Shown here piece by piece: positions 1 through 64,000 of a stretch of DNA of 64,000 nucleotides; the first letter of the stretch is position 1, and each line of letters opens with the position of its first letter. The DNA comes from an uncultured Aquimarina sp. GTDB lineage: Bacteria; Bacteroidota; Bacteroidia; Flavobacteriales; Flavobacteriaceae. Where the stretch lies: assembly GCA_947489685.1 (NCBI GenBank), contig CANLEM010000002.1:248001-312000 (forward strand), read 5' to 3'. Under the pieces are notes generated by a model. The model saw only the letters and a program-made list of their open reading frames with translations, was not told where the DNA came from and did not search any database. A program made the translations under genes and the position numbers.

Positions 1-766
1 TCTTCACTTGCCATCTATCCCTAGTGAACCAAAAAGAGTACCATTTCTATCGATGGATGAGGCCATTGGTTCATTTAGAAATGCACTAGATGAGTACGGA
101 ATCGATTGTAAAATCGAACTGAGTAAGCGAGTGATTTCTCAAGTAATGGTACTCAACTCAAAAAAGACAATTTTAATTCGACCTGATGCAAAATTCACAA
201 GAAAAGAAGCCAATGCACTCATAGAGCATGAAATCGGCGTACACATGGTGACTACACAAAATTCTTCAGATGAGAAACTGAATATTTTCAATCTTGGTCT
301 GCCAATGAATACCATGACTCAAGAAGGATTAGCAATTCTATCAGAATACCTGAGTGGAAACATTACCTTGAAAAGACTAAAAAAGATAGCATTCAGAGTA
401 GTTATTACTGATATGATGTGTAATGGAGCTAATTTCATGGAATGCTTTAATTTCCTAGTTAATCAACATAGTGTTTCAACAAATGATGCATACATCATCG
501 TGACAAGGATTTTTAGAGGTGGTGGATTTACCAAAGACTATCTATACCTAAGTGGATTTGAGAAAATATTGAAACTATGGAAAGTAGATGTAAATCTTTC
601 TCCGCTATTGGTTGGTAAAACCTCTATGGACTTCTACAATACCATCAATGAAATGATAGAAAGAGAAATTATAGCAAAACCAAAACACATAACGAAAAGT
701 TTTAAAGACCCTTTTGGCTATCAAAACAATGAGATTTATGAGTACATCATTAGTGGACTAGGTTAG
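1..766 (+). CDS. QEGLA-motif zinc metallopeptidase (DUF1704/MATCAP-like), C-terminal part
   Basis: This is the 3' part of a gene whose reading frame is open to the left edge, so the first visible TTG at position 8 is probably not the true start. Counting from that TTG, the protein shows HEIGVH at residues 74-79 and QEGLA at 105-109, followed by a Glu at 113. This HExxxH plus downstream Glu arrangement is the zinc site of the DUF1704 family, named for its QEGLA motif and related to eukaryotic tyrosine carboxypeptidases. Family members are usually well over 350 residues, so the N-terminal part is missing here. The bacterial substrate is unknown to me; the old name 'flavohemoglobin expression-modulating' is not strong functional evidence. 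Confidence 0.85.
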   Translation, partial: LHLPSIPSEPKRVPFLSMDEAIGSFRNALDEYGIDCKIELSKRVISQVMVLNSKKTILIRPDAKFTRKEANALIEHEIGVHMVTTQNSSDEKLNIFNLGLPMNTMTQEGLAILSEYLSGNITLKRLKKIAFRVVITDMMCNGANFMECFNFLVNQHSVSTNDAYIIVTRIFRGGGFTKDYLYLSGFEKILKLWKVDVNLSPLLVGKTSMDFYNTINEMIEREIIAKPKHITKSFKDPFGYQNNEIYEYIISGLG

Positions 767-1210
767 TACTTAGCAAGTACTGAAAAGTTAATTAATAAAT
801 CTATAAACAAACCAAAGTATACTTAAAGAATACAAATTGAAACTATCGAATTAACTGAGAATATATTGGAAGTTTGTCTTACAAATCCAATATTTCCATA
901 GTTACTACCTAATAAGCATAAAAACATTCAAAATTTGTCTGTAAAAATAATTTTCAGAGTCATCTCGGGTACTTCACCCGAAGGACACAATTTTTATAAA
1001 TAAAAGTATTGATTAATTTCAAAGTCTAAATTTCATTCAAAACATTAACTATCAATTGTTTATAGTAAAAATACTAACTCCAACTACTGAACCTGTTTAT
1101 AGAGAAAAATCTCTCTCATTGGACTTTTTTAATAAAAACTGTACGTAAATGCTGTACGTAAACCTAAAAAATTGAAGGTTTTCAAGAAGAAAAAACCACT
1201 AAAAACAAAA
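767..1210. other. Intergenic region with hairpins and a short direct repeat
   Basis: No convincing gene is visible in this stretch of about 440 bases. It contains an imperfect hairpin at 863-893 (ATATTGGA pairing with TCCAATAT, plus an inner GTTTGT/ACAAA stem), a 6-bp hairpin at 965-981 (TCGGGT/ACCCGA), and an 11-nt direct repeat CTGTACGTAAA at 1139-1149 and 1152-1162. None is followed by a U-tract typical of a terminator. The stretch lies on the 3' side of the initiator tRNA, a common place for integration scars, but no integrase remnant is seen. Confidence 0.5.
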
Positions 1211-1237
1211 ATAACCTCTTGAAAATCAAGAGGTTAT
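1211..1237 (-). terminator. Rho-independent terminator of the initiator tRNA
   Basis: A 12-bp perfect stem (1211-1222 with 1226-1237) lies a few bases after the 3' end of the leftward tRNA and is followed on the minus strand by TTTTGTTTTT. The hairpin plus U-rich tail fits an intrinsic terminator for the tRNA transcript. Confidence 0.8.
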
Positions 1238-1241
1238 CTAG

Positions 1242-1314
1242 TAGCGGGAACAGGACTCGAACCTGTGACCTTCGGGTTATGAGCCCGACGAGCTGCCTAC
1301 TGCTCTATCCCGCG
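1242..1314 (-). tRNA. tRNA-fMet (CAT), initiator
   Basis: The minus strand folds as a 73-nt tRNA starting CGCGGGATAGAGCAG and ending TTCCCGCTA. The anticodon loop is CTCATAA (anticodon CAT). Two initiator hallmarks are visible: the 5' terminal C1 faces U72 and does not pair, and the anticodon stem carries three consecutive G-C pairs (GGG/CCC). The T arm reads GGTTCGAGTCC. CCA is not encoded; C and T follow the discriminator A. A terminator follows immediately, and a decayed second copy lies in the 5' leader. Confidence 0.95.
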
Positions 1315-1332
1315 ATATACAATCGTAAACTC

Positions 1333-1390
1333 ACTTTGATCTGTGATCTTCGGGTTATGAGCCCGACGAGCTACGTATTGCTCCTTGCGG
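1333..1390 (-). pseudogene. Degenerate tRNA-fMet copy (anticodon arm intact, T arm and acceptor lost)
   Basis: About 20 bp upstream of the intact initiator tRNA, on the same strand, a segment repeats its anticodon arm and D-arm side. The 20 bases TTCGGGTTATGAGCCCGACG are identical in both (plus-strand view). The flanks have diverged: GCTGCCTACTGCTC became GCTACGTATTGCTC, the CCCGCG of the acceptor became TTGCGG, and the T-arm and 3' acceptor strand are absent. It cannot fold as a tRNA. It lies between the predicted promoter and the real tRNA, so it is probably transcribed and discarded as 5' leader. Confidence 0.8.
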
Positions 1391-1394
1391 ACGG

Positions 1395-1424
1395 CAAATA
1401 TACAACCATTTTTAATTTAAACAA
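1395..1424 (-). promoter_or_regulatory. Promoter for the initiator tRNA transcript
   Basis: On the minus strand a perfect Bacteroidota -7 element TATATTTG (complement of 1395-1402) is preceded 19 bp upstream by TTG (complement of 1422-1424). It points leftward into the decayed tRNA copy and then the intact tRNA. Confidence 0.65.
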
Positions 1425-1485
1425 TACTATTTACACTAAAAAATAGTAAAAACAACCCAAGTAACTCCTAATTAATACGTTATAA

Positions 1486-1668
1486 TCATTGCCCTATACT
1501 TATAGCATCAAAACTTACAAGTTCTTGCTCCTCAAATCGAGGATGCAACTCAATAGGATTACAACAAACCTCACAATCTTCGACATAAGTCTGATAATTT
1601 ACCGAAGGATCCAAAAGCATCGATATTTCTGACCAACAATATGGGCATTGAAAAAAATGTTCGAACAT
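1486..1668 (-). CDS. CPXCG-type cysteine-rich small protein
   Basis: A 60-residue protein with five cysteines in two clusters: C8-P-Y-C11 near the N terminus and C32-E-V-C35-C36 in the middle, followed by acidic residues. This matches the small 'CPXCG motif-containing cysteine-rich protein' family of about 60-70 residues, presumed to bind a metal such as zinc; its cellular role is unknown. An oddity is that the first knuckle reads CPYCWSE, with Trp where Gly usually follows the second Cys. It reads leftward between the tRNA region and the efflux operon, with the start at ATG 1668. Confidence 0.75.
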   Translation of the reverse strand: MFEHFFQCPYCWSEISMLLDPSVNYQTYVEDCEVCCNPIELHPRFEEQELVSFDAISIGQ

Positions 1669-1734
1669 AGGTTTTGTTTATAAATGCTTCTAAAAAATAC
1701 TTCGACAAACTCGATTATTACAGAGCGTGGGGGC

Positions 1735-3114
1735 TTAAAAATCAATATTCAGTAACTGCCCCGTAAGTTGCAAAAGTTGTAACTCTGCAATCTTAGCATC
1801 GTATTTTGCCGCATTTTTATTGGTTTCGGCTAGTATCAAATTAATCTGCGCCTGCCTAAACTCTATAGATGTAATTTGACCTAGTTTAAACCGCTCTCTT
1901 GAGCGTTCAAAATTATTTTGATTGGTAAGTACATTTTGTTGTTGGATGGTGTACACACTAAGTCTATTTTTGTAATTGCCTAATGCATTAGCAATATTAC
2001 GTTTTACATCCTGTTCTATTTGGCTTTTTGCTATTTCTTGATTATCCAAAGCTATTTTGGCATTTTTAACTCTGGTGATTGTACCTCCTCCGTCAAAAAG
2101 ATTCCAGGTTAGATTTACTCCTGCAGAAAGTGTATAGGTATCGGCAACATTACCAGGAAAAAAAGCAGAAGGTGGATTTCTGTTCTCATTCCACCCATAA
2201 GAACCGGTTAATCCAATTGTAGGTAAATACCCAGATTTACTCACCTTAATATCATATTCACTAATTCGTATATTACTTTGATTTTGTAACAACGTCACAT
2301 TATGGTCTTCAGATGAGTCTAAATATTGGTCCAACAGGAGTTTTGGTATAAATTTTACAACTGTATCTGCTTCAAATTCAGTTTCTAAATTGTTTGCCAG
2401 AATCACATTCAGATCCCGTTTTGTATTTATTAACTGTTGCTTAGCATTGAGCACATTGATGCTATCATTGGCCACATCTACTTCGGCGTTGAGCACATTA
2501 AGTTTGGTATTTTGACCATAATCAAATTGATAATTAGATCTTGACACCCGCTCCTGCGAGATTCTTAAGGTTTCTTCTAGTATCTCTATATTTTCTGATA
2601 ACCTTGCTACTTCATAATATACCGTAAATAATTGAAGAATTGTGTTTTCTATCGTTTCTCTAGCTTGTAATTCGGTAAGGTTATATTGCTCTTTTAATCG
2701 TTTATAATTATAAAACCGTCCTAAACCATCAAACAAGGTATAATTAAGATTTAATGAAGCATTGTATCGTTGTGTTTCGGCATCATCTATTTCAATATCT
2801 GCTCGAGGTGCTCCTGTATTAGGATCTATTGCTCCCTGAAAACTTGTATTGCTGTCGGCAGATTGATAGGTTCCTCCTGCCGCTACACCAAGAGTAGGTA
2901 AATATCCCGAATTAAGGATGTTTTTATTGTTTTTGGATACTTCAATATTATTGGTTGCTACGAGTATCCCAAAATTATTTTCTAATGTAAGTCGTATAGC
3001 TTCAGCTTTGGTTAATTTCTGGGCAGTTGCACTTACAGAAACTACCAATAAAAGTAACACTACTATAGCGGTAGATTTATACTTGTACCTCATGATGCTG
3101 TTCTTCATGTTCAT
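1735..3114 (-). CDS. TolC-family outer membrane efflux protein
   Basis: A 459-residue protein with an N-terminal signal peptide (hydrophobic core VVLLLLVVSVSA, ending ATAQ) and two repeats of the outer-membrane-efflux architecture, with long coiled-coil helices rich in Gln, Asn and Glu. It would form the outer-membrane channel of the tripartite pump encoded just upstream. Its first possible ATG at 3114 overlaps the end of the RND gene by 38 bases; two further in-frame ATGs (3108, 3093) are alternative starts and leave the signal peptide largely intact. Third gene of the adaptor-RND-TolC operon. The substrate cannot be read from the sequence. Confidence 0.93.
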   Translation of the reverse strand: MNMKNSIMRYKYKSTAIVVLLLLVVSVSATAQKLTKAEAIRLTLENNFGILVATNNIEVSKNNKNILNSGYLPTLGVAAGGTYQSADSNTSFQGAIDPNTGAPRADIEIDDAETQRYNASLNLNYTLFDGLGRFYNYKRLKEQYNLTELQARETIENTILQLFTVYYEVARLSENIEILEETLRISQERVSRSNYQFDYGQNTKLNVLNAEVDVANDSINVLNAKQQLINTKRDLNVILANNLETEFEADTVVKFIPKLLLDQYLDSSEDHNVTLLQNQSNIRISEYDIKVSKSGYLPTIGLTGSYGWNENRNPPSAFFPGNVADTYTLSAGVNLTWNLFDGGGTITRVKNAKIALDNQEIAKSQIEQDVKRNIANALGNYKNRLSVYTIQQQNVLTNQNNFERSRERFKLGQITSIEFRQAQINLILAETNKNAAKYDAKIAELQLLQLTGQLLNIDF

Positions 3115-6100
3115 CTTTTTGCTCTATTATCGCTCGTTCTACTTCTTCTTTGGTTATTGCATTACCGGTAACCAGCCATTTGGCACCAACTTTTACCATA
3201 TTGCTAAACGATAAAAACAATGGCAATACCAGTAATGTCAGAACTGTGGCAAAGCCAATTCCATATGCAATAGCAATAGCCATTGGGATTAAAAATTTTG
3301 CCTGCCTACTTTCTTCAAAAATTAGCGGCGCCAATCCTGCTATAGTGGTTAATGAGGTAAGAAAAATGGCTCTAAAACGAGATCTTCCAGCCTCATAAAT
3401 AGCCTGATCAAAAGTAAGTCCTTCTCTAAGGTTACTATTAAACTTACCAATTAATACCAGTCCATCATTAACCATAATTCCAATAAGTGCTATAATGCCT
3501 AATAGCGACAGTAGGTTGATCGAAAAACCATGTGCCCAATGCCCAAGTGCAACTGCAGGTAAGCTTAAAGGGATTAATAGTAATAACAACAACGGTTGAC
3601 TATAACTCCTAAATGTAAAAGCAATAGTTATATAAATCAAAACCAAGACCGTAAGTCCCACTGGCCCTAATGATCCTAAAAATTTACCTGCCTCGCGATT
3701 TTGCCCCTCGTAAGAAGGAGTAACCGTTGGGTATTTAGACAAAATCTCTGGCATAGTTACCGTACGGATCTCGGTAAGAATATCTGTAGAACTTGTCGTT
3801 TCGGGATTTTTAAGGTCCGCCGAAATTTGTATTTCTCGACGCCCATCCAAATGATTAACAGCTACATCACCTCGTTCTATACTATAATTCGCAATTTCGG
3901 TAAGCGGTATTTTTTCTCCACTTATAGTCGTAATACGCATATCTTCTAAATCCGAAATAGAAGATCGATTATCGCGATCATAGCGTACCCAAACGCGAAT
4001 CTCATCCTGACCACGTTGAAAACGTTGTGCCTGCACTCCAAAGAACCCTGATCGTACTTGTCGCATTACATCGTTTAAATTTAACCCCAACAGATACGCA
4101 TTTTCTTTTAACTCTAATTTGATTTCTTTAATCCCTGCAGGATCATTATCTGTAACATCTTTTAATAAAGAATTAGCTACTAAGGTTTCTTTTAACTCTT
4201 TCTTGGCCGCCTTTAGTTCGGCGATATTATTACCCAATAAAGACACAGAAACGGGTCTTCCTCCAAAATTACCACCGCTACCATACACCAAACTTTCTAC
4301 GCCATTAACCTCTCCCATTTTTTGGCGAATAAGATTCGTTACCATTGACGCAGACACCACATCCGGACGCTCTTCTCCGGGCAATAAGTTGATCACTAAT
4401 CCAGCCGATGAAGATCCTGGCCCTCTATTACTGATTATATTTTTAAATAGTTCTTTCCCTTCATATAAAGGATCTTTTAAATGCGTTTGTGTAAGTTCTT
4501 TATTGACCTCGATAGCCCTTAGTTCTATCAAAGAAATAATACTGTCTGTTGTTTTTTCATTGGTGCCATTCGGCATATTTAGCGTTATTCTTACCTGATC
4601 ACTAGCGATCTGCGGAAAAATCGAAGTACGAACAATGCCTCCCATTATACTTCCGATAGTTAGTATGAGCAAAACAATAAATAGCGAAAATGTGAACAAT
4701 TTATTTTGTAGTGCAAATCGTAACATAGGGCTATATGCATTATCCCTTAGCCACCCCATTATACGATCTCCGAACGTATTGATATACCTTAATTTGGCAA
4801 AAATCGCTGCAATTCCTGTTTTGGTTTCTTTACCTTGTTTCTTTAGTGCTTTAGAATGTGCTAAATGCGCAGGAAGAATAATCAATGCTTCTACCAAAGA
4901 TACCGTAAGCGTAAGGATTACGATCACCGAAACCTCGCCAAAAAACTCTCCAATTCGACCATCTAAAAACAAGAAAATACTAAACGCTAATATAGTAGTA
5001 ATAATTGCAGAGATAATAGGAGGTATCACCTCCATAGTACCATCAATAGCGGCCTGAACCGGGCTTTTACCTTTTTCATAATGTTGGTATATATTCTCTG
5101 CGATTACAATACCATCATCTACCAAAATCCCGATAACGATAATCATCCCAAATAGTGATAATACATTAATGGTTACTCCAAATTGCCCCGCAAAAACAAA
5201 CATTCCTAAAAATGCAATAGGTAACCCAAACGCTACCCAAAATGCTAAACGCGTATTTAGAAATAAGGATAAAAAAAGTAAAACCAGAATCATCCCTATA
5301 ATTGCATTTTCTGTAAGGAGCTCTGTTCGTTGCACCAAGGTAATTGATCGATCACTAATTACATTTAGCTGTACATTGGTATATTTTTGATTAAAATCTT
5401 CGATATACTCTTTGACTTTTTCTGCCGAAGAGATCAAATCTTCGGTATTGGTACTTGTTATTTGCACATCGACAGCAAGGTTGCCATTAAAAAATGTTGC
5501 ATTCGATGTTTCAGAAAAACGATCTCTCAATATCGCCACATCTTTTAAGCGTATTGTACGACCCGAAGGATCAGTTTTGACAATAAGGTTAGATAATTCA
5601 CGACCGTAATACGAGCGATTATTAGCTCTAATAAGGTACTCTTCGGTATCAGTTTTTATTGTTCCTCCGGTTGTTAATATATTTGCTTGACTTACCGCTT
5701 GGGCGACTTGATTAAAACTAAGATTGTATGCTAATAGACTGTTTTCGTTTACCGCAATTTCAATCTCTTCAGAAGGATATCCCGAAATATTAATTTGTGA
5801 AATCCCATCTATTCCACGAAGGTCATTTTCAATTTGTCGAGCGATTTGTTTTAAGGTACTCAAAGGAATCTCATTGCCACTAACCGAAAAATTAATTGTA
5901 GGTCGAATAGCTTCTTGCTTTGCCACCACCAAAGGTTCCATACCAGTAGGAAAAGAAGGAACACGATCCACGGCATTTTTTACCTCCAGCAACATAAAAT
6001 CGATATCCTTTCCTTTTTCGATTTCTACATTTATGGTACCGCTATTTTCTCTTGAGGTTGAAGTTACTCTATCTACACCATCTAATCCTTTTAAATTATC

Positions 6101-6307
6101 TTCTATTTTAAGTACAATTCCTTCTTCTACCTCTTGCGGAGAAGCCCCAGGATACGTAACATTTATCGATATATTTTTGGAATCTACCAAAGGAAAAAAC
6201 GAAGATTTTAAAGAAAATGCTCCAAAAACTCCAAAAATCAAGAATGCGATAACTATTACATTAACAGCTACATGATATTTGATAAAATATGCAATTATCT
6301 TTCTCAT
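3077..6307 (-). CDS. RND efflux transporter permease
   Basis: A 1076-residue inner-membrane pump with the duplicated RND layout: TM1 near the N terminus, a large periplasmic domain, a cluster of TM helices, then the same pattern again. The proton-relay motif of the fourth membrane helix is visible as GILVDDGIVIAENI, with paired Asp. Length is typical for the AcrB/MMPL-like HAE families. It starts one base inside the stop codon of the adaptor gene (TAATG) and ends inside the start of the TolC gene, so the three are translationally coupled. Closest in look to drug or metabolite exporters with two AcrB-type halves rather than CusA; specificity is not assignable. Confidence 0.94.
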   Translation of the reverse strand: MRKIIAYFIKYHVAVNVIVIAFLIFGVFGAFSLKSSFFPLVDSKNISINVTYPGASPQEVEEGIVLKIEDNLKGLDGVDRVTSTSRENSGTINVEIEKGKDIDFMLLEVKNAVDRVPSFPTGMEPLVVAKQEAIRPTINFSVSGNEIPLSTLKQIARQIENDLRGIDGISQINISGYPSEEIEIAVNENSLLAYNLSFNQVAQAVSQANILTTGGTIKTDTEEYLIRANNRSYYGRELSNLIVKTDPSGRTIRLKDVAILRDRFSETSNATFFNGNLAVDVQITSTNTEDLISSAEKVKEYIEDFNQKYTNVQLNVISDRSITLVQRTELLTENAIIGMILVLLFLSLFLNTRLAFWVAFGLPIAFLGMFVFAGQFGVTINVLSLFGMIIVIGILVDDGIVIAENIYQHYEKGKSPVQAAIDGTMEVIPPIISAIITTILAFSIFLFLDGRIGEFFGEVSVIVILTLTVSLVEALIILPAHLAHSKALKKQGKETKTGIAAIFAKLRYINTFGDRIMGWLRDNAYSPMLRFALQNKLFTFSLFIVLLILTIGSIMGGIVRTSIFPQIASDQVRITLNMPNGTNEKTTDSIISLIELRAIEVNKELTQTHLKDPLYEGKELFKNIISNRGPGSSSAGLVINLLPGEERPDVVSASMVTNLIRQKMGEVNGVESLVYGSGGNFGGRPVSVSLLGNNIAELKAAKKELKETLVANSLLKDVTDNDPAGIKEIKLELKENAYLLGLNLNDVMRQVRSGFFGVQAQRFQRGQDEIRVWVRYDRDNRSSISDLEDMRITTISGEKIPLTEIANYSIERGDVAVNHLDGRREIQISADLKNPETTSSTDILTEIRTVTMPEILSKYPTVTPSYEGQNREAGKFLGSLGPVGLTVLVLIYITIAFTFRSYSQPLLLLLLIPLSLPAVALGHWAHGFSINLLSLLGIIALIGIMVNDGLVLIGKFNSNLREGLTFDQAIYEAGRSRFRAIFLTSLTTIAGLAPLIFEESRQAKFLIPMAIAIAYGIGFATVLTLLVLPLFLSFSNMVKVGAKWLVTGNAITKEEVERAIIEQKDEHEEQHHEVQV

Positions 6308-7461
6308 TACTGCCTGATTTTACGATTGGATTTATCTTCTACTTTGGTTTTCTTCGAACCATACACAGAAATCAACATACCCGCATAAGCACCAGGAACA
6401 CTTTTTGACAAAATAATAGTTTGGTCAGGAATCCCCTTAAGCACTACTTTTTTGTCTGAAAAATATACTGGATTTACATCAATCAGATCCAAAATACTGT
6501 CTCTAACCATAAATACTTGATTCCCTTCTTGAAGTAAACTCCTATTAATCTCGATCGCATTGTCTTCGGCTTTGGCATCCAAATAAGCTTCAAGATACAT
6601 CCCTTCTCTAAGTGATGGTTCTGCTATCTCAATAAACGCCGTTATCGTTTGTGTAGATTGATCAACTCTACCATTGATACGAGTTACCACTCCTGTAAAT
6701 GTTTTTGTCTTATTTAGATCTGATAGTCTTACCGATTTTCCTATTTCAAGTAAATCTGCATATTCTTTTCCTACAGCAACTTCCATTTCATAGACATTGG
6801 TATTAATATATTCGCCTAGTTTTTGCCCTTGTCGGATCAAAGTTCCTTCGTTTACCAAAGCCTCGGTTAGCACTCCTTCAAAAGGTGCTGTAATATTGTA
6901 TTTTGACAGACGCTGCTCTAAGTTTTTTACATTATAATATGTAGTATAAATATTTCTTCCGGTAATAAAATATTTCTCCTTTTCTGAAGTGACTTCTGGC
7001 AATGGTGGTGTCGTTTTATTCATGTCCAGATTATTTAGATACACCTGCCACTTATCATAAACCTCGGGATAATCTAATCGTAAATCTGGCATTATCGACG
7101 TCACAAGATTATATAAATTGCTTTTTGCAGATTGTACGCTGGCATAGTACTCTGAAGCATCTATCCTTATCAACGTCTGGCCTTTGCTATATTTTTGACC
7201 CGTTTTAAAGAGTTTCGTTCCCCCTCTAAAAACCCCCTGCACCTCTGAGAATAGCTCTAATCGTCTTTTTGCTATAAGTGTACCATTTGCTGCGATCACA
7301 ATCGGAACAGTCTTATTTTGCACGGTATCTACAAAAACTGTTTTGACAACTTTGGCAGAACGAGGTCTTAATTTTTTTTTGCTATCTGCGATCATCTTAG
7401 CAAAAAAAAGAGCTAACCCTATTAATACTAACCCAAGTATAGCAAGTACTATTTTTCTCAT
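6307..7461 (-). CDS. RND periplasmic adaptor (HlyD/AcrA family)
   Basis: About 384 residues. The N-terminal membrane anchor (IVLAILGLVLIGLALFFA) is followed by a biotinyl-lipoyl-like half, a short helical hairpin, the second lipoyl half (YNITAPFEGVLTEALVNEGTLI, residues about 193-214), and beta-barrel and membrane-proximal domains. It bridges the RND pump and the TolC channel. I prefer ATG at 7461 over the TTG two codons upstream. A -7-like element TAGTTTTG (complement of 7500-7507) lies about 40 bp upstream, without a good -33 element. The divergent-free gap to the MarR gene suggests MarR control of this operon, which is inference. Confidence 0.9.
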   Translation of the reverse strand: MRKIVLAILGLVLIGLALFFAKMIADSKKKLRPRSAKVVKTVFVDTVQNKTVPIVIAANGTLIAKRRLELFSEVQGVFRGGTKLFKTGQKYSKGQTLIRIDASEYYASVQSAKSNLYNLVTSIMPDLRLDYPEVYDKWQVYLNNLDMNKTTPPLPEVTSEKEKYFITGRNIYTTYYNVKNLEQRLSKYNITAPFEGVLTEALVNEGTLIRQGQKLGEYINTNVYEMEVAVGKEYADLLEIGKSVRLSDLNKTKTFTGVVTRINGRVDQSTQTITAFIEIAEPSLREGMYLEAYLDAKAEDNAIEINRSLLQEGNQVFMVRDSILDLIDVNPVYFSDKKVVLKGIPDQTIILSKSVPGAYAGMLISVYGSKKTKVEDKSNRKIRQ

Positions 7462-7576
7462 ACACAATTTTGTTTAGGCCTTATTTACAAAAGGCTGCAC
7501 AAAACTATCAACAACCCCGTTAGGTTGCAGTTAAAGAACTCATAAAAATTGAACGGTGGATTTTCTACAGAAATAA

Positions 7577-7608
7577 AACAAAAAAAACACCTCTTGATCG
7601 GGTGTTTT
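7577..7608 (-). terminator. Terminator of the marR gene
   Basis: An 8-bp stem AAAACACC (7584-7591) / GGTGTTTT (7601-7608) follows the marR stop codon by about 24 bases. On the minus strand it continues into a T-run interrupted by one G, fitting an intrinsic terminator that separates marR from the efflux operon. Confidence 0.7.
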
Positions 7609-7631
7609 TAAAAAGGTAAAAGTGATTATTA

Positions 7632-8084
7632 TTATGCTAATTCTGCCATCTTAGCTTGTATTTTTTTCAAGGCATTGATTAAAACTTCAATTTCTTGATC
7701 ATTCAAACTTTCTTGAACCGATGGAATCAAATCATACATTATAGGTTGCACTTTTGCAATAACCTCCTTACCATGATCTGTTAGAAAAATACGGTTTATC
7801 CTATGATCATTTTCATCATTTTTTCGAACCACAAGATCTTTACTTTCCATAGTATTGATCAATCTGGTCATTGAGGTTTTATCTCTATGAGTAATAAAAG
7901 CCAAGTCGTTTTGAGGTTGCCCATCATCAACATATAATCTTTTTAAAACACTCCATTGTTCTTTAGACAAATCTAGTCCGTTTTCCTGAAATGCCTTCTG
8001 CACCAAAAAGCCAAAATCATAATAAATTTTACCTACCCAAGAAAGAGCATGAGTATTTAAATCGATTACTTTTGCATTATCCAT
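7632..8084 (-). CDS. MarR-family transcriptional regulator
   Basis: A 150-residue winged-helix protein of typical MarR length. The DNA-binding part spans about residues 40-110: the recognition region reads DKTSMTRLINTMESKDLV and the wing is RKNDENDHRINRIFLTDHG. Helices at both ends would form the dimer interface. It lies just upstream of the adaptor-RND-TolC genes on the same strand but has its own terminator, so it probably represses the efflux operon as a separate unit. A -7-like TATTTTTG is visible upstream (complement of 8112-8119). The ligand is unknown. Confidence 0.9.
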   Translation of the reverse strand: MDNAKVIDLNTHALSWVGKIYYDFGFLVQKAFQENGLDLSKEQWSVLKRLYVDDGQPQNDLAFITHRDKTSMTRLINTMESKDLVVRKNDENDHRINRIFLTDHGKEVIAKVQPIMYDLIPSVQESLNDQEIEVLINALKKIQAKMAELA

Positions 8085-8304
8085 AGATATTTACTTTTAA
8101 TTTTCAGGATACAAAAATATTCATAAAAATCTAGTTGCACTCCCATCTAACCGCAAAAATATCGTAAAAGTAACATACCTATTTTTAGGTTAACCCAAAA
8201 ATAACTTGTCCTTTCTAGAAGATTCTCACAAAAGGCCTTTAGCGGATATAAATATCAAAAATTATGCAAAGAATTTTAAGAATTTAATAAAAATAACTCC
8301 ACAT

Positions 8305-10227
8305 TTATTCGTTTGTAATTTGGTCAATTTCTTCTTGAGTAACCTCCCAATCTTCCATCAATGAAGCTAAAAGATCTTTTTTTGCCTGGTATGTATCAAA
8401 AAAATTGGGTTTTGCTATTGTTTGATCATAATTAATCGCCAATTCTACGTCAATTTCTTTTATTTCTTTTTCGAGTTTATTGATTTTTGCCTCTACGTTA
8501 CTCAATTTATTATTGAGTGATTTTAGCTTTTTTTGATCTTGATATGATTGTTTTGCCGCTACTTTTGTACTAGATACTTCTTTTTGCTGTTTATCTTTTT
8601 TCTCTATATCTCTTAAATCATCAACCCTGCGTTGTTCCAGATAAAAATCTATATCTCCAAGATATTCCTTGATCTGTTTATTCTTGAACTCATATACAGT
8701 GTTACTAAGTCCTTGTAGAAAATCCCTATCGTGCGAGACAAGAATAAGGGTGCCTTCAAAACTTTTTAAAGCCTCTTTTAATACATTTTTGGATTTGATA
8801 TCCAAATGATTGGTCGGTTCATCCATTACCAATACATTAAAAGGTTCTAGCAACATCTTACACAATGCCAATCGGTTACGCTCACCACCCGACAGTACTT
8901 TTACTTTTTTATCCACTTCATCACCTCTAAACAAAAAAGCACCAAGCATATCACGTACTTTGCTACGATTTTTCTCGTTTGCAGCATTAATCATAGTTTC
9001 GTGAATGGTTATTTCTCCATCCAGATACTCAGATTGGTTTTGAGCAAAATACCCTATTTGTACATTATGTCCAAGTTTTAGGTTTCCGACATGAGATATC
9101 TCGTCAATAATAATTTTGGCCAATGTTGTTTTACCCTGTCCATTTTGACCAACAAAAGCAATTTTAGATCCTCGTTCTACCAAAAGATCAATACCTTTTA
9201 AAATTTCCTTTTCACCGTATGATTTTCCGACATTTTCGGCTTCAATTACCACTTTGCCCGGCTGTATACTTATCGGGAAACTAACATTCATAACCGCATT
9301 ATCATCTTCATCTACCTCGATACGCTCAATTTTATCAAGTTTTTTAATCAATGACTGCGCCATCGAAGCTTTAGATGCCTTGGCTCGAAATTTCTCGATT
9401 AGCTTTTCGGTTTGTTCTATCTGCTTTGATTGATTCTTTTGAGTCGCTAATTGTTGCTCTCGCATTTCTTTGCGAAGCACAAGGTATTTAGAGTAATACG
9501 TATTGTAATCATAGATACGCCCCAAAGAAATCTCGATCGTACGGTTAGTAACATTATCCAGGAACATTTTATCGTGAGATACAATTATCACTACTCCTCC
9601 ATAGTTTTTTAAGAAGTTTTCTAGCCAAATTATAGATTCTATATCCAAATGGTTGGTAGGCTCATCCAATAGCAGGATATCGTTATTCTGCAATAATAAT
9701 TTGGCCAGCTCAATACGCATTCGCCATCCACCAGAAAACGTATCGGTTAATCTTTCAAAATCTTCTCGTACAAATCCTAAACCTTGTAATACACGTTCGG
9801 TATCGCCTTCATAATTATACCCACCAATGATTTCGAAATGTTGGGTAAGATCACTAAGCTCTGTAATAAGTTGGTTATACGAATCGCTTTCGTAATCATC
9901 ACGCTCTGCTAATTGCGCGTTGATTTTATCTATCTTACGTTCTGTTTTTTTTATTTCTACAAAAGCTTCATATGCTTCTTCGAGTACCGTTCTACCTTGA
10001 ACAAAATCAATGTCTTGCTTTAAAAAACCAATTTTCACTTCTTTATCCATAGCAATTTGCCCTGTATCTGGTTCTTGCTCTTTGGATAAAATTTTAAGCA
10101 TTGTAGATTTACCTGCTCCGTTTTTTCCTATCAATCCTACACGATCTCCTGCACTTAATCTGAAGCTTATTTCTTCAAAAAGATACTCTCCTCCAAATGA
10201 TATTGATAAGTTATGTATGTTTAACAT
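8305..10227 (-). CDS. ABC-F family ATPase (ribosome-associated type)
   Basis: A 640-residue soluble protein with two ABC domains and no membrane segments. The first has Walker A GKNGAGKST at residues 34-42, signature FSGGWRMR and Walker B LLLDEPTNHLD. The second has GQNGQGKTT, LSGGERNR and LVMDEPTNHLD. Both Walker B motifs are followed by the NHLD form typical of ABC-F. The inter-domain linker is charged and helical, and residues about 540-625 form a lysine-rich coiled coil as in Uup/YheS-like members. ABC-F proteins act on the ribosome (translation factor or antibiotic resistance) rather than in transport. This looks like a housekeeping form. Confidence 0.93.
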   Translation of the reverse strand: MLNIHNLSISFGGEYLFEEISFRLSAGDRVGLIGKNGAGKSTMLKILSKEQEPDTGQIAMDKEVKIGFLKQDIDFVQGRTVLEEAYEAFVEIKKTERKIDKINAQLAERDDYESDSYNQLITELSDLTQHFEIIGGYNYEGDTERVLQGLGFVREDFERLTDTFSGGWRMRIELAKLLLQNNDILLLDEPTNHLDIESIIWLENFLKNYGGVVIIVSHDKMFLDNVTNRTIEISLGRIYDYNTYYSKYLVLRKEMREQQLATQKNQSKQIEQTEKLIEKFRAKASKASMAQSLIKKLDKIERIEVDEDDNAVMNVSFPISIQPGKVVIEAENVGKSYGEKEILKGIDLLVERGSKIAFVGQNGQGKTTLAKIIIDEISHVGNLKLGHNVQIGYFAQNQSEYLDGEITIHETMINAANEKNRSKVRDMLGAFLFRGDEVDKKVKVLSGGERNRLALCKMLLEPFNVLVMDEPTNHLDIKSKNVLKEALKSFEGTLILVSHDRDFLQGLSNTVYEFKNKQIKEYLGDIDFYLEQRRVDDLRDIEKKDKQQKEVSSTKVAAKQSYQDQKKLKSLNNKLSNVEAKINKLEKEIKEIDVELAINYDQTIAKPNFFDTYQAKKDLLASLMEDWEVTQEEIDQITNE

Positions 10228-10285
10228 TAGCTTTTGAATATTTTCTGCAAAGATGCTTAATTTTGTGTTACCATAAAAGTAGCGT

Positions 10286-10672
10286 ATGAACTTCTTAAAA
10301 GGAACTAAGGTTTACAGCATATTAACCGGTAGTTGTCCGGTTTGCCAGCAAGAAAGCATGTACACGGTATCAAACCCCTATAAGCTTACTGATACTCTAA
10401 AAATGAATGAGCGATGCACTCATTGTAAAACCAAATATAAGATAGAACCTTCTTTTTTTTATGGAGCAATGTACGTAAGTTATCCGGTAGGTATAGCATT
10501 TGCAGTTACAGCCTTTTTGATTGGCTATTTTCTTTTGAAACTTAATTTGGTTGCTACTTTTTTACTAATCGCAGCAACTATGATTATTTCATTACCTATA
10601 ATTCTAAGATTATCCCGAAATATCTGGATTAACTTTTTTATGCATTATAAAAAAGAGAAGAAATTATCATAA
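10286..10672 (+). CDS. DUF983 family membrane protein
   Basis: A 128-residue protein with a Cys-rich head (GSCPVCQQES and RCTHCKTKYKIEPSFFYGAMY), giving two CxxC pairs likely to bind a metal, followed by two transmembrane helices around residues 60-105. This is the DUF983 layout, common in Bacteroidota and alphaproteobacteria and of unknown function. It is divergent from the ABC-F gene across a 58-bp gap, and its last 28 bases overlap the 3' end of the convergent FAD oxidoreductase gene. Confidence 0.88.
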   Translation: MNFLKGTKVYSILTGSCPVCQQESMYTVSNPYKLTDTLKMNERCTHCKTKYKIEPSFFYGAMYVSYPVGIAFAVTAFLIGYFLLKLNLVATFLLIAATMIISLPIILRLSRNIWINFFMHYKKEKKLS

Positions 10673-11700
10673 CGCTTGATATCTATTTCTTTATCCAAAG
10701 GGATTTCATTTTGGATGCTATCATATAAATTTTCTGCAACAGTGGGGCCTATTAATATGCCTCGACTGCCCAAACCGTTTAAAATATGCAGGTTTTTATA
10801 CTCTGGGTGAGTTCCTACCAAAGGCCTTCTATCTCTTACTGTAGGTCTAATGCCAGCCACCTGATCTATAATTTTATAAGGTACTTGTAGAAAACGCTCT
10901 AATTTTTGTACTAATTCTTGTTTTGCCGATGATGTAGTTTCTGGAGAAGTGTCTTGATTATTGTAAGTCGCTCCAATTTTGTATACATCATGCCCTAGTG
11001 GTATAATAAAGATAGAAGATTTTATGGCTTCTTTTAACTGTAATTTGGGAGACGAAATGATCATATATTCTCCCTTGTTACCTACCAAAGGTAAATACTT
11101 AAAAAACGGATTATTTTGCAGTCCAAAACCTTCAGAAAATAAAATGCGTTTCGCTTTATGACCTTTATAAGAGACGAAATTTTTGGTAACGATTAATTGT
11201 TCATGATCAAAAGATTCGTGTATCACACAATTCTTTTCACCAAGGTATTTTATATAAGACGAAAGCAAGTATTTTATATCTATTCTTCCAGTATATTTCA
11301 CTTTTCCATAATGAAACGGAATATCCAAAGCTGTATTGGTGTTATGTACTAATTTCTGATCTAGAAATTTTTCTAGAACCGGCTTGTCACAGGCCTCAAA
11401 CCAGGTATTTTGTTCCTCAATAGAATTAAATCTACGAAGTACAGGAAGTTCAAAAACTAATGATTTATGAAGTTTGGTCTCCAGACCTTTATAAAAGGGA
11501 ATAGCTTTTTGAATTTGCTCTACGGCACTCCAAGCAGGTGTAAAACGCTTCAATATTATAGGATTATACAATCCACCAGCTACTCTAGATGATTTTTGAG
11601 AAGAATCTTCGAAAACCAGGAATGATTTATCATTATTCTCCAATTGCTCTACAAAAGATAAACCGGCCAATCCAAAACCAACAACAATATAATCTAACAT
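10645..11700 (-). CDS. FAD-dependent oxidoreductase (DAO family)
   Basis: A 351-residue flavoprotein. The N-terminal dinucleotide-binding motif is DYIVVGFGLAGLSFVEQL (GxGxxG, residues 3-20), followed by an acidic residue after the second strand. The C-terminal FAD contact region reads GIRPTVRDRRPLVGTHP, then a GLGSRGILIGP segment, as in the D-amino-acid oxidase/glycine oxidase and MnmC C-terminal superfamily. Substrate not assignable. It is convergent with and overlaps the DUF983 gene. Confidence 0.88.
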   Translation of the reverse strand: MLDYIVVGFGLAGLSFVEQLENNDKSFLVFEDSSQKSSRVAGGLYNPIILKRFTPAWSAVEQIQKAIPFYKGLETKLHKSLVFELPVLRRFNSIEEQNTWFEACDKPVLEKFLDQKLVHNTNTALDIPFHYGKVKYTGRIDIKYLLSSYIKYLGEKNCVIHESFDHEQLIVTKNFVSYKGHKAKRILFSEGFGLQNNPFFKYLPLVGNKGEYMIISSPKLQLKEAIKSSIFIIPLGHDVYKIGATYNNQDTSPETTSSAKQELVQKLERFLQVPYKIIDQVAGIRPTVRDRRPLVGTHPEYKNLHILNGLGSRGILIGPTVAENLYDSIQNEIPLDKEIDIKRYDNFFSFL

Positions 11701-11713
11701 AGCGCAAAAATAT

Positions 11714-11742
11714 AAAAACGCCCAACTAGGTTGGGCGTTTTT
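11714..11742 (-). terminator. Terminator of the gld operon
   Basis: A 12-bp perfect stem (11714-11725 with 11731-11742), loop CTAGG, lies 28 bases after the gldN stop codon. It has T-runs on both sides of the stem. It probably ends the gldKLMN transcript. It sits just before the FAD oxidoreductase start, separating the two units. Confidence 0.85.
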
Positions 11743-11769
11743 CGTATAAGTTATTTTATAAGATAGAAC

Positions 11770-12663
11770 TTAGTAGCTCCACATATCCATTTCAAAATTT
11801 CGAATACTCTCTTTAATTCGCTCACTTTCAAGAAGTTGCATCAAAGCGTTGTCCACGATATAGTCTTTAATCTCGCGGTCACCCTGTTCATTATCTTCCT
11901 TATAAATAATCGAGTTAAATCGTCTAGCATTTAGAATATGATCTAAAGTAAAAGGCATCGAGGTATTTCTTCGGTTAAAAGCAAGCGCATTATGAAGAAT
12001 TTCTCTTACATCTGGATACCATACCCAAAATAATGCAACCATATCCGGCTCATCATCATCGATAAAGTTTACATCCGGAGCTACAGGTGCTAACCCAAGC
12101 AATCTGTATCTCAATTCTCCTTGACGTTTATCAAAATACCAATATCCTCTTATTTTATATTCTGAAATATCAGCAGAGCTAATATCTCTTCTGTTAATAT
12201 ATTGAGGATCTACTGTTTCACCTGCATTATATTGCTCATATCCTAAATCTGTTGTGTCTATCTTAGACATTGTAGACTGAAGATCTTCGAAAGTACGTGT
12301 TTCAGTAAAATATGAATCTGAATAAATACTTTTTATTTTTCCGTTTTTGATATTAGAAACCAATACATCATATAAAGAACGACGATTAGCACCTATATTA
12401 TTAGTATCAATAGGATAATACAATGGAAAATTAATTCTCTCATCAAGATCAATAGTTTCCCAAGTGGTCTTAGCCCATAATACATCACGTTTATCAACAT
12501 AACCATACTCTAACGGATGATCGTTATCGTACATTATTTGCTCTGCCGTTTTCTTTCCGATATCATCGGGCTGTTCGGCATTTAATATATTATTGGTTTG
12601 ACCTAGCGAAACTGCCGAGATCAATACACCAAAAACGGTTAATATAAAATTTCTCAAATTCAT
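11770..12663 (-). CDS. gldN: GldN, type IX secretion/gliding motility protein
   Basis: A 297-residue periplasmic protein with signal peptide (NFILTVFGVLISAVSLGQ). After a variable N-terminal segment comes the family body with VDKRDVLWAKTTWETIDLDERIN, which is the characteristic start of GldN/PorN. In the T9SS, GldN associates with the GldK lipoprotein ring on the periplasmic side of the outer membrane. It is the last gene of gldK-gldL-gldM-gldN, 16 bp after gldM, and is followed by a strong terminator. Family order and content make this assignment secure. Confidence 0.97.
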   Translation of the reverse strand: MNLRNFILTVFGVLISAVSLGQTNNILNAEQPDDIGKKTAEQIMYDNDHPLEYGYVDKRDVLWAKTTWETIDLDERINFPLYYPIDTNNIGANRRSLYDVLVSNIKNGKIKSIYSDSYFTETRTFEDLQSTMSKIDTTDLGYEQYNAGETVDPQYINRRDISSADISEYKIRGYWYFDKRQGELRYRLLGLAPVAPDVNFIDDDEPDMVALFWVWYPDVREILHNALAFNRRNTSMPFTLDHILNARRFNSIIYKEDNEQGDREIKDYIVDNALMQLLESERIKESIRNFEMDMWSY

Positions 12664-12679
12664 AACTAATACGTTTATT

Positions 12680-14227
12680 TTAGTTCGTTAACTCAACAAT
12701 AACCGGAGATATTTTTTTCAATTTATATCCAGCGTTTGTAGTTAACTGTGCTTTAATATCAATAATCTGTACAGAAGAACCTCTTTTTGCCTTACGCAAT
12801 GCAGATTTAGCCTTAGAATCAAGTCTTTTTCCACGTACACTTACTGTAGGCTGTCCTTCTACTTTAAATTTAAATCCTGTTACATTAAGTTTGATATCGA
12901 AATCAAAATCTGGTAAGATAGCTCCGATAGATGAAATATTTAACGCATTTCTTGCCATTTTTATTGCACCATCTTCTCCACGAACAGTTCCTACTGGTCT
13001 TGGGATATCTTTAATTCTAAATTTCTTACTGTCACTTACAGAAGTACCATTTGCAAGTTTACCACTTACTTTAATACTTACTTCACGTGCTCTCACTGTA
13101 GTAACATTCATTACATATTTACCAGCACCTCCTGTTTTTCTTAAACCAGGAGCCGATGCATTTACATTCGGTACTCCAGGAATAGAAATCGTCATTGGGT
13201 TATTTACCCCACGATATACCACATTCATTTTATCTGCAGAAATTACAGCAGAGTTTGGTCTTGGAATTACTGTATACGAACTCTTGATAGGAATTTTTAC
13301 AATAGAATCTCCTTCTTTAAATTCAAGCTCACCAGCTACATCTCTTTCTCCAACATTACCTGCAGGGAAATCTAACATGATTTGACCATTCTGAACTTCA
13401 GTCTGCTCTTTACCATTAACCATTACTTTGGTTGGTTTAAGAGTAGCATCAAAACGTCCAAGAACGATTCTACCTTTAAATTTTTCACCACTAAAGAATG
13501 CCGTTTTATCAGCTACAACAATTGCCTCATAGTTACTAAAAGAAAGTTCTGATGCTTGTTGCCCTGCTAATAAAGCAGAAAGCACTTTACTTTCTGTAGT
13601 CTTAACATCTGCTTGCATTTGCGTAAGCTTAGTTAATGTTGCTACTAATGGAAATCCTTCAAAATTGTAGTTTAACCACTTTTTGTTCACACCAGCTCTG
13701 TCTTTAACATCACTAGTAGAAAAAGTTTTAAGTACATCATCTGCTACCGAAGCATCAACTTCTTTAACTTCTTTAATTGCAGCAGATACACCATCTCTAT
13801 ATTTTGAAACGTTATCCAAAAATTCTTGTGCTCCAGGTGTTACTTTACCTCCAGCAAAAAACTTTTGATCCAAAGTAAGAGACTTATCCATTGTTTCATA
13901 ATCCGTTGGATCACTTAAATCCTGAGTTATCTCAGACTTAATTTTGTCTAAATATGCATTAAATTCATTAGAAAGCACGCTAATTTGATCCGCTTTCTCT
14001 TTTAGTGGTGTATATTTCTCTGGTTGCTCTGCCACTTTTTCGGCAAGACCAGTCATAAATGAATTATTACGTTCTGTAGATATTGTGTTAGATTCGGTAA
14101 GTTTTTCGTTCATCAAACCGAAAGCTGATAATACCTCTTTTGACATGTTTAATGCCATCATCGCGATGAAAACCAAATACATTAGGTTAATCATCTTCTG
14201 CCTTGGGGATAGTTTTCCTCCTGCCAT
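12680..14227 (-). CDS. gldM: GldM, T9SS motor shaft protein
   Basis: A 515-residue protein with a single N-terminal membrane helix (LMYLVFIAMMALNMSKEVLSAF, about residues 14-35) preceded by the GGKLSPRQKMI segment typical of GldM. The remainder is periplasmic: helical bundle first, then several Ig-like beta domains. GldM dimers are driven to rotate by the GldL ring and reach up to GldK/GldN. The gene starts 50 bp after gldL. Length fits the family (about 510-530 residues). Confidence 0.97.
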   Translation of the reverse strand: MAGGKLSPRQKMINLMYLVFIAMMALNMSKEVLSAFGLMNEKLTESNTISTERNNSFMTGLAEKVAEQPEKYTPLKEKADQISVLSNEFNAYLDKIKSEITQDLSDPTDYETMDKSLTLDQKFFAGGKVTPGAQEFLDNVSKYRDGVSAAIKEVKEVDASVADDVLKTFSTSDVKDRAGVNKKWLNYNFEGFPLVATLTKLTQMQADVKTTESKVLSALLAGQQASELSFSNYEAIVVADKTAFFSGEKFKGRIVLGRFDATLKPTKVMVNGKEQTEVQNGQIMLDFPAGNVGERDVAGELEFKEGDSIVKIPIKSSYTVIPRPNSAVISADKMNVVYRGVNNPMTISIPGVPNVNASAPGLRKTGGAGKYVMNVTTVRAREVSIKVSGKLANGTSVSDSKKFRIKDIPRPVGTVRGEDGAIKMARNALNISSIGAILPDFDFDIKLNVTGFKFKVEGQPTVSVRGKRLDSKAKSALRKAKRGSSVQIIDIKAQLTTNAGYKLKKISPVIVELTN

Positions 14228-14277
14228 TTCTTCTTAGATTTTGGTAGTTATTATATAATTATTTAATTATTAAAATG

Positions 14278-14904
14278 TTAACTTCTGTTCATTGCAGTTA
14301 ACATACCACCATACACTCCATTAAGTGAAGAAAGGTTACTAGCAAGGCTTTCCATTTGATCCTTAAGTTTTGCCGCATTATCTGCGATAGCTTGATTAGC
14401 TTCAGCTTGCTTAGCAGAAGATTCTAACTGTACTTTGTACAAACTATTTAAAGATTCTAGGTGAGAAGCTGCATTAGCCATCTCTTCGCTATATTTTTTA
14501 GTTCCCTGGATTGCATCAACAGTAGGAGAAATATTTTTTGCCGCACCTTCAAAGTTACGGATACTTTCACCCAAACTGTTCATTAAGCTAGTATCTACTC
14601 TAGCTTCTTTAAGCATTTCATCTAATTTTTTAGATAATAATCCTTCTGGAGTAGCATCTTGTTTTTTATCTTTCTTGTTACCTCCTGCTAGTTCAGGATA
14701 TACAAGAGACCAATCTAATTCGTCATCTACAGGTTCGAATGCAGAAACAGTAAATACGAATGCTTCTGTAATCAGACCAATAATAAGCATTTGGTTACCA
14801 AATGGCCAGTGCATAATTTTAAATAGTGCACCTAAGATTACAACGGCCGCTCCTAGACCGTATACCATGTTCATTAACTTTTTGCTTGCTTTTGAATTTG
14901 CCAT
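14278..14904 (-). CDS. gldL: GldL, T9SS inner-membrane motor protein
   Basis: A 208-residue protein with two adjacent transmembrane helices (about residues 12-58) carrying the conserved IMHWPFGNQM turn, followed by a cytoplasmic acidic segment and a long coiled-coil tail. GldL forms a pentameric proton-driven motor around two GldM helices. Glu in the second helix (EAFVFTVSAFEP) corresponds to the functional glutamate of the family. Between gldK and gldM, transcribed leftward. Confidence 0.97.
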   Translation of the reverse strand: MANSKASKKLMNMVYGLGAAVVILGALFKIMHWPFGNQMLIIGLITEAFVFTVSAFEPVDDELDWSLVYPELAGGNKKDKKQDATPEGLLSKKLDEMLKEARVDTSLMNSLGESIRNFEGAAKNISPTVDAIQGTKKYSEEMANAASHLESLNSLYKVQLESSAKQAEANQAIADNAAKLKDQMESLASNLSSLNGVYGGMLTAMNRS

Positions 14905-14981
14905 AATAAATTTGTTTTGTTTTTTAAATCTAAATTTTAAAAAAAAGGGTTAGTAATTAAGTTGATAGAAAATTTTGGGAC

Positions 14982-16355
14982 TTATTTTTGATTCACAGTA
15001 TTATCTTCTCCAGTCACGTCAGTACCCATATAGTCCTGAACGGTTCTAAATCCGATATAACTTCTAGCTGAATCCGCATACTCATAATCTCTGGTACTTA
15101 CTTGTAGGAAATAAGCAACATCTTTCCAGGATCCTCCACGTACTACTTTACGTTTATTGTCGTCATCGTTAACATTTGGGTTCATTGACGAAACGTATTC
15201 ATAAGCTGCTGGATCGTAGGATGACTGTACCCACTCAGAAACATTACCCGCCATATTATATAGGTTATAATCATTCGGGTCAAACGTTTTGGCTTCGACA
15301 GTATATAAGAAATTATCTGCTGCGTAGTTTCCTCTAAGAGGCTTGAAATTTGCAAGGAAACAACCTCTATCATTTAGGGCGTAAGGTCCTCCCCATGGAT
15401 AGGTCGCCGATTCTAAACCACCTCTAGCGGCGTACTCCCATTCGGCCTCTGTTGGTAATCTAAAATAGTTTACAAATTCTTTACTTTTCTTCTTTTGAAA
15501 GGTATTTTTTTCAATAGTTCTCCATCTACAGAAGGCTTTAGCTTGTTCCCAAGAAACACCTACTACAGGATAATCGTCATATGCACTATGCCAAAAGTAA
15601 TCATTGTGCATTGGTTCATTATATGAATAGTTAAAATCTTTGATCCACACAGTGGTATCAGGATAGACTTTAATTACTTCTTCTTTTACAAAATCTTTTC
15701 TTCCACCTTTTCTAGCTCTAGCTGCCGATTGAATATCCATCCAAGTAAATCTAAATTCAAATTTACTTACATCTAATGTACGTCTACCATTATAGGATTC
15801 TTCTAGAGGAATATACATCGTATCCATAACTTCGGCATAAAACTCATCTGGATAATCATCGATATCCCATTCGATATCTATATCCTTATTTAGTCTTCTA
15901 CCTTCGTAGCCAGTTTCTCCTGTGCCACTATAGTTATCGTACATGTATTTTTCGTAAACCGACATGTTTTCGGTATCTGCATCTAAGAATGCATACTCCC
16001 CGACACCATCGTCTCCAGGAGTTTTACCTAATTCATCAGCCATTATCGCAAGTCTCATTCTAAGAACAGAATCGCGAACCCAATGAACAAATTGTCTATA
16101 TTCACTATTGGTGATTTCCGTTTCATCCATATAAAAAGAACGAACGGTAACCATTTTGGTGGGTGCGTTTGCTAACGCTGCTTTGTCATCATCCGACTTA
16201 CCCATAATGAAGGATCCTCCGGGGATGAGGGCCATTCCATATGGCTTCTGCGGGTGCCATTTTTTTCCTTGTGCTCCTACTAGCTCTCCTCGGTTTCCTC
16301 CACCACAACTATAGAGCATTGCTAAAATAGCAAAGAGTGATACAAATTTCTTCAT
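14982..16355 (-). CDS. gldK: GldK, T9SS lipoprotein with formylglycine-enzyme-like fold
   Basis: A 457-residue outer-membrane lipoprotein. The signal peptide ends at a lipobox (AMLYSCGGG, Cys at residue 17). The body is a SUMF1/FGE-type domain with the usual landmarks PGGSFIMGKSDDD, DETEITNSEYRQFV, RLPTEAEWEYAARGG, NMAGNVSEWV and VVRGGSWKD. In GldK the fold is structural, forming the periplasmic ring with GldN. First gene of the gld operon, 110 bp downstream of the arginase-like gene, with a possible own promoter in that gap. Confidence 0.97.
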   Translation of the reverse strand: MKKFVSLFAILAMLYSCGGGNRGELVGAQGKKWHPQKPYGMALIPGGSFIMGKSDDDKAALANAPTKMVTVRSFYMDETEITNSEYRQFVHWVRDSVLRMRLAIMADELGKTPGDDGVGEYAFLDADTENMSVYEKYMYDNYSGTGETGYEGRRLNKDIDIEWDIDDYPDEFYAEVMDTMYIPLEESYNGRRTLDVSKFEFRFTWMDIQSAARARKGGRKDFVKEEVIKVYPDTTVWIKDFNYSYNEPMHNDYFWHSAYDDYPVVGVSWEQAKAFCRWRTIEKNTFQKKKSKEFVNYFRLPTEAEWEYAARGGLESATYPWGGPYALNDRGCFLANFKPLRGNYAADNFLYTVEAKTFDPNDYNLYNMAGNVSEWVQSSYDPAAYEYVSSMNPNVNDDDNKRKVVRGGSWKDVAYFLQVSTRDYEYADSARSYIGFRTVQDYMGTDVTGEDNTVNQK

Positions 16356-16393
16356 AACGTGTTTTAGGTTAAGATCTTCTAGATTTAAGGACG

Positions 16394-16424
16394 TAAACCT
16401 ATTTATTTATTTCCAGAAAAACAA
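16394..16424 (-). promoter_or_regulatory. Possible promoter of gldKLMN
   Basis: On the minus strand TTG (complement of 16422-16424) is followed after 20 bp by TAGGTTTA (complement of 16394-16401), one base from the TAnnTTTG consensus. It lies about 40 bp before the gldK start. Confidence 0.4.
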
Positions 16425-16465
16425 TTTTTTTCTAAAAAAAACCTTAAATCTACCTAATAAAAATG

Positions 16466-17629
16466 TTAAACTTCGTTTTTTCGTTTTGCCTTATACCATC
16501 TTTCAGGTATTTCTTGATTACAAGCACGCTCATAATCGTTGTATGTGCAAGGTAATAACGTATGTCTTTTCAATTTATTATTGCCAGATGAAATAAAAGG
16601 TATTTCTATCCACCATCTTCCCGTTTTTGCACTCTTGTAGAAAGACAAAATTTCGTCTTCAACCGGAACATTATAATGTAGTGTACTTTTCTGATTTTTG
16701 ATATCTAATTCTTCAGACCTGTAGTTAACTCCTTCAATAAAATACCAAATAATTTGACTTATCAATACAGAAGCGGCTTCTTCATTTTTAAAATTTTTAA
16801 ACTCATAGATCCCAAAACTTTTAACCTTATCACTAATCCCGGCATACCTAGATATAGCACATATCTCTCTTCCGTCAAAACCATTAGGAGAGGCCACGGC
16901 TCCCTGTATGCTATTTGAATTCATAACTCCAAGATCTATTGCCACAATATCAGCATCACGCATTATAGGCTCTACTATTGTAACATCAGAAATCACTTCA
17001 CCCAAACGATATGCATCAAAATATAATTTTTCGATAAGATCTATTTCTTCCTGAGCATTAAAATAAGTTTGGTATCCTATATTACTGTAGTTAAAAAGAT
17101 TGTAAGGCTGCTCTACAATAATTTTGCCTACAAACGAAGTATTTGTAATCGGTTGAGAAGAATTACCCAAATCAAATCTACTATCTACATTAGCCAGATT
17201 GACCATACGCTCTAAAATATCAAAAGATCTATACTGCGCATAAACGATATCCTGACTCCCTCCTAAAACAATAGGGATTATATTTTTTTGCAAAAGTGTA
17301 GACAACACCTCTTGAACCAAATAATAAGTATCACTAACTTCATTACCAGGTGTAATATCACCAAGATCTACAATAGCTGTATCCCAATTTCCTGGAAAGA
17401 GCTCATATAAAGATCTGCGAATAGTATCAAAATTTAATTGCTCGCCTAAAAAATCTACATCATTTCTATTTTCCTGCACTCCAAGAATAGCAATATCCAC
17501 TTTTTCAAGATCAGGCACTCCATTACTCAACGTGTGAATTTTAATGTTTTTCCCTAAAGAATGATCTGAAAGTAATTTGGTGTGCGCAGCTACTAAATCA
17601 CTAACTGGTGCAAGAAATTCGAAAGACAT
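16466..17629 (-). CDS. Arginase/formiminoglutamase-fold protein with degenerate metal site
   Basis: A 387-residue protein that follows the ureohydrolase fold but lacks most metal ligands. Where arginases have GGxHD/E, it has GGSQD (123-127); where they have DAHxD, it has DSRFD (149-153); and where they have D-x-D, it has DLG (232-234). Thus only about three of six Mn ligands (D149, D153, D232) remain. Database names such as formimidoylglutamase would be unsafe here; a non-catalytic role is more likely. It lies between topA and gldK on the same strand, 3 bp after topA. A link with the T9SS is only suggested by position. Confidence 0.8.
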   Translation of the reverse strand: MSFEFLAPVSDLVAAHTKLLSDHSLGKNIKIHTLSNGVPDLEKVDIAILGVQENRNDVDFLGEQLNFDTIRRSLYELFPGNWDTAIVDLGDITPGNEVSDTYYLVQEVLSTLLQKNIIPIVLGGSQDIVYAQYRSFDILERMVNLANVDSRFDLGNSSQPITNTSFVGKIIVEQPYNLFNYSNIGYQTYFNAQEEIDLIEKLYFDAYRLGEVISDVTIVEPIMRDADIVAIDLGVMNSNSIQGAVASPNGFDGREICAISRYAGISDKVKSFGIYEFKNFKNEEAASVLISQIIWYFIEGVNYRSEELDIKNQKSTLHYNVPVEDEILSFYKSAKTGRWWIEIPFISSGNNKLKRHTLLPCTYNDYERACNQEIPERWYKAKRKNEV

Positions 17630-17632
17630 GTA

Positions 17633-20140
17633 TTATTTCTTTTTGGCTGTGGTTTTCTTTTTGGTCGCGGTTTTCTTTTTAGCAGCCTTTTTCTTAGGAG
17701 CATTTTTTTCGATCAGGTCTTTTACTTTATCCAAAGTTAACTTTGTAGCATCTACAGTTTTTGGTAATTCGATTTTGATCTTACCTTTAATAATATTACT
17801 TCTCCCCCATCTTGCTTTTTCTACTCGGATTCCTTCTTCTTCCCAATTATGAATTACCTTATCGATTTCTTTTTGTTTCTTTTCTTCGATAAGATTTACG
17901 ATATCTTCATCAGATAAATTATCAAAATCGTATTTTTTATTTACGTTAATAAACATACCATTCCATTTGATAAACGGTCCAAATCTACCTTTACCTTTTT
18001 GAACCGGCAGGTTTTCATACGTATATATAGGAGCGTCTGCTTTTTCCTTTTCATCAACAAGTTCGATAGCCCTATCTAATGTTATATTTAGTGGATCTTC
18101 TCCTTTTGCAAGGGAAACGAACTTTTCTCCAAAACGAACATAGGGTCCGAATCTACCATTATTAACCACTAGAGTTTCTCCTTTATAATCACCAAGCTCT
18201 TTGGGTAATTGAAAAAGATCCATAGCTTCTTCGAAAGTAATCCCGCTTAAGGTTTGTCCGGGAGGTAAACTCGCAAATCTTGGTTTATCTTCGTCCTCTG
18301 CCGTTCCTATTTGAACCATTGGCCCAAATTTACCCAATCGCACGCTCACAACTTTTCCGGTAGCCGGATCTTCACCCAAGATACGTTCTCCAACTTCTCG
18401 CTCTGCATTTTGAGCTACATCCTCTACTCTAGGATGAAACTCTTCGTAAAACTCTTTCATCACATGCGTCCAATCTTCTTGACCCTCTGCAATCTCATCA
18501 AAATCCTGCTCAACCTTGGCTGTGAAATTATAATCTAAAATTGAAGAGAAATGATTTACCAAAAAGTCATTAACCACCATTCCCACATCTGTAGGGATTA
18601 ATTTTCCTTTATCGCTACCTACTTTCTCTGATAATTTCTTCTCATCTAAAGAATCTCCGGAAAGAATGAGTTGCACATAATTTCGAACTTCACCTTCTTT
18701 TGCTCCTTTTTCAACATAATTTCTATTCTGAATAGTAGAAATCGTTGGGGCATATGTAGAAGGTCTTCCTATACCTAACTCTTCAAGTTTCTTAACCAAA
18801 GAAGCTTCGGTGTACCTACTTGGTGGCCTTGTAAATCTTTCGGTTGCAGAAATATACTTATTATATAATGATTCATTTATTTTCATTGCAGGAAGAATTC
18901 CTTCTTGCTCTTCATCCTCATCATCATTACCTTCTAGATATACTTTTAAAAATCCTTCAAATTTAATCACCTCTCCATTTGCCGTAAATTGCTCATTATG
19001 GGTGTTAGATTCAATCCTCACATTGGTCCTCTCTAAACGGGCATCACTCATCTGCGATGCGATAGCTCGTTTCCATATCAACTCGTACAATCGTTGTTGA
19101 TCATAATCCACATTAACACTATGTCTTGAGAAATCGGTTGGTCTTATGGCCTCATGAGCTTCTTGCGCTCCTTTTGATTTTCCTTTATATTGTCTAGGAT
19201 TACTATACTCATCACCATAAGCTGAAACAATTTCAGCTTTTGCACCATTTTGAGCTTCAACAGATAGGTTTACACTATCTGTTCTCATATATGTAATCAA
19301 CCCAGCTTCGTATAATCGCTGCGCCATTGTCATTGTCTTGCTTACGGAAAAATACAACTTCCTCGATGCCTCTTGCTGCAACGTAGAAGTCGTAAATGGA
19401 GGTGCTGGAGATTTTTTTGCGGGTTTTGTACTAAGATCGGCGACTTTAAAAGATGCTCCTATATTATTTTTTAGAAATGACTGTGCATCTTCTTTAGTCT
19501 TAAAATTTTTAGGAAGCTTAGCTTTAAAAGACTTACCTGCTTCATTAGAAAATTCTGCATCTATTCGATAAGAAGCTTCAGGGTTAAATCCTGTTATGTC
19601 GCGTTCGCGCTCTACAATCAAACGTACCGACACAGATTGCACCCGTCCTGCAGATAAACCACCTTTTACTTTACGCCACAATACAGGAGATAACTCATAC
19701 CCCACCAAACGATCCAAAACACGTCTTGCCTGCTGCGCATTTACTAAATTATAATCTATACTACGAGGATTTTCTATTGCCTTAAGAATGGCATTTTTGG
19801 TAATCTCATGGAATACAATACGACGTGTTCTATCTTTATCTAATTTAAGTGTCTCTGCAAGATGCCAAGCAATAGCTTCTCCCTCTCGATCCTCATCACT
19901 AGCCAACCAAACCATCTCTGCTTTCTTAGCCAGATCTTTTAGTTTTTTTACGACATCTTTTTTATCTTTCGAAACAATATATTTGGGTGTAAAATCGCCA
20001 TCTACATCTACTCCAAGCTCTTTTGCAGGTAAATCTGCAATATGTCCAAAACTAGAAGCTACAGTATAATCTTTTCCTAGAAACTTCTCTATCGTTTTGG
20101 CCTTGGCCGGCGACTCCACAATCACTAAATTCTTAGCCAT
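17633..20140 (-). CDS. topA: DNA topoisomerase I
   Basis: An 835-residue type IA topoisomerase starting MAKNLVIVESPAKAK, the classic Toprim opening; an in-frame ATG seven codons upstream (20161) is less likely. The Toprim acidic motif reads WLASDEDREGEAIAWH, and the catalytic tyrosine is Y284 in GLITYMRTDS. The C-terminal part has repeated topo C-terminal modules (KFGPMVQIG, RFGPYVRFG, RFGPFIKWN) instead of Cys zinc fingers, then a tail rich in KKKA/KKKT repeats. It relaxes negative supercoils behind RNA polymerase. Followed at 3 bp by the arginase-like gene. Confidence 0.97.
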   Translation of the reverse strand: MAKNLVIVESPAKAKTIEKFLGKDYTVASSFGHIADLPAKELGVDVDGDFTPKYIVSKDKKDVVKKLKDLAKKAEMVWLASDEDREGEAIAWHLAETLKLDKDRTRRIVFHEITKNAILKAIENPRSIDYNLVNAQQARRVLDRLVGYELSPVLWRKVKGGLSAGRVQSVSVRLIVERERDITGFNPEASYRIDAEFSNEAGKSFKAKLPKNFKTKEDAQSFLKNNIGASFKVADLSTKPAKKSPAPPFTTSTLQQEASRKLYFSVSKTMTMAQRLYEAGLITYMRTDSVNLSVEAQNGAKAEIVSAYGDEYSNPRQYKGKSKGAQEAHEAIRPTDFSRHSVNVDYDQQRLYELIWKRAIASQMSDARLERTNVRIESNTHNEQFTANGEVIKFEGFLKVYLEGNDDEDEEQEGILPAMKINESLYNKYISATERFTRPPSRYTEASLVKKLEELGIGRPSTYAPTISTIQNRNYVEKGAKEGEVRNYVQLILSGDSLDEKKLSEKVGSDKGKLIPTDVGMVVNDFLVNHFSSILDYNFTAKVEQDFDEIAEGQEDWTHVMKEFYEEFHPRVEDVAQNAEREVGERILGEDPATGKVVSVRLGKFGPMVQIGTAEDEDKPRFASLPPGQTLSGITFEEAMDLFQLPKELGDYKGETLVVNNGRFGPYVRFGEKFVSLAKGEDPLNITLDRAIELVDEKEKADAPIYTYENLPVQKGKGRFGPFIKWNGMFINVNKKYDFDNLSDEDIVNLIEEKKQKEIDKVIHNWEEEGIRVEKARWGRSNIIKGKIKIELPKTVDATKLTLDKVKDLIEKNAPKKKAAKKKTATKKKTTAKKK

Positions 20141-20216
20141 AATCCTATAATTTGTGTCCACAAAAGTATATCAAAAAAATGATATCAAGATTCTTTATCA
20201 AAAAATTAGTTCAAAA

Positions 20217-20240
20217 AAAACCTGCCAGTCGGCAGGTTTT
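20217..20240 (-). terminator. Terminator after the 259-aa membrane protein gene
   Basis: A 10-bp stem AAAACCTGCC (20217-20226) / GGCAGGTTTT (20231-20240), loop AGTC, lies directly after the stop codon at 20247 and is followed on the minus strand by a T-run. Confidence 0.85.
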
Positions 20241-20246
20241 AAAAAA

Positions 20247-21026
20247 TTACTTTACAAATAACGTATTTTCTTTTTCTGGTGGACCATCTTCAAAACCAAC
20301 AGTGTCCTTATACATATAATAGGTAACAATGTATGAAAAAAACATTGTTGCAATTACACCTATATAACATGCTATCACTCCTATTGCAGAAAATATTGCA
20401 GAAACGAATATCAAACCAAAAAAGATCAACCAATATTTATTTCCAAGCCTAAAACCAGCTTTTACAATATCTCCAACACTCATCTCTTGATTAAAAACAA
20501 ATATTGGAATAACCAATTGAAGCGGTACCATCACATAAAAAATAGGAAAATAACACAGCAATGCTGCTAACAACGCAACACCCATCGATGCCAAAGACAG
20601 GACTATTATTTTTCCGAAATGATTTTTTGCTATCGTAAAATAGCCTCCTATATCATCTGTTGTATTTAAGTCTTCGTTTTTTAACGCCTTAAAAAAATGT
20701 CCATAAATAGATATATTTAAAACTTGCATTAAGAAAGACATTACAAATACTATCAAAACCCAAACAATAATCATTACAGGAGAAAAATCTTCTAAAAAAG
20801 TAGGCTGATAATATGGATCTCCTGAATGTTCAATCAATTCTATATACGTTGGTATTATAGGAATATATACGATCAATAGAAAAGGGATTACTACGGCTAA
20901 ACTTATTAATCCATGAATCAAACCCACAGAAAAGGTTTTTTTATATAGCTCAAAACTTTTAGATAGTATATCTCCAAAATCTGGTTTTTTCGAATTTTCA
21001 ATCTTTTTAAAAATAGGATGTTCCAT
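20247..21026 (-). CDS. Unrecognised polytopic membrane protein
   Basis: A 259-residue protein with about five or six transmembrane helices: residues about 35-60, 85-110, 140-165, 165-185 and 205-240. The N-terminal cytosolic segment reads PDFGDILSKSFELYKKTF, a pattern shared by a group of flavobacterial membrane proteins often misnamed beta-carotene monooxygenases. I do not recognise a function and see no catalytic motif. It is a single-gene unit with its own terminator, divergent from miaB. C-terminal tail is short and charged. Confidence 0.7.
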   Translation of the reverse strand: MEHPIFKKIENSKKPDFGDILSKSFELYKKTFSVGLIHGLISLAVVIPFLLIVYIPIIPTYIELIEHSGDPYYQPTFLEDFSPVMIIVWVLIVFVMSFLMQVLNISIYGHFFKALKNEDLNTTDDIGGYFTIAKNHFGKIIVLSLASMGVALLAALLCYFPIFYVMVPLQLVIPIFVFNQEMSVGDIVKAGFRLGNKYWLIFFGLIFVSAIFSAIGVIACYIGVIATMFFSYIVTYYMYKDTVGFEDGPPEKENTLFVK

Positions 21027-21086
21027 TATTGTTGTTTATTAGTTATTACGCAAATTTAAATTTTTCAAAAAATAAAACACTGACAC

Positions 21087-21118
21087 TTTGTCACAAATCG
21101 TATTAAAAAGTATCTTTG
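21087..21118 (+). promoter_or_regulatory. Promoter of the miaB operon
   Basis: TTTG (21087-21090) and TATCTTTG (21111-21118) are separated by 20 bp, a near-perfect Bacteroidota housekeeping promoter, 40 bp before the miaB start. Confidence 0.8.
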
Positions 21119-21158
21119 CACATTATTTGACCCTTAAATCATTAAGGAATTATTTTTT

Positions 21159-22604
21159 ATGGAGAAGATTATAGACGAAAATGCACAAGGACAACCTCTC
21201 GTTCTTGACCAAAAGAAAGGAAACCAACGCAAACTTTTTATAGAGAGCTATGGATGCCAAATGAATTTTAGCGATAGCGAGATCGTAGCTTCGATTTTGG
21301 CTAAAGAGGGTTTTAACACGACCCAAAATCTTGAAGATGCCGATTTAGTGCTAGTAAACACCTGCTCTATTCGTGAAAAAGCAGAACAAACCGTAAGAAA
21401 ACGATTAGAAAAATATAATGCCGTAAAAAGGATTAACCCCAAAATGAAAGTGGGAGTCCTTGGATGTATGGCAGAACGTCTAAAAAGTAAATTCCTCGAA
21501 GAAGAAAAAATAGTAGATTTGGTAGTTGGTCCCGATGCATACAAGGACCTTCCTAACCTTATCGAAGAAGTTGATGCAGGTCGTAACGCAGTAAACGTAA
21601 TTCTCTCGAAAGAAGAAACCTATGGAGACATCTCACCCGTTCGCTTGCAAAGCAATGGTGTATCTGCTTTTGTGTCTATCACTAGAGGATGTGATAATAT
21701 GTGCACATTTTGTGTTGTACCTTTTACCAGAGGAAGAGAACGTAGTCGAGATCCGCAAAGTATATTAGAAGAAATTGATGATTTGGCCAATCAAAATTTT
21801 AAGGAAATCACGCTTTTAGGACAAAACGTAGATAGTTACCTATGGTATGGTGGGGGTCTAAAAAAGGATTTTGAGAAAGCCAGTGATTTTCAAAAAGCTA
21901 CTGCAGTAAATTTTGCCAAATTATTAGACATGGTAGCCGAAAAATATCCAAAAATTCGCTTGCGTTTTACCACATCAAATCCTCAAGATATGACTCTTGA
22001 TGTGATCGAGGTAATGGCAAAACATAACAACGTATGCAAGTACATACATTTACCCATACAGAGTGGAAGTGATCGCATCCTAAAAGAAATGAATCGTCTA
22101 CATACACGCCAGCAGTATTTTGATTTAATCGATAACATCAAAAGAATTATTCCGGGGTGTGCTATATCACAAGATATCATTACAGGATTCCCTACAGAAA
22201 CTGAAGAAGATCACCAGGACACCTTATCATTAATGGAATATGTAAAATATGATTATGGATTTATGTTTGCATATTCAGAAAGACCTGGTACACTTGCAGA
22301 ACGTAAAATGGAAGATGATGTTCCTGAAGATGTAAAGAAAAGAAGGCTATCTGAGATTATCGAATTACAACGTAACCATAGCGCATCCAAACACCAGGCT
22401 TATATTGGTCAAACCTTGGAAGTGTTGATCGAAAAAGAATCTAAAAAATCTGATGCTCATTGGAGTGGAAGAACTACACAAAATACTGTAGCTGTATTTC
22501 CTAAAGGCGCATATAAAATTGGAGATTTTGTAATGGTGCAGATTAATGAGTGTACTAGTGCTACATTATTAGGTGAGGCTACGGGGTATTCTGAAAATAA
22601 TTAA
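21159..22604 (+). CDS. miaB: tRNA-2-methylthio-N6-isopentenyladenosine synthase MiaB
   Basis: A 481-residue radical-SAM methylthiotransferase that modifies A37 of tRNAs reading U-starting codons. The N-terminal UPF0004 domain starts IESYGCQMNFSDSE (Cys33) and holds further Fe-S cysteines in NTCSIRE and GCMAE. The radical SAM cluster is C178-x3-C182-x2-C185 within RGCDNMCTFCVVPF. A C-terminal TRAM domain follows from about residue 415. The motifs distinguish MiaB from RimO. It begins a rightward run to secG, behind a good promoter. Confidence 0.96.
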   Translation: MEKIIDENAQGQPLVLDQKKGNQRKLFIESYGCQMNFSDSEIVASILAKEGFNTTQNLEDADLVLVNTCSIREKAEQTVRKRLEKYNAVKRINPKMKVGVLGCMAERLKSKFLEEEKIVDLVVGPDAYKDLPNLIEEVDAGRNAVNVILSKEETYGDISPVRLQSNGVSAFVSITRGCDNMCTFCVVPFTRGRERSRDPQSILEEIDDLANQNFKEITLLGQNVDSYLWYGGGLKKDFEKASDFQKATAVNFAKLLDMVAEKYPKIRLRFTTSNPQDMTLDVIEVMAKHNNVCKYIHLPIQSGSDRILKEMNRLHTRQQYFDLIDNIKRIIPGCAISQDIITGFPTETEEDHQDTLSLMEYVKYDYGFMFAYSERPGTLAERKMEDDVPEDVKKRRLSEIIELQRNHSASKHQAYIGQTLEVLIEKESKKSDAHWSGRTTQNTVAVFPKGAYKIGDFVMVQINECTSATLLGEATGYSENN

Positions 22605-22639
22605 TTTTAAAATTAAAACACACAATCATATAGTAGTAT

Positions 22640-23905
22640 ATGGAATCTATTCAAGCTATAAAACAACGATTCGGGATTATTGGAAACGATCCTAAACTAA
22701 ATCGTGCCGTAGAAAAAGCTATCCAGGTAGCTCCCACCGATATTTCGGTATTGGTTACAGGTGAAAGTGGTGTAGGTAAAGAAAGTATTCCTAAAATCAT
22801 ACACTCCCTATCACATCGTAAACATGGTAAATCTATTGCCGTTAACTGTGGTGCTATCCCCGAAGGAACTATTGATAGTGAGCTTTTTGGACATGAAAAA
22901 GGGGCCTTTACAGGAGCTACTCAAACTCGTAACGGCTATTTTGAAGTAGCCAGCGGCGGAACCATTTTTTTGGATGAAGTAGGAGAACTTCCGTTAACTA
23001 CTCAAGTACGATTATTAAGAGTTCTTGAAAACGGCGAATTTATTAAAGTAGGATCTTCCAAAGTTCAAAAAACCGATGTGCGTATTGTAGCGGCTACCAA
23101 TGTTAATATGTTTGAGGCTATCAAAAAAGGCAAGTTTAGAGAAGACTTATACTACCGTTTAAGCACAGTAGAAATTCTTTTACCGCCTTTAAGAAATCGA
23201 AAAGAAGATATTCATCTATTGTTTAGAAAATTTGCATCGGACTTTGCTACAAAATACAAAATGCCTACCATTCGGCTTACAGATGATGCGGTAACCTTAT
23301 TAGAAAAATATCACTGGAGTGGTAATATCCGACAATTACGCAACATTGCAGAGCAAATTTCAGTCCTTGAACAAAACAGAACAATCTCTGCAGTTGCCCT
23401 ACATGGGTATTTACCCAATATCGGTAGTAATTTGCCCGCAGTGATCTCTGATGATAAAAAAGATAGTGATTTTAGCAATGAACGCGAAATCTTATACAAA
23501 GTACTTTTTGATATGAAGAGCGATCTTAATGATCTCAAAAAGTTAACCATGGAGTTGATGCAAAATAGTGGTAATAGTCAACAAGTGCAGAAAGATAATG
23601 AAGGGTTAATAAGAAAAATATACCGCGAAGAGGAAGAAAAAGAACTAAGTTTTGAAGAACCCGCGGCCCCTGCAGCAGAAGTGTTACAAATCCCATCACA
23701 TGCTACTTCGGTAGTAAAAGAAGATGATAAATATCATTTTGCTGAGGAAATCGAAGAAGAAGAAACACTATCCTTACAAGACAAAGAGCTAGAGTTAATT
23801 AAAAAATCATTAGAACGCCACAGAGGAAAACGTAAAGCTGCCGCAGAAGAATTAGGAATTAGCGAGCGTACTTTATATAGAAAAATCAAACAATACGACC
23901 TATAA
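22640..23905 (+). CDS. Sigma-54-interacting AAA+ transcriptional activator
   Basis: A 421-residue NtrC-type activator without an N-terminal sensory domain. Walker A is GESGVGKE (41-48), the sigma-54 contact loop is GAFTGA (88-93) and Walker B is GGTIFLDEVGELP. A linker rich in acidic residues leads to a Fis-type helix-turn-helix at the C terminus (RKAAAEELGISERTLYRKI). It should activate RpoN-dependent promoters; with no receiver or GAF domain, activity is probably set by level or by a partner. It sits between miaB and lptE. A weak sigma-54-like site lies before groES. Confidence 0.93.
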   Translation: MESIQAIKQRFGIIGNDPKLNRAVEKAIQVAPTDISVLVTGESGVGKESIPKIIHSLSHRKHGKSIAVNCGAIPEGTIDSELFGHEKGAFTGATQTRNGYFEVASGGTIFLDEVGELPLTTQVRLLRVLENGEFIKVGSSKVQKTDVRIVAATNVNMFEAIKKGKFREDLYYRLSTVEILLPPLRNRKEDIHLLFRKFASDFATKYKMPTIRLTDDAVTLLEKYHWSGNIRQLRNIAEQISVLEQNRTISAVALHGYLPNIGSNLPAVISDDKKDSDFSNEREILYKVLFDMKSDLNDLKKLTMELMQNSGNSQQVQKDNEGLIRKIYREEEEKELSFEEPAAPAAEVLQIPSHATSVVKEDDKYHFAEEIEEEETLSLQDKELELIKKSLERHRGKRKAAAEELGISERTLYRKIKQYDL

Positions 23906-23910
23906 CATTG

Positions 23911-24417
23911 ATGAACACATTAAAACATATTGCAATTGGAATATTTACACTAATCCTATGTCAAGGGTGTGGTATATATTCATTTAGCGGAACTAATATT
24001 TCTCCAGATACTAAAACATTTCAGGTAAATTTTTTCCAAAATCAATCTCCCAGAATTTTCCCAGGAGCAGATCTAACATTTACCAATCAATTACAGGATT
24101 TAATTTTAAATCAAACCAATTTGGATTTAGTAACATCTGGCGGAGATATTATATATGAAGGCGAGATTGTACAGGATTACGTATCTCCAAATACTGCAAC
24201 CTCAGATATTACAGCCGCTCAAAACAGATTAACTGTTGCAGTAAATATGAGGTTTTATGATGCCAAAGATCCAAATCAAGACCTTGAGCAGCGTTTTTCG
24301 TTTTTCTTCGATTATCCGGCCTCACAATCTGAAAATGCCGTGAGGGATCAGGCACTGCAAATCATTTTTGAACGAATTACACAAGATATGTTTAATGCCA
24401 CATTAGCAAGATGGTAA
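23911..24417 (+). CDS. lptE: LptE-like LPS-assembly lipoprotein
   Basis: A 168-residue lipoprotein: signal peptide with lipobox ILCQGC, then a beta-alpha fold with the GIYSFSGTNI opening and the VNFFQNQ segment seen in the Bacteroidota LptE family. It would plug the LptD barrel that inserts lipopolysaccharide in the outer membrane. The ATG at 23911 is preferred over the TTG just before it. It starts 5 bp after the activator gene, so the two are co-transcribed. Confidence 0.88.
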   Translation: MNTLKHIAIGIFTLILCQGCGIYSFSGTNISPDTKTFQVNFFQNQSPRIFPGADLTFTNQLQDLILNQTNLDLVTSGGDIIYEGEIVQDYVSPNTATSDITAAQNRLTVAVNMRFYDAKDPNQDLEQRFSFFFDYPASQSENAVRDQALQIIFERITQDMFNATLARW

Positions 24418-24459
24418 TAATAGGATCAAAAAAATAAAATAGTTAGCCAGTTATAGAAA

Positions 24460-25377
24460 TTGAATATTAAAGAACTTACATACTTGCTTCAGCATCCCGC
24501 GCAACTGGATAGTGCGCAAGTAACCTCTTTGGAAAAAATATCCAAAGAATTTCCTTATTTCCAATCGGTAAGACCTCTACTTTTAAAAGCACTTAAAGAG
24601 CAAGGAGATTTTAGATACAATCAAGAATTAAAAACTACAGCCGCATATACTACAGATCGAACAATCCTTTTTGACTTTATCACCTCCGATCTGTTTAATA
24701 CCAAGAACGAGAAAGAAACTTCGGTACCAAAAAGCAAATCCGACATTGAAGTTGTTGATCATGAAGAAATAAAAACACTTCCAAGAATGGCAATGGGTGA
24801 TGCCGTACGAATGAAAATGGAAGAAGCAGAAGACGTTCTCGATCCTGCACTTTTTTCGGCACGGAAAGAAGAAAGTTTACGAAAACAAATTGCTACACCT
24901 GCCGAACAAGAAGAAAAAAACTTAGAACAGAAATTAAAAATTGATCAACCTCTTGACTTTAATAAAAAGGAAACACATTCTTTTGCCGAGTGGCTAAAAC
25001 TTACTTCGTTAACGCCTATTGAGAGAGAGGAAGAAAACAATAAACAATCCGAAGTTACTATTGCTGAACGTGAAAAAAAACCTCATGATACTTCGTTAAA
25101 ACAAAAAGACAAATTCGAACTTATTGACGAATTTATCGCCAATAACCCCAAAATACAACCTGCAGAAAAAAGTACTCCCGTACGTAACTTGGCCAAAGAA
25201 AATCAGGTTCCTTCAGATGAACTTATGACCGAAACTTTAGCAAGGGTATATTTGGCTCAAAAAAACTACAAAAAGGCAATTCAGGCTTATAACATATTAA
25301 TTTTGAAAAATCCCGAAAAAAGTGGTTTCTTTGCAGACCAAATTCGAGCAATAAAGAAATTACAAGAAAATAAATAA
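24460..25377 (+). CDS. TPR-like protein of the lptE-secG locus
   Basis: A 305-residue cytosolic protein. The N-terminal domain (about 1-85, starting MNIKELTYLLQHP) is helical; the middle is charged and low-complexity; the last 60 residues form one tetratricopeptide-like hairpin (TETLARVYLAQKNYKKAIQAYNILILKNPEK). The start is TTG at 24460: an in-frame TAG lies two codons upstream and the next ATG is about 110 codons later, inside the conserved part. The neighbourhood lptE-this-secG-groES is typical of flavobacteria, but I know of no assigned function. Confidence 0.8.
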   Translation: MNIKELTYLLQHPAQLDSAQVTSLEKISKEFPYFQSVRPLLLKALKEQGDFRYNQELKTTAAYTTDRTILFDFITSDLFNTKNEKETSVPKSKSDIEVVDHEEIKTLPRMAMGDAVRMKMEEAEDVLDPALFSARKEESLRKQIATPAEQEEKNLEQKLKIDQPLDFNKKETHSFAEWLKLTSLTPIEREEENNKQSEVTIAEREKKPHDTSLKQKDKFELIDEFIANNPKIQPAEKSTPVRNLAKENQVPSDELMTETLARVYLAQKNYKKAIQAYNILILKNPEKSGFFADQIRAIKKLQENK

Positions 25378-25384
25378 CAATATA

Positions 25385-25711
25385 ATGACAACGTTTTCAA
25401 TCTTTTTAATATTAATCGTTATCGTATCTTTTTTACTGGTAGTAGTAATTATGGTACAAAACCCTAAAGGAGGTGGACTATCTTCTTCTTTTGGCGGAGG
25501 CGGAACACAACAATTAGGTGGTGTAAAAAAGACAACAGACTTTTTAGATAAAAGCACCTGGACTCTTGCAACACTATTGTTGGTATTGATCTTATTATCT
25601 AATATCGATCTTATGGGCGAAAATACTGTTCAGGATTCTAAAGTAGACACTCAAGATGTACAGGTAGATACACCTGTAACTCCAGGAACAGATGATAATG
25701 ATCAAGAATAA
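25385..25711 (+). CDS. secG: Protein translocase subunit SecG
   Basis: A 108-residue membrane protein with two helices: residues 3-25 (FSIFLILIVIVSFLLVVVIMVQ) and about 60-80. Between them lies the Gly/Ser-rich loop NPKGGGLSSSFGGGG characteristic of SecG. It joins SecYE in the general secretion channel. The tail is acidic. It starts 7 bp after the TPR-like gene and closes the operon before a terminator. Confidence 0.93.
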   Translation: MTTFSIFLILIVIVSFLLVVVIMVQNPKGGGLSSSFGGGGTQQLGGVKKTTDFLDKSTWTLATLLLVLILLSNIDLMGENTVQDSKVDTQDVQVDTPVTPGTDDNDQE

Positions 25712-25734
25712 AACATTATCCAAAAAATAATTAC

Positions 25735-25769
25735 AAAAATGTCGACTTGTCATACGGTCGACATTTTTT
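25735..25769 (+). terminator. Terminator after secG
   Basis: Stem AAAATGTCGAC / GTCGACATTTT (about 25736-25746 with 25757-25767), loop TTGTCATACG, ends in a T-run. It separates the miaB-secG transcript from groESL. Confidence 0.9.
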
Positions 25770-25795
25770 GTTTCAATTTGTCAGTATGAAGTCAC

Positions 25796-25811
25796 TGGCA
25801 TAATTTCTGAA
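25796..25811 (+). promoter_or_regulatory. Sigma-54-like element before groES (tentative)
   Basis: TGGCATAATTTCTGAA at 25796-25811 matches the -24 half (TGGCA) of a sigma-54 promoter well, but the -12 half reads CTGA instead of TTGC. The spacing of the GG and G dinucleotides is right. No CIRCE inverted repeat was seen in the groESL upstream region. Confidence 0.3.
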
Positions 25812-25862
25812 ATAACAGCATCGAAGATTTCATTTTAATTTTAACAAAAAAAACGAATCATA

Positions 25863-27863
<2,001 letters not shown>

Positions 27864-27925
27864 TCGCTCAACAAAAGCGAATTACCTAACAAGTTCATCA
27901 CATAATGCCTTGTTAAAAATACTTA

Positions 27926-27968
27926 AGGACCCTGTTTTGAAAATTTCAAAACAGGGTCCTATTTTTTT
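27926..27968 (+). terminator. Terminator of groESL
   Basis: A 17-bp perfect stem (27926-27942 with 27944-27960) is followed by ATTTTTTTT. It is one of the strongest intrinsic terminators in the window. Confidence 0.95.
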
Positions 27969-28063
27969 TAGAAACTTACATCTAATGACAACATGAAATA
28001 TCTAGGAATCAAATTGCTTTGATATACTGTTATAGAAAACATTGACTTCTTTTCATACGTTTA

Positions 28064-28089
28064 TTCTTGAGATTTATAAATCTCAAGAA
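28064..28089. promoter_or_regulatory. Perfect 26-bp palindrome, copy 1
   Basis: TTCTTGAGATTTA is followed directly by its exact reverse complement. It ends 7 bp before the -33 TTG of the predicted peptide promoter, a place suited to a dimeric activator or a repressor. As RNA it would be loop-less and it has no U-tract, so a DNA operator is more likely than a terminator. Confidence 0.7.
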
Positions 28090-28096
28090 CCTTTTG

Positions 28097-28128
28097 TTGC
28101 AAATCAACTAGTGTTTCGACTAGCTTTA
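28097..28128 (+). promoter_or_regulatory. Predicted promoter of peptide gene 1
   Basis: TTG (28097-28099), 21 bp, TAGCTTTA (28121-28128), one mismatch from TAnnTTTG. The same arrangement is conserved in the second copy. Transcription would start about 20 bp before the ATG at 28154. Confidence 0.45.
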
Positions 28129-28153
28129 AACTTATAACTTAAATATTAAAATC

Positions 28154-28291
28154 ATGAAAACAAGCATTTTAAATTTAGAAGGGGTAAAAATCATTGAAAA
28201 AAAAGAGCAGCTTAAGGTAAATGGATCAGGATGTGGTTGTGGACCTGCTTTCACCATTCCGGGAACTTGCCTGTGTTTGATCTCAGTGTAA
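28154..28291 (+). CDS. Cys-rich leader peptide 1 (RiPP/bacteriocin-type precursor candidate)
   Basis: A 45-residue product. The leader starts MKTSILNLEGVKIIEKKEQ and ends VNGSG; the core is CGCGPAFTIPGTCLCLISV with cysteines at 27, 29, 39 and 41 (CxC-x9-CxC). The leader form (N-L-E-G-V-K, K-K-E-Q, then N-G-G-like) resembles the GG-type natural-product precursors of Bacteroidota that are cleaved by C39-peptidase ABC exporters. Here the second Gly is replaced by Ser-Gly. It has a promoter, palindrome and terminator of its own. No exporter or modifying enzyme is adjacent. A role as a secreted antibacterial or signal is inference. Confidence 0.75.
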   Translation: MKTSILNLEGVKIIEKKEQLKVNGSGCGCGPAFTIPGTCLCLISV

Positions 28292-28302
28292 TGCCAAAAT
28301 TC

Positions 28303-28350
28303 GTGCCTGCTATTCTATTTTTAGTATCGGTATAGCAGGCACATTTTTTT
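28303..28350 (+). terminator. Terminator of peptide gene 1
   Basis: Stem GTGCCTGCTAT (28303-28313) / ATAGCAGGCAC (28332-28342) is followed by a run of eight T after one A. It lies 11 bases after the stop codon, so each peptide is its own transcription unit. Confidence 0.9.
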
Positions 28351-28427
28351 TGACTAACTATTACAACCGTTCCATTTGATAGCTTTTTTTAGATAGATTC
28401 TTAAACTGTTTTAGGCTTGTAAGTTTA

Positions 28428-28453
28428 TTCTTGAGATTTATAAATCTCAAGAA
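28428..28453. promoter_or_regulatory. Perfect 26-bp palindrome, copy 2
   Basis: Identical in all 26 bases to the palindrome at 28064-28089 while the sequence around it has drifted. Conservation of the palindrome, including its symmetry, points to a selected binding site. Confidence 0.7.
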
Positions 28454-28460
28454 TCTTTTG

Positions 28461-28492
28461 TTGTAAAATAACTCGTGTTTCGAGTAGCTTTA
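28461..28492 (+). promoter_or_regulatory. Predicted promoter of peptide gene 2
   Basis: TTG (28461-28463), 21 bp, TAGCTTTA (28485-28492), the same elements and spacing as in copy 1, 7 bp after the palindrome. Confidence 0.45.
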
Positions 28493-28517
28493 AACCATAA
28501 CTTAAATATAAAAAATT

Positions 28518-28658
28518 ATGAAAACGAACATTTTAAATTTAGAAGGGGTTAAAGTAATCGAAAAAAAAGAGCAAATTTTTGTAAACGGAGGTGGCCAATG
28601 CTACTGCGGAGTTTTGGAAATGCCATTTTTCCATGACCGTTGTGATAGCTGTCTGTAA
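28518..28658 (+). CDS. Cys-rich leader peptide 2 (RiPP/bacteriocin-type precursor candidate)
   Basis: A 46-residue product. The leader MKTNILNLEGVKVIEKKEQ matches that of peptide 1 at 20 of the first 24 residues and ends in VNGGG, a proper double-glycine site. The core QCYCGVLEMPFFHDRCDSCL is unrelated to the first but again has four cysteines (28, 30, 42, 45; CxC-x11-CxxC). Conserved leader with variable core is the hallmark of ribosomal peptide precursors. Cysteine pairing could be disulphide or thioether; no modifying enzyme is encoded nearby. Function is not proven. Confidence 0.75.
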   Translation: MKTNILNLEGVKVIEKKEQIFVNGGGQCYCGVLEMPFFHDRCDSCL

Positions 28659-28677
28659 CGCCTAAAAAACAACTATA

Positions 28678-28735
28678 CCTGTTAGGTTAACCATAAACAG
28701 AAAACTTAACAGGTACAGTTTTATTTATTAAGAAA
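28678..28735 (+). terminator. Terminator of peptide gene 2 (weaker)
   Basis: ACCTGTTAGGTT (from 28678) can pair with AACTTAACAGGT (28713-28724) with one G-U wobble, followed by a short T-rich stretch. The stem is good but the loop is about 23 bases and the U-tract is broken. Confidence 0.55.
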
Positions 28736-28739
28736 TATA

Positions 28740-30221
28740 CTACGAATATTTCTTAACAATATCCTCAACAAGAGTTGCAGTTCTTTTGTACTTCGCTTTT
28801 GCTAATAATCGCTTTGGTGGTGCCATTCTTACTTCACAATCAGTTAAAGAACATGATTCACAGGTTACTCCTACTTTTACTTTCGGGATTTTGGTGTCCC
28901 CCACAAAACTGATCTTTTTTTCTAGAGATGATGATATCAAAAACCCTATCCCTATACTTCGATAATAATCTTTTCGAAACGGATCTTTGGTTGCCGATGT
29001 AAACACCAAATACTGTTGATCGGTATCAGCATAATCAGAAATCTGAATATTAAATGCATAACTCAAATCTTCATTGGCCGTTCGTTGCAACGTTTTTATA
29101 GCCATCCAACGCCTACAATAGTGCTCATTAATCTCATTGGCATGTGGCTGTTGTTGATGGGTAATATGTAGTTCTTTTACTAAATTAAATTTCTCAATCC
29201 CCAACTTATGAGTAAATCGCAAGAAAAACACATTCTGCATTCCAAAATCTCTTGGTAGGATATTAGTTAACCTTTGATAAAAAGATTCTGGTGAGGCATT
29301 ATACAAATGCATTATTTTATGAAAAGATTTTTCTGAAAACCGTTTTGTTGAAAATAACTCCTTAAGATGATCTCGAAGATGATTTCTAGGTATAATCAAT
29401 GCACCTGCAAAATAAGAGGCGTAGAAATTATGTAATACCTCCTCGAAGTTATCATAACGTATCCATGAAAATGTATATGGTCTTTCTTTAATTTCAAGAT
29501 ATTGATACCCCAATTCTTTGGCGTAGATAAATGTTTTTTGCGCCTCATCTACTCTATCAGACAACAATAAAGTCTTTGTAGATGGTACAAAAACAGACCT
29601 CAAGTTATCCAACTCTTCTTGATTTGGAATTCCCGAATCGTTAATCGTATACCCATACTCTTCTTTAAGAATTTCTTCTAATTCTACAGAGCTAATTTTG
29701 CCGGTTAAATCCAGCTGATATGAGTTAGCACATTTTATGGCTTTATCTTCTAAATCTTTAAAATAGTTATTATGTGCTTCTTGATAAGATCGTAAAGAGG
29801 CAAGATAAAAACCTTCACGACTCATATTGTAATGCTGAGCAATTTCGATAATTGTACTTATAAATGCATTTACCTTTGAAGGAGCATTTGCAATAATATC
29901 GATAAGGTCGCTTTGTTGTATCCCGAATAACTCTAACGGAATTTCATCCAAAATTCCTGATTGCAAAATCTCTCCAATCGGAGCCAGGTTTTTATCCAGT
30001 TTTAAAGATACTAATTGATCATAAGGAACTTCTAATGTTTCCGCCAACTTGATAATTTTATCTGTTTTTGGATACTTTTTTCCTTTTTCAATTTCATTTA
30101 AATACGACTTCGACAGTCCGCTTAACTTAGATAAGCCAAAAAGAGATAACTCTTTTTCTGTCCGTATCTGCTTGATTTTCAATCCAAAAATCAATCTTAT
30201 ATATTCTTCTGCTATTGCCAT
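28740..30221 (-). CDS. XRE-type regulator of the RamB/ScfR family
   Basis: A 493-residue regulator. Residues about 10-70 are an XRE helix-turn-helix (LSKLSGLSKSYLNEIEKGKKYPKTDKIIKLAETL). The middle corresponds to an IrrE/ImmA-like domain but lacks an HExxH zinc motif (it reads VLHNFYASYFAGALI), as in RamB-type regulators. The C terminus holds the family cysteine cluster CESCSLTDCEVRMAPP. Relatives in Actinobacteria (RamB, PrpR/MccR) control acetate, glyoxylate or propionate genes. It is divergent from malate synthase, its likely target. Confidence 0.87.
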   Translation of the reverse strand: MAIAEEYIRLIFGLKIKQIRTEKELSLFGLSKLSGLSKSYLNEIEKGKKYPKTDKIIKLAETLEVPYDQLVSLKLDKNLAPIGEILQSGILDEIPLELFGIQQSDLIDIIANAPSKVNAFISTIIEIAQHYNMSREGFYLASLRSYQEAHNNYFKDLEDKAIKCANSYQLDLTGKISSVELEEILKEEYGYTINDSGIPNQEELDNLRSVFVPSTKTLLLSDRVDEAQKTFIYAKELGYQYLEIKERPYTFSWIRYDNFEEVLHNFYASYFAGALIIPRNHLRDHLKELFSTKRFSEKSFHKIMHLYNASPESFYQRLTNILPRDFGMQNVFFLRFTHKLGIEKFNLVKELHITHQQQPHANEINEHYCRRWMAIKTLQRTANEDLSYAFNIQISDYADTDQQYLVFTSATKDPFRKDYYRSIGIGFLISSSLEKKISFVGDTKIPKVKVGVTCESCSLTDCEVRMAPPKRLLAKAKYKRTATLVEDIVKKYS

Positions 30222-30342
30222 AAGTTCAAAAGTAACAAATTTTGCGTAATTCCAGAAAAAAGAAAAAATTCACATTTAGCGAACGTTCGCTTGTTTTATA
30301 AAAAACTTTTTTATAATATTGTTCACTCAAACGATAATAGTT

Positions 30343-31941
30343 ATGGAAACACAGACAAACCTTAGTCAAAAAATCAGCTTCACAAGAGGAGTAAGAAACT
30401 ATCATCCAGAAATATTAACGGATGGTGCCTTGACTTTCTTAGAAGCTCTGCAAGATCGTTTTAACGAAAGACGATTAACGCTTTTGAAAAACCGCGAGTG
30501 TCAGCAACAGTTGTTTGATCTGGGAACCTATCCCTCATTTCCAGAAAACACCAAAGAGATTCGCAACAGCGAATGGTCGGCTGCTCCTATACCCGCAGAT
30601 CTACAAGATCGTAGAGTCGAGATTACAGGTCCTGTCGACAGAAAAATGGTCATTAATGCTTTAAATTCTGGTGCCAAAACGTTTATGGCAGATTTTGAAG
30701 ACAGTAATGCTCCACTTTGGGAAAATTGTCTTCAAGGGCAAAAAAACCTTAAAGATGCCGTTAATAAAACTATATCGTTTTATAACCCAAAAAGAGATAA
30801 AACATATCAACTTAAAGAAAAAGTTGCAACGCTAATTGTTCGTCCAAGAGGTTTACACCTTAACGAAAAACATCTATTGATCAAAGAGCAAGAAATGAGT
30901 GCTTCTTTATTTGATTTTGCATTGTACTTGTTTCATAATAATGAGCAATTAAAAGAAAATGGAACCGGTGCCTATTACTATCTACCAAAACTAGAACATT
31001 TTACCGAAGCTATCTGGTGGAACGATGTTATCGATTTCTCTGAAGAGTACTTAGGTATCGAACAAGGAAGTGTAAAAGTTACTGTATTGGTAGAAACCAT
31101 TACCGCTAGTTTTCAACTAGATGAGATCATTTATGCATTAAAAGATCATATTGTAGGTCTTAACTGCGGAAGATGGGATTATATTTTCAGTTACATCAAA
31201 AAACTAAGAAATCACCAAGGTTTTGTTGTTCCAGATCGAGCTCAAGTGACTATGACTAGTCCATTTATGGATGCATATAGCAAATTAGTAATTCAAAGAT
31301 GTCATAAAAGAAATATTCTTGCTATCGGAGGTATGGCTGCCCAAATCCCTATTAAAGAAGATGAGAAACGTAATGCCGCGGCTTTTGCCAAAGTTATGGC
31401 AGATAAAGAGCGTGAAGTAAAAAATGGACATGACGGAACATGGGTAGCGCACCCAGGATTAGTTAAATTAGCAATGCAAGTTTTTGATACGCATATGCCC
31501 AATCCTAATCAGATGGATGTAAAACGTGATGATGTAAAGATTACAGAAGATGATCTTTTGGCGATCCCACAAGGAACAATTACCGAAAGAGGAATACGCG
31601 AAAATATCAATGTGGGAATTCATTATATTGCCAATTGGCTTAGCGGAAATGGAGCCGTAGCATTATACAATCTAATGGAAGATGCCGCTACTGCCGAAAT
31701 AAGCCGAACACAATTATGGCAATGGCTAAAAAATGAAGTACATCTTGAAGACGGAAGAGCCCTCAACCAACAATTGTTTGATACGTTATTCGAAGATGAA
31801 TTAAGAATTATAAAAGAACAAGTTGGAGATCAACTTTTTGCAACAGAAAATTATCAAAACGCAATTTCAATTTTTAAAGAGTTTATTATCTCTGATAATT
31901 TTGAAGAGTTTTTAACCACAACTGCGTATCAATATTTATAA
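30343..31941 (+). CDS. aceB: Malate synthase A
   Basis: A 532-residue glyoxylate-shunt enzyme that condenses glyoxylate and acetyl-CoA to malate. The catalytic region reads IVRPRGLHLNEKH, and the family signature ETITASFQLDEII...GLNCGRWDYIFS is clear. ATG at 30343 gives the usual 530-odd residues; a TTG eight codons upstream is less likely. It is divergent from a RamB/ScfR-type regulator across 120 bp. Isocitrate lyase, often the next gene, is absent here; the following gene is a membrane protein after a terminator. Confidence 0.96.
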   Translation: METQTNLSQKISFTRGVRNYHPEILTDGALTFLEALQDRFNERRLTLLKNRECQQQLFDLGTYPSFPENTKEIRNSEWSAAPIPADLQDRRVEITGPVDRKMVINALNSGAKTFMADFEDSNAPLWENCLQGQKNLKDAVNKTISFYNPKRDKTYQLKEKVATLIVRPRGLHLNEKHLLIKEQEMSASLFDFALYLFHNNEQLKENGTGAYYYLPKLEHFTEAIWWNDVIDFSEEYLGIEQGSVKVTVLVETITASFQLDEIIYALKDHIVGLNCGRWDYIFSYIKKLRNHQGFVVPDRAQVTMTSPFMDAYSKLVIQRCHKRNILAIGGMAAQIPIKEDEKRNAAAFAKVMADKEREVKNGHDGTWVAHPGLVKLAMQVFDTHMPNPNQMDVKRDDVKITEDDLLAIPQGTITERGIRENINVGIHYIANWLSGNGAVALYNLMEDAATAEISRTQLWQWLKNEVHLEDGRALNQQLFDTLFEDELRIIKEQVGDQLFATENYQNAISIFKEFIISDNFEEFLTTTAYQYL

Positions 31942-32024
31942 GCAGAAAATTACCTACTGTTATTTAGTAGTTTAGGAATTCTAAATACAAGCATAATTTT
32001 TTCCGATTTTTTATAATTGTGCTC

Positions 32025-32065
32025 AAAAAACGGCATCTACCATAGTGGATGTCGTTTTTTCTTTT
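32025..32065 (+). terminator. Terminator of aceB
   Basis: AAAACGGCATCTAC pairs with GTGGATGTCGTTTT using two G-U wobbles (about 32027-32058), loop CATA, followed by more T residues. Confidence 0.85.
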
Positions 32066-32149
32066 TAGTTCTCCATAAATAATATATTGGGTAACATTTT
32101 ATGCCATCATGACATAAATAGCTATATTCAGCATTAATAATTCTTATTC

Positions 32150-33448
32150 ATGGAAATCGCACAAGATTTTTCTACTCAATCTAAATGGAACTTATCAACT
32201 CTTTTAGCATTTAGACTTTGCGCGATTTACTTTTTGCTTCATATTTTTCCTTTTCCATTATACTACCTAGGGCTTATTCCTGGCTTAGAAAATTTATTTT
32301 CATTCTATTACGATGGAATGGAAATATTATGTGTCTGGACAGGAAAAAACATTCTTGATATTCCATACGAAATGTATCTGGGACCAACAGGAAGTGGAGA
32401 TACTACAAAAGATTACGTTTTTGAATTTGTTATCATTGTAATTGCATTAATTGGAACTACTATTTGGAGTTTCATTGATCTAAAAAAAGCCAATTATAAT
32501 CGGCTTTTACAATACGTAACTGTTTTGGTAAGGTATTATTTAATAACTATTATGTTTTCTTACGGCTTTTCAAAAGCATTTACTCTTCAGTTTTCAGAGC
32601 TAAGTAATTTTGATTTGATCAAAACTTTTGGGGATCAATCTCCTATGGGATTAATGTGGAATTTCATGGAGTACAGTGATACTTATACCAGATTTTCTGG
32701 ATATGCTGAAATCATTGCAGGAATCTTACTCATTTTTAGAAGAACAGTCACTTTTGGTGCTATTATGATTATAGGAGTCATGTTTAATGTTTTTATGATG
32801 AACATGAGTTATGACATACCTGTGAAACTATATAGTGGTCTGCTCACAATTATGGGAGTGTTTTTATTAGCTCCCGATATTAAACGTATTTTAAACTTTT
32901 TCATTCTTAATAAAATAGTATACCCTAAAACCATATTACCTTATTTCTCAAATCCAAAATACCAAAAAGCGGTTATTATTTTTAAAATCATAATTATAGG
33001 TTACTTTTTATACAACAACGTTGACAGATCCATAGAACGTCAAGAAAAATGGGGTAAAAAAGCACCAAAACCTGCTTTATATGGGATTTATGAAGTAGAA
33101 GAGTTTATCCAAAACAATGACACTTTACTTCCTTTAGCAACTGATAGTATTCGTTGGAAACGTTTAATTGTCGATAAACGGAGCTGTGGGATTCAAACCA
33201 TGGACGAAAAGATTATCGGATTCAAAGAGGAAACAGATACAGTTTCTAAAACCCTTAAGCTAACGTCTTATGCGGACAGTACAGATGTAAGGAGTTTTTC
33301 CTTTAAACAAAAAGACAGTTTGTTTTATTTTGAAACTGTCCACAAAGGAGATACTTTAAAAATTATGACCAAGAAGAAACTCAGAGAAGACTTTTTGTTA
33401 ATTAGCCGAGGATTTCATTGGATTAGCGAACGCCCTTTTAATAGATAA
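32150..33448 (+). CDS. DoxX-like multi-pass membrane protein
   Basis: A 432-residue protein with about eight hydrophobic helices over residues 20-300, then a soluble C-terminal domain (about 310-432) of beta character. The membrane part (HIFPFPLYYLG, VRYYLITIMFSYGFSKAF, SGYAEIIAGILLIFRRT) resembles DoxX/vitamin-K-dependent-carboxylase-like membrane folds seen in many Bacteroidota. No catalytic motif is obvious, so function is unassigned. It is convergent with the VanX-like gene with only 7 bp between stops. Confidence 0.65.
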   Translation: MEIAQDFSTQSKWNLSTLLAFRLCAIYFLLHIFPFPLYYLGLIPGLENLFSFYYDGMEILCVWTGKNILDIPYEMYLGPTGSGDTTKDYVFEFVIIVIALIGTTIWSFIDLKKANYNRLLQYVTVLVRYYLITIMFSYGFSKAFTLQFSELSNFDLIKTFGDQSPMGLMWNFMEYSDTYTRFSGYAEIIAGILLIFRRTVTFGAIMIIGVMFNVFMMNMSYDIPVKLYSGLLTIMGVFLLAPDIKRILNFFILNKIVYPKTILPYFSNPKYQKAVIIFKIIIIGYFLYNNVDRSIERQEKWGKKAPKPALYGIYEVEEFIQNNDTLLPLATDSIRWKRLIVDKRSCGIQTMDEKIIGFKEETDTVSKTLKLTSYADSTDVRSFSFKQKDSLFYFETVHKGDTLKIMTKKKLREDFLLISRGFHWISERPFNR

Positions 33449-33455
33449 CTATCCG

Positions 33456-34214
33456 TTAATCACATTTCCAAACGAAATCAGAAATTTTGAATTTTTTTCC
33501 GGTGCTAAAATTGTAATGCCACCATTCGGTTCTAATGGTTGTAAAACCATTTTCTTCCATTATAGTACGCAGCATTTTACGATTTGCAATCACTTTTTCT
33601 GGTAATTTTGCATATGCATGACTGGCTTCTTTACCAAAATGATCAAAGGGTGTGCCCATATCCAACTCATTACCTTTTAAATCTGTCAAAGTAATATCTA
33701 CTGCCGCACCTCTATTATGCACAGAACCTCCTTTTGGATTAGCTACATAACCTGGATCCGGAACAATTTTCCACATTTTTTTTTGAACGCTATGCGGTCG
33801 ATAACAGTCAAAAAATTTAATTCTATACCCTTTTTTAATAAAATCCCTGTTCGCATTAACAAGAGCTTTTGCAACTTCATTTCTTACATAACATTCGGCA
33901 CACGAATACACTTTTTCTTTCAAGAAATTATCCGCCGTGGCATATTTCATATCCAAAATAAAATTATTTGATAGACTTTCGATATTTACAAAATCATCAT
34001 TTTTTTTGGTGTCTTGAGTTTTTTTTCCGCCAGAAAGTGATTCTATAGAATCTTTTTTTCTGAGCATGCTTTTCTCTACTTTTTCTCCTCGTAACCTAAG
34101 AGCTTTAGACTTTTCTAAAAGGCTAAGCGTCTGCACTCCTGGAACAACTTTAGCGTTATTACAAGCAAGAAAAATTATCGAAAAAATCAACATAATCAAT
34201 TTTCTCTCTATCAT
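33456..34214 (-). CDS. VanX-like D-Ala-D-Ala dipeptidase (M15), lipoprotein
   Basis: A 252-residue zinc dipeptidase. The N terminus is a lipoprotein signal (LIFSIIFLACNN, lipobox LAC). The M15D motifs are all present: FDCYRPHSVQ (substrate-binding Arg), SVHNRGAAVD (zinc His and Asp) and EWWHYNF (catalytic Glu, zinc His). It cleaves D-Ala-D-Ala, as DdpX/VanX do. Without VanH/VanA neighbours it is more likely a peptidoglycan-turnover enzyme than a vancomycin-resistance factor. ATG at 34193 is an alternative start. Confidence 0.9.
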   Translation of the reverse strand: MIERKLIMLIFSIIFLACNNAKVVPGVQTLSLLEKSKALRLRGEKVEKSMLRKKDSIESLSGGKKTQDTKKNDDFVNIESLSNNFILDMKYATADNFLKEKVYSCAECYVRNEVAKALVNANRDFIKKGYRIKFFDCYRPHSVQKKMWKIVPDPGYVANPKGGSVHNRGAAVDITLTDLKGNELDMGTPFDHFGKEASHAYAKLPEKVIANRKMLRTIMEENGFTTIRTEWWHYNFSTGKKFKISDFVWKCD

Positions 34215-34392
34215 ATCTTTTTTGTTTTATCCCAATTACAATTAAGACAGTATAATTAAAAATGCCGCAATATTTTTTCCCTTAAATTGGTGCATTTCAA
34301 ACTATTAATCTTTCTTAAAGATAGTTATTATTTTTGTTTCGAAATATTTTTTGGCCTAAACAGAAGATTTTTTCTATTTAAAAAATATCATA

Positions 34393-34938
34393 TTATTCGG
34401 TTTTTAAAACGTCTTTTACACTTCCACATTTAAGCATTTGAGTCCCAAAATAAGGATTTCTAATTTCTTTAGAATTAGATAACCAATACCCTCCTTCTCC
34501 ATCAAAAGCCATAGGACAAAATTGTTTATAAACTTCTCCCGAAACGATTGTCGATTTATGTATTAAATTTTCAATTTCATGAGTAAGCGTAACAAAAAAA
34601 TCTCGTTGTTTCTTGATGTCTTTTGTTAAGGAAATTAGTTTCGAAGTTGCTTTAAGTTGTTTATTATTAGCAACTATAGATTCTAGTTTCTTTGATTCTA
34701 TTTGTACCGTTTTATGATCCGAATTAACCAATGCTCCTTTTATCTTAAGATATTGCACATAAATTTGATGCACTGTATCATTCGAAAACTTTACGTCGGA
34801 TTTAGAACTCGTTACGTCATAGTTCACAATTCCATCCTTAGCCCCTTCATCGATTATAGCATCCATTTTTTTGTCTTTTTTACATGACACATTCATGAGT
34901 ACAAAAATCATTAACAAGGCAGTAAAATATCTTCTCAT
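34393..34938 (-). CDS. DUF3347 lipoprotein
   Basis: A 181-residue lipoprotein (signal ALLMIFVLMNVSCKKDKK). The mature part is a DUF3347 domain with the conserved end VYKQFCPMAFDGEGGYWLSNSKEIRNPYFG and MLKCG, containing two cysteines and a Met likely to bind copper. The domain is often fused to or encoded near CusB-type copper efflux adaptors; here it is stand-alone. Role inferred: periplasmic metal binding. Confidence 0.85.
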   Translation of the reverse strand: MRRYFTALLMIFVLMNVSCKKDKKMDAIIDEGAKDGIVNYDVTSSKSDVKFSNDTVHQIYVQYLKIKGALVNSDHKTVQIESKKLESIVANNKQLKATSKLISLTKDIKKQRDFFVTLTHEIENLIHKSTIVSGEVYKQFCPMAFDGEGGYWLSNSKEIRNPYFGTQMLKCGSVKDVLKTE

Positions 34939-35106
34939 TATTTCTATTCAATCATTAATTAAAAAGTGTGTAAATGTAAACCATATATACATCAATAACC
35001 AGTGTATTTTCTTTTTTTAGATCGAATTTTTAACAAAACAATACCATTTTGAGTTAGTAGGTATTAGAAATATTTTAAATATTTTTGCCGGAATAAAATT
35101 GTAGGA

Positions 35107-35562
35107 ATGAGGTTTGAAGAATTAAAGCCCGAAGTAATAAAAATACTTCAAAACACAAGTCAATCCGTTACAGAAAGACTTCATGAAATTTGCCAATTAC
35201 TTAAAGGCAATATTGAGCATTATGACTGGGTTGGTTTTTATTTTAAGAATGGAGATAAAGAAGAATTAAAACTTCGCACATATGTTGGCACCAAAACTGA
35301 CCATGACATTATTCCTTTTGGAAAAGGAATTTGTGGGCAAGTTGCTATTTCTAATCAAAATTTTGTGGTCCCCGATGTACAAGCTCAGGATAACTACATT
35401 GCTTGTAGTTTTGCTGTGAAATCTGAAATTGTAATCCCTTTGTTTAAAAATGGAGAAAATATAGGTCAGATCGATATCGACTCTGAAACACCAAATCCTT
35501 TTACGATAGAAGATGAGCAATTTTTGGAATTTGTAAACTTTGAAGTTGCCAAAATAATTTAG
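35107..35562 (+). CDS. GAF-domain protein, fRMsr-like
   Basis: A 151-residue single GAF domain resembling free methionine-(R)-sulfoxide reductase: HYDWVGFYF, PFGKGICGQVA and DNYIACSFAVKSEIVIPL, ending QIDIDSETPNPF. C76 and C100 are 24 residues apart, as two of the three redox Cys of E. coli fRMsr are; the remaining Cys position appears replaced. It may therefore be an active reductase with a simpler cycle or a sensory GAF protein. It stands alone. Confidence 0.8.
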   Translation: MRFEELKPEVIKILQNTSQSVTERLHEICQLLKGNIEHYDWVGFYFKNGDKEELKLRTYVGTKTDHDIIPFGKGICGQVAISNQNFVVPDVQAQDNYIACSFAVKSEIVIPLFKNGENIGQIDIDSETPNPFTIEDEQFLEFVNFEVAKII

Positions 35563-35656
35563 AAAAAACATCTATAAGATTAGTGCATTAAATCAATGTG
35601 ATTTAGATAAATTTGATCTTTAAAAGCGTAATAAACAGCAGAAATCAGAATATAAT

Positions 35657-35689
35657 TTTGAAATCTAATTAAGTTCATAGTTATATTTG
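35657..35689 (+). promoter_or_regulatory. Promoter of the GntR-type regulator
   Basis: TTTG (35657-35660), 21 bp, TATATTTG (35682-35689), 22 bp before the regulator ATG at 35712. Confidence 0.7.
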
Positions 35690-35711
35690 TGCGGAAAACA
35701 CATTCAAAACT

Positions 35712-36728
35712 ATGCTACCACTTTTAGAGAAAATTTATGATCTACAAGATATACACACCGTATCCAAGCATGAGCAGATTGTTCTGGGAATAATAGAAGC
35801 GATTGATTCTGGTGTATTAAATGTAGGCGATAAACTTCCTTCTATAAATGAAATGGTAGCTGAAGTTGGGTATGCACGAAAAACCTTCGTAAAAGCCTAT
35901 ACCGAACTTAAGGAAAGAGGCTTAGTAGAATCCAAAAACCTTAAAGGGTACTATATTATTAGTAAAGAAACTAAAGTTACCCTTAAAGTAGCTTTGATTT
36001 TATTTGCATTTCATAGTTTTCAGGAAGATTTTTATAATACCTTCAGAAAAGAACTTGGAAAAAAATATCACATTGATATTTTCTTTCATCACAACAATTT
36101 AACTCTTTTCAAAACGATAATGGATAATATCTCCCGCAAATATGGTATGTACGTAGTCGCACCAATTCAGGAAAAATCCATACCTCCTCTTCTTAAAAAA
36201 ATCCCTTCGGATAGACTATTATTAGTAGATCGTTTTCTTAAAATGCCAAATGATTATTCTTATATAACACAAGAATTTGAAGAGATAACATATACCAAAC
36301 TTGTAGAATTAGCACCTGCCATTAAAAAGTATGATACGTTTGTCCTATTTTTTAAAGAAAATACAGACTTGCCTCCAGATATCTTATATGCATTTAACCG
36401 TTTTATCCAAGATTATGATATTAACGGAAAGGTGGTAGAGAATTACGAATCTAGTGTTCTGAAAAAAGGAACCGTGTATTTTTCGATCAGCGATACTTAT
36501 CTCTGGCAAGTATTAAAAGATGCAAGGAAAATGGAATATCGCATTGGTTCGGATATAGGGATACTCGCACATGATGATAATATTGTAAAAGAAATCGCAT
36601 TTGGAGGTATTACCACAATTTCTACCGATTTTGAAATGATGGCAAAAAAAGCAGCTTCATTTGTTAAAGAGCGAAATTATATACAAGAAACAATTCCTAC
36701 CTATTTACGCCAGCGCAACTCGTTATAA
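35712..36728 (+). CDS. GntR-family regulator with sugar-binding-like C-terminal domain
   Basis: A 338-residue regulator: a GntR winged helix at about residues 18-85 (QIVLGIIEAIDSGVLNVGDKLPSINEMVAE) followed by a LacI/periplasmic-binding-protein-like effector domain (about 92-338, starting VTLKVALILFAF). This AraR-like layout senses a sugar. It lies directly upstream of the SusC/SusD/alpha-galactosidase genes on the same strand and is the obvious local regulator of that locus. Ligand likely galactose or an alpha-galactoside, by context only. Confidence 0.88.
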   Translation: MLPLLEKIYDLQDIHTVSKHEQIVLGIIEAIDSGVLNVGDKLPSINEMVAEVGYARKTFVKAYTELKERGLVESKNLKGYYIISKETKVTLKVALILFAFHSFQEDFYNTFRKELGKKYHIDIFFHHNNLTLFKTIMDNISRKYGMYVVAPIQEKSIPPLLKKIPSDRLLLVDRFLKMPNDYSYITQEFEEITYTKLVELAPAIKKYDTFVLFFKENTDLPPDILYAFNRFIQDYDINGKVVENYESSVLKKGTVYFSISDTYLWQVLKDARKMEYRIGSDIGILAHDDNIVKEIAFGGITTISTDFEMMAKKAASFVKERNYIQETIPTYLRQRNSL

Positions 36729-37090
36729 AACACACATAAAATAGTACAACACGCGAGTTCAATTCTGAATAATTCATGTTGTTCTAGATATTTTAAAGGA
36801 AACTTATTTCGAATTCATAACACTCTTTTTGGACTTATTAAAAATAACCTTAATCGATGTCTACCTTTAATAAGCTCTGGTTTTTCAGCACTATTTAAAG
36901 TGATAATAATTTGTTTTTTTAACATTTAAAATGAATTATTCGAATTCATGTTAACGATGTTTTAATTTTTTACAAAAAAAATTATATATTTGCATAGTAG
37001 CATAGTGTATCATAGCATATAATATATTCACTGAGCTTGGGCTTACTAATTTTCGACGAATTCAAAATTTTATAAATAAACACAAATCGT
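36729..37090 (+). promoter_or_regulatory. Control region of the alpha-galactoside locus
   Basis: A 362-bp gap with no gene. TTCGAATTCAT occurs at 36808-36818 and again at 36939-36949, and AATTCATGTT at 36771-36780 and 36943-36952. ATGAATT (36931-36937) and AATTCAT (36943-36949) form a 7-bp inverted repeat. A -7 element TATATTTG lies at 36985-36992, without a clear -33 partner, followed by three CATAG words at 36993-37020. The inverted repeat just upstream is a candidate operator for the GntR-type regulator. Confidence 0.5.
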
Positions 37091-40000
37091 ATGGATCAAA
37101 AAACTCTCACTGGTTTTATGATGTTTTTATTCGGGCTTTTTACTACTGTTGTCTTTGCACAACAAACAGTATCTGGTACAGTAACCGAAAGCCAGGGACC
37201 TCTACCCGGAGTAAACATCATTGTAAAAGGCACTCAAAATGGAACGACAACCGATTTTGATGGTAAGTATACCTTATCAAATGTAGCCGCAGACGCTATA
37301 TTGATCTTTAGCTACTTAGGCTTCATAACACAAGAAGTAACAGTAACAGGACAAACAACAATTGACATTGTATTACAAGAAGATGCAGCTGCTTTAGATG
37401 AAATCGTAGTTGTTGGTTTTGGTACACAATCCAAACGCGAAGTTACCGGAGCTATCTCTCAAATTAAATCAGAGGATATTGCACAGGTGGTAGTTGCCAA
37501 CCCCACAGCAGCTCTACAAGGTAAACTTGCTGGGGTACAAGTCGAAAGTGCAGGTGGAGCCCCTGGTAGTTCGACAAATGTATTTGTAAGAGGGGTGAGT
37601 TCATTAACCAATTCTTTTCCATTATATGTAATAGATGGAACAGTTGTAGACGATATCGTTTTTCTAAACCCAAAAGACATTGTTGATCTGCAAGTATTAA
37701 AAGATGCAACATCCGCAGCCATTTATGGATCTAGAGCAGCCAATGGGGTAATCATTGTAACTACTAATCGAGGCAAAAAAGACAGTTCTCCAACCGTAAA
37801 TATTGATATTAGAGGAGGAATCAATACTCAGGCAAAAGAATTAGATTTATTAAATGGTCCAGAATATATTCAATTTTTAAATCAGCGTAGAATCAATGAT
37901 GGTCTAGCAGGCAATATTATTGACCCTGGAATTAATACCGATTTTCAGGATTTAACAATTAACTCGGGCGCAATACAAGACTATGGATTTAATATATCGG
38001 GAGGTAATGAAAAATCATCGTATTTCTTTTCTTCTAATTACTATTATGAAGAAGGGCTATTGATAAGTGAAGATTTTCAGAGAATCAATACTCGTCTTAA
38101 TAGCCAGTTTGAAATAGGAAAATTTAAGATTCAAGAATCTTTTTCATTCGCAGAAAACACCTTTACGCAAAACCTTGCGTTTGGTAATCAAGGACCTACC
38201 TTACCGATACTAAATGCTTTTAATCCCAATAATGAAGGTGGTTTTGAAGCTGTAGATGGCAATCTCTATCCCGGAGTTGGAGGAACCAATAAATTTGCCC
38301 AAGCTAACTTATTGGATGACGAAAACACAGAACGGAATCTGTTAGGAAACATCAATATAGAATATGAAATCATTGAAGGATTAAAGGCTAAACTTAATCT
38401 TGGTTTAGACTATAAAAACATATATCGAAATTCATTTTTACCTACATTTTTTCAAAGTAACACAGATGCAAGTAACAATTTAAATGATGCAAATGATCTA
38501 ACCGAGGTGCGAGGTGAAATTTTATCCACCAATGTAGAACCTACGTTGAATTATAAAAACACCTTTGGCAAACATGGTGTAGATGTATTAATTGGTGGTG
38601 CCAGACAAGAAGTTGATAACAATACATTAGCTGTATACGCCCAGGGGTTACCCAGTAATGATATTAGAAACATTGGTAGCTTTACGGATCAGGTAGAAAA
38701 TACAGGCGGTGGTAAATTTGTTTCTCGTTTATTTTCCTATTATGCCAGGTTAAATTATAAATTCAACGACAAGTATTTATTTACCGGTATTATTCGTAGA
38801 GATGCAACCTCTCGTTTTTCTTCTCAAGATGATCTCAACGAAGGCGTGTTCCCTTCTTTTTCATTAGGATGGATCGTAAGCGAAGAAAGTTTCTGGCCAG
38901 AAGATGGTATTATTAACACTTTAAAACTTAGAGGTGGTTACGGCGAGTTAGGGTCACAAAACATTGGAGATTATGTTTTTCAATCTGTTCTAAACCCAAC
39001 ATCCAACGTAGCTTTTGCAGATAATCCTAGTCAAGGTTTTGCGATTACTTCTTTGGTTAACGAACAAATAAGTTTTGAAACTTCTACCACAATAAACTTT
39101 GGTGCCGATATCACTTTATTAGACCGGTCTCTTAAACTAAGTTTGGATTATTTTAATAGAGACAATGATGATGTTCTTCTTGCATTAGCAATACCATCTA
39201 CAACGGGGTCATCTAATCCGGTTATACAAAATGCCGCATCCATAAATAATAAAGGTTTTGAGCTCGAAGCCAGCTACAGTTATAATACTGAAAGCGATTT
39301 TAAATTTGACGTTGGTCTTAATTTTGCAACTATAAAAAATGAATTAACCTCTGCTGCAAATCCAATTTTGGGTCCTGTCATCAATGAAGAACAAACCCGA
39401 GTTAATAAATATGAAGAAGGAGAACCTCTAGGCTTTTTCTTTGGTTTTCAGACTGATGGTATTTATAATTCTCAAGAAGAGATTGATAATGATCCTTTTT
39501 TGGCTAATGATCCAGACAGAAGAAATCTTCTTCAACCAGGAGATTTCAGAAGAGTCGATACTAACAACGATGGAAGAATTGATGAAACCGACAGAGTAAA
39601 TTTAGGAGATCCAACTCCCGATTTTACCTATGGTATTAATTTTACAGGATCTTATAAGAAATTTGACTTTGGCCTATTTTTTAACGGTGTGCAAGGCAAT
39701 GAAATTTATAACGTAACCAAATTCTTTGGTGTTTTCTTTGCCGATGATAATAAATTTGGTCTGGTCAGAGATGCTTTTACTCCAGCTAATCCAAACACCA
39801 ATATCCCAAGAGTAACGAATCTGGATCCTGCAGGTAATCAATTACCCTCTGATTTTTTTGTCGAAGACGGTTCTTTTTTCAGACTTAAAACATTAGAAAT
39901 CGGCTATGATCTAACAGATATTCTAAATTCTGAATGGGTAACAAAAGGAAGAGTATTTTTTAATATGCAAAATGTATTTGTTATCACAAATTATTCTGGG

Positions 40001-40162
40001 TATGATCCAGAAGTAGGCTCTACATCTGGAGCACAGGCCGATGCCGACACTGGGTTCTTCGGTTTTAGAGGCGTAACCAACCCAATTTTTGGTAGAGGGC
40101 TAGACGTAAGAGCCCAACCAAGACCCAGAACATTTATAATGGGAGTTCAATTCTCCTTTTAA
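37091..40162 (+). CDS. SusC/RagA-type TonB-dependent outer membrane transporter
   Basis: A 1023-residue transporter: signal peptide ending FAQQ, a carboxypeptidase-regulatory-like domain (about 27-100, VSGTVTESQGPLPGVNI), TonB box-like DEIVVVGFGTQ, plug domain with RGVSS and VDDI, then a 22-strand barrel ending RPRTFIMGVQFSF. SusC imports oligosaccharides with its SusD lid. It heads the alpha-galactoside operon and precedes susD by 43 bp. Confidence 0.97.
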   Translation: MDQKTLTGFMMFLFGLFTTVVFAQQTVSGTVTESQGPLPGVNIIVKGTQNGTTTDFDGKYTLSNVAADAILIFSYLGFITQEVTVTGQTTIDIVLQEDAAALDEIVVVGFGTQSKREVTGAISQIKSEDIAQVVVANPTAALQGKLAGVQVESAGGAPGSSTNVFVRGVSSLTNSFPLYVIDGTVVDDIVFLNPKDIVDLQVLKDATSAAIYGSRAANGVIIVTTNRGKKDSSPTVNIDIRGGINTQAKELDLLNGPEYIQFLNQRRINDGLAGNIIDPGINTDFQDLTINSGAIQDYGFNISGGNEKSSYFFSSNYYYEEGLLISEDFQRINTRLNSQFEIGKFKIQESFSFAENTFTQNLAFGNQGPTLPILNAFNPNNEGGFEAVDGNLYPGVGGTNKFAQANLLDDENTERNLLGNINIEYEIIEGLKAKLNLGLDYKNIYRNSFLPTFFQSNTDASNNLNDANDLTEVRGEILSTNVEPTLNYKNTFGKHGVDVLIGGARQEVDNNTLAVYAQGLPSNDIRNIGSFTDQVENTGGGKFVSRLFSYYARLNYKFNDKYLFTGIIRRDATSRFSSQDDLNEGVFPSFSLGWIVSEESFWPEDGIINTLKLRGGYGELGSQNIGDYVFQSVLNPTSNVAFADNPSQGFAITSLVNEQISFETSTTINFGADITLLDRSLKLSLDYFNRDNDDVLLALAIPSTTGSSNPVIQNAASINNKGFELEASYSYNTESDFKFDVGLNFATIKNELTSAANPILGPVINEEQTRVNKYEEGEPLGFFFGFQTDGIYNSQEEIDNDPFLANDPDRRNLLQPGDFRRVDTNNDGRIDETDRVNLGDPTPDFTYGINFTGSYKKFDFGLFFNGVQGNEIYNVTKFFGVFFADDNKFGLVRDAFTPANPNTNIPRVTNLDPAGNQLPSDFFVEDGSFFRLKTLEIGYDLTDILNSEWVTKGRVFFNMQNVFVITNYSGYDPEVGSTSGAQADADTGFFGFRGVTNPIFGRGLDVRAQPRPRTFIMGVQFSF

Positions 40163-40205
40163 TCATAAAAAAATAACATGAAGAAATATAATAAAGATAT
40201 ACATC

Positions 40206-41783
40206 ATGAAACTGAAAAATAATTTTTACCTCCTCGCAATCCTAATGACACTTATTGTTGTTATAAATGGTTGCAATGAAGATCAACTAGATCTTTCGAA
40301 CCCTAATACGGTAGCAGAGCCTGATTTTTTTCAAAATGAAGCAGATTTTAGACTAGCGGTTAACGGAATGTTTCACCCTATCACGGCAGTGCTTTTCTGG
40401 GGTCGGGTAGTACACACGGGAGCACTGCTTAGATCAGACGCTTTCAATATTGTTCCTTTCCAGCAAAACACCACTATGTCTACTCTAGAAGGGCAACCCG
40501 GTATTGCACGATGGTCATCCGATATGTTTCCGCAACTATATCAAACTATATTTAGGGCAAACACAATTATCGAAAAAATAAATGATGAGAACGTCCCTAA
40601 TGAAGATGCCAGGAATGAAATCTTAGGTCAGGCATATTTCATGAGAGCTTTTGCAAATTGGTATTTGGTTAATCTATGGGGCAATGTTCCTTTAGTTCTA
40701 AAAACACCAACAACAAACGAAGAATTATTTCCGTTTCCTGCTGCTCCGGCAGATATAAATGCAGCAATTATTAGTGATCTTACAGAAGCTGCAAACCGAT
40801 TACCTAATTCGTGGACAGAAGAAGATAGAGGTAGACCTACAGCAGGTTCGGCTTTGGCACTACGCGGAAAAACACATTTGTATACAAAAAGCTACGCCAA
40901 TGCAGTAAATGATTTAAGAGCCGTAACCACCGATTTTAGTTATCAACTACTATCTGCTGGTCAATATGACGATAACTTTACCACCGTAAATGAAAACAAT
41001 ACAGAGTCGGTTTTCGAACTTCAATTTTTAGGTCAGGCTAATTTTATATGGGGTACAGATATTCCAGGTACGGGGACGCAAGGACATTACTTTATAGACT
41101 ATTCACCACCAAATTTAAGTCCAGATAATGGTCATTTCATAAACCCACATATCTTACAGGTATTTGAAGATAATGGCGACATCGTAAGAAGAAATGCTAC
41201 CATAGCATTTGATTATCCAGGTGCGTTAGGGTATGGAGGAGTTCCTTTTACCGAAGATTTTGCAGATGATATTGCAGAAGCCGGACAGTTAGGAATCCCA
41301 GCTCTTTTTACCAAAAAATACGCTGGTTTTGAAGAAGGAACAAGAGATCAAATTCCTGTATTAGGAAACACCATTGGCAACAATTGGAGAATTATTAGGT
41401 ATGCCGATGTTTTATTAATGCTTGCCGAGGCTCTTAACGAAGATAATAAACCTGCAGAAGCAATTCCTTTTATCAACCAAGTAAGAGAACGGGCTCAAAT
41501 AACTCCCTTAGCCCTTACATTAGATAAAGCGCAAGTCGCACAAGCTATTATAGATGAACGTATTATGGAACTCACAGGAGAAGGGCATCGCTTTTTTGAT
41601 TTAGTTCGTTGGGATTTGGCTGATGACGTTTTGGGAGCAGGATCAACCATAGCAGGAGGTCGACACCCTAAATCTCTGGCAGGGCCTACAGCCGTCTTTA
41701 CCGTTGGACAAGATGAGCTATTATGGATCCCTGTACCCGAGTTACAAGCCAATGGAAATTTAAGACAAAATGATGGGTATTAA
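40206..41783 (+). CDS. SusD/RagB-type glycan-binding lipoprotein
   Basis: A 525-residue outer-membrane lipoprotein with lipobox near VINGCNED. TPR-type helices (AYFMRAFANWYLVNLWGNVPLVL) and the C-terminal family block (RYADVLLMLAEALNE and DERIMELTGEGHRFFDLVRW) are typical of SusD. It forms the lid of the SusC barrel and binds the glycan at the surface. A long hairpin follows before the glycosidase gene. Confidence 0.97.
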   Translation: MKLKNNFYLLAILMTLIVVINGCNEDQLDLSNPNTVAEPDFFQNEADFRLAVNGMFHPITAVLFWGRVVHTGALLRSDAFNIVPFQQNTTMSTLEGQPGIARWSSDMFPQLYQTIFRANTIIEKINDENVPNEDARNEILGQAYFMRAFANWYLVNLWGNVPLVLKTPTTNEELFPFPAAPADINAAIISDLTEAANRLPNSWTEEDRGRPTAGSALALRGKTHLYTKSYANAVNDLRAVTTDFSYQLLSAGQYDDNFTTVNENNTESVFELQFLGQANFIWGTDIPGTGTQGHYFIDYSPPNLSPDNGHFINPHILQVFEDNGDIVRRNATIAFDYPGALGYGGVPFTEDFADDIAEAGQLGIPALFTKKYAGFEEGTRDQIPVLGNTIGNNWRIIRYADVLLMLAEALNEDNKPAEAIPFINQVRERAQITPLALTLDKAQVAQAIIDERIMELTGEGHRFFDLVRWDLADDVLGAGSTIAGGRHPKSLAGPTAVFTVGQDELLWIPVPELQANGNLRQNDGY

Positions 41784-41830
41784 TAGATATCCTATTAACA
41801 CAATTTTGATTGTTTGATTGTTCTCCCAGT

Positions 41831-41892
41831 TTTAGCTTCCAAGCAAATCAATAGATTTGCTTGGTGCTAAAACCCTCTAGTCCTAAAGGGTT
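41831..41892 (+). other. Long RNA hairpin between susD and the glycosidase gene
   Basis: CCAAGCAAATC (41839-41849) and GATTTGCTTGG (41854-41864) form a perfect 11-bp stem with loop AATA, extended by an outer TTTAGC/GCTAAA stem (41831-41836, 41866-41871). A second small hairpin ACCCT/AGGGT follows. There is no U-tract after it, so it is more likely an mRNA-stability or attenuation element than a full terminator. Confidence 0.55.
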
Positions 41893-42006
41893 AAAAGATC
41901 AAGATAACAAAATCAATACTATATTTTTACAGGGGTTATAAGTGAAAAGAGTATTACTTTTCAAAGTCATGTGTGCCTGTAAAATATAAGAATAAAAAGT
42001 TACTAA

Positions 42007-43773
42007 ATGAAGGACACACTTACCCATGATATCGAAGTATTAGGTAAATCTGAAGATTTTGAGGTTACCGTTACATTAAAATCTGAAAATGACGGGGTTT
42101 CTATTTACGATATTAATTTTTCGGCAAAAACCGAATTTACGCCACACTTAATTACTATTAGATGGAAAATCCCTGCTGTTAACATAAAGGGAGTATGGAA
42201 ACCAACCACAGATTTTTCAAAAAGAATTATGGATGATTGGGAATTGGACCATATGGAATCAAGAATTTCGGTTGACTCTCCTGTCATTTCTATTTTTGGA
42301 CATGATGATCAAAACATTCTTACTTTTGCATGTTCTGATGCTATAAACACAACAAAATTAAATGCACTATACCGAGAAGAAGACAATCATATCTATTGTC
42401 ATATTTCTTTTTTTACCGAAAGACATCATAAAATAAGTTCCTACAAGGCTCAATTACGAATTGATCAAAATGATCAACATTTTTCTAATGCGCTGAATAA
42501 TGTGAGTCTTTGGTGGAGTAATTATCCAGAACTAAAACCAATAAAAACTCCAGATCTTGCAAAAGTTCCGGTCTATTCTACATGGTATCAATTTCATCAA
42601 AAATTAGATACTCAAGAACTGCTTGAAGAATGTAAAATTGCATCAAAATTAGGATACGAACTCATTATTTTGGATGATGGTTGGCAAACAAAAGACGAGA
42701 ATCGAGGGTATGATTTTACGGGAGATTGGCAACCACAAAGAATCCCGAAGCTAAAAGATTTTGTCTCTCGGGTGCACCAAACAGGAATGAAATTAGCACT
42801 TTGGTACTCTGTTCCTTTTTGCGGAAAAAAATCAACCGCTTATACTAAGTTTAAAGGTAAGTTTCTTACCGAAAAACACCGTTGGGCCCCTGTATTTGAC
42901 CCTAGATATCCTGAAGTAAGAGAACACTTAATTCATCTTTATACAAAGGCCTTAAAGGATTGGCAAATCGATGGTTTTAAGTTAGACTTTATCGATGAAT
43001 TTAAGGTGTATCCCGAAACCGTACTTACCAAAGAAAACGGTAGAGATTTTTCGTCTGTAAACCTAGCAGTAGATCGTTTAATGACCGATATTATTACATC
43101 ATTATACAGCATCAATCCAGAAATTGTAATAGAGTTTAGGCAAAAATATACAGGGCCTGCTATGCGCAAATACGGTAATATGTTTAGAGCATTTGATTGC
43201 CCAGGAGATGTAACGATGAATCGGGTGCGCATTACGGATATCAAGATGCTCTCGGGAGAGACAGCTGTTCATAGTGATATGTTTACATATCATCCCGATG
43301 AACCCATAGAAATTAAAGCTTTACAAATGGTAAATACATTATTTGGTGTTCCGCAACTATCTATTCTACTTCAAAAAGCAACAAAAAAAGAAATATCCAT
43401 GATTGGTTTTTACACTCAATACTGGAAAACCAATGCCGATGTTTTTTTAAACGGAAAATTTACTCCCCAAAGGCCATTGGCTAACTACCCCATACTTAAA
43501 TCTTACAATCACAACTTAACTATTATAGGATTATTCGATAATCACATCATTGATTTTGAAGAAGAAACCAATAAGGTTGATATTATCAATGCCCAACTGG
43601 CACAAAAAATCATACTGAACAGTAGTAATAATTATGGAGCATATCATTGCACGGTGTACAATTGTATCGGAGAGAAACTGAAGGAATCTAAAGTAATGAT
43701 TCTAATTGGTGGTGTTCTTATAAAAGTACCCCCTTGTGGATTAATCAGACTAGAAAAAAGTACACAAACCTGA
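42007..43773 (+). CDS. Alpha-galactosidase-like glycoside hydrolase (GH36-type)
   Basis: A 588-residue enzyme without a signal peptide, so cytoplasmic. An N-terminal beta-sandwich leads to a (beta/alpha)8 barrel with LIILDDGWQ, ALWYSVPF and the nucleophile motif DGFKLDFID (Asp327). The acid/base is likely in RAFDCPGD (Asp397 or Asp401). The layout matches GH36/GH27-clan alpha-galactosidases. It would cleave terminal alpha-galactose from sugars imported by SusC/SusD. Close relatives include raffinose-type enzymes, so linkage preference is uncertain. Confidence 0.85.
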   Translation: MKDTLTHDIEVLGKSEDFEVTVTLKSENDGVSIYDINFSAKTEFTPHLITIRWKIPAVNIKGVWKPTTDFSKRIMDDWELDHMESRISVDSPVISIFGHDDQNILTFACSDAINTTKLNALYREEDNHIYCHISFFTERHHKISSYKAQLRIDQNDQHFSNALNNVSLWWSNYPELKPIKTPDLAKVPVYSTWYQFHQKLDTQELLEECKIASKLGYELIILDDGWQTKDENRGYDFTGDWQPQRIPKLKDFVSRVHQTGMKLALWYSVPFCGKKSTAYTKFKGKFLTEKHRWAPVFDPRYPEVREHLIHLYTKALKDWQIDGFKLDFIDEFKVYPETVLTKENGRDFSSVNLAVDRLMTDIITSLYSINPEIVIEFRQKYTGPAMRKYGNMFRAFDCPGDVTMNRVRITDIKMLSGETAVHSDMFTYHPDEPIEIKALQMVNTLFGVPQLSILLQKATKKEISMIGFYTQYWKTNADVFLNGKFTPQRPLANYPILKSYNHNLTIIGLFDNHIIDFEEETNKVDIINAQLAQKIILNSSNNYGAYHCTVYNCIGEKLKESKVMILIGGVLIKVPPCGLIRLEKSTQT

Positions 43774-43896
43774 AAAATCAGAATTAATTATAAAACAATA
43801 AATCACAAATATCAAGGCCCCGAATTTGTATTTATAATAAAACATTGCGCTCAAGAACCTATTTTGGCTTAACTTTAAATATATATACTATCATTT

Positions 43897-45543
43897 ATGG
43901 GAATTTTTTCTTTTATCGCATTCACATTAATCGTAGCTGCATACGCATGGTGGAAAACCAAGGGTACAGACGAAAAATCTGCTGATGGTTACTATTTAGG
44001 CGGGCGTAGTTTAGGCGCCATAACCATAGCGGGTTCACTATTACTTACCAACTTATCTGCAGAACAAATTGTAGGCCTTAACGGGCAATCCTTTTCTGAA
44101 GGGGTACTTGTTATGGCATGGGAGACATTGGCAGCTATAGCTATGATTGGAACTGCTATATGGTTGCTTCCTCGTTACATGAAAAGTGGGATTACTACGA
44201 TTCCAGAGTTTATAGAAAAACGCTTCGATGAAAATACAAAAGCAATTCTTTCTGTATTATTTTTAATTGCTTTTGGATTTGTATTGCTTCCCACCATTTT
44301 ATACGCTGGATCAAAAGCTTTCATTACAATGTTTGAACTACCAAAACTTTTAGGTTTTTCTGAAACAACAACATATTGGATTTCTATCTGGAGTATAGGA
44401 ATCATAGGCATTATATATGCCATTTTTGGAGGGCTTAAAGCTGTAGCTGTTTCAGATTTAATAAATGCTATTGGTTTATTAATAGGCGGATTAATGATTC
44501 CTTTCTTTGGCTTGGCTCTTATTGGCGATGGTAATATTGCGGATGGGTTAAGTGAATTATGGAATACAAATCAAGATAAATTTAATGCAATCGGAGGAGA
44601 AGGTTCGTCTATCCCTTTTGGTACTATTTTTACGGGTATGATGATCGCACAAATGTATTATTGGGGTACAAATCAATCTATATTACAACGAGTTTTTGGA
44701 GCCAAAAGCTTAAAAGAAGGACAAAAAGGAATGATTCTAGCTGCTTTTGTAAAATTTTTAATTCCGGTAATTGTTGTACTTCCTGGGATTATTGCCTGGC
44801 ACATTTTTGGAACTACTTTAGAAGATGCTGATGCTGCTTATCCAGAATTAGTTCGCAAGGTATTACCTGCCGGGCTTTTAGGTTTTTTTGCAGCCGTATT
44901 GTTTGGTGCCGTATTAAGTTCGTTTAATAGCTTATTAAATAGTAGTGCTACCCTTTTTGGCTTTGATTTATATAAAAAGTTTTTCAATAAAAATGCCTCA
45001 GAACATAAATCTGTAACAGCCGGAAAATATTTTGGTTTGGGATTAGCATTAATATCCATGACGATAGCACCTTTTATACGATATGCCCCAGATGGATTGT
45101 TTGATTATATCCAGAAAGCCTTAGGGAGCTTGAGCGTTCCTATTCTTGCCGTTGTAATTATAGGCATAACCACCAAAAAAGTTCCTGCGTTAGGCGCAAA
45201 AATAGTATTAATAGGCGGCGTTTTAATGTATTTAGTAAGCCTATTAATTATAGGGCCTCATTTTACGAATAGTGCTTTAACTGAAGCCAAAGCCAACGGT
45301 ATTGTTGACACTAATACATTAGATCTTATAGAGATACGCGCATATCCTCATTTCTTACACATTATGGGAATTCTTTTTGTTATTAATGTGGCTATCATGT
45401 TAGTTATAGGAAAATTAAGACCCAAAAAGGACATATATGTTCCTGTGATTACTAAACAGATCGATACAACGCCTTGGAAATATGCTTTGCTCATCGGTAC
45501 GATTATAACAATACTAGTAATCAGCACGTATTTGATTTTTTAA
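43897..45543 (+). CDS. Sodium/solute symporter (SSS family)
   Basis: A 548-residue inner-membrane protein with about 14 helices. Landmarks are the YYLGGRSLGAITIAGSLLLTNLSAEQIVGLNG N-terminal sodium-site region and the conserved AAVLFGAVLSSFNSLLNSSATLF segment, as in vSGLT/SLC5 sugar transporters. It lies between the alpha-galactosidase and galE, so it probably imports galactose or the disaccharide across the inner membrane. Confidence 0.92.
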   Translation: MGIFSFIAFTLIVAAYAWWKTKGTDEKSADGYYLGGRSLGAITIAGSLLLTNLSAEQIVGLNGQSFSEGVLVMAWETLAAIAMIGTAIWLLPRYMKSGITTIPEFIEKRFDENTKAILSVLFLIAFGFVLLPTILYAGSKAFITMFELPKLLGFSETTTYWISIWSIGIIGIIYAIFGGLKAVAVSDLINAIGLLIGGLMIPFFGLALIGDGNIADGLSELWNTNQDKFNAIGGEGSSIPFGTIFTGMMIAQMYYWGTNQSILQRVFGAKSLKEGQKGMILAAFVKFLIPVIVVLPGIIAWHIFGTTLEDADAAYPELVRKVLPAGLLGFFAAVLFGAVLSSFNSLLNSSATLFGFDLYKKFFNKNASEHKSVTAGKYFGLGLALISMTIAPFIRYAPDGLFDYIQKALGSLSVPILAVVIIGITTKKVPALGAKIVLIGGVLMYLVSLLIIGPHFTNSALTEAKANGIVDTNTLDLIEIRAYPHFLHIMGILFVINVAIMLVIGKLRPKKDIYVPVITKQIDTTPWKYALLIGTIITILVISTYLIF

Positions 45544-45639
45544 AGGATAAAAAACTTATTCATTATATATTTCTAATTATAACTGGTATTAGTAACTTTA
45601 CCATTGCATTAGGGTACATAACATTAGAACATAAAAAAA

Positions 45640-46659
45640 ATGAAAATATTAGTTACTGGTGGGCTTGGGTTTATAGGCTCTCATACTGTCGTAGAATTAC
45701 AAAACAAGGGTCATGAAGTAGTTATTATAGATAATTGTTCTAATTCGTCTGCCGATGTTCTGGATAGAATTACAAAAATAACTGGCAAAAAACCTGTTTT
45801 TGAACAATTTGATCTTAGAGAAAAAAACAAAGTTCAGGATTTTTTTAATCGCCATGATGATATTAATGGTGTTATACATTTTGCAGCCTCTAAAGCTGTT
45901 GGAGAGAGTGTAGAAAATCCGCTATTATACTATGAAAACAATCTTTCGACATTAGTATATATTTTACAGCAACTTACGGGCAAATCATCAACGGCTAACT
46001 TTATTTTTAGTTCATCATGTACCGTTTATGGGCAAGCCGATGAGCTTCCTATTACCGAAAATGCTCCGGTAAAAGAGGCAGAATCTCCTTATGGAAACAC
46101 AAAACAAATAGGAGAAGAAATTATACGAGATACATGCAAAGTTGCTTCGGGTCTGAATGCAATTTCGTTACGATATTTTAATCCAATAGGCGCTCATCCT
46201 TCTTCAGAAATTGGAGAATTACCGATTGGTGTTCCTCAGAACTTAATCCCTTATATTACTCAAACTGCAATTGGATTAAGGGAGCAGTTATCTGTTTTTG
46301 GCGATGATTACCCTACATCAGACGGAACCTGCATTAGAGATTATATCCATGTCGTGGATTTAGCAAAAGCTCATGTTGTTGCTTTACAACGTTTATTAGA
46401 AAATAAAAATGCTTCAAATTATGAAGTATTTAATGTTGGAACCGGCACCGGGAGTACAGTTTTGGAAGTGATACAATCTTTTGAAAAAGTGTCAAATCAA
46501 AAATTAAACTATAAGATTGTAGGCAGAAGAGAGGGTGATATTACTGCTGCCTATGCTGATACCACTAAGGCAAATAACGAATTGGGATGGAAAGCCAAAA
46601 GCAGTTTAGATGATTCTTTGGGTTCGGCCTGGAAATGGGAACAGAAAGTTAGAGGTTAA
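45640..46659 (+). CDS. galE: UDP-glucose 4-epimerase
   Basis: A 339-residue extended short-chain dehydrogenase: NAD motif GGLGFIG (residues 7-13), catalytic SSSC with Y151-x3-K155 (SPYGNTKQ), and the GTGTGSTVLEV C-terminal part. It interconverts UDP-galactose and UDP-glucose, the last step of galactose entry to metabolism. Galactokinase and GalT are not in the window. It ends the locus at a bidirectional terminator. Confidence 0.95.
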   Translation: MKILVTGGLGFIGSHTVVELQNKGHEVVIIDNCSNSSADVLDRITKITGKKPVFEQFDLREKNKVQDFFNRHDDINGVIHFAASKAVGESVENPLLYYENNLSTLVYILQQLTGKSSTANFIFSSSCTVYGQADELPITENAPVKEAESPYGNTKQIGEEIIRDTCKVASGLNAISLRYFNPIGAHPSSEIGELPIGVPQNLIPYITQTAIGLREQLSVFGDDYPTSDGTCIRDYIHVVDLAKAHVVALQRLLENKNASNYEVFNVGTGTGSTVLEVIQSFEKVSNQKLNYKIVGRREGDITAAYADTTKANNELGWKAKSSLDDSLGSAWKWEQKVRG

Positions 46660-46694
46660 ATCATCTTATAAGTCAGTTTTATATTAAAATCAAT

Positions 46695-46731
46695 AAAAAA
46701 ATCCTGAAGAAAATTTCTTCAGGATTTTTTT
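46695..46731. terminator. Bidirectional terminator between galE and the PpiD-like gene
   Basis: ATCCTGAAGAAA (46701-46712) and TTTCTTCAGGAT (46714-46725) form a 12-bp stem, flanked by an A-run on the left and a T-run on the right, so it can end both convergent transcripts. Confidence 0.92.
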
Positions 46732-46756
46732 ATGTTTTACAAAAGATCTTTAGTTT

Positions 46757-48877
46757 CTAGTAAAATTTAGATCTTTTATCTTCTATCTCTGCAGCTTCTT
46801 TAAGCGCTTCAAATACTTTAGTATTTACCAATCCTATCTGAGCCTTTGAAGCTTGCGATGCGTAACTAATATACGTATCCAATCCACTTGCCGGAGTCTT
46901 TTTTGTCACTTCGATAACATATACTCCATTACTACCAACAATCGGATTAGAAATACCTCCTATCTCTCTAGCAAAAGCTGTTCCTACTACTTTTGGCTCT
47001 GTTCCTGCTCCACTAATCGTAGGCGTTTTCATATTTAATGCAGAAGCAGTTCTTACTGTTTGCCCCTGAGCACTTGCTATAGCATTTAAATCACTTCCCG
47101 CGATTTTAGCTTTTAACATCTCTGCTTTCTTTTCTTTAATTAATATAGGCTTTACTGTTGGACTTGCATCTGCTACAAGCATTGTACCTTCATCAGCTTT
47201 TGCAGTTAGTTGCACTACAGCATATCCTTCAGGGATTTCAAAACGTTTTATCTCACCTACTTTAGACTCTTCATTAAAAGCCCACTGTACGATAGCTCTT
47301 TTTGCTCCCAATCCAGGGATGTTTTCGTCTAATTCTTTAATTTTATTTACAGGACGTACAGCCAACTCATTTTCCTTAGATACTTCTTCAAAATCCTTAT
47401 CTCTTGCCGAAATCTGGAATTTTGTTGTTTCAGTAAATATTGCATTAATCGTTTTTTCGCTCGGTTCTATTTTTCGAGCAACAGTACCAACCTTTATCGT
47501 TTTTTGTTGATTTTTCTGATCATCTACACGAATAATATGATACCCAAACTGTGTTTCAACTATTCCTTGATCTCCAGTTTTATTTTCAAAACAATAATCG
47601 TTGAAAGCCGGAACCATAGTTCCTGGTACAAAAAACCCTAAATCTCCACCTTTATCTTTGTTAGAATTATCTGCCGAGTATGTAGCTGCTAATTCAGAAA
47701 ATTTATCATTATTTCCTTTTACTACTGCAGCAATACTATCGGCTAAAGATTTTGCTTCTTCTTTGGTACGTTTTAGATCACCAGCAGTACGAAGTCCTTC
47801 CCAAGCAACTAATATATGACTTGCTTTAACAGAATCAGGCATTTGCTTTTGAGCAACTACCCTTGATATTTTCATATATTCTCCATCTTTATACGGACCA
47901 TAAACTTGTCCTACAGCCAGGTTGTATAGTGTATCGGCTACAGAAGATGGAAGTTGTTTTTTGAATTTAAACGTATCATCAAACTTTAATGTAGAGTTTT
48001 GATTGATAAATTCCTCTACATTTTCTACGCTTGCAAATCCAGCAACAGAATCTGTAGTCTTAGTATTTTGATTAAATTCAACTTTATCATTTAATAGAGC
48101 GGCAACATCTTTCTTTATTTCATCTTCATCTTCTTGGCTAGCTTCTTCTTTAAAAATAACATATCGTATACTTCTAGAAGCATCGGCTTTATATTGCTCT
48201 ACGTTTTTATTAATATATTCTTGTATTTCGGCATCTGTAACATTTACATCTGCATCTTGGATACTAGAAAATGGAAGTTGAACATATTTGATATCAACAT
48301 TATCATTTTCCATCTTATATGCTAACTCTCCTTCTTTTAAAGTTGAACCAACACCTGCTTTAATCATATTTAGATATGTTTCTTCTCTAGCACCTTTACT
48401 AATAGAAGCTTCATAATCTAACCACTGCTGATATGCTTGCGGAGAAGTAGCTTTTACATTTGCTACATACTCTTGCATTTTTGCTTTATCAAAAACACCA
48501 GCTTCGTTCTGAAAAGTTGGATTATTAGCCAAAGACTCTTCTAATAATTCATTAACCTGATCTTTCCCTACCTTGATCCCTAATTCTTCAAACTGCTCTT
48601 CAAATACGGTTTCACGAATTTGTTGATCCCATACATAATTTACAGCCTGGATACTAGATCCACCAGTTCCAAAACTTCTAGAAGCCGTTTCGACCTTTCT
48701 TGCAAAATCGGTTCTATCAATATCTTTTCCATTTATCGTAGCGATAGTATTTTCGGCTTTCTGAGAAATCGCTCCTCCATTACGAATCAAATCCGCTAGT
48801 ACAAAAGAGAAGAGTGCCAATGCGATGATCACAATTAAAAAAACTGAGCGCTGTCTGATTTTATTTAAAACTGCCAT
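46757..48877 (-). CDS. PpiD/SurA-like peptidylprolyl isomerase
   Basis: A 706-residue membrane-anchored periplasmic foldase. N-terminal anchor SVFLIVIIALALFSFVLADLI (about 11-31), then a SurA-N-like helical domain, a parvulin domain at about 345-455 (KASHILVAWEG, GGDLGFFVPG, QFGYHIIRVDD), and a second chaperone part. It helps fold outer-membrane proteins leaving the Sec channel. It lies downstream of the lptC/CorC cluster, as in other flavobacteria. Confidence 0.93.
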   Translation of the reverse strand: MAVLNKIRQRSVFLIVIIALALFSFVLADLIRNGGAISQKAENTIATINGKDIDRTDFARKVETASRSFGTGGSSIQAVNYVWDQQIRETVFEEQFEELGIKVGKDQVNELLEESLANNPTFQNEAGVFDKAKMQEYVANVKATSPQAYQQWLDYEASISKGAREETYLNMIKAGVGSTLKEGELAYKMENDNVDIKYVQLPFSSIQDADVNVTDAEIQEYINKNVEQYKADASRSIRYVIFKEEASQEDEDEIKKDVAALLNDKVEFNQNTKTTDSVAGFASVENVEEFINQNSTLKFDDTFKFKKQLPSSVADTLYNLAVGQVYGPYKDGEYMKISRVVAQKQMPDSVKASHILVAWEGLRTAGDLKRTKEEAKSLADSIAAVVKGNNDKFSELAATYSADNSNKDKGGDLGFFVPGTMVPAFNDYCFENKTGDQGIVETQFGYHIIRVDDQKNQQKTIKVGTVARKIEPSEKTINAIFTETTKFQISARDKDFEEVSKENELAVRPVNKIKELDENIPGLGAKRAIVQWAFNEESKVGEIKRFEIPEGYAVVQLTAKADEGTMLVADASPTVKPILIKEKKAEMLKAKIAGSDLNAIASAQGQTVRTASALNMKTPTISGAGTEPKVVGTAFAREIGGISNPIVGSNGVYVIEVTKKTPASGLDTYISYASQASKAQIGLVNTKVFEALKEAAEIEDKRSKFY

Positions 48878-49013
48878 GATGTGTTATAATTTATTCAAAA
48901 TATAGTGGGCGAAAATACCATTTTATTGTAATAATACCAATTAAAAATATCAAAGTCTTTTGAAGTTTTTACGCTTTTAGTTTTTGCAATGGTATACAGT
49001 TGTTTTTGGCGCT

Positions 49014-49715
49014 CTATTTTTCTTGAATTACGGGTTCTTTTTGAGTTAAAATCCCATAAACTATTAAAAGTTGAGCTATAGCATACGTAACCATCACCCA
49101 AATATGTGAAAGAGGTAATTTTTTATAAAACATATTGATTGCCAGCAAACTATCGGAAAGCATAAAAAACAGAGAGCCTATAAAAATCAACATATAACTT
49201 ATTTCTGACACGTTCTTCGATCTTAAATACGCAGCATTAGACATCAATAAAATAATCAGCATATACATAACGACTGGAATCAACATATTTCCTAATCCAG
49301 AATGCAGCAGGTAAAACAATCCAAAACCATAAACCAGGGTACTTGCTCCAAAGTACCAGTTTTTACCTTGATTATCTCGCTTTTTCAGAAAAACAATGAT
49401 ATACATTATATGAGCTAGTAAAAACATAACCAACCCCATCATAAAAAAAAGTTGAGATTTATCGGTAAATAACAATAAGACATCTCCACATAAAGAACAT
49501 ATTAAAGCAATACCTATAAACCAAAAAACAGTTGGTGATAGTTTCTTTTTAAACCCCAAAAAAAACAGAATCAATGAGCCTATAATTGCAGGTTTGGTAT
49601 ACAATCTAAACTCTAGGTAAGATGCATTACTACTACATATAAGATCACATAAAAGAATAATAAAGTATACTACTATAAAAATAACATGTTTTTTACTTAG
49701 TATATTTTTACGCAT
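49014..49715 (-). CDS. YhhN/TMEM86-family lysoplasmalogenase-like membrane protein
   Basis: A 233-residue protein with eight transmembrane helices. Conserved acidic residues are seen in CGDVLLLF and LSDSLLAIN, the presumed active-site aspartates of the YhhN/TMEM86 family (alkenyl-ether lysolipid hydrolase in animals). The bacterial role is less certain. It starts 14 bp after the CorC-type gene and may be translated with it. Confidence 0.88.
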   Translation of the reverse strand: MRKNILSKKHVIFIVVYFIILLCDLICSSNASYLEFRLYTKPAIIGSLILFFLGFKKKLSPTVFWFIGIALICSLCGDVLLLFTDKSQLFFMMGLVMFLLAHIMYIIVFLKKRDNQGKNWYFGASTLVYGFGLFYLLHSGLGNMLIPVVMYMLIILLMSNAAYLRSKNVSEISYMLIFIGSLFFMLSDSLLAINMFYKKLPLSHIWVMVTYAIAQLLIVYGILTQKEPVIQEK

Positions 49716-49728
49716 TGCCTGAGAATGA

Positions 49729-50997
49729 TTAATCTTCGTTGGTTACTAATAGCTCTACAATTTCGATCTTAGTGTTAGAAGTTTCGATAATACTAATCTT
49801 AAAAGAATCGATGATTACCTCATCATTTTGTTGCGGTATTTCTTCAGTATGATTTACAATCATTCCACCTAAAGTTTCGTAATTTTCATTTTCAGGTAGA
49901 TTTAACTTATATGTCTCATTAATATAATCTACTTCCATCCTGGCCGAAAATCGATATCGATCACCTCCTAGTTGTTCTTCAATAAGCGCTAAAGAATCAT
50001 GTTCATCTTCGATTTCTCCAAACAATTCTTCGACAATATCTTCTACAGTAATAATACCACTAGTCCCGCCATACTCATCTATAACTACAGCAATACTTTT
50101 ATGTTTTTTGGTCAATAAGTTAAGAACATCCTTCACAAACATTGTTTCTGGAACAAAAACAACAGGAAGTATAATAGACCTTAACAATTTAGGTTTTTTA
50201 AACAACTCAAACGAATGCACATAACCGATAATATCATCTACGGTCCTATTATATACAATAATCTTAGACAGGCCTGTATCGATAAATAATTTACTTACTT
50301 CTTCTATGGATTGCGATTTTTCTACAGCCACGATTTCTGTTCTCGGTATCATTACCTCTCTGGATTTTACATCCGAAAAATCCAAAGCATTTTGAAAAAT
50401 CTGAATTTCGCTATCTATTTCGTCATGCTCTTCAACAGTTTCCATTTGTTCTGTGATATAATCTCCAAGTTCGGTCTTACTAAAAGCCAATTGTACCTGA
50501 TCCCCATCGGTTTTAAAAAATTGTTTCAGAACAACATCAGAAACCCATATTACAAAAGAAGAAATTGGAGAAAATAGGATATAAAAAACATATGCCGGAA
50601 AGGATAGCACTTTTAATAAATTATTTGAATAGATCTGAAAAAAAACTTTTGGCAAAAACTCGGCAGTAATTAAAATTACTAGTGTCGAAATAGATGTTTG
50701 CACTAATAAACTAATGCTACCAGCCAAATTGGGATAATACCCCTCGATTAACCCCATTAACAACTTACCCATATACAATCCGTATACAACCAAGGCAATA
50801 TTATTACCAACCAACATGGTGGCTATAAATTTTGAAGGTTTTTTGGTAAGTCTTTTAAGAATGTTTGAAATAAATCCACCTTGTTTTTTCTCGATTTCAA
50901 TATGGATTTTATTTGAAGAAACATAAGCTATTTCCATTCCTGAAAAAAAAGCCGAGAGTATTAGAGAAAGAACAATAACAATGATTTGTAATTCCAT
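49729..50997 (-). CDS. CNNM/CorC-type membrane protein (hemolysin family)
   Basis: A 422-residue protein: CNNM (DUF21) domain with four helices over about residues 1-185, two CBS domains (about 205-325, including PRTEIVAVEKSQSIEEV and IAVVIDEYGGTSGIITVEDIVEELFGEI), and a CorC/HlyC C-terminal domain. The family is linked to Mg2+/Co2+ transport; the GldE gliding protein belongs to it, but no gldD is adjacent, so I do not assign gldE. Confidence 0.9.
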   Translation of the reverse strand: MELQIIVIVLSLILSAFFSGMEIAYVSSNKIHIEIEKKQGGFISNILKRLTKKPSKFIATMLVGNNIALVVYGLYMGKLLMGLIEGYYPNLAGSISLLVQTSISTLVILITAEFLPKVFFQIYSNNLLKVLSFPAYVFYILFSPISSFVIWVSDVVLKQFFKTDGDQVQLAFSKTELGDYITEQMETVEEHDEIDSEIQIFQNALDFSDVKSREVMIPRTEIVAVEKSQSIEEVSKLFIDTGLSKIIVYNRTVDDIIGYVHSFELFKKPKLLRSIILPVVFVPETMFVKDVLNLLTKKHKSIAVVIDEYGGTSGIITVEDIVEELFGEIEDEHDSLALIEEQLGGDRYRFSARMEVDYINETYKLNLPENENYETLGGMIVNHTEEIPQQNDEVIIDSFKISIIETSNTKIEIVELLVTNED

Positions 50998-51000
50998 GAA

Positions 51001-51195
51001 TTAGTCTTTGTTATTCGCGTCAAATCGCTTTCTAAAATTGCGTTTAAAGAAGAACATAAAAACCGCGACTACTGCAAAAAAAAGATATAATAAACTTCTT
51101 CCTCCTTCTTGTCCCCATTCTACATACGCCTGATATGCAAAAAAACACATTACGGCCAAATAGGCATATTCGAAAAACTTAAATACTTTCATCAT
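51001..51195 (-). CDS. Small membrane protein of the lptC-corC locus
   Basis: A 64-residue protein with two hydrophobic segments (YAYLAVMCFFAYQAYV and LLYLFFAVVAVFMFFF) separated by WGQEGGRS and ending in a basic tail. No family function is known to me. It is tightly packed between lptC (13 bp) and the CorC-type gene (3 bp), so it is likely real and co-translated. Confidence 0.75.
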   Translation of the reverse strand: MMKVFKFFEYAYLAVMCFFAYQAYVEWGQEGGRSLLYLFFAVVAVFMFFFKRNFRKRFDANNKD

Positions 51196-51208
51196 AATAA
51201 TAGATAGG

Positions 51209-51769
51209 TCACTCTTCGATAAACATTATACCATCGTTTATTCTTGAATTCAAGATAGTAAAATCCTGATTAGCATCAAAACCATCGGCTTCATTGATAT
51301 TACCATCGGGCAAGAGGCTTTTGTATGGTTGATCTGTAAATATCCAATTTATATTTTGATCCCAATATAGCTGGCGTGCTTGTAAATGAGTACTATCAGC
51401 TGTTTTTATATCCACATTACCTCTCATATCTATTAGTCCCGTTTGCTGATAAGAAATCGCATAATCCGATGTGATCACACTTATTTTTCCTTCTTTATCG
51501 ATAACGTCTAATACGATCCCCTCTGGAAACTCATGGTATCCAAAAGATTTATTCGTAAAATCCAATACTTTAGAAGTTTTAAGTATTGCTGTAAGTCTTC
51601 CTGAGTCGGTATATTTAAGATTTACATCAAATGCTTCTGCAATTGGAGATTCTCCAGCAGTCTCATAATTTTTATTCTTTTTAGCGGTATTTGATTGACA
51701 TGAAAAAAACAATGTCACAGCAAAGGCTGTGACAAAGTTTATAATTATGTAATATTTTTTATGTTGCAT
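51209..51769 (-). CDS. lptC: LPS export protein LptC
   Basis: A 186-residue protein with an N-terminal hydrophobic segment containing a lipobox-like Cys (VTLFFSCQSN) and a periplasmic beta-jellyroll (GIVLDVIDKEGKISVITSDYAI, GNVDIKTADSTHLQARQLYWDQN). LptC carries LPS from LptB2FG to LptA. Its ATG shares a base with the stop of the TPR gene (TAATG). The possible lipoprotein form differs from the membrane-helix anchor of enterobacterial LptC. Confidence 0.9.
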   Translation of the reverse strand: MQHKKYYIIINFVTAFAVTLFFSCQSNTAKKNKNYETAGESPIAEAFDVNLKYTDSGRLTAILKTSKVLDFTNKSFGYHEFPEGIVLDVIDKEGKISVITSDYAISYQQTGLIDMRGNVDIKTADSTHLQARQLYWDQNINWIFTDQPYKSLLPDGNINEADGFDANQDFTILNSRINDGIMFIEE

Positions 51770-53151
51770 TATAGTTTTGGTACTCTAACTGTTTCACCAA
51801 TCCAACATCCTATGCTTACCGAAGTAACTCCTGGATTATTGAAAATATCAGTTTTGGTAGGAGCTAACCCTCTATAACTAACAGCCGTTTTACTTGCAGT
51901 CTTTCTTAAACTAGGATCAACTTTTCCTGCTCTTGTAGCATAACTTGCAGCTAACCAATATACCGCTTGCTTATTAAACTTGTTATCTCCACAAGCATTG
52001 GCACTACTTGCTACCATACTAGCAATCCTGAGGTATGCAGTACCCATAGATGGCTTGTATTTAAGCGCTTTTCTATAGTATCCTCTTGCTCTTCCTTTAT
52101 TTCCTTGTTTTTTCAAAACTTCACCAATTCTAAAGTACACTTTGGCTTTATCATTAGCTTTTGTTTCTAACTCGGCAGATTGATTAAAGTACTTTAATCC
52201 AGTAGTCGTCTTTTTATCTTTTAAGGCTAATATCCCAAGATAATAAGCTGATTTTGCCGATGGCTCTGCTTTATGCAATGCTTCTACTAACTTAAAGAAT
52301 AACGGATCATCTGTACAATCTTTGGCAGACATTCTACCCGCAGCACCTTTTAACCAGCTCACATCACTACTTTTAGCTCCAAATTGCTCATTATATAATG
52401 GAATTAGGTTAGCACAATCTGCTCTTGCTCCAAGTTTTTGATTAATTCCTGCTTTTACCTTACTAAACGCTGAAAGGTTAATACCTGCATTTTTAAGTTT
52501 TTTCTTTTCTTTTGAAGACAAAACAGTACCAGACTCTTCTTTTTCTGTATATCCAGCAATTATCTTTGCCAATCTACTTTCTTCATTTTCTATCTTCTCG
52601 GTAATATCATCATATAGATCAAAAACTCCTTGAAGTTCTTTTTTACCTTCATCATGCAAATCTACAAATAGCGAAAAATAAGTATATAATTTCTTAGGTC
52701 TTTTAAAATTATCCTTGTCTTCATTATATGCCTTATCAAATTCTGCAAATTGAGAATCTTTAGTTCCAATTTTGTTATCAAACATTAACTGTCCAATATC
52801 GGAATGCAGATCTCCTAATTTGGTCTTTGAAGGGAAATACTGAAATCGTTCCTTTTGTAGTGTTATAATCTCACTAGCAATTGCTTTTTTCTCTCCTGCT
52901 GTGGCTTTTTTTAATTTAGCCTTTAATAACTTCTCTCCAAACTGATATGTAGCGACACTATATGTTGGGCACTCTTTTCTTACTTTCCAAAGGGGTTCTT
53001 CAGCAGACGCATAATTCTTCACCTTAGCATGCTCATATGCAATAGAAGCTGTAGTAGCACAATCAGTAGCTTGGGCACTTACTTTTGTAGTACCTAAAAC
53101 TAATCCTGTTGCTATAACAAATAAAACTTTAGTATTCATAGCTGTATTCAT
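51769..53151 (-). CDS. Secreted tetratricopeptide-repeat protein
   Basis: A 460-residue protein with signal peptide (VLFVIATGLVLGTTKVSAQ) and several TPR-like hairpins; the clearest is KANDKAKVYFRIGEVLKKQGNKGRARGYYRKAL near residues 330-365, written here only as an outline. Four to five cysteines are in the mature part. It is co-transcribed with an outer-membrane protein and lptC, suggesting an envelope-assembly role by context. ATG four codons later is an alternative start. Confidence 0.8.
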   Translation of the reverse strand: MNTAMNTKVLFVIATGLVLGTTKVSAQATDCATTASIAYEHAKVKNYASAEEPLWKVRKECPTYSVATYQFGEKLLKAKLKKATAGEKKAIASEIITLQKERFQYFPSKTKLGDLHSDIGQLMFDNKIGTKDSQFAEFDKAYNEDKDNFKRPKKLYTYFSLFVDLHDEGKKELQGVFDLYDDITEKIENEESRLAKIIAGYTEKEESGTVLSSKEKKKLKNAGINLSAFSKVKAGINQKLGARADCANLIPLYNEQFGAKSSDVSWLKGAAGRMSAKDCTDDPLFFKLVEALHKAEPSAKSAYYLGILALKDKKTTTGLKYFNQSAELETKANDKAKVYFRIGEVLKKQGNKGRARGYYRKALKYKPSMGTAYLRIASMVASSANACGDNKFNKQAVYWLAASYATRAGKVDPSLRKTASKTAVSYRGLAPTKTDIFNNPGVTSVSIGCWIGETVRVPKL

Positions 53152-53155
53152 TGTG

Positions 53156-54400
53156 TTAATTAAATTTTATTTTTCTAAACCATTGATCGTTCAATGATAA
53201 ACTTATGGAAAAATTAAAGAATTCCTCTTTAACCAATCCAAAATCTGTTTTCCCTCGTTGGCCATATTCAAAACCTAAATTGACATTCGAGAATAATCTA
53301 CCAACTGGTAATCCTACTCCAAAAGACATGCCAAACTCATCTATCGAATTACCATTTATACTTAATCCTGTTTCTTCATATCTAAATCCAGCACGATATA
53401 CAACTCGACTAAAATAACTCGTCAACGAGTTATAATTAGGAATATAATATCCTCCCATCTTAAATCTTGATGCGCTTCTGTTTTCTACATTATCCTGTAA
53501 AAACAATTCATTAGTATCACTTCCTGCATCTACATATGTATATTCTGCACCTACAAACCAATTTTTTGGTTTTCCTATTCCACTTCCAAATTTCACCTCT
53601 GCAGGCAAATCTATATCTCTATCTTCAAGTTGTGTTTCTTGTCTTTCGACTACTCCTTCTGCTCCATTGTTACCGATAACAATGGTAGCAAGCTCTCTTG
53701 TACTTTCGGCAGTTAACCCAAAAGATGGTGTAGAAACAACAGATGCAGATAATTCTAATTTATCTGATATCATTGTCTTATAGACTACCCCCAAAGACAA
53801 ACTGAACGAAGACAGATTCGAACTTGTAATTTCTCTCGTATCAAACTGAATATCAGGCCTTCGTAAAACAGCTTTATTCTCAATATTTCCAAAGTTATAA
53901 TTAAAATCTAAACCAACGCTTAGATTCTTGTTAACTTTAGCTCCTGCGGATAAAAAAACCTTATTCAGGCCTCCTGTTCCTGTAAATCTACTTTCAGAAC
54001 CATCATCACTTATATCATTAAGCTGATAACCAACTGATGTAATAGGAATTATACCAAATCCAAATCCAAACTTACCTGCTGGTATCCCAACCGCCAGATA
54101 ATCTAATGATGCGACATCACCCGAAGAAGATTCGGTTTGATTACTAATCTTAAAATTACTGTTGGACCCTCCTACTGTATACGTAGTAAGTTTAAGTTCT
54201 CCAAAAGATGCTGGATTTTGAAGATTTAAATGAATACTATCTGTAATAATACTCAATCCCCCCATCGATCTATTTTCTACCGTTCCTTTAAACTTCTGAA
54301 TTCCTATTCCGTAAAAAGAATAAGGAGAAGAAGTTCCCTCCTGAGCATTGGACATCATGGCTGTAAAAGCCAATACGACTACTAAAATCTTCTTTATCAT
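53156..54400 (-). CDS. Outer-membrane beta-barrel protein
   Basis: A 414-residue protein with signal peptide ending MMSNAQ and a long array of amphipathic strands ending with an aromatic-rich C terminus (QWFRKIKFN). The first mature part (SSPYSFYGIGIQKFKGTVENRSMGGLS) is typical of a FadL/OmpP1-like flavobacterial barrel family. No specific function is known. It overlaps coaX by 4 bp (ATGA) and is 5 bp before the TPR gene. Confidence 0.8.
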   Translation of the reverse strand: MIKKILVVVLAFTAMMSNAQEGTSSPYSFYGIGIQKFKGTVENRSMGGLSIITDSIHLNLQNPASFGELKLTTYTVGGSNSNFKISNQTESSSGDVASLDYLAVGIPAGKFGFGFGIIPITSVGYQLNDISDDGSESRFTGTGGLNKVFLSAGAKVNKNLSVGLDFNYNFGNIENKAVLRRPDIQFDTREITSSNLSSFSLSLGVVYKTMISDKLELSASVVSTPSFGLTAESTRELATIVIGNNGAEGVVERQETQLEDRDIDLPAEVKFGSGIGKPKNWFVGAEYTYVDAGSDTNELFLQDNVENRSASRFKMGGYYIPNYNSLTSYFSRVVYRAGFRYEETGLSINGNSIDEFGMSFGVGLPVGRLFSNVNLGFEYGQRGKTDFGLVKEEFFNFSISLSLNDQWFRKIKFN

Positions 54401-55128
54401 CTACTATTATTAAAAGCTAAAATGTAGTTTAATCCCTCCAATAAAAAATTGGAAGTGGCAAATATGCCATTTTTTAATCTTTTAGACAAAAAATGTGCAT
54501 CTCCTCCGGTTAAAATAACTGTTAAATCAGGGTAAATGTTGCAATATTCTTCAATAACACCATTTATTTCATATAAAATCCCTTGTACAACACCCGAATG
54601 AATAGCTTCTTCTGTGGTGTTACCAATATGATTTTTAGGATTTTTGGGTTCTAACAAAGGTAATTTTGCTGTATAATTATTAAGACTTTGATATCTAAGT
54701 CTTATTCCTGGAGCAATTGCTCCCCCAAGATATTCTTCTTTACTATTTTTAAAATCATACGTTATACAAGTTCCCGCATCAATGACTAAAACATTTTGTT
54801 CAGGAAATTGATCAACTGCAGCCGCAACGAGCGCTAAGCGATCTATACCCAATGTTTCTGGTGTTTTATATAAATTTTTGAAGGGCATTTTTAACAAATG
54901 ATCTACTACAAGTGTGTCAAAAAAACGTTTGATATGCACAATAGCCCTCTCTTCTATATTAGATACCGAAGAAATTATAGCTTTTGTTATGAAAGTGTAC
55001 TTCTTCCTAATGATTTCTATTTCATCAATAAAGTCATTCTGCTCAATAGTTTGTTTATAAATGATTTGCGTATTATTAAACACACCTATCTTTATGTACG
55101 TATTCCCAACATCTATAATAAGATTCAT
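54397..55128 (-). CDS. coaX: Type III pantothenate kinase
   Basis: A 243-residue enzyme that phosphorylates pantothenate in CoA synthesis. The ATP-binding opening MNLIIDVGNTYIKIGVF, the substrate block GIDRLALVAAAV, and VIDAGTCITYDF (catalytic Asp) are visible. I choose ATG 55128, which begins the conserved first strand, rather than the in-frame ATG seven codons earlier. It heads the leftward envelope gene cluster and is divergent from the tRNA-Phe gene. Confidence 0.95.
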   Translation of the reverse strand: MNLIIDVGNTYIKIGVFNNTQIIYKQTIEQNDFIDEIEIIRKKYTFITKAIISSVSNIEERAIVHIKRFFDTLVVDHLLKMPFKNLYKTPETLGIDRLALVAAAVDQFPEQNVLVIDAGTCITYDFKNSKEEYLGGAIAPGIRLRYQSLNNYTAKLPLLEPKNPKNHIGNTTEEAIHSGVVQGILYEINGVIEEYCNIYPDLTVILTGGDAHFLSKRLKNGIFATSNFLLEGLNYILAFNNSR

Positions 55129-55179
55129 CCCATAAATAGTAAGCTGCAAAAGTACAAAACGATTTTTTTAATTTTTTCT

Positions 55180-55210
55180 TTTGACTATTAAAAAAAGCGT
55201 TCTATATTTG
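55180..55210 (+). promoter_or_regulatory. Promoter of tRNA-Phe
   Basis: TTTG (55180-55183), 19 bp, TATATTTG (55203-55210), 17 bp before the tRNA 5' end. A consensus Bacteroidota promoter. Confidence 0.85.
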
Positions 55211-55226
55211 CATCCGCTTACAGCAA

Positions 55227-55299
55227 GGTGCCTTAGCTCAGTTGGTAGAGCAAAGGACTGAAAATCCTTGTGTCCCTGGTTCGATTCCTGGAGGCACCA
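55227..55299 (+). tRNA. tRNA-Phe (GAA)
   Basis: A complete 73-nt cloverleaf: acceptor GGTGCCT/AGGCACC, D arm GCTCAGTTGGTAGAGC, anticodon loop CTGAAAA (GAA), T arm CCTGGTTCGATTCCTGG. CC follows the discriminator A, then T, so full CCA is not encoded. Conjugation genes begin about 3.5 kb to the right, but no second copy of the tRNA 3' end is seen in the window. Confidence 0.97.
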
Positions 55300-55304
55300 C
55301 CTTG

Positions 55305-55336
55305 AAAGCCCAAACATTTAGTTTGGGCTTTTTTTG
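55305..55336 (+). terminator. Terminator of tRNA-Phe
   Basis: AAAGCCCAAAC (55305-55315) pairs with GTTTGGGCTTT (55321-55331), loop ATTTA, followed by a T-run. Confidence 0.93.
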
Positions 55337-55696
55337 TTTACAACAATTTGAATTTCAAAGGTTTTAAGTATGTTATTCATTATATAACTTTCATAATAAA
55401 AACATATAATTTTTTTGTCTACCTATTGTCTACCAAAAAAACAAATTCGTTTACTTATTGTACATCAAAAATTTTTATTTTTCCGATAAGTTATGTCTAA
55501 ATTTGTGACGCTTTTAAAATTATAGTCCGCTTAGTTGTACACATACTAAAATAGTAAATCAATTTTGAGATTCTATATCTAAAAAAAACAAAAATTAACC
55601 AACTAACAAAGAGTTAGAAACTGTATAAGGAAATAAGAAAGTTTTTTTGGAAAGCTGTAAGTTTCATAATCTTTTACCGTTTTTGATCTATTTAAA
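55337..55696. other. Intergenic region after tRNA-Phe
   Basis: About 360 AT-rich bases with no supported gene. It contains two near-matches of the words GTCTACC and CAAATTCG/AAATTTGTG, but I see no integrase, no tRNA 3'-end repeat and no consensus promoter. It may hold the YceI gene promoter. Confidence 0.4.
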
Positions 55697-56251
55697 ATGA
55701 TGAATAAATTACTTTTTTTTGGGTTTCTGGTTACTGCTTTATCTTATACAGATGCTAACATATCTAATAGGTATATAGCTCGGCAGGGACAGGTTACATT
55801 TTTTTCGTATACCAATGTAGAAAATATAGAAGCTAAAAACAATCAGGTACTTAGTGTAATTGACCTTGATAAAAATGAAATTGCAATTAGTATGCTTATG
55901 AATGCCTTTATTTTTAAAAAGGCTTTAATGCACGAACATTTTAATGAGAGTTACATAGAATCTGATTTGCATCCCAAAGCAACTTTTGAAGGAACCATCG
56001 TTGATTTTAATCTTACCGATAAAAATACTCAAACCAAAATAATTAAAGGAAAGCTTACTATTAGAGACATCACAAAGGATATCGAAATTAAGACCAAAAT
56101 CGAATATACTGGTGAGAAATACATTTTAGCTGGAGAATTTGAACTGACTGTTAAGGATTTTGATATTAATATACCTTCTTTATTAGCTCCAAATATTGCG
56201 AAAACAATCTCAGTAAAATTTAGACTTGAATACCAAGCTTATGAAATATAA
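55697..56251 (+). CDS. YceI-family protein
   Basis: A 184-residue secreted protein of the YceI lipocalin-like fold. A short signal sequence (KLLFFGFLVTALSYTDA) is followed by the domain, recognisable from SDLHPKATFEGTIVDF and the conserved KGKLTIRDITKDIEI block. YceI proteins bind isoprenoid-like lipids in a barrel; the role here is unknown. ATG 55697 and 55700 are equivalent starts. The last 11 bases overlap the DUF5777 gene. Confidence 0.85.
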   Translation: MMNKLLFFGFLVTALSYTDANISNRYIARQGQVTFFSYTNVENIEAKNNQVLSVIDLDKNEIAISMLMNAFIFKKALMHEHFNESYIESDLHPKATFEGTIVDFNLTDKNTQTKIIKGKLTIRDITKDIEIKTKIEYTGEKYILAGEFELTVKDFDINIPSLLAPNIAKTISVKFRLEYQAYEI

Positions 56252-57137
56252 TATATATATCCTATTTTTAGCTTTAGCCTATTTTGGAAATTGTACGCAT
56301 GCCCAAAGTCTATTAGATGAATTAAATCAGGAGTATACAAACACCCCCCAATATGAAATTGCTGTATTTAAATCAACAAGAATTTCTATAGGCCATTCTA
56401 CAAAAACATTACAAAAAGGGGTTCTGGAGATAGGTGCGAGAAATCGATTCTGGAATCTTTCTGATGAAGATATTCAAAGTTTTATAGCGGATAAAATGAG
56501 TACCCGTTTTTCTTTAGAATATAGTATAACCGACCGCTTTACTTTTGGTGTAGGTGCCACTACTCTAGATGGTATATTTGATAGTTTTATAAAATACAAA
56601 CTGGTAAGGCAACAAAAAAAAGGGTTCCCTTTTAGCCTTACTATATTACAAAACGCTTCTTATCAAAGCAAAGACTCCGAGATTAATGATATACATCAAG
56701 GGGACACATTCATAAATAGACTAGCTTTTACTAGCCAAGTTTTGGTATCCCGAAAAATAACCTCTCGGTTTTCGGTTCAACTTTCCCCTACTTTTATACA
56801 TAGAGTTTCTTCTACTTTTGAAGAAGACCCCAGTAATCATTTTGCATTAGGTGTTGGAGGCAGGTATAAAATAGGAGGCCACATATCTCTTGTATCAGAG
56901 TATTATCATTTATTTAACCCTTTAAAATCTAGAGACACCTACAATGCATTTGCGCTTGGTGTAAATTGGGAACTTAGTGATGTGATGTTACAATTTCAAA
57001 TAACCAATACTCAAGGAATAGAAGAAAACAATTTTATTACTCAAACGCCGAATAACTTTAATTTCAAGGATGAAAACTTTGTTTTTGGATTCACGGGTAT
57101 TTTTATTTTACATTTCCGTAATGGATTGAAAAAATAA
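56241..57137 (+). CDS. DUF5777-type beta-barrel protein
   Basis: A 298-residue outer-membrane barrel with signal peptide (ILFLALAYFGNCTHAQ) and the DUF5777 landmarks VFKSTRISIGHSTKTLQKGVLEIGARNRF and FALGVGGRYKIGGHISLVSEYY. The ATG at 56241 lies inside the YceI gene, so the two are translationally coupled; the pair recurs in Bacteroidota, often near cytochrome genes. No cytochrome gene is next to it here. Function unknown. Confidence 0.8.
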   Translation: MKYNIYILFLALAYFGNCTHAQSLLDELNQEYTNTPQYEIAVFKSTRISIGHSTKTLQKGVLEIGARNRFWNLSDEDIQSFIADKMSTRFSLEYSITDRFTFGVGATTLDGIFDSFIKYKLVRQQKKGFPFSLTILQNASYQSKDSEINDIHQGDTFINRLAFTSQVLVSRKITSRFSVQLSPTFIHRVSSTFEEDPSNHFALGVGGRYKIGGHISLVSEYYHLFNPLKSRDTYNAFALGVNWELSDVMLQFQITNTQGIEENNFITQTPNNFNFKDENFVFGFTGIFILHFRNGLKK

Positions 57138-57560
57138 TCCGTTTATGGTAACAACTATAAATCTTTATTTATCATCATTACTCCATGTAAAAAAAACAGA
57201 ATGTTTTTAAAAGTCCAACAAATAAGCTTCTGATTTCAAACAAAACTCGATATCAAATAATTTGACATTCTATATGTTCATATTTTTATAAGGTTCTCTT
57301 ATAAAACATTTGCAATAAACAGCGATATTAAAATTATTATTTCTAAAACTTAAATATGGGGATAAACCACCTTTATTTAAGAATGTACTTTTGGTTTATT
57401 TTATATTCAAAAAAAGAGAATCTCTGATAATTGTCCGATTACTACTTCAATTGTGCCATCCATTACTTAAGACTATATATTCATGTTATTGTAGAATACT
57501 TTTATAATGCATTTAGAACAAATGTCAATATTAATAGTATAACTCATAAAATTGATAATC
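57138..57560. other. AT-rich intergenic region, possible left edge of the conjugative element
   Basis: About 420 bases without a supported gene. A loose inverted repeat TAAACCA (57363-57369) / TGGTTTA (57392-57398) is present. Chromosome-type envelope genes lie to the left and transfer genes to the right, so an element boundary could fall here, but no att-like repeat can be shown. Confidence 0.35.
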
Positions 57561-58484
57561 ATGAAAAAATTAAGAGAAATTTTGAACAAGATTTTTGGAA
57601 GAGGACGAAATAGAAATAATACTCCGCCAGTTCAGAACGATGGTGCATCACAGCCATCTACAACCGACGAAGTCAATGCGCATGATGAAGGCATTGACAA
57701 TGGATTAGATTTATTAGAAATGCCTGAAAACCTACGTCAAAAATATACTAATAGACAAAATCGAGAAATGTATATATCCACAAGAACAGATGCAACACGG
57801 GACTCTATATTAATGCCCGCAGCAATGCCAATAAATCCAGATGCACGGACATCCAAAGATACCACCGATGAAGAAATTCAAAATGATATGCGTGCTGTTG
57901 TGGATATAGTTCAAAAAGGCGGGGATGAAGCCTCAAAATTAAAAAAAGGGATAAACAAAGAAAAAAACAAAAATGTGTTCGCAAGAAATAAAAAGAAATT
58001 AAATGGTCTGCAAAAAGAGCTAAAGAAATTAGAAACAGCCGGGACCGATAAAGAAATGAAAGATTTAGTGGCAAAACGTGATAACGCAAATAAGAGATTA
58101 GCAGAAAATAACCCAGAGATGAAAGAGCGTATCGATTTTTCAGAAAATACTAGACGTATATTAGATCCGATGGTTGATGTAAAAGCAAAAACTAAAGATA
58201 CTACTGAGAGTACAAAACGTCAACTTTTTAAAGGGAGGTTTCCTAAAGCGCCTGAACAACCTGCTAACGATCAACTCAATCGACCTGCAAGTATTGATTT
58301 AAGTATTCTTACTTCTGCGGGATATAAAAAGAAGAAAGCTGCACAAGCTACTACAACGACAACTCGACCTGATACTCCACGACCAACAGAGAAAAGGCCA
58401 AGAACAAATTCAAGTGATACACAGACAACAGCAAGTTCTAAAAAGTCTAAATCGAAGAAAAAAGGATCTAAGCACCGTTTTTAA
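57561..58484 (+). CDS. Unrecognised lysine-rich protein next to conjugation genes
   Basis: A 307-residue soluble protein with no signal peptide or membrane segment. Residues about 1-30 are basic and amphipathic (KKLREILNKIFGRGRNR). Residues about 95-200 are highly charged and coiled-coil-like (KKGINKEKNKNVFARNKKKL). The C-terminal 60 residues are a Thr/Ser/Lys-rich, probably disordered tail ending KKKGSKHRF. I recognise no family. ATG 57561 is preferred over an upstream TTG. It has its own terminator and stands 370 bp before the coupling protein gene; a nucleic-acid-binding or transferred substrate protein is possible, but unproven. Confidence 0.6.
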   Translation: MKKLREILNKIFGRGRNRNNTPPVQNDGASQPSTTDEVNAHDEGIDNGLDLLEMPENLRQKYTNRQNREMYISTRTDATRDSILMPAAMPINPDARTSKDTTDEEIQNDMRAVVDIVQKGGDEASKLKKGINKEKNKNVFARNKKKLNGLQKELKKLETAGTDKEMKDLVAKRDNANKRLAENNPEMKERIDFSENTRRILDPMVDVKAKTKDTTESTKRQLFKGRFPKAPEQPANDQLNRPASIDLSILTSAGYKKKKAAQATTTTTRPDTPRPTEKRPRTNSSDTQTTASSKKSKSKKKGSKHRF

Positions 58485-58538
58485 GTAGATAAAAATTAGA
58501 AATATTTATGTTGCGATACCTTTTTTAAGGTAGCATAC

Positions 58539-58569
58539 CACCACTATCATCTAGTGGTGTTTTTTTTTG
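58539..58569 (+). terminator. Terminator after the lysine-rich protein gene
   Basis: CACCACTA (58539-58546) pairs with TAGTGGTG (58552-58559), loop TCATC, followed by a run of ten T. It lies about 55 bp after the stop codon. Confidence 0.9.
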
Positions 58570-58710
58570 ATAAAAATCAGATACTATTCAACCAAAAATC
58601 TTCCCTTTTACACCCAATTCTTTCCCTTTCACACATGTTTTGTTGTTGCTAACCCCTTGTTTTACGGTTATTTGTGTCAGAAATCACAAACAACATAAAA
58701 CAATATAATC

Positions 58711-58809
58711 ATGAGTCAAATCACAAAACTATTTCCAGTAAACTATAAGAAAATAATACAATTTTTAAAGCAATTACCAGCGGCATGTCACTTTGCGATT
58801 TATAGATAA
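58711..58809 (+). CDS. Possible 32-residue peptide upstream of the coupling protein gene
   Basis: ATG 58711 opens a frame for MSQITKLFPVNYKKIIQFLK and 12 more residues, ending 43 bases before the T4CP start. It contains one Cys and a basic amphipathic segment. It lies in a 283-bp leader between a terminator and the T4CP gene. It could be a leader peptide, a real small protein or chance; there is no family to support it. Confidence 0.3.
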   Translation: MSQITKLFPVNYKKIIQFLKQLPAACHFAIYR

Positions 58810-58852
58810 TCGTAAATACATTTTCATTATATAACTCATAATAAATTAAACG

Positions 58853-60805
58853 ATGAAGGACAGTAAACTATCTATAGATATGATCATTTTGGTAACCATG
58901 TTACTCTGTATAGTAGTATTAGGAATTGATATTTATGCACACCATCTAGATTACTTTTTTGATCGAGGAATAGCAAATCAATACATAAACAAGACCATTG
59001 CCAAATTGTATACTACTGCTCCTATTTTTGAAAGCTCGTTTTTTAGCAGATGCATTGTTTTGGGGATATTTTCTTTTGCTTCTTTTGGGTTTCATGTCAA
59101 AAAGAAACCCGAAGCAGATAGTAAAAACATCTATTATTATGTTGGTTTGGCTTTAGGCGCTCTAGTATTCATCATTGCAGGTGAGTTGCCAATTTCTATC
59201 GTACCAGACCTAAGTCTAACAATTATTGCACTAATTGGTTTTATATGGGCGCTATTTATGATTCGAAGACATTTTAATTACTTCGGCAGTAAAGATGAGT
59301 TTAATGATGAAAATCTAATCTTTAAACAAGAACAAGGGGTTATGACAAACGAGTATTCTGTAAACTTTAAAACAGATAACGGTTTTGTGAATGTAGTAAA
59401 TCCCTTTAGAGCAACCATGGTATTAGGGACTCCTGGATCTGGTAAATCCTATTCTGTTATCGAAGAGTATATCAGACAGCATATCCAAAAGCAATTTACC
59501 ATGTTGGTATACGATTTTAAATTTCCTTCATTAGCCAAAGAAACCTACGCATTTTATCAATATTACAAGGATCTTTATAAAATAGAACCTACGTTTAATG
59601 TAATTTCTTTGGATGATATTGAGCGGTCTAATTTTGTAAATCCATTAAGTCCAGATCTTATCCGTAAAGCGGCAGATGCAATTGAGGCCGCACAAACAGT
59701 ATTATATAATCTTAATAAGGAGTGGATCACCAAAAAAGACTTCTTTGCACAATCGGCAATATCATATTTCGCATCTTGTATTTATTTTCTTAAAATCTAT
59801 GAAGGTGGTAAATATTGTACATTACCACATGCGATTACGCTAGCGTCATGTTCTGATGAGAAAGTGTTTAAAATTTTAGGTTCGTACCCAGAACTAAAAT
59901 TCTTTATGACGCCCTTTGCAGATGCTTTAGAAAAAGAAGCATATGAGCAATTGTCTGGTCAAACAGCTTCTGCAAGGATACCCTTATCACAACTAGCTAC
60001 CAAAGAGCTTTTTTGGGTAATGGGCAACAATGTGTATCCAGAATTAAATGTATCCCTAAGTATCAATGATCCAGAAAAACCTAGTGTATTGGTACTTGCC
60101 AATTCGCCAGCTACGCAAACCACAAATTCTCCTGCTTTAGGGCTAATTTCTACTCAGATACTGAAAGAAATTAATACTCAAAAACGCCAACCTTGCTCTG
60201 TAATTATTGATGAGTTACCCACAATGTATTTTATGGGATTAGATAATCTTATCGCAACGGCTCGATCTAATAAAATCTCTACAACCATTGGGATGCAGGA
60301 TTTGGAACAATTAAAAAGGGATTATGGTAATGAAGTAGCTGCTACCATTTTTAATATTGTTGGTAATATTTTTAGTGGATCTGTACGAAGTGAAACCGCT
60401 TCTAAACTTCAGGAGATATTTGGTAAAAAGAAACAAAAACTAAAAAACATTTCTGTAGATACCAACACCACCTCATATAGCATTAATGAAAATCTGGAAT
60501 ATGCCATACCAGTTGCAACCATTTCACAATTATCACAAGGAGAATTTGTAGGGGTAGTGGCCGATAATTTTGGCGAAGAAATTAATCGAAAAATATTCAG
60601 AGGTAAGATCAAAGTAGATAAACGCCATGATCAAATCAATGACCCTATTCCACTTACCATAGGAGAAGACAATGATATTGGCGAATTGTTAGATGGCAAT
60701 TTTAATAGAATCGTAGCAGAGATTGATATTCTGGTAGATAATGAACTGGCCAAACTAGGAGAAGATACATATTATGAAGGTGAACAAATGGATGCATCAA
60801 ACTAA
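58853..60805 (+). CDS. Type IV coupling protein (VirD4/TraG-type, MobC-like)
   Basis: A 650-residue membrane ATPase. Four N-terminal transmembrane helices (about 9-28, 68-80, 96-114, 120-138) precede a cytosolic ATPase with Walker A GTPGSGKS at 192-199 and Walker B VIIDELP (Asp453-Glu454). The end is acidic. It links the relaxosome to the transfer channel. Its domain layout matches Bacteroidota conjugative-element coupling proteins. First gene of a rightward set with an M23 peptidase, TraM and TraG; no relaxase is visible in the window. Confidence 0.9.
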   Translation: MKDSKLSIDMIILVTMLLCIVVLGIDIYAHHLDYFFDRGIANQYINKTIAKLYTTAPIFESSFFSRCIVLGIFSFASFGFHVKKKPEADSKNIYYYVGLALGALVFIIAGELPISIVPDLSLTIIALIGFIWALFMIRRHFNYFGSKDEFNDENLIFKQEQGVMTNEYSVNFKTDNGFVNVVNPFRATMVLGTPGSGKSYSVIEEYIRQHIQKQFTMLVYDFKFPSLAKETYAFYQYYKDLYKIEPTFNVISLDDIERSNFVNPLSPDLIRKAADAIEAAQTVLYNLNKEWITKKDFFAQSAISYFASCIYFLKIYEGGKYCTLPHAITLASCSDEKVFKILGSYPELKFFMTPFADALEKEAYEQLSGQTASARIPLSQLATKELFWVMGNNVYPELNVSLSINDPEKPSVLVLANSPATQTTNSPALGLISTQILKEINTQKRQPCSVIIDELPTMYFMGLDNLIATARSNKISTTIGMQDLEQLKRDYGNEVAATIFNIVGNIFSGSVRSETASKLQEIFGKKKQKLKNISVDTNTTSYSINENLEYAIPVATISQLSQGEFVGVVADNFGEEINRKIFRGKIKVDKRHDQINDPIPLTIGEDNDIGELLDGNFNRIVAEIDILVDNELAKLGEDTYYEGEQMDASN

Positions 60806-60837
60806 TTTTTGAAAAATTAAAACTTTAAAATCATCAC

Positions 60838-61386
60838 ATGATCATGAAAACAATACACACACATATACAATTATTTACAACAATCTTACTGGTTTGTTCT
60901 ATGTTTACTTATGCACAAAAACCCGAAAACAAAGTAGTATCTGATAGTATCACAAACTTTCCCATCTGTTTTCCATTGGTAAAAAAAGATTTTAAAACTA
61001 TATCCTCTCCTTTTGGTTACAGAAAACATCCTATTCTGCAAAAAAACAAATTGCATGCCGGTATAGATCTCGTTGCACCTAAGGGTTCTGCTGTACTTGC
61101 TACTGCAAATGGCGTGATACAAAAATCGATGTATCAAAAGGGATACGGTAATCACATTGTTATTGCCCACTTCTCTACTCTAGAAACACTATATGCGCAT
61201 TTATGGATAACTCTGGTTAGAAAAGGCGATATGGTAACTCAAGGACAGATTATAGGATTTGTAGGAGAAACAGGGTTAGCCACTGGACCACACTTGCATT
61301 ATGAAATACGCATGAATAACAAAAAAATAGACCCTATGCTCATCTGGAAGGGCATCATCAGACAATATTCAAATAATAAAGTTTAA
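60838..61386 (+). CDS. M23-family peptidoglycan endopeptidase
   Basis: A 182-residue secreted metallopeptidase with signal peptide ending MFTYAQ. The LytM zinc motifs are complete: H73-x3-D77 (HAGID) and H152-L-H154 (PHLHYE), with an additional His at 121. It is small, with no LysM or coiled coil, so likely a cell-wall hydrolase that opens the sacculus for the transfer apparatus. It lies 32 bp after the coupling protein gene. Confidence 0.9.
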   Translation: MIMKTIHTHIQLFTTILLVCSMFTYAQKPENKVVSDSITNFPICFPLVKKDFKTISSPFGYRKHPILQKNKLHAGIDLVAPKGSAVLATANGVIQKSMYQKGYGNHIVIAHFSTLETLYAHLWITLVRKGDMVTQGQIIGFVGETGLATGPHLHYEIRMNNKKIDPMLIWKGIIRQYSNNKV

Positions 61387-61416
61387 AAAATAGATCACGC
61401 AATACAATAAAGAATT

Positions 61417-62577
61417 ATGGACAAAAAAAAGAAAATCATTGTAACCATTGTAGGAATAGCTTGCGTAGTACTGCTAATTGTAGTATTCAAAATAATAGTA
61501 TTCCCAGTCGAAAAAACCAAAACTCGAAAAAACCAACTATCGATTAGTACTCCCGAAGTAATCAAAGACAAAATAGAGAACAAATCAAAAATTGAGCATT
61601 ATGATAAAGAATCTTTGAAAAGTTTTGGGAAAAATGATATCGTAAAAGGATTCGGGAATGTAGGCAAAGAAACTGAAGAAATTGTACAAGAAGAATCACT
61701 AATTGTAGGGGATAATACTGAGCAAGAACAGGGCAGATCGGCACAATCATATCAGAAAGATGCTGAAGATGAAGAATTAAAACAATTAATGAAGCTACAA
61801 GAGCAGTTATTAGCGCAATCTGAAACTCCTACCCATTCAAAAAGTTATGATGCCGAAGCAGAAGAAATACAAAAGCTTTTGGCTGCATACAATCAATATA
61901 CTCAGGAAGGAGCGCCAAATTTCCAGATTCAGTTAGATGAGAACGGTCAACCACTTACTCCAGAAAAAATAACAGAAATAGGAACAAGTGTTAGCGAAAA
62001 AATAGCTAATCAAATCGATACACAATTTCAATCACAAAACTTTTTTCATGGAGCGCAATCTTCTAAAGGTGAAGACAAAGTACTTGGGTTAACTCCTGCA
62101 GAAACCGTAGATGACGGAATTGTAGTTAATGGAAGTACTATTGCCATAAGAACCAAAAAGGAAATACGCCTTGGTAATCCACAAGTACTTATTCCAAAAG
62201 GAGCTATAGTCTACGGTAGAGTTTCCTTCGACACCAATAGATTGTTAATCGACATCAACAGCTATAAAACTAGAGATAAGTTATATCAACTCAATTTTAC
62301 CATGTTTGATTTTGATGGAGCTGAGGGAATACACTTAGACAATCGTACATGGCCCAAAATTCCGGGAAAAGTAGCTAAAGATGTATACGATTATGCCTAT
62401 CAAAAAGGAACACAGGCTTCAACTTTTGGCAGTGGTGATACAGGAGTTAACCTAGACGAAGCCAGAGACATTGCCATTTTATCGGCGGCAAAAGAAATTG
62501 GCAATGAGGTTTTTGAAAAAAGAAAAGTATTCATGCCTAAGAAATATCACCTATGGATTAATATAAAAACGAAGTAA
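61417..62577 (+). CDS. traM: Conjugative transposon protein TraM
   Basis: A 386-residue protein: one N-terminal membrane helix (IIVTIVGIACVVLLIVVFKIIVF, about 7-29 in outline), a long Gln/Glu-rich linker, and the TraM C-terminal domain from about residue 235 (NGSTIAIRTKKEIRLGNPQVLIPKGA, PKGAIVYGRVSFDTNRLLI). TraM is a VirB10-like scaffold component of Bacteroidota conjugation systems. It is preceded at 30 bp by the M23 gene and followed at 1 bp by traG. Confidence 0.9.
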   Translation: MDKKKKIIVTIVGIACVVLLIVVFKIIVFPVEKTKTRKNQLSISTPEVIKDKIENKSKIEHYDKESLKSFGKNDIVKGFGNVGKETEEIVQEESLIVGDNTEQEQGRSAQSYQKDAEDEELKQLMKLQEQLLAQSETPTHSKSYDAEAEEIQKLLAAYNQYTQEGAPNFQIQLDENGQPLTPEKITEIGTSVSEKIANQIDTQFQSQNFFHGAQSSKGEDKVLGLTPAETVDDGIVVNGSTIAIRTKKEIRLGNPQVLIPKGAIVYGRVSFDTNRLLIDINSYKTRDKLYQLNFTMFDFDGAEGIHLDNRTWPKIPGKVAKDVYDYAYQKGTQASTFGSGDTGVNLDEARDIAILSAAKEIGNEVFEKRKVFMPKKYHLWINIKTK

Positions 62578-62578
62578 G

Positions 62579-64000
62579 ATGAAAAGCGATACAATGCAAA
62601 AAATATTTCCAATTTATGCGGTAGAAAATGACATGATCATTTCTAAAAATGGAGATATCACCTTAGGATTTAGATTACAGTTACCACAGATTTATTCGCT
62701 TGATAGAGAAGGAATCGATAGAATTAATCAATTGTTTGATAAGATCATTCGCTCACTACCAGAAAATACAATCATCCAAAAACAAGATTACTTCTTTGTT
62801 GATAAAATAAAAGAAGCTGTAACCGAAGGAGATTTGATGTTGTCTAGAAGCGATAATAAATTTTTCTATGAAAAACCAACGCTAAGCCATGAGTGTTATT
62901 TGTTTATTACCAAGGACTCTAAAAACAAAATCAGTATAACCAGTAATGCAAAACTCTATGCCAAGTACATGGAGGAGGTTAAAGACTTTATTCAGGTTGT
63001 GACCACCAGTATTTCATTCCTTTCTAAAGAAGAATTTTTTACAGTAGATGCTCTGGATTCTGAGACCATTATAGAGGTGTTAGAAAAGTATATTTCTTTG
63101 TCTAAAGATGGTCAACAATCATTACAGGATCTATTTTTTGACAAACAGCTCAAAGTAGGGAATAAAATTGCAGAGATGTATGCAATTAGCTCGTATAATC
63201 AATTGCCATTGACTATAGAAACGACTAAGAAAAATATTGATTTCTCAACCCAAAAAACTGATTTTCAAATTCCATTCATCCAACCAGTTTGCTTAGGTCT
63301 AGAATGCGACCATATTTATAATCAGGTCATTTATATCGAGAATTCTCAAAAAATATTTTCGAAGTTAAAAACAAAATTAAACCAGTTTAAGAGTTTGGCA
63401 ATTTTATCCAAAGAAAATGAGGTAACCTATAATCAAATCGATCAATTGGTGAATGAAGTGATCGAAAATGAATTACGCTTTGTATACCAGCATTTCAATA
63501 TCATTTTGTGGGATACTAATGAGGAAAAACTCGAAAACCATAAAAATCAATTAGAAAATGCATTCAAGGAATTATCAATCGTTCCTTATCAAATCAAAAA
63601 CTCATTAAAGGATTTATTCTTTGCTAATATTCCGGGAGCATGTACGGGAGTTCCTGAGTTATACAAATTTATAGGTATATCAGAGCAAACACCAATATTA
63701 CTAAATTTTGAAAGCTATTATGAAGGTAATAAGGATGGAATTCTACTCACCGATCGCAAAAATGGAGCACCTGTACGATTAGATTTATGGATTGAGCCCG
63801 TAAAGAGAGGATTGATCGTAAACAGAAACCGTTTAATTTTTGGTCCATCGGGTACAGGAAAATCCTTTTTGATCAACCACATTGCCAGTCAGTATTACGA
63901 ACAAGGGCATCATATCGTAATGATCGATATCGGAAATTCATATAAGAAACTATGTAACTTGGTAAAAGGACAATACTATGCCTATGATCCAGATGTCCCT
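62579..64000 (+). CDS. traG: VirB4-type conjugation ATPase TraG, 5' part
   Basis: An ORF that starts at ATG 62579, one base after the traM stop, and stays open for 474 codons to the window edge. It begins MKSDTMQKIFPIYAVENDMI, the usual opening of Bacteroidota TraG (VirB4 homologue), and has Walker A GPSGTGKS at residues 422-429 followed by HIVMIDIGNSYKKL. TraG powers the transfer channel. Usual length is about 800 residues, so the Walker B half lies beyond the window. Confidence 0.92.
   Translation, partial: MKSDTMQKIFPIYAVENDMIISKNGDITLGFRLQLPQIYSLDREGIDRINQLFDKIIRSLPENTIIQKQDYFFVDKIKEAVTEGDLMLSRSDNKFFYEKPTLSHECYLFITKDSKNKISITSNAKLYAKYMEEVKDFIQVVTTSISFLSKEEFFTVDALDSETIIEVLEKYISLSKDGQQSLQDLFFDKQLKVGNKIAEMYAISSYNQLPLTIETTKKNIDFSTQKTDFQIPFIQPVCLGLECDHIYNQVIYIENSQKIFSKLKTKLNQFKSLAILSKENEVTYNQIDQLVNEVIENELRFVYQHFNIILWDTNEEKLENHKNQLENAFKELSIVPYQIKNSLKDLFFANIPGACTGVPELYKFIGISEQTPILLNFESYYEGNKDGILLTDRKNGAPVRLDLWIEPVKRGLIVNRNRLIFGPSGTGKSFLINHIASQYYEQGHHIVMIDIGNSYKKLCNLVKGQYYAYDPDVP

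Follow-up and report, generated by a model that had tools for sequence, protein, structure and literature searches.

Two small tandem genes, A and B, lying downstream of groES-groL in an Aquimarina genome (labelled G000), are on balance best read as outputs of a dispersed regulon: they would encode Cys-rich secreted peptides with C39-type leaders, controlled by a TPR-TM-AraC regulator, here named PalR, which would sense the peptide encoded beside it, and they would be exported in trans. The palindrome ahead of both genes was shown by genome comparison to be a conserved element at a fixed promoter distance of many GG-leader peptide genes, and such a receptor-linked palindrome before peptide genes suggests a peptide-signalling circuit new for this bacterial group. 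The window referred to below is the whole 64-kb stretch that was analysed, C2:248001-312000 of G000 (Table 1).

The tandem unit and its two peptide genes

A preliminary description of the window had placed two small genes between groL and a RamB-like regulator gene, and ORFs of 45 and 46 codons were confirmed there directly. Its account of the products also held. The leaders of A and B are identical at 20 of the first 24 residues and end in VNGSG (A) and VNGGG (B), and the Cys residues lie at 27, 29, 39 and 41 in A (CxC-x9-CxC) and at 28, 30, 42 and 45 in B (CxC-x11-CxxC). Both 26-bp palindromes are perfect, as had been noticed, and are the only perfect ones of at least 20 bp within the window; the promoter-like pair ascribed to each gene was found as -33/-7-like elements at an identical offset 3' of both palindromes. 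The terminators ascribed to A and B proved weaker than claimed: inverted repeats (83%) are present 3' of both genes and are absent from a strict terminator scan, which called one terminator-like hairpin, a strong one 3' of groL, along with the two palindromes themselves. The duplicated unit comprises palindrome, promoter, 45/46-codon gene and imperfect hairpin; its copies are spaced 363-364 nt apart and are 91% identical over a 76-nt stretch and 83% over a 78-nt stretch. The neighbouring gene called RamB-like shows a likeness that is only distant (50.7 bits against a cut-off of 700). Its HTH_3 and IrrE-type domains scored above the Pfam cut-off, and the short-chain acyl-CoA regulator domain fell below it. 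Pfam and NCBIfam profile searches with peptides A and B gave no match, and a direct protein search with peptide A found only itself and P0002 (78% identical).

Table 1 Features of the tandem unit and of related loci in G000. Positions are those of the window unless a contig is named
Feature	Position	Strand	Remarks
Terminator-like hairpin 3' of groL	27926-27960		Strong; called in the strict scan
26-bp perfect palindrome ahead of peptide A, proposed PalR operator	28064-28089	.	20-bp core 28067-28086
Peptide A promoter	28097-28128	+	TTG 28097-28099, TAGCTTTA 28121-28128; geometry common to peptide promoters
Peptide A gene	28154-28291	+	45 aa; leader residues 1-25, predicted core 26-45, 4 Cys
Imperfect inverted repeat then T run, probable terminator of A	28296-28349	+	Missing from the strict terminator scan
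26-bp perfect palindrome ahead of peptide B, proposed PalR operator	28428-28453	.	20-bp core 28431-28450
Peptide B promoter	28461-28492	+	TTG 28461-28463, TAGCTTTA 28485-28492; geometry as in peptide A promoter
Peptide B gene	28518-28658	+	46 aa; leader residues 1-25, predicted core 26-46, 4 Cys
Imperfect inverted repeat 3' of B, possible terminator	28665-28726	+	Missing from the strict terminator scan
palR, proposed regulator gene	C2:341097-342791		566 aa
Orphan C39 exporter gene	C4:360775-362976		HlyD-like partner
Bacteroidetocin-like loci (L178, L185, L186)	C1:586k, C1:197k, C3:771k		Short-leader peptides such as MKNLEVNKMENINGG

Translation of A and B is supported by the excess of synonymous over non-synonymous differences from Aquimarina sp. 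AU474 (16 synonymous and 1 non-synonymous in A, dN/dS 0.01; 14 and 8 in B, dN/dS 0.07), and judged from this comparison both are real genes. In AU474 (L094) both units likewise precede this RamB-like gene, and groL is found about 3.8 kb upstream of them. A single A-type gene lies behind groL in A. aggregata (L095) and G036 (L096), and a further isolate (L102) has a single A-type gene ahead of what by eye is apparently the same regulator gene. A 3'-end fragment of the RamB-like gene was seen by eye to be left behind the A-type peptide gene in G036 (L058:9020-9060) and A. aggregata. The preliminary description had named frameshifts in orthologues and an absence of homologous GG leaders as signs against its reading; no frameshift was found across the four compared loci, and homologous GG leaders exist in related genomes. 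The GG-type leader itself was borne out, and its family is large in the genus Aquimarina.

Two other early ideas did not hold as worded. Variable cores, an idea that was right only in part, had been taken as a diversifying trait, but between orthologues (against AU474) the cores of A and B are more conserved than their leaders, so that the cores are not diversifying here; in the A-type peptide of G036, two of the four Cys are lost. The pair had also been called orphan, and A and B belong instead to a dispersed set of palindrome-bearing genes. As for the description of the two cores as unrelated, a mosaic is the better reading. The core of B (CYCGVLEMPFF...) is similar to one that was found in 12 other Aquimarina genomes (CDCG..MPFF or MQFF, ...C..), and its promoter and leader match those of A, so B looks mosaic. 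The B-core peptide genes of the other genomes have no site directly upstream and are present also in genomes without PalR (G024, G033). At L059, L061, L062 and L064 these genes lie, in several congeners, near DUF4280 and Tle1-like genes, which hint at cargo of a type VI secretion system; PalR is encoded a few kb away.

The leader search of G000 gave 12 matches at E <=10, A and B included, three of them at E <=0.001, and they form several clusters. At the GG-peptide clusters L013, L014, L016, L017 and L018 of this genome no palindromic site was found at up to three mismatches. One of them (L013:9006-11630; G000:C2:691-694 kb) holds three peptide genes with GG leaders and Cys-rich cores beside a C39-like/VKOR/thioredoxin-domain protein, and is a possible disulfide-forming peptide locus.

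The palindromic site and the regulator PalR

The shared palindromic control that had been proposed for A and B was supported. G000 contains a third exact copy together with one copy carrying one mismatch and one carrying three; the reversed control pattern gave zero matches in the same genome. All 52 Aquimarina genomes were searched with the exact core TTGANATTTATAAATNTCAA, and all 44 sites, found in 22 of the genomes at one to five per genome, were inspected. Every one of them lies ahead of a gene. In 28 cases the distance from the site to the start codon of a GG-leader peptide gene is 61-98 bp (two of them count from an internal ATG at 62 in place of the first ATG at 20), and one more site is 282 bp ahead of such a gene. 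Twelve sites lie in the promoter of palR, one is 86 bp ahead of a C39 exporter gene in G041, and two are upstream of Big_2/FN3 lipoprotein genes in two species (L111:8202-10583; L118:259-2109). The Big_2/FN3 lipoprotein is an unexpected target for a peptide regulon. Tandem palindrome-peptide arrays like that of the window also occur in G001, G002, G004, G026 and G029.

Among the sites with one mismatch inspected in the 22 genomes, many were tied to peptide genes; others precede the gene of an M57-like DUF5648 protein (G044, with a homologue in G001) or, in G000, a TonB-dependent receptor gene. DUF5648 lipoproteins are encoded across the palindrome from PalR in G000 and behind a one-mismatch site in G044 (L110:8382-8966; L193:1762-2952). 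In genomes lacking PalR the one-mismatch sites lie inside ORFs (G003, G010, G040) or beside paralogous regulators (G050, G051), and in G009, where PalR is present, one such site is also inside an ORF. Outside Aquimarina the exact core was found in 2 of 197 genomes of the same family (L234, L235). In L235 it is separated by 63 bp from the GG-leader peptide gene that follows, behind a gene resembling, by eye, the 3' part of a PalR-type regulator; in L234 it has no such neighbour. Two other explanations of the palindrome were rejected. Chance was set aside on the count of matches in the genus at up to two mismatches, which was 59 for the forward pattern against 3 for the reversed control. An RNA element was set aside because the 13 Rfam matches at E <=1 were all far under the gathering scores and mostly to eukaryotic microRNA models (best E 0.011).

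The promoters behind the sites share one layout, with offsets counted from the end of the 20-mer core. A -7-like TAnnTT element starts 33 or 34 nt after the site in all 28 peptide promoters, and 25 of the 28 have [TG]TG at offset 10. In 2000 shuffles at most 11 (TAnnTT) and 6 ([TG]TG) were reached; the promoters are akin, so that these figures express conservation and not independent draws. Both elements resemble the -33/-7 promoter of Bacteroidota, and a dimer-binding site immediately 5' of the -33 element would suit an activator rather than a repressor.

The 566-residue PalR has a hydrophobic N-terminus, a TPR domain, a hydrophobic segment near residues 384-409 and a C-terminal AraC-type HTH_18 domain at 480-562, and its AlphaFold model (mean pLDDT 87.4) shows the TPR part as a solenoid, along with a long helix and the HTH. 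In G000 the palindrome is 151 bp 5' of the palR start codon. When the 52 genomes were searched with PalR, 19 gave at least 566 bits, G028, G036 and G016 gave 412, 409 and 401, and the rest gave at most 337. With a cut of 400 bits for orthologues, chosen after the sites were known and with scores of 337 or less taken as paralogues, the genomes with a PalR orthologue are exactly the 22 that have an exact site. As 12 of the sites are those of palR, the sites away from palR were counted separately: they occur in 18 of the 22 PalR genomes (all except G009, G018, G032 and G037) against none of the 30 without PalR. On a tree of orphan-exporter DNA covering 41 of the 52 genomes, the presence of site and PalR needs nine changes, eight of them forced by well-supported branches. 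Site and regulator change jointly in 8 of 8 independent pairs (p 0.008). This result depends on the 400-bit cut, and, since one list of 22 genomes served for both traits, it repeats on independent branches that the two sets coincide. For sites away from palR the agreement is 6-7 of the 8, with none opposite. In G028 the PalR copy has an in-frame stop codon and the palindrome sites are retained (L176, L147), which either counts against the PalR reading or marks a recent loss.

In the circuit that we propose, PalR would bind to the palindrome as a dimer, next to the -33 element on its upstream side, and would activate transcription, that of its own gene included. That PalR binds the motif is, on the genomic pattern, very likely; that it acts as an activator is likely, if less firmly so. 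AraC-type regulators usually bind direct repeats, which is a point against PalR at a palindrome. For the paralogous regulators of G000 a search for cognate palindromes gave no clear one except a related core at C2:803442, several other matches being terminator-like. This too counts against the reading, as do the late choice of the 400-bit cut and the lack of a site at the G000 orphan exporter, at several GG-peptide clusters of G000 and directly ahead of the B-core genes elsewhere. Over about 300 residues the PalR TPR domain can be aligned with RapF-peptide and NprR-NprX, and equally with LGN and APPBP2; a profile search with this domain found RapF. To judge from these models, the fold fits peptide binding without proving it.

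Peptide pairing, export and rival explanations

In the next step of the circuit, the TPR domain would sit outside the inner membrane and sense a secreted peptide; the likeliest ligand would be the small GG-leader peptide whose gene directly follows palR. The gene pairing bears on this step. It was scored with an HMM built from 11 training leaders adjoining ten regulators of G000, a peptide gene being accepted at up to 350 nt downstream on the same strand; the loci had mostly been gathered by regulator homology, and a few by peptide or palindrome. At the Aquimarina loci examined, a GG-leader peptide gene lies downstream of 37 of 39 distinct TPR-AraC regulators (41 rows, 39 of them paired, less L069 and L073, which are partial copies of regulators already counted), compared with 5 of 576 control ORFs. 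When G000, the source of the HMM training, was left out, 27 of 29 regulators were paired. The two unpaired regulators are L197 and L152, and at L152 a peptide of this type can be seen by eye; of the five control matches, L070 and L147 are fragments of PalR-type regulators, and L033 and L066 are a single gene entered twice. G000 itself has at least 16 regulators of PalR type, and all ten inspected are paired. Outside Aquimarina, 5 of 18 regulators are paired, and 5 of the 6 that score at least 209.5 bits. The regulator-adjacent peptides have GG-type leaders both by eye and by HMM, and of the 23 rows for peptides adjoining PalR orthologues, two of which are partial duplicates, 16 show a TKTxP motif. 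On this pairing, PalR may well sense the adjacent peptide, with the case for and against about evenly balanced.

The rival that survives best accepts control of A and B by PalR through the palindrome and has PalR sense something other than a peptide, such as envelope stress or a molecule of host or prey; the adjacent GG peptides would then be further outputs, and A and B bacteriocin-like effectors. TPR folds bind many ligands, and the palR-adjacent peptides of G032, G042, G043, G025 and G009 bear the palindrome themselves and so are also outputs. However, regulators and peptides are matched almost one to one, even among paralogues that lack the palindrome, which would be needless for a mere output, and we regard this rival as unlikely. 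It is a good deal less probable that the palindrome is bound by another factor, for example a LytTR protein whose gene lies across it in some genomes, with PalR as just one of the targets. A LytTR gene is divergent from palR across the palindrome in 10 genomes, but a close LytTR orthologue is missing in 12 of the 22 site genomes, G000 included, whereas PalR is found in 22 of 22; the palindrome is accordingly disfavoured as a LytTR site.

With PalR and its adjacent peptide kept as the preferred reading, A, B and the other palindrome-bearing peptides would then be made, cut after residue 25 and exported in trans by a C39 exporter, most likely an orphan one with its HlyD partner. Service in trans had been suggested at the outset, and the gene content agrees: no exporter adjoins A and B, and an orphan C39 exporter of at least 83% identity is present in 41 of the 52 genomes, G000 included. 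A C39 search of G000 gave six matches above the cut-off, four of them in transporter-length frames. One of these four is the orphan exporter, for which no GG peptide was found within the 14 kb inspected; 40 of the 41 carrier genomes have it at 83-94% identity to the G000 copy, and all 22 PalR genomes carry one. The G041 orthologue carries the palindrome, and upstream of the G000 copy none was found (best match 6 mismatches). The other three transporter-length frames belong to loci that resemble the bacteroidetocin gene set (small TM protein, ResA-like protein, exporter) and have other peptides (Table 1); at L178, the sole locus of the three that was checked, the ResA-like protein scored below the cut-off. 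The orphan exporter is the natural candidate for A and B, which probably leave through it.

The outputs A and B would be disulfide-stabilised bacteriocin-like peptides, a role which they could as readily have as lack. They might instead be RiPP precursors, with cores modified by the products of genes at other loci and with an activity that depends on the modification. Some paralogous peptides of G000 touch lanthipeptide and rSAM-RiPP leader models below the cut-off. The Bacteroidota GG-leader models touched in this way are NCBIfam NF038153 (class I lanthipeptide leader), TIGR04149 and NF047798 (bacteriocin-like protein), and for NF038153 the best paralogous peptide reached 20.2 bits against a cut-off of 22. 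A and B, in contrast, match NF038153 not at all, match no lanthipeptide or rSAM-RiPP leader model and have no modification enzyme beside them, which makes this rival quite improbable, slightly more so than the LytTR one. The last rival, that the palindrome is a mobile or terminator-like repeat placed before peptide genes incidentally, can practically be dismissed: some mobile repeats are perfect palindromes, and both copies were labelled terminator-like in the strict scan, but the small number of exact copies per genome, their position before genes in all 44 cases, the fixed promoter offset and their retention at orthologous loci of other species argue against it.

Relation to known peptide systems

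The Blp/Pln/Com-type regulons of lactic acid bacteria unite a GG-leader pheromone, bacteriocins and a C39 exporter under one repeated operator, with a histidine kinase and a LytTR regulator acting on direct repeats. The circuit proposed here would instead pair a one-component TPR-TM-AraC protein with a palindromic operator. Bacteroidetocins, class IIf bacteriocins of Bacteroidales, are described in PMC6671954 as having a leader of 15-16 aa and a mature peptide of 42-48 aa, with genes for a TM protein, mostly a thiol oxidoreductase, and an exporter side by side. A and B are like them in being GG-leader peptides of Bacteroidota, with a putative C39-type exporter and with the four Cys of the best known members (PMC6671954). 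They differ in their leaders of 25 aa, which fall outside the leader length of the class, in their cores of 20 and 21 aa, and in that no set of exporter, TM protein and oxidoreductase adjoins them.

According to PMC10075063, RRNPP receptors are intracellular proteins of 250-500 aa with an N-terminal HTH, if any, and their propeptides are mostly exported by Sec. PalR shares with these systems of Firmicutes a TPR and HTH receptor gene adjoining the gene of a small secreted propeptide, putative in the case of PalR (PMC10075063). It differs in its length of 566 aa, its predicted TM segment, its C-terminal AraC HTH and the apparent GG-type leader of its peptide. From these comparisons A and B are not filed under bacteroidetocins nor PalR under RRNPP, and both may work alike.

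A search of open-licence PMC papers found no report of the regulator-peptide pairing or of the palindrome; the nearest report, in PMC10352776, is of TPR genes in two Bacteroidales RiPP clusters. Peptide quorum sensing has mainly been described in Firmicutes (PMC10075063), and no Bacteroidota peptide pheromone system of the PalR kind was found in the open-licence literature searched.

The motif, its receptor and the target genes come and go together over 52 genomes, which makes the circuit directly testable. The gene order also offers a search key: a TPR-TM-AraC gene followed by a peptide gene of the KKLSLxKIKIAKL...GG type would yield candidate ligand-receptor pairs and secreted peptides missed by family models. 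Tentatively, and with somewhat less confidence than we place in the reading of A and B themselves, we propose that Aquimarina and some related genera possess a family of peptide-pheromone systems, in which a membrane one-component receptor with external TPR domain, TM helix and AraC HTH is encoded beside its own GG-leader signal peptide. The PalR member would broadcast by a palindromic operator to unlinked peptide genes, to lipoprotein genes and, in one genome, to an exporter gene, with A and B among its targets. If this is true, the pheromone family would be a Gram-negative counterpart of the RRNPP systems and of the bacteriocin pheromone regulons.
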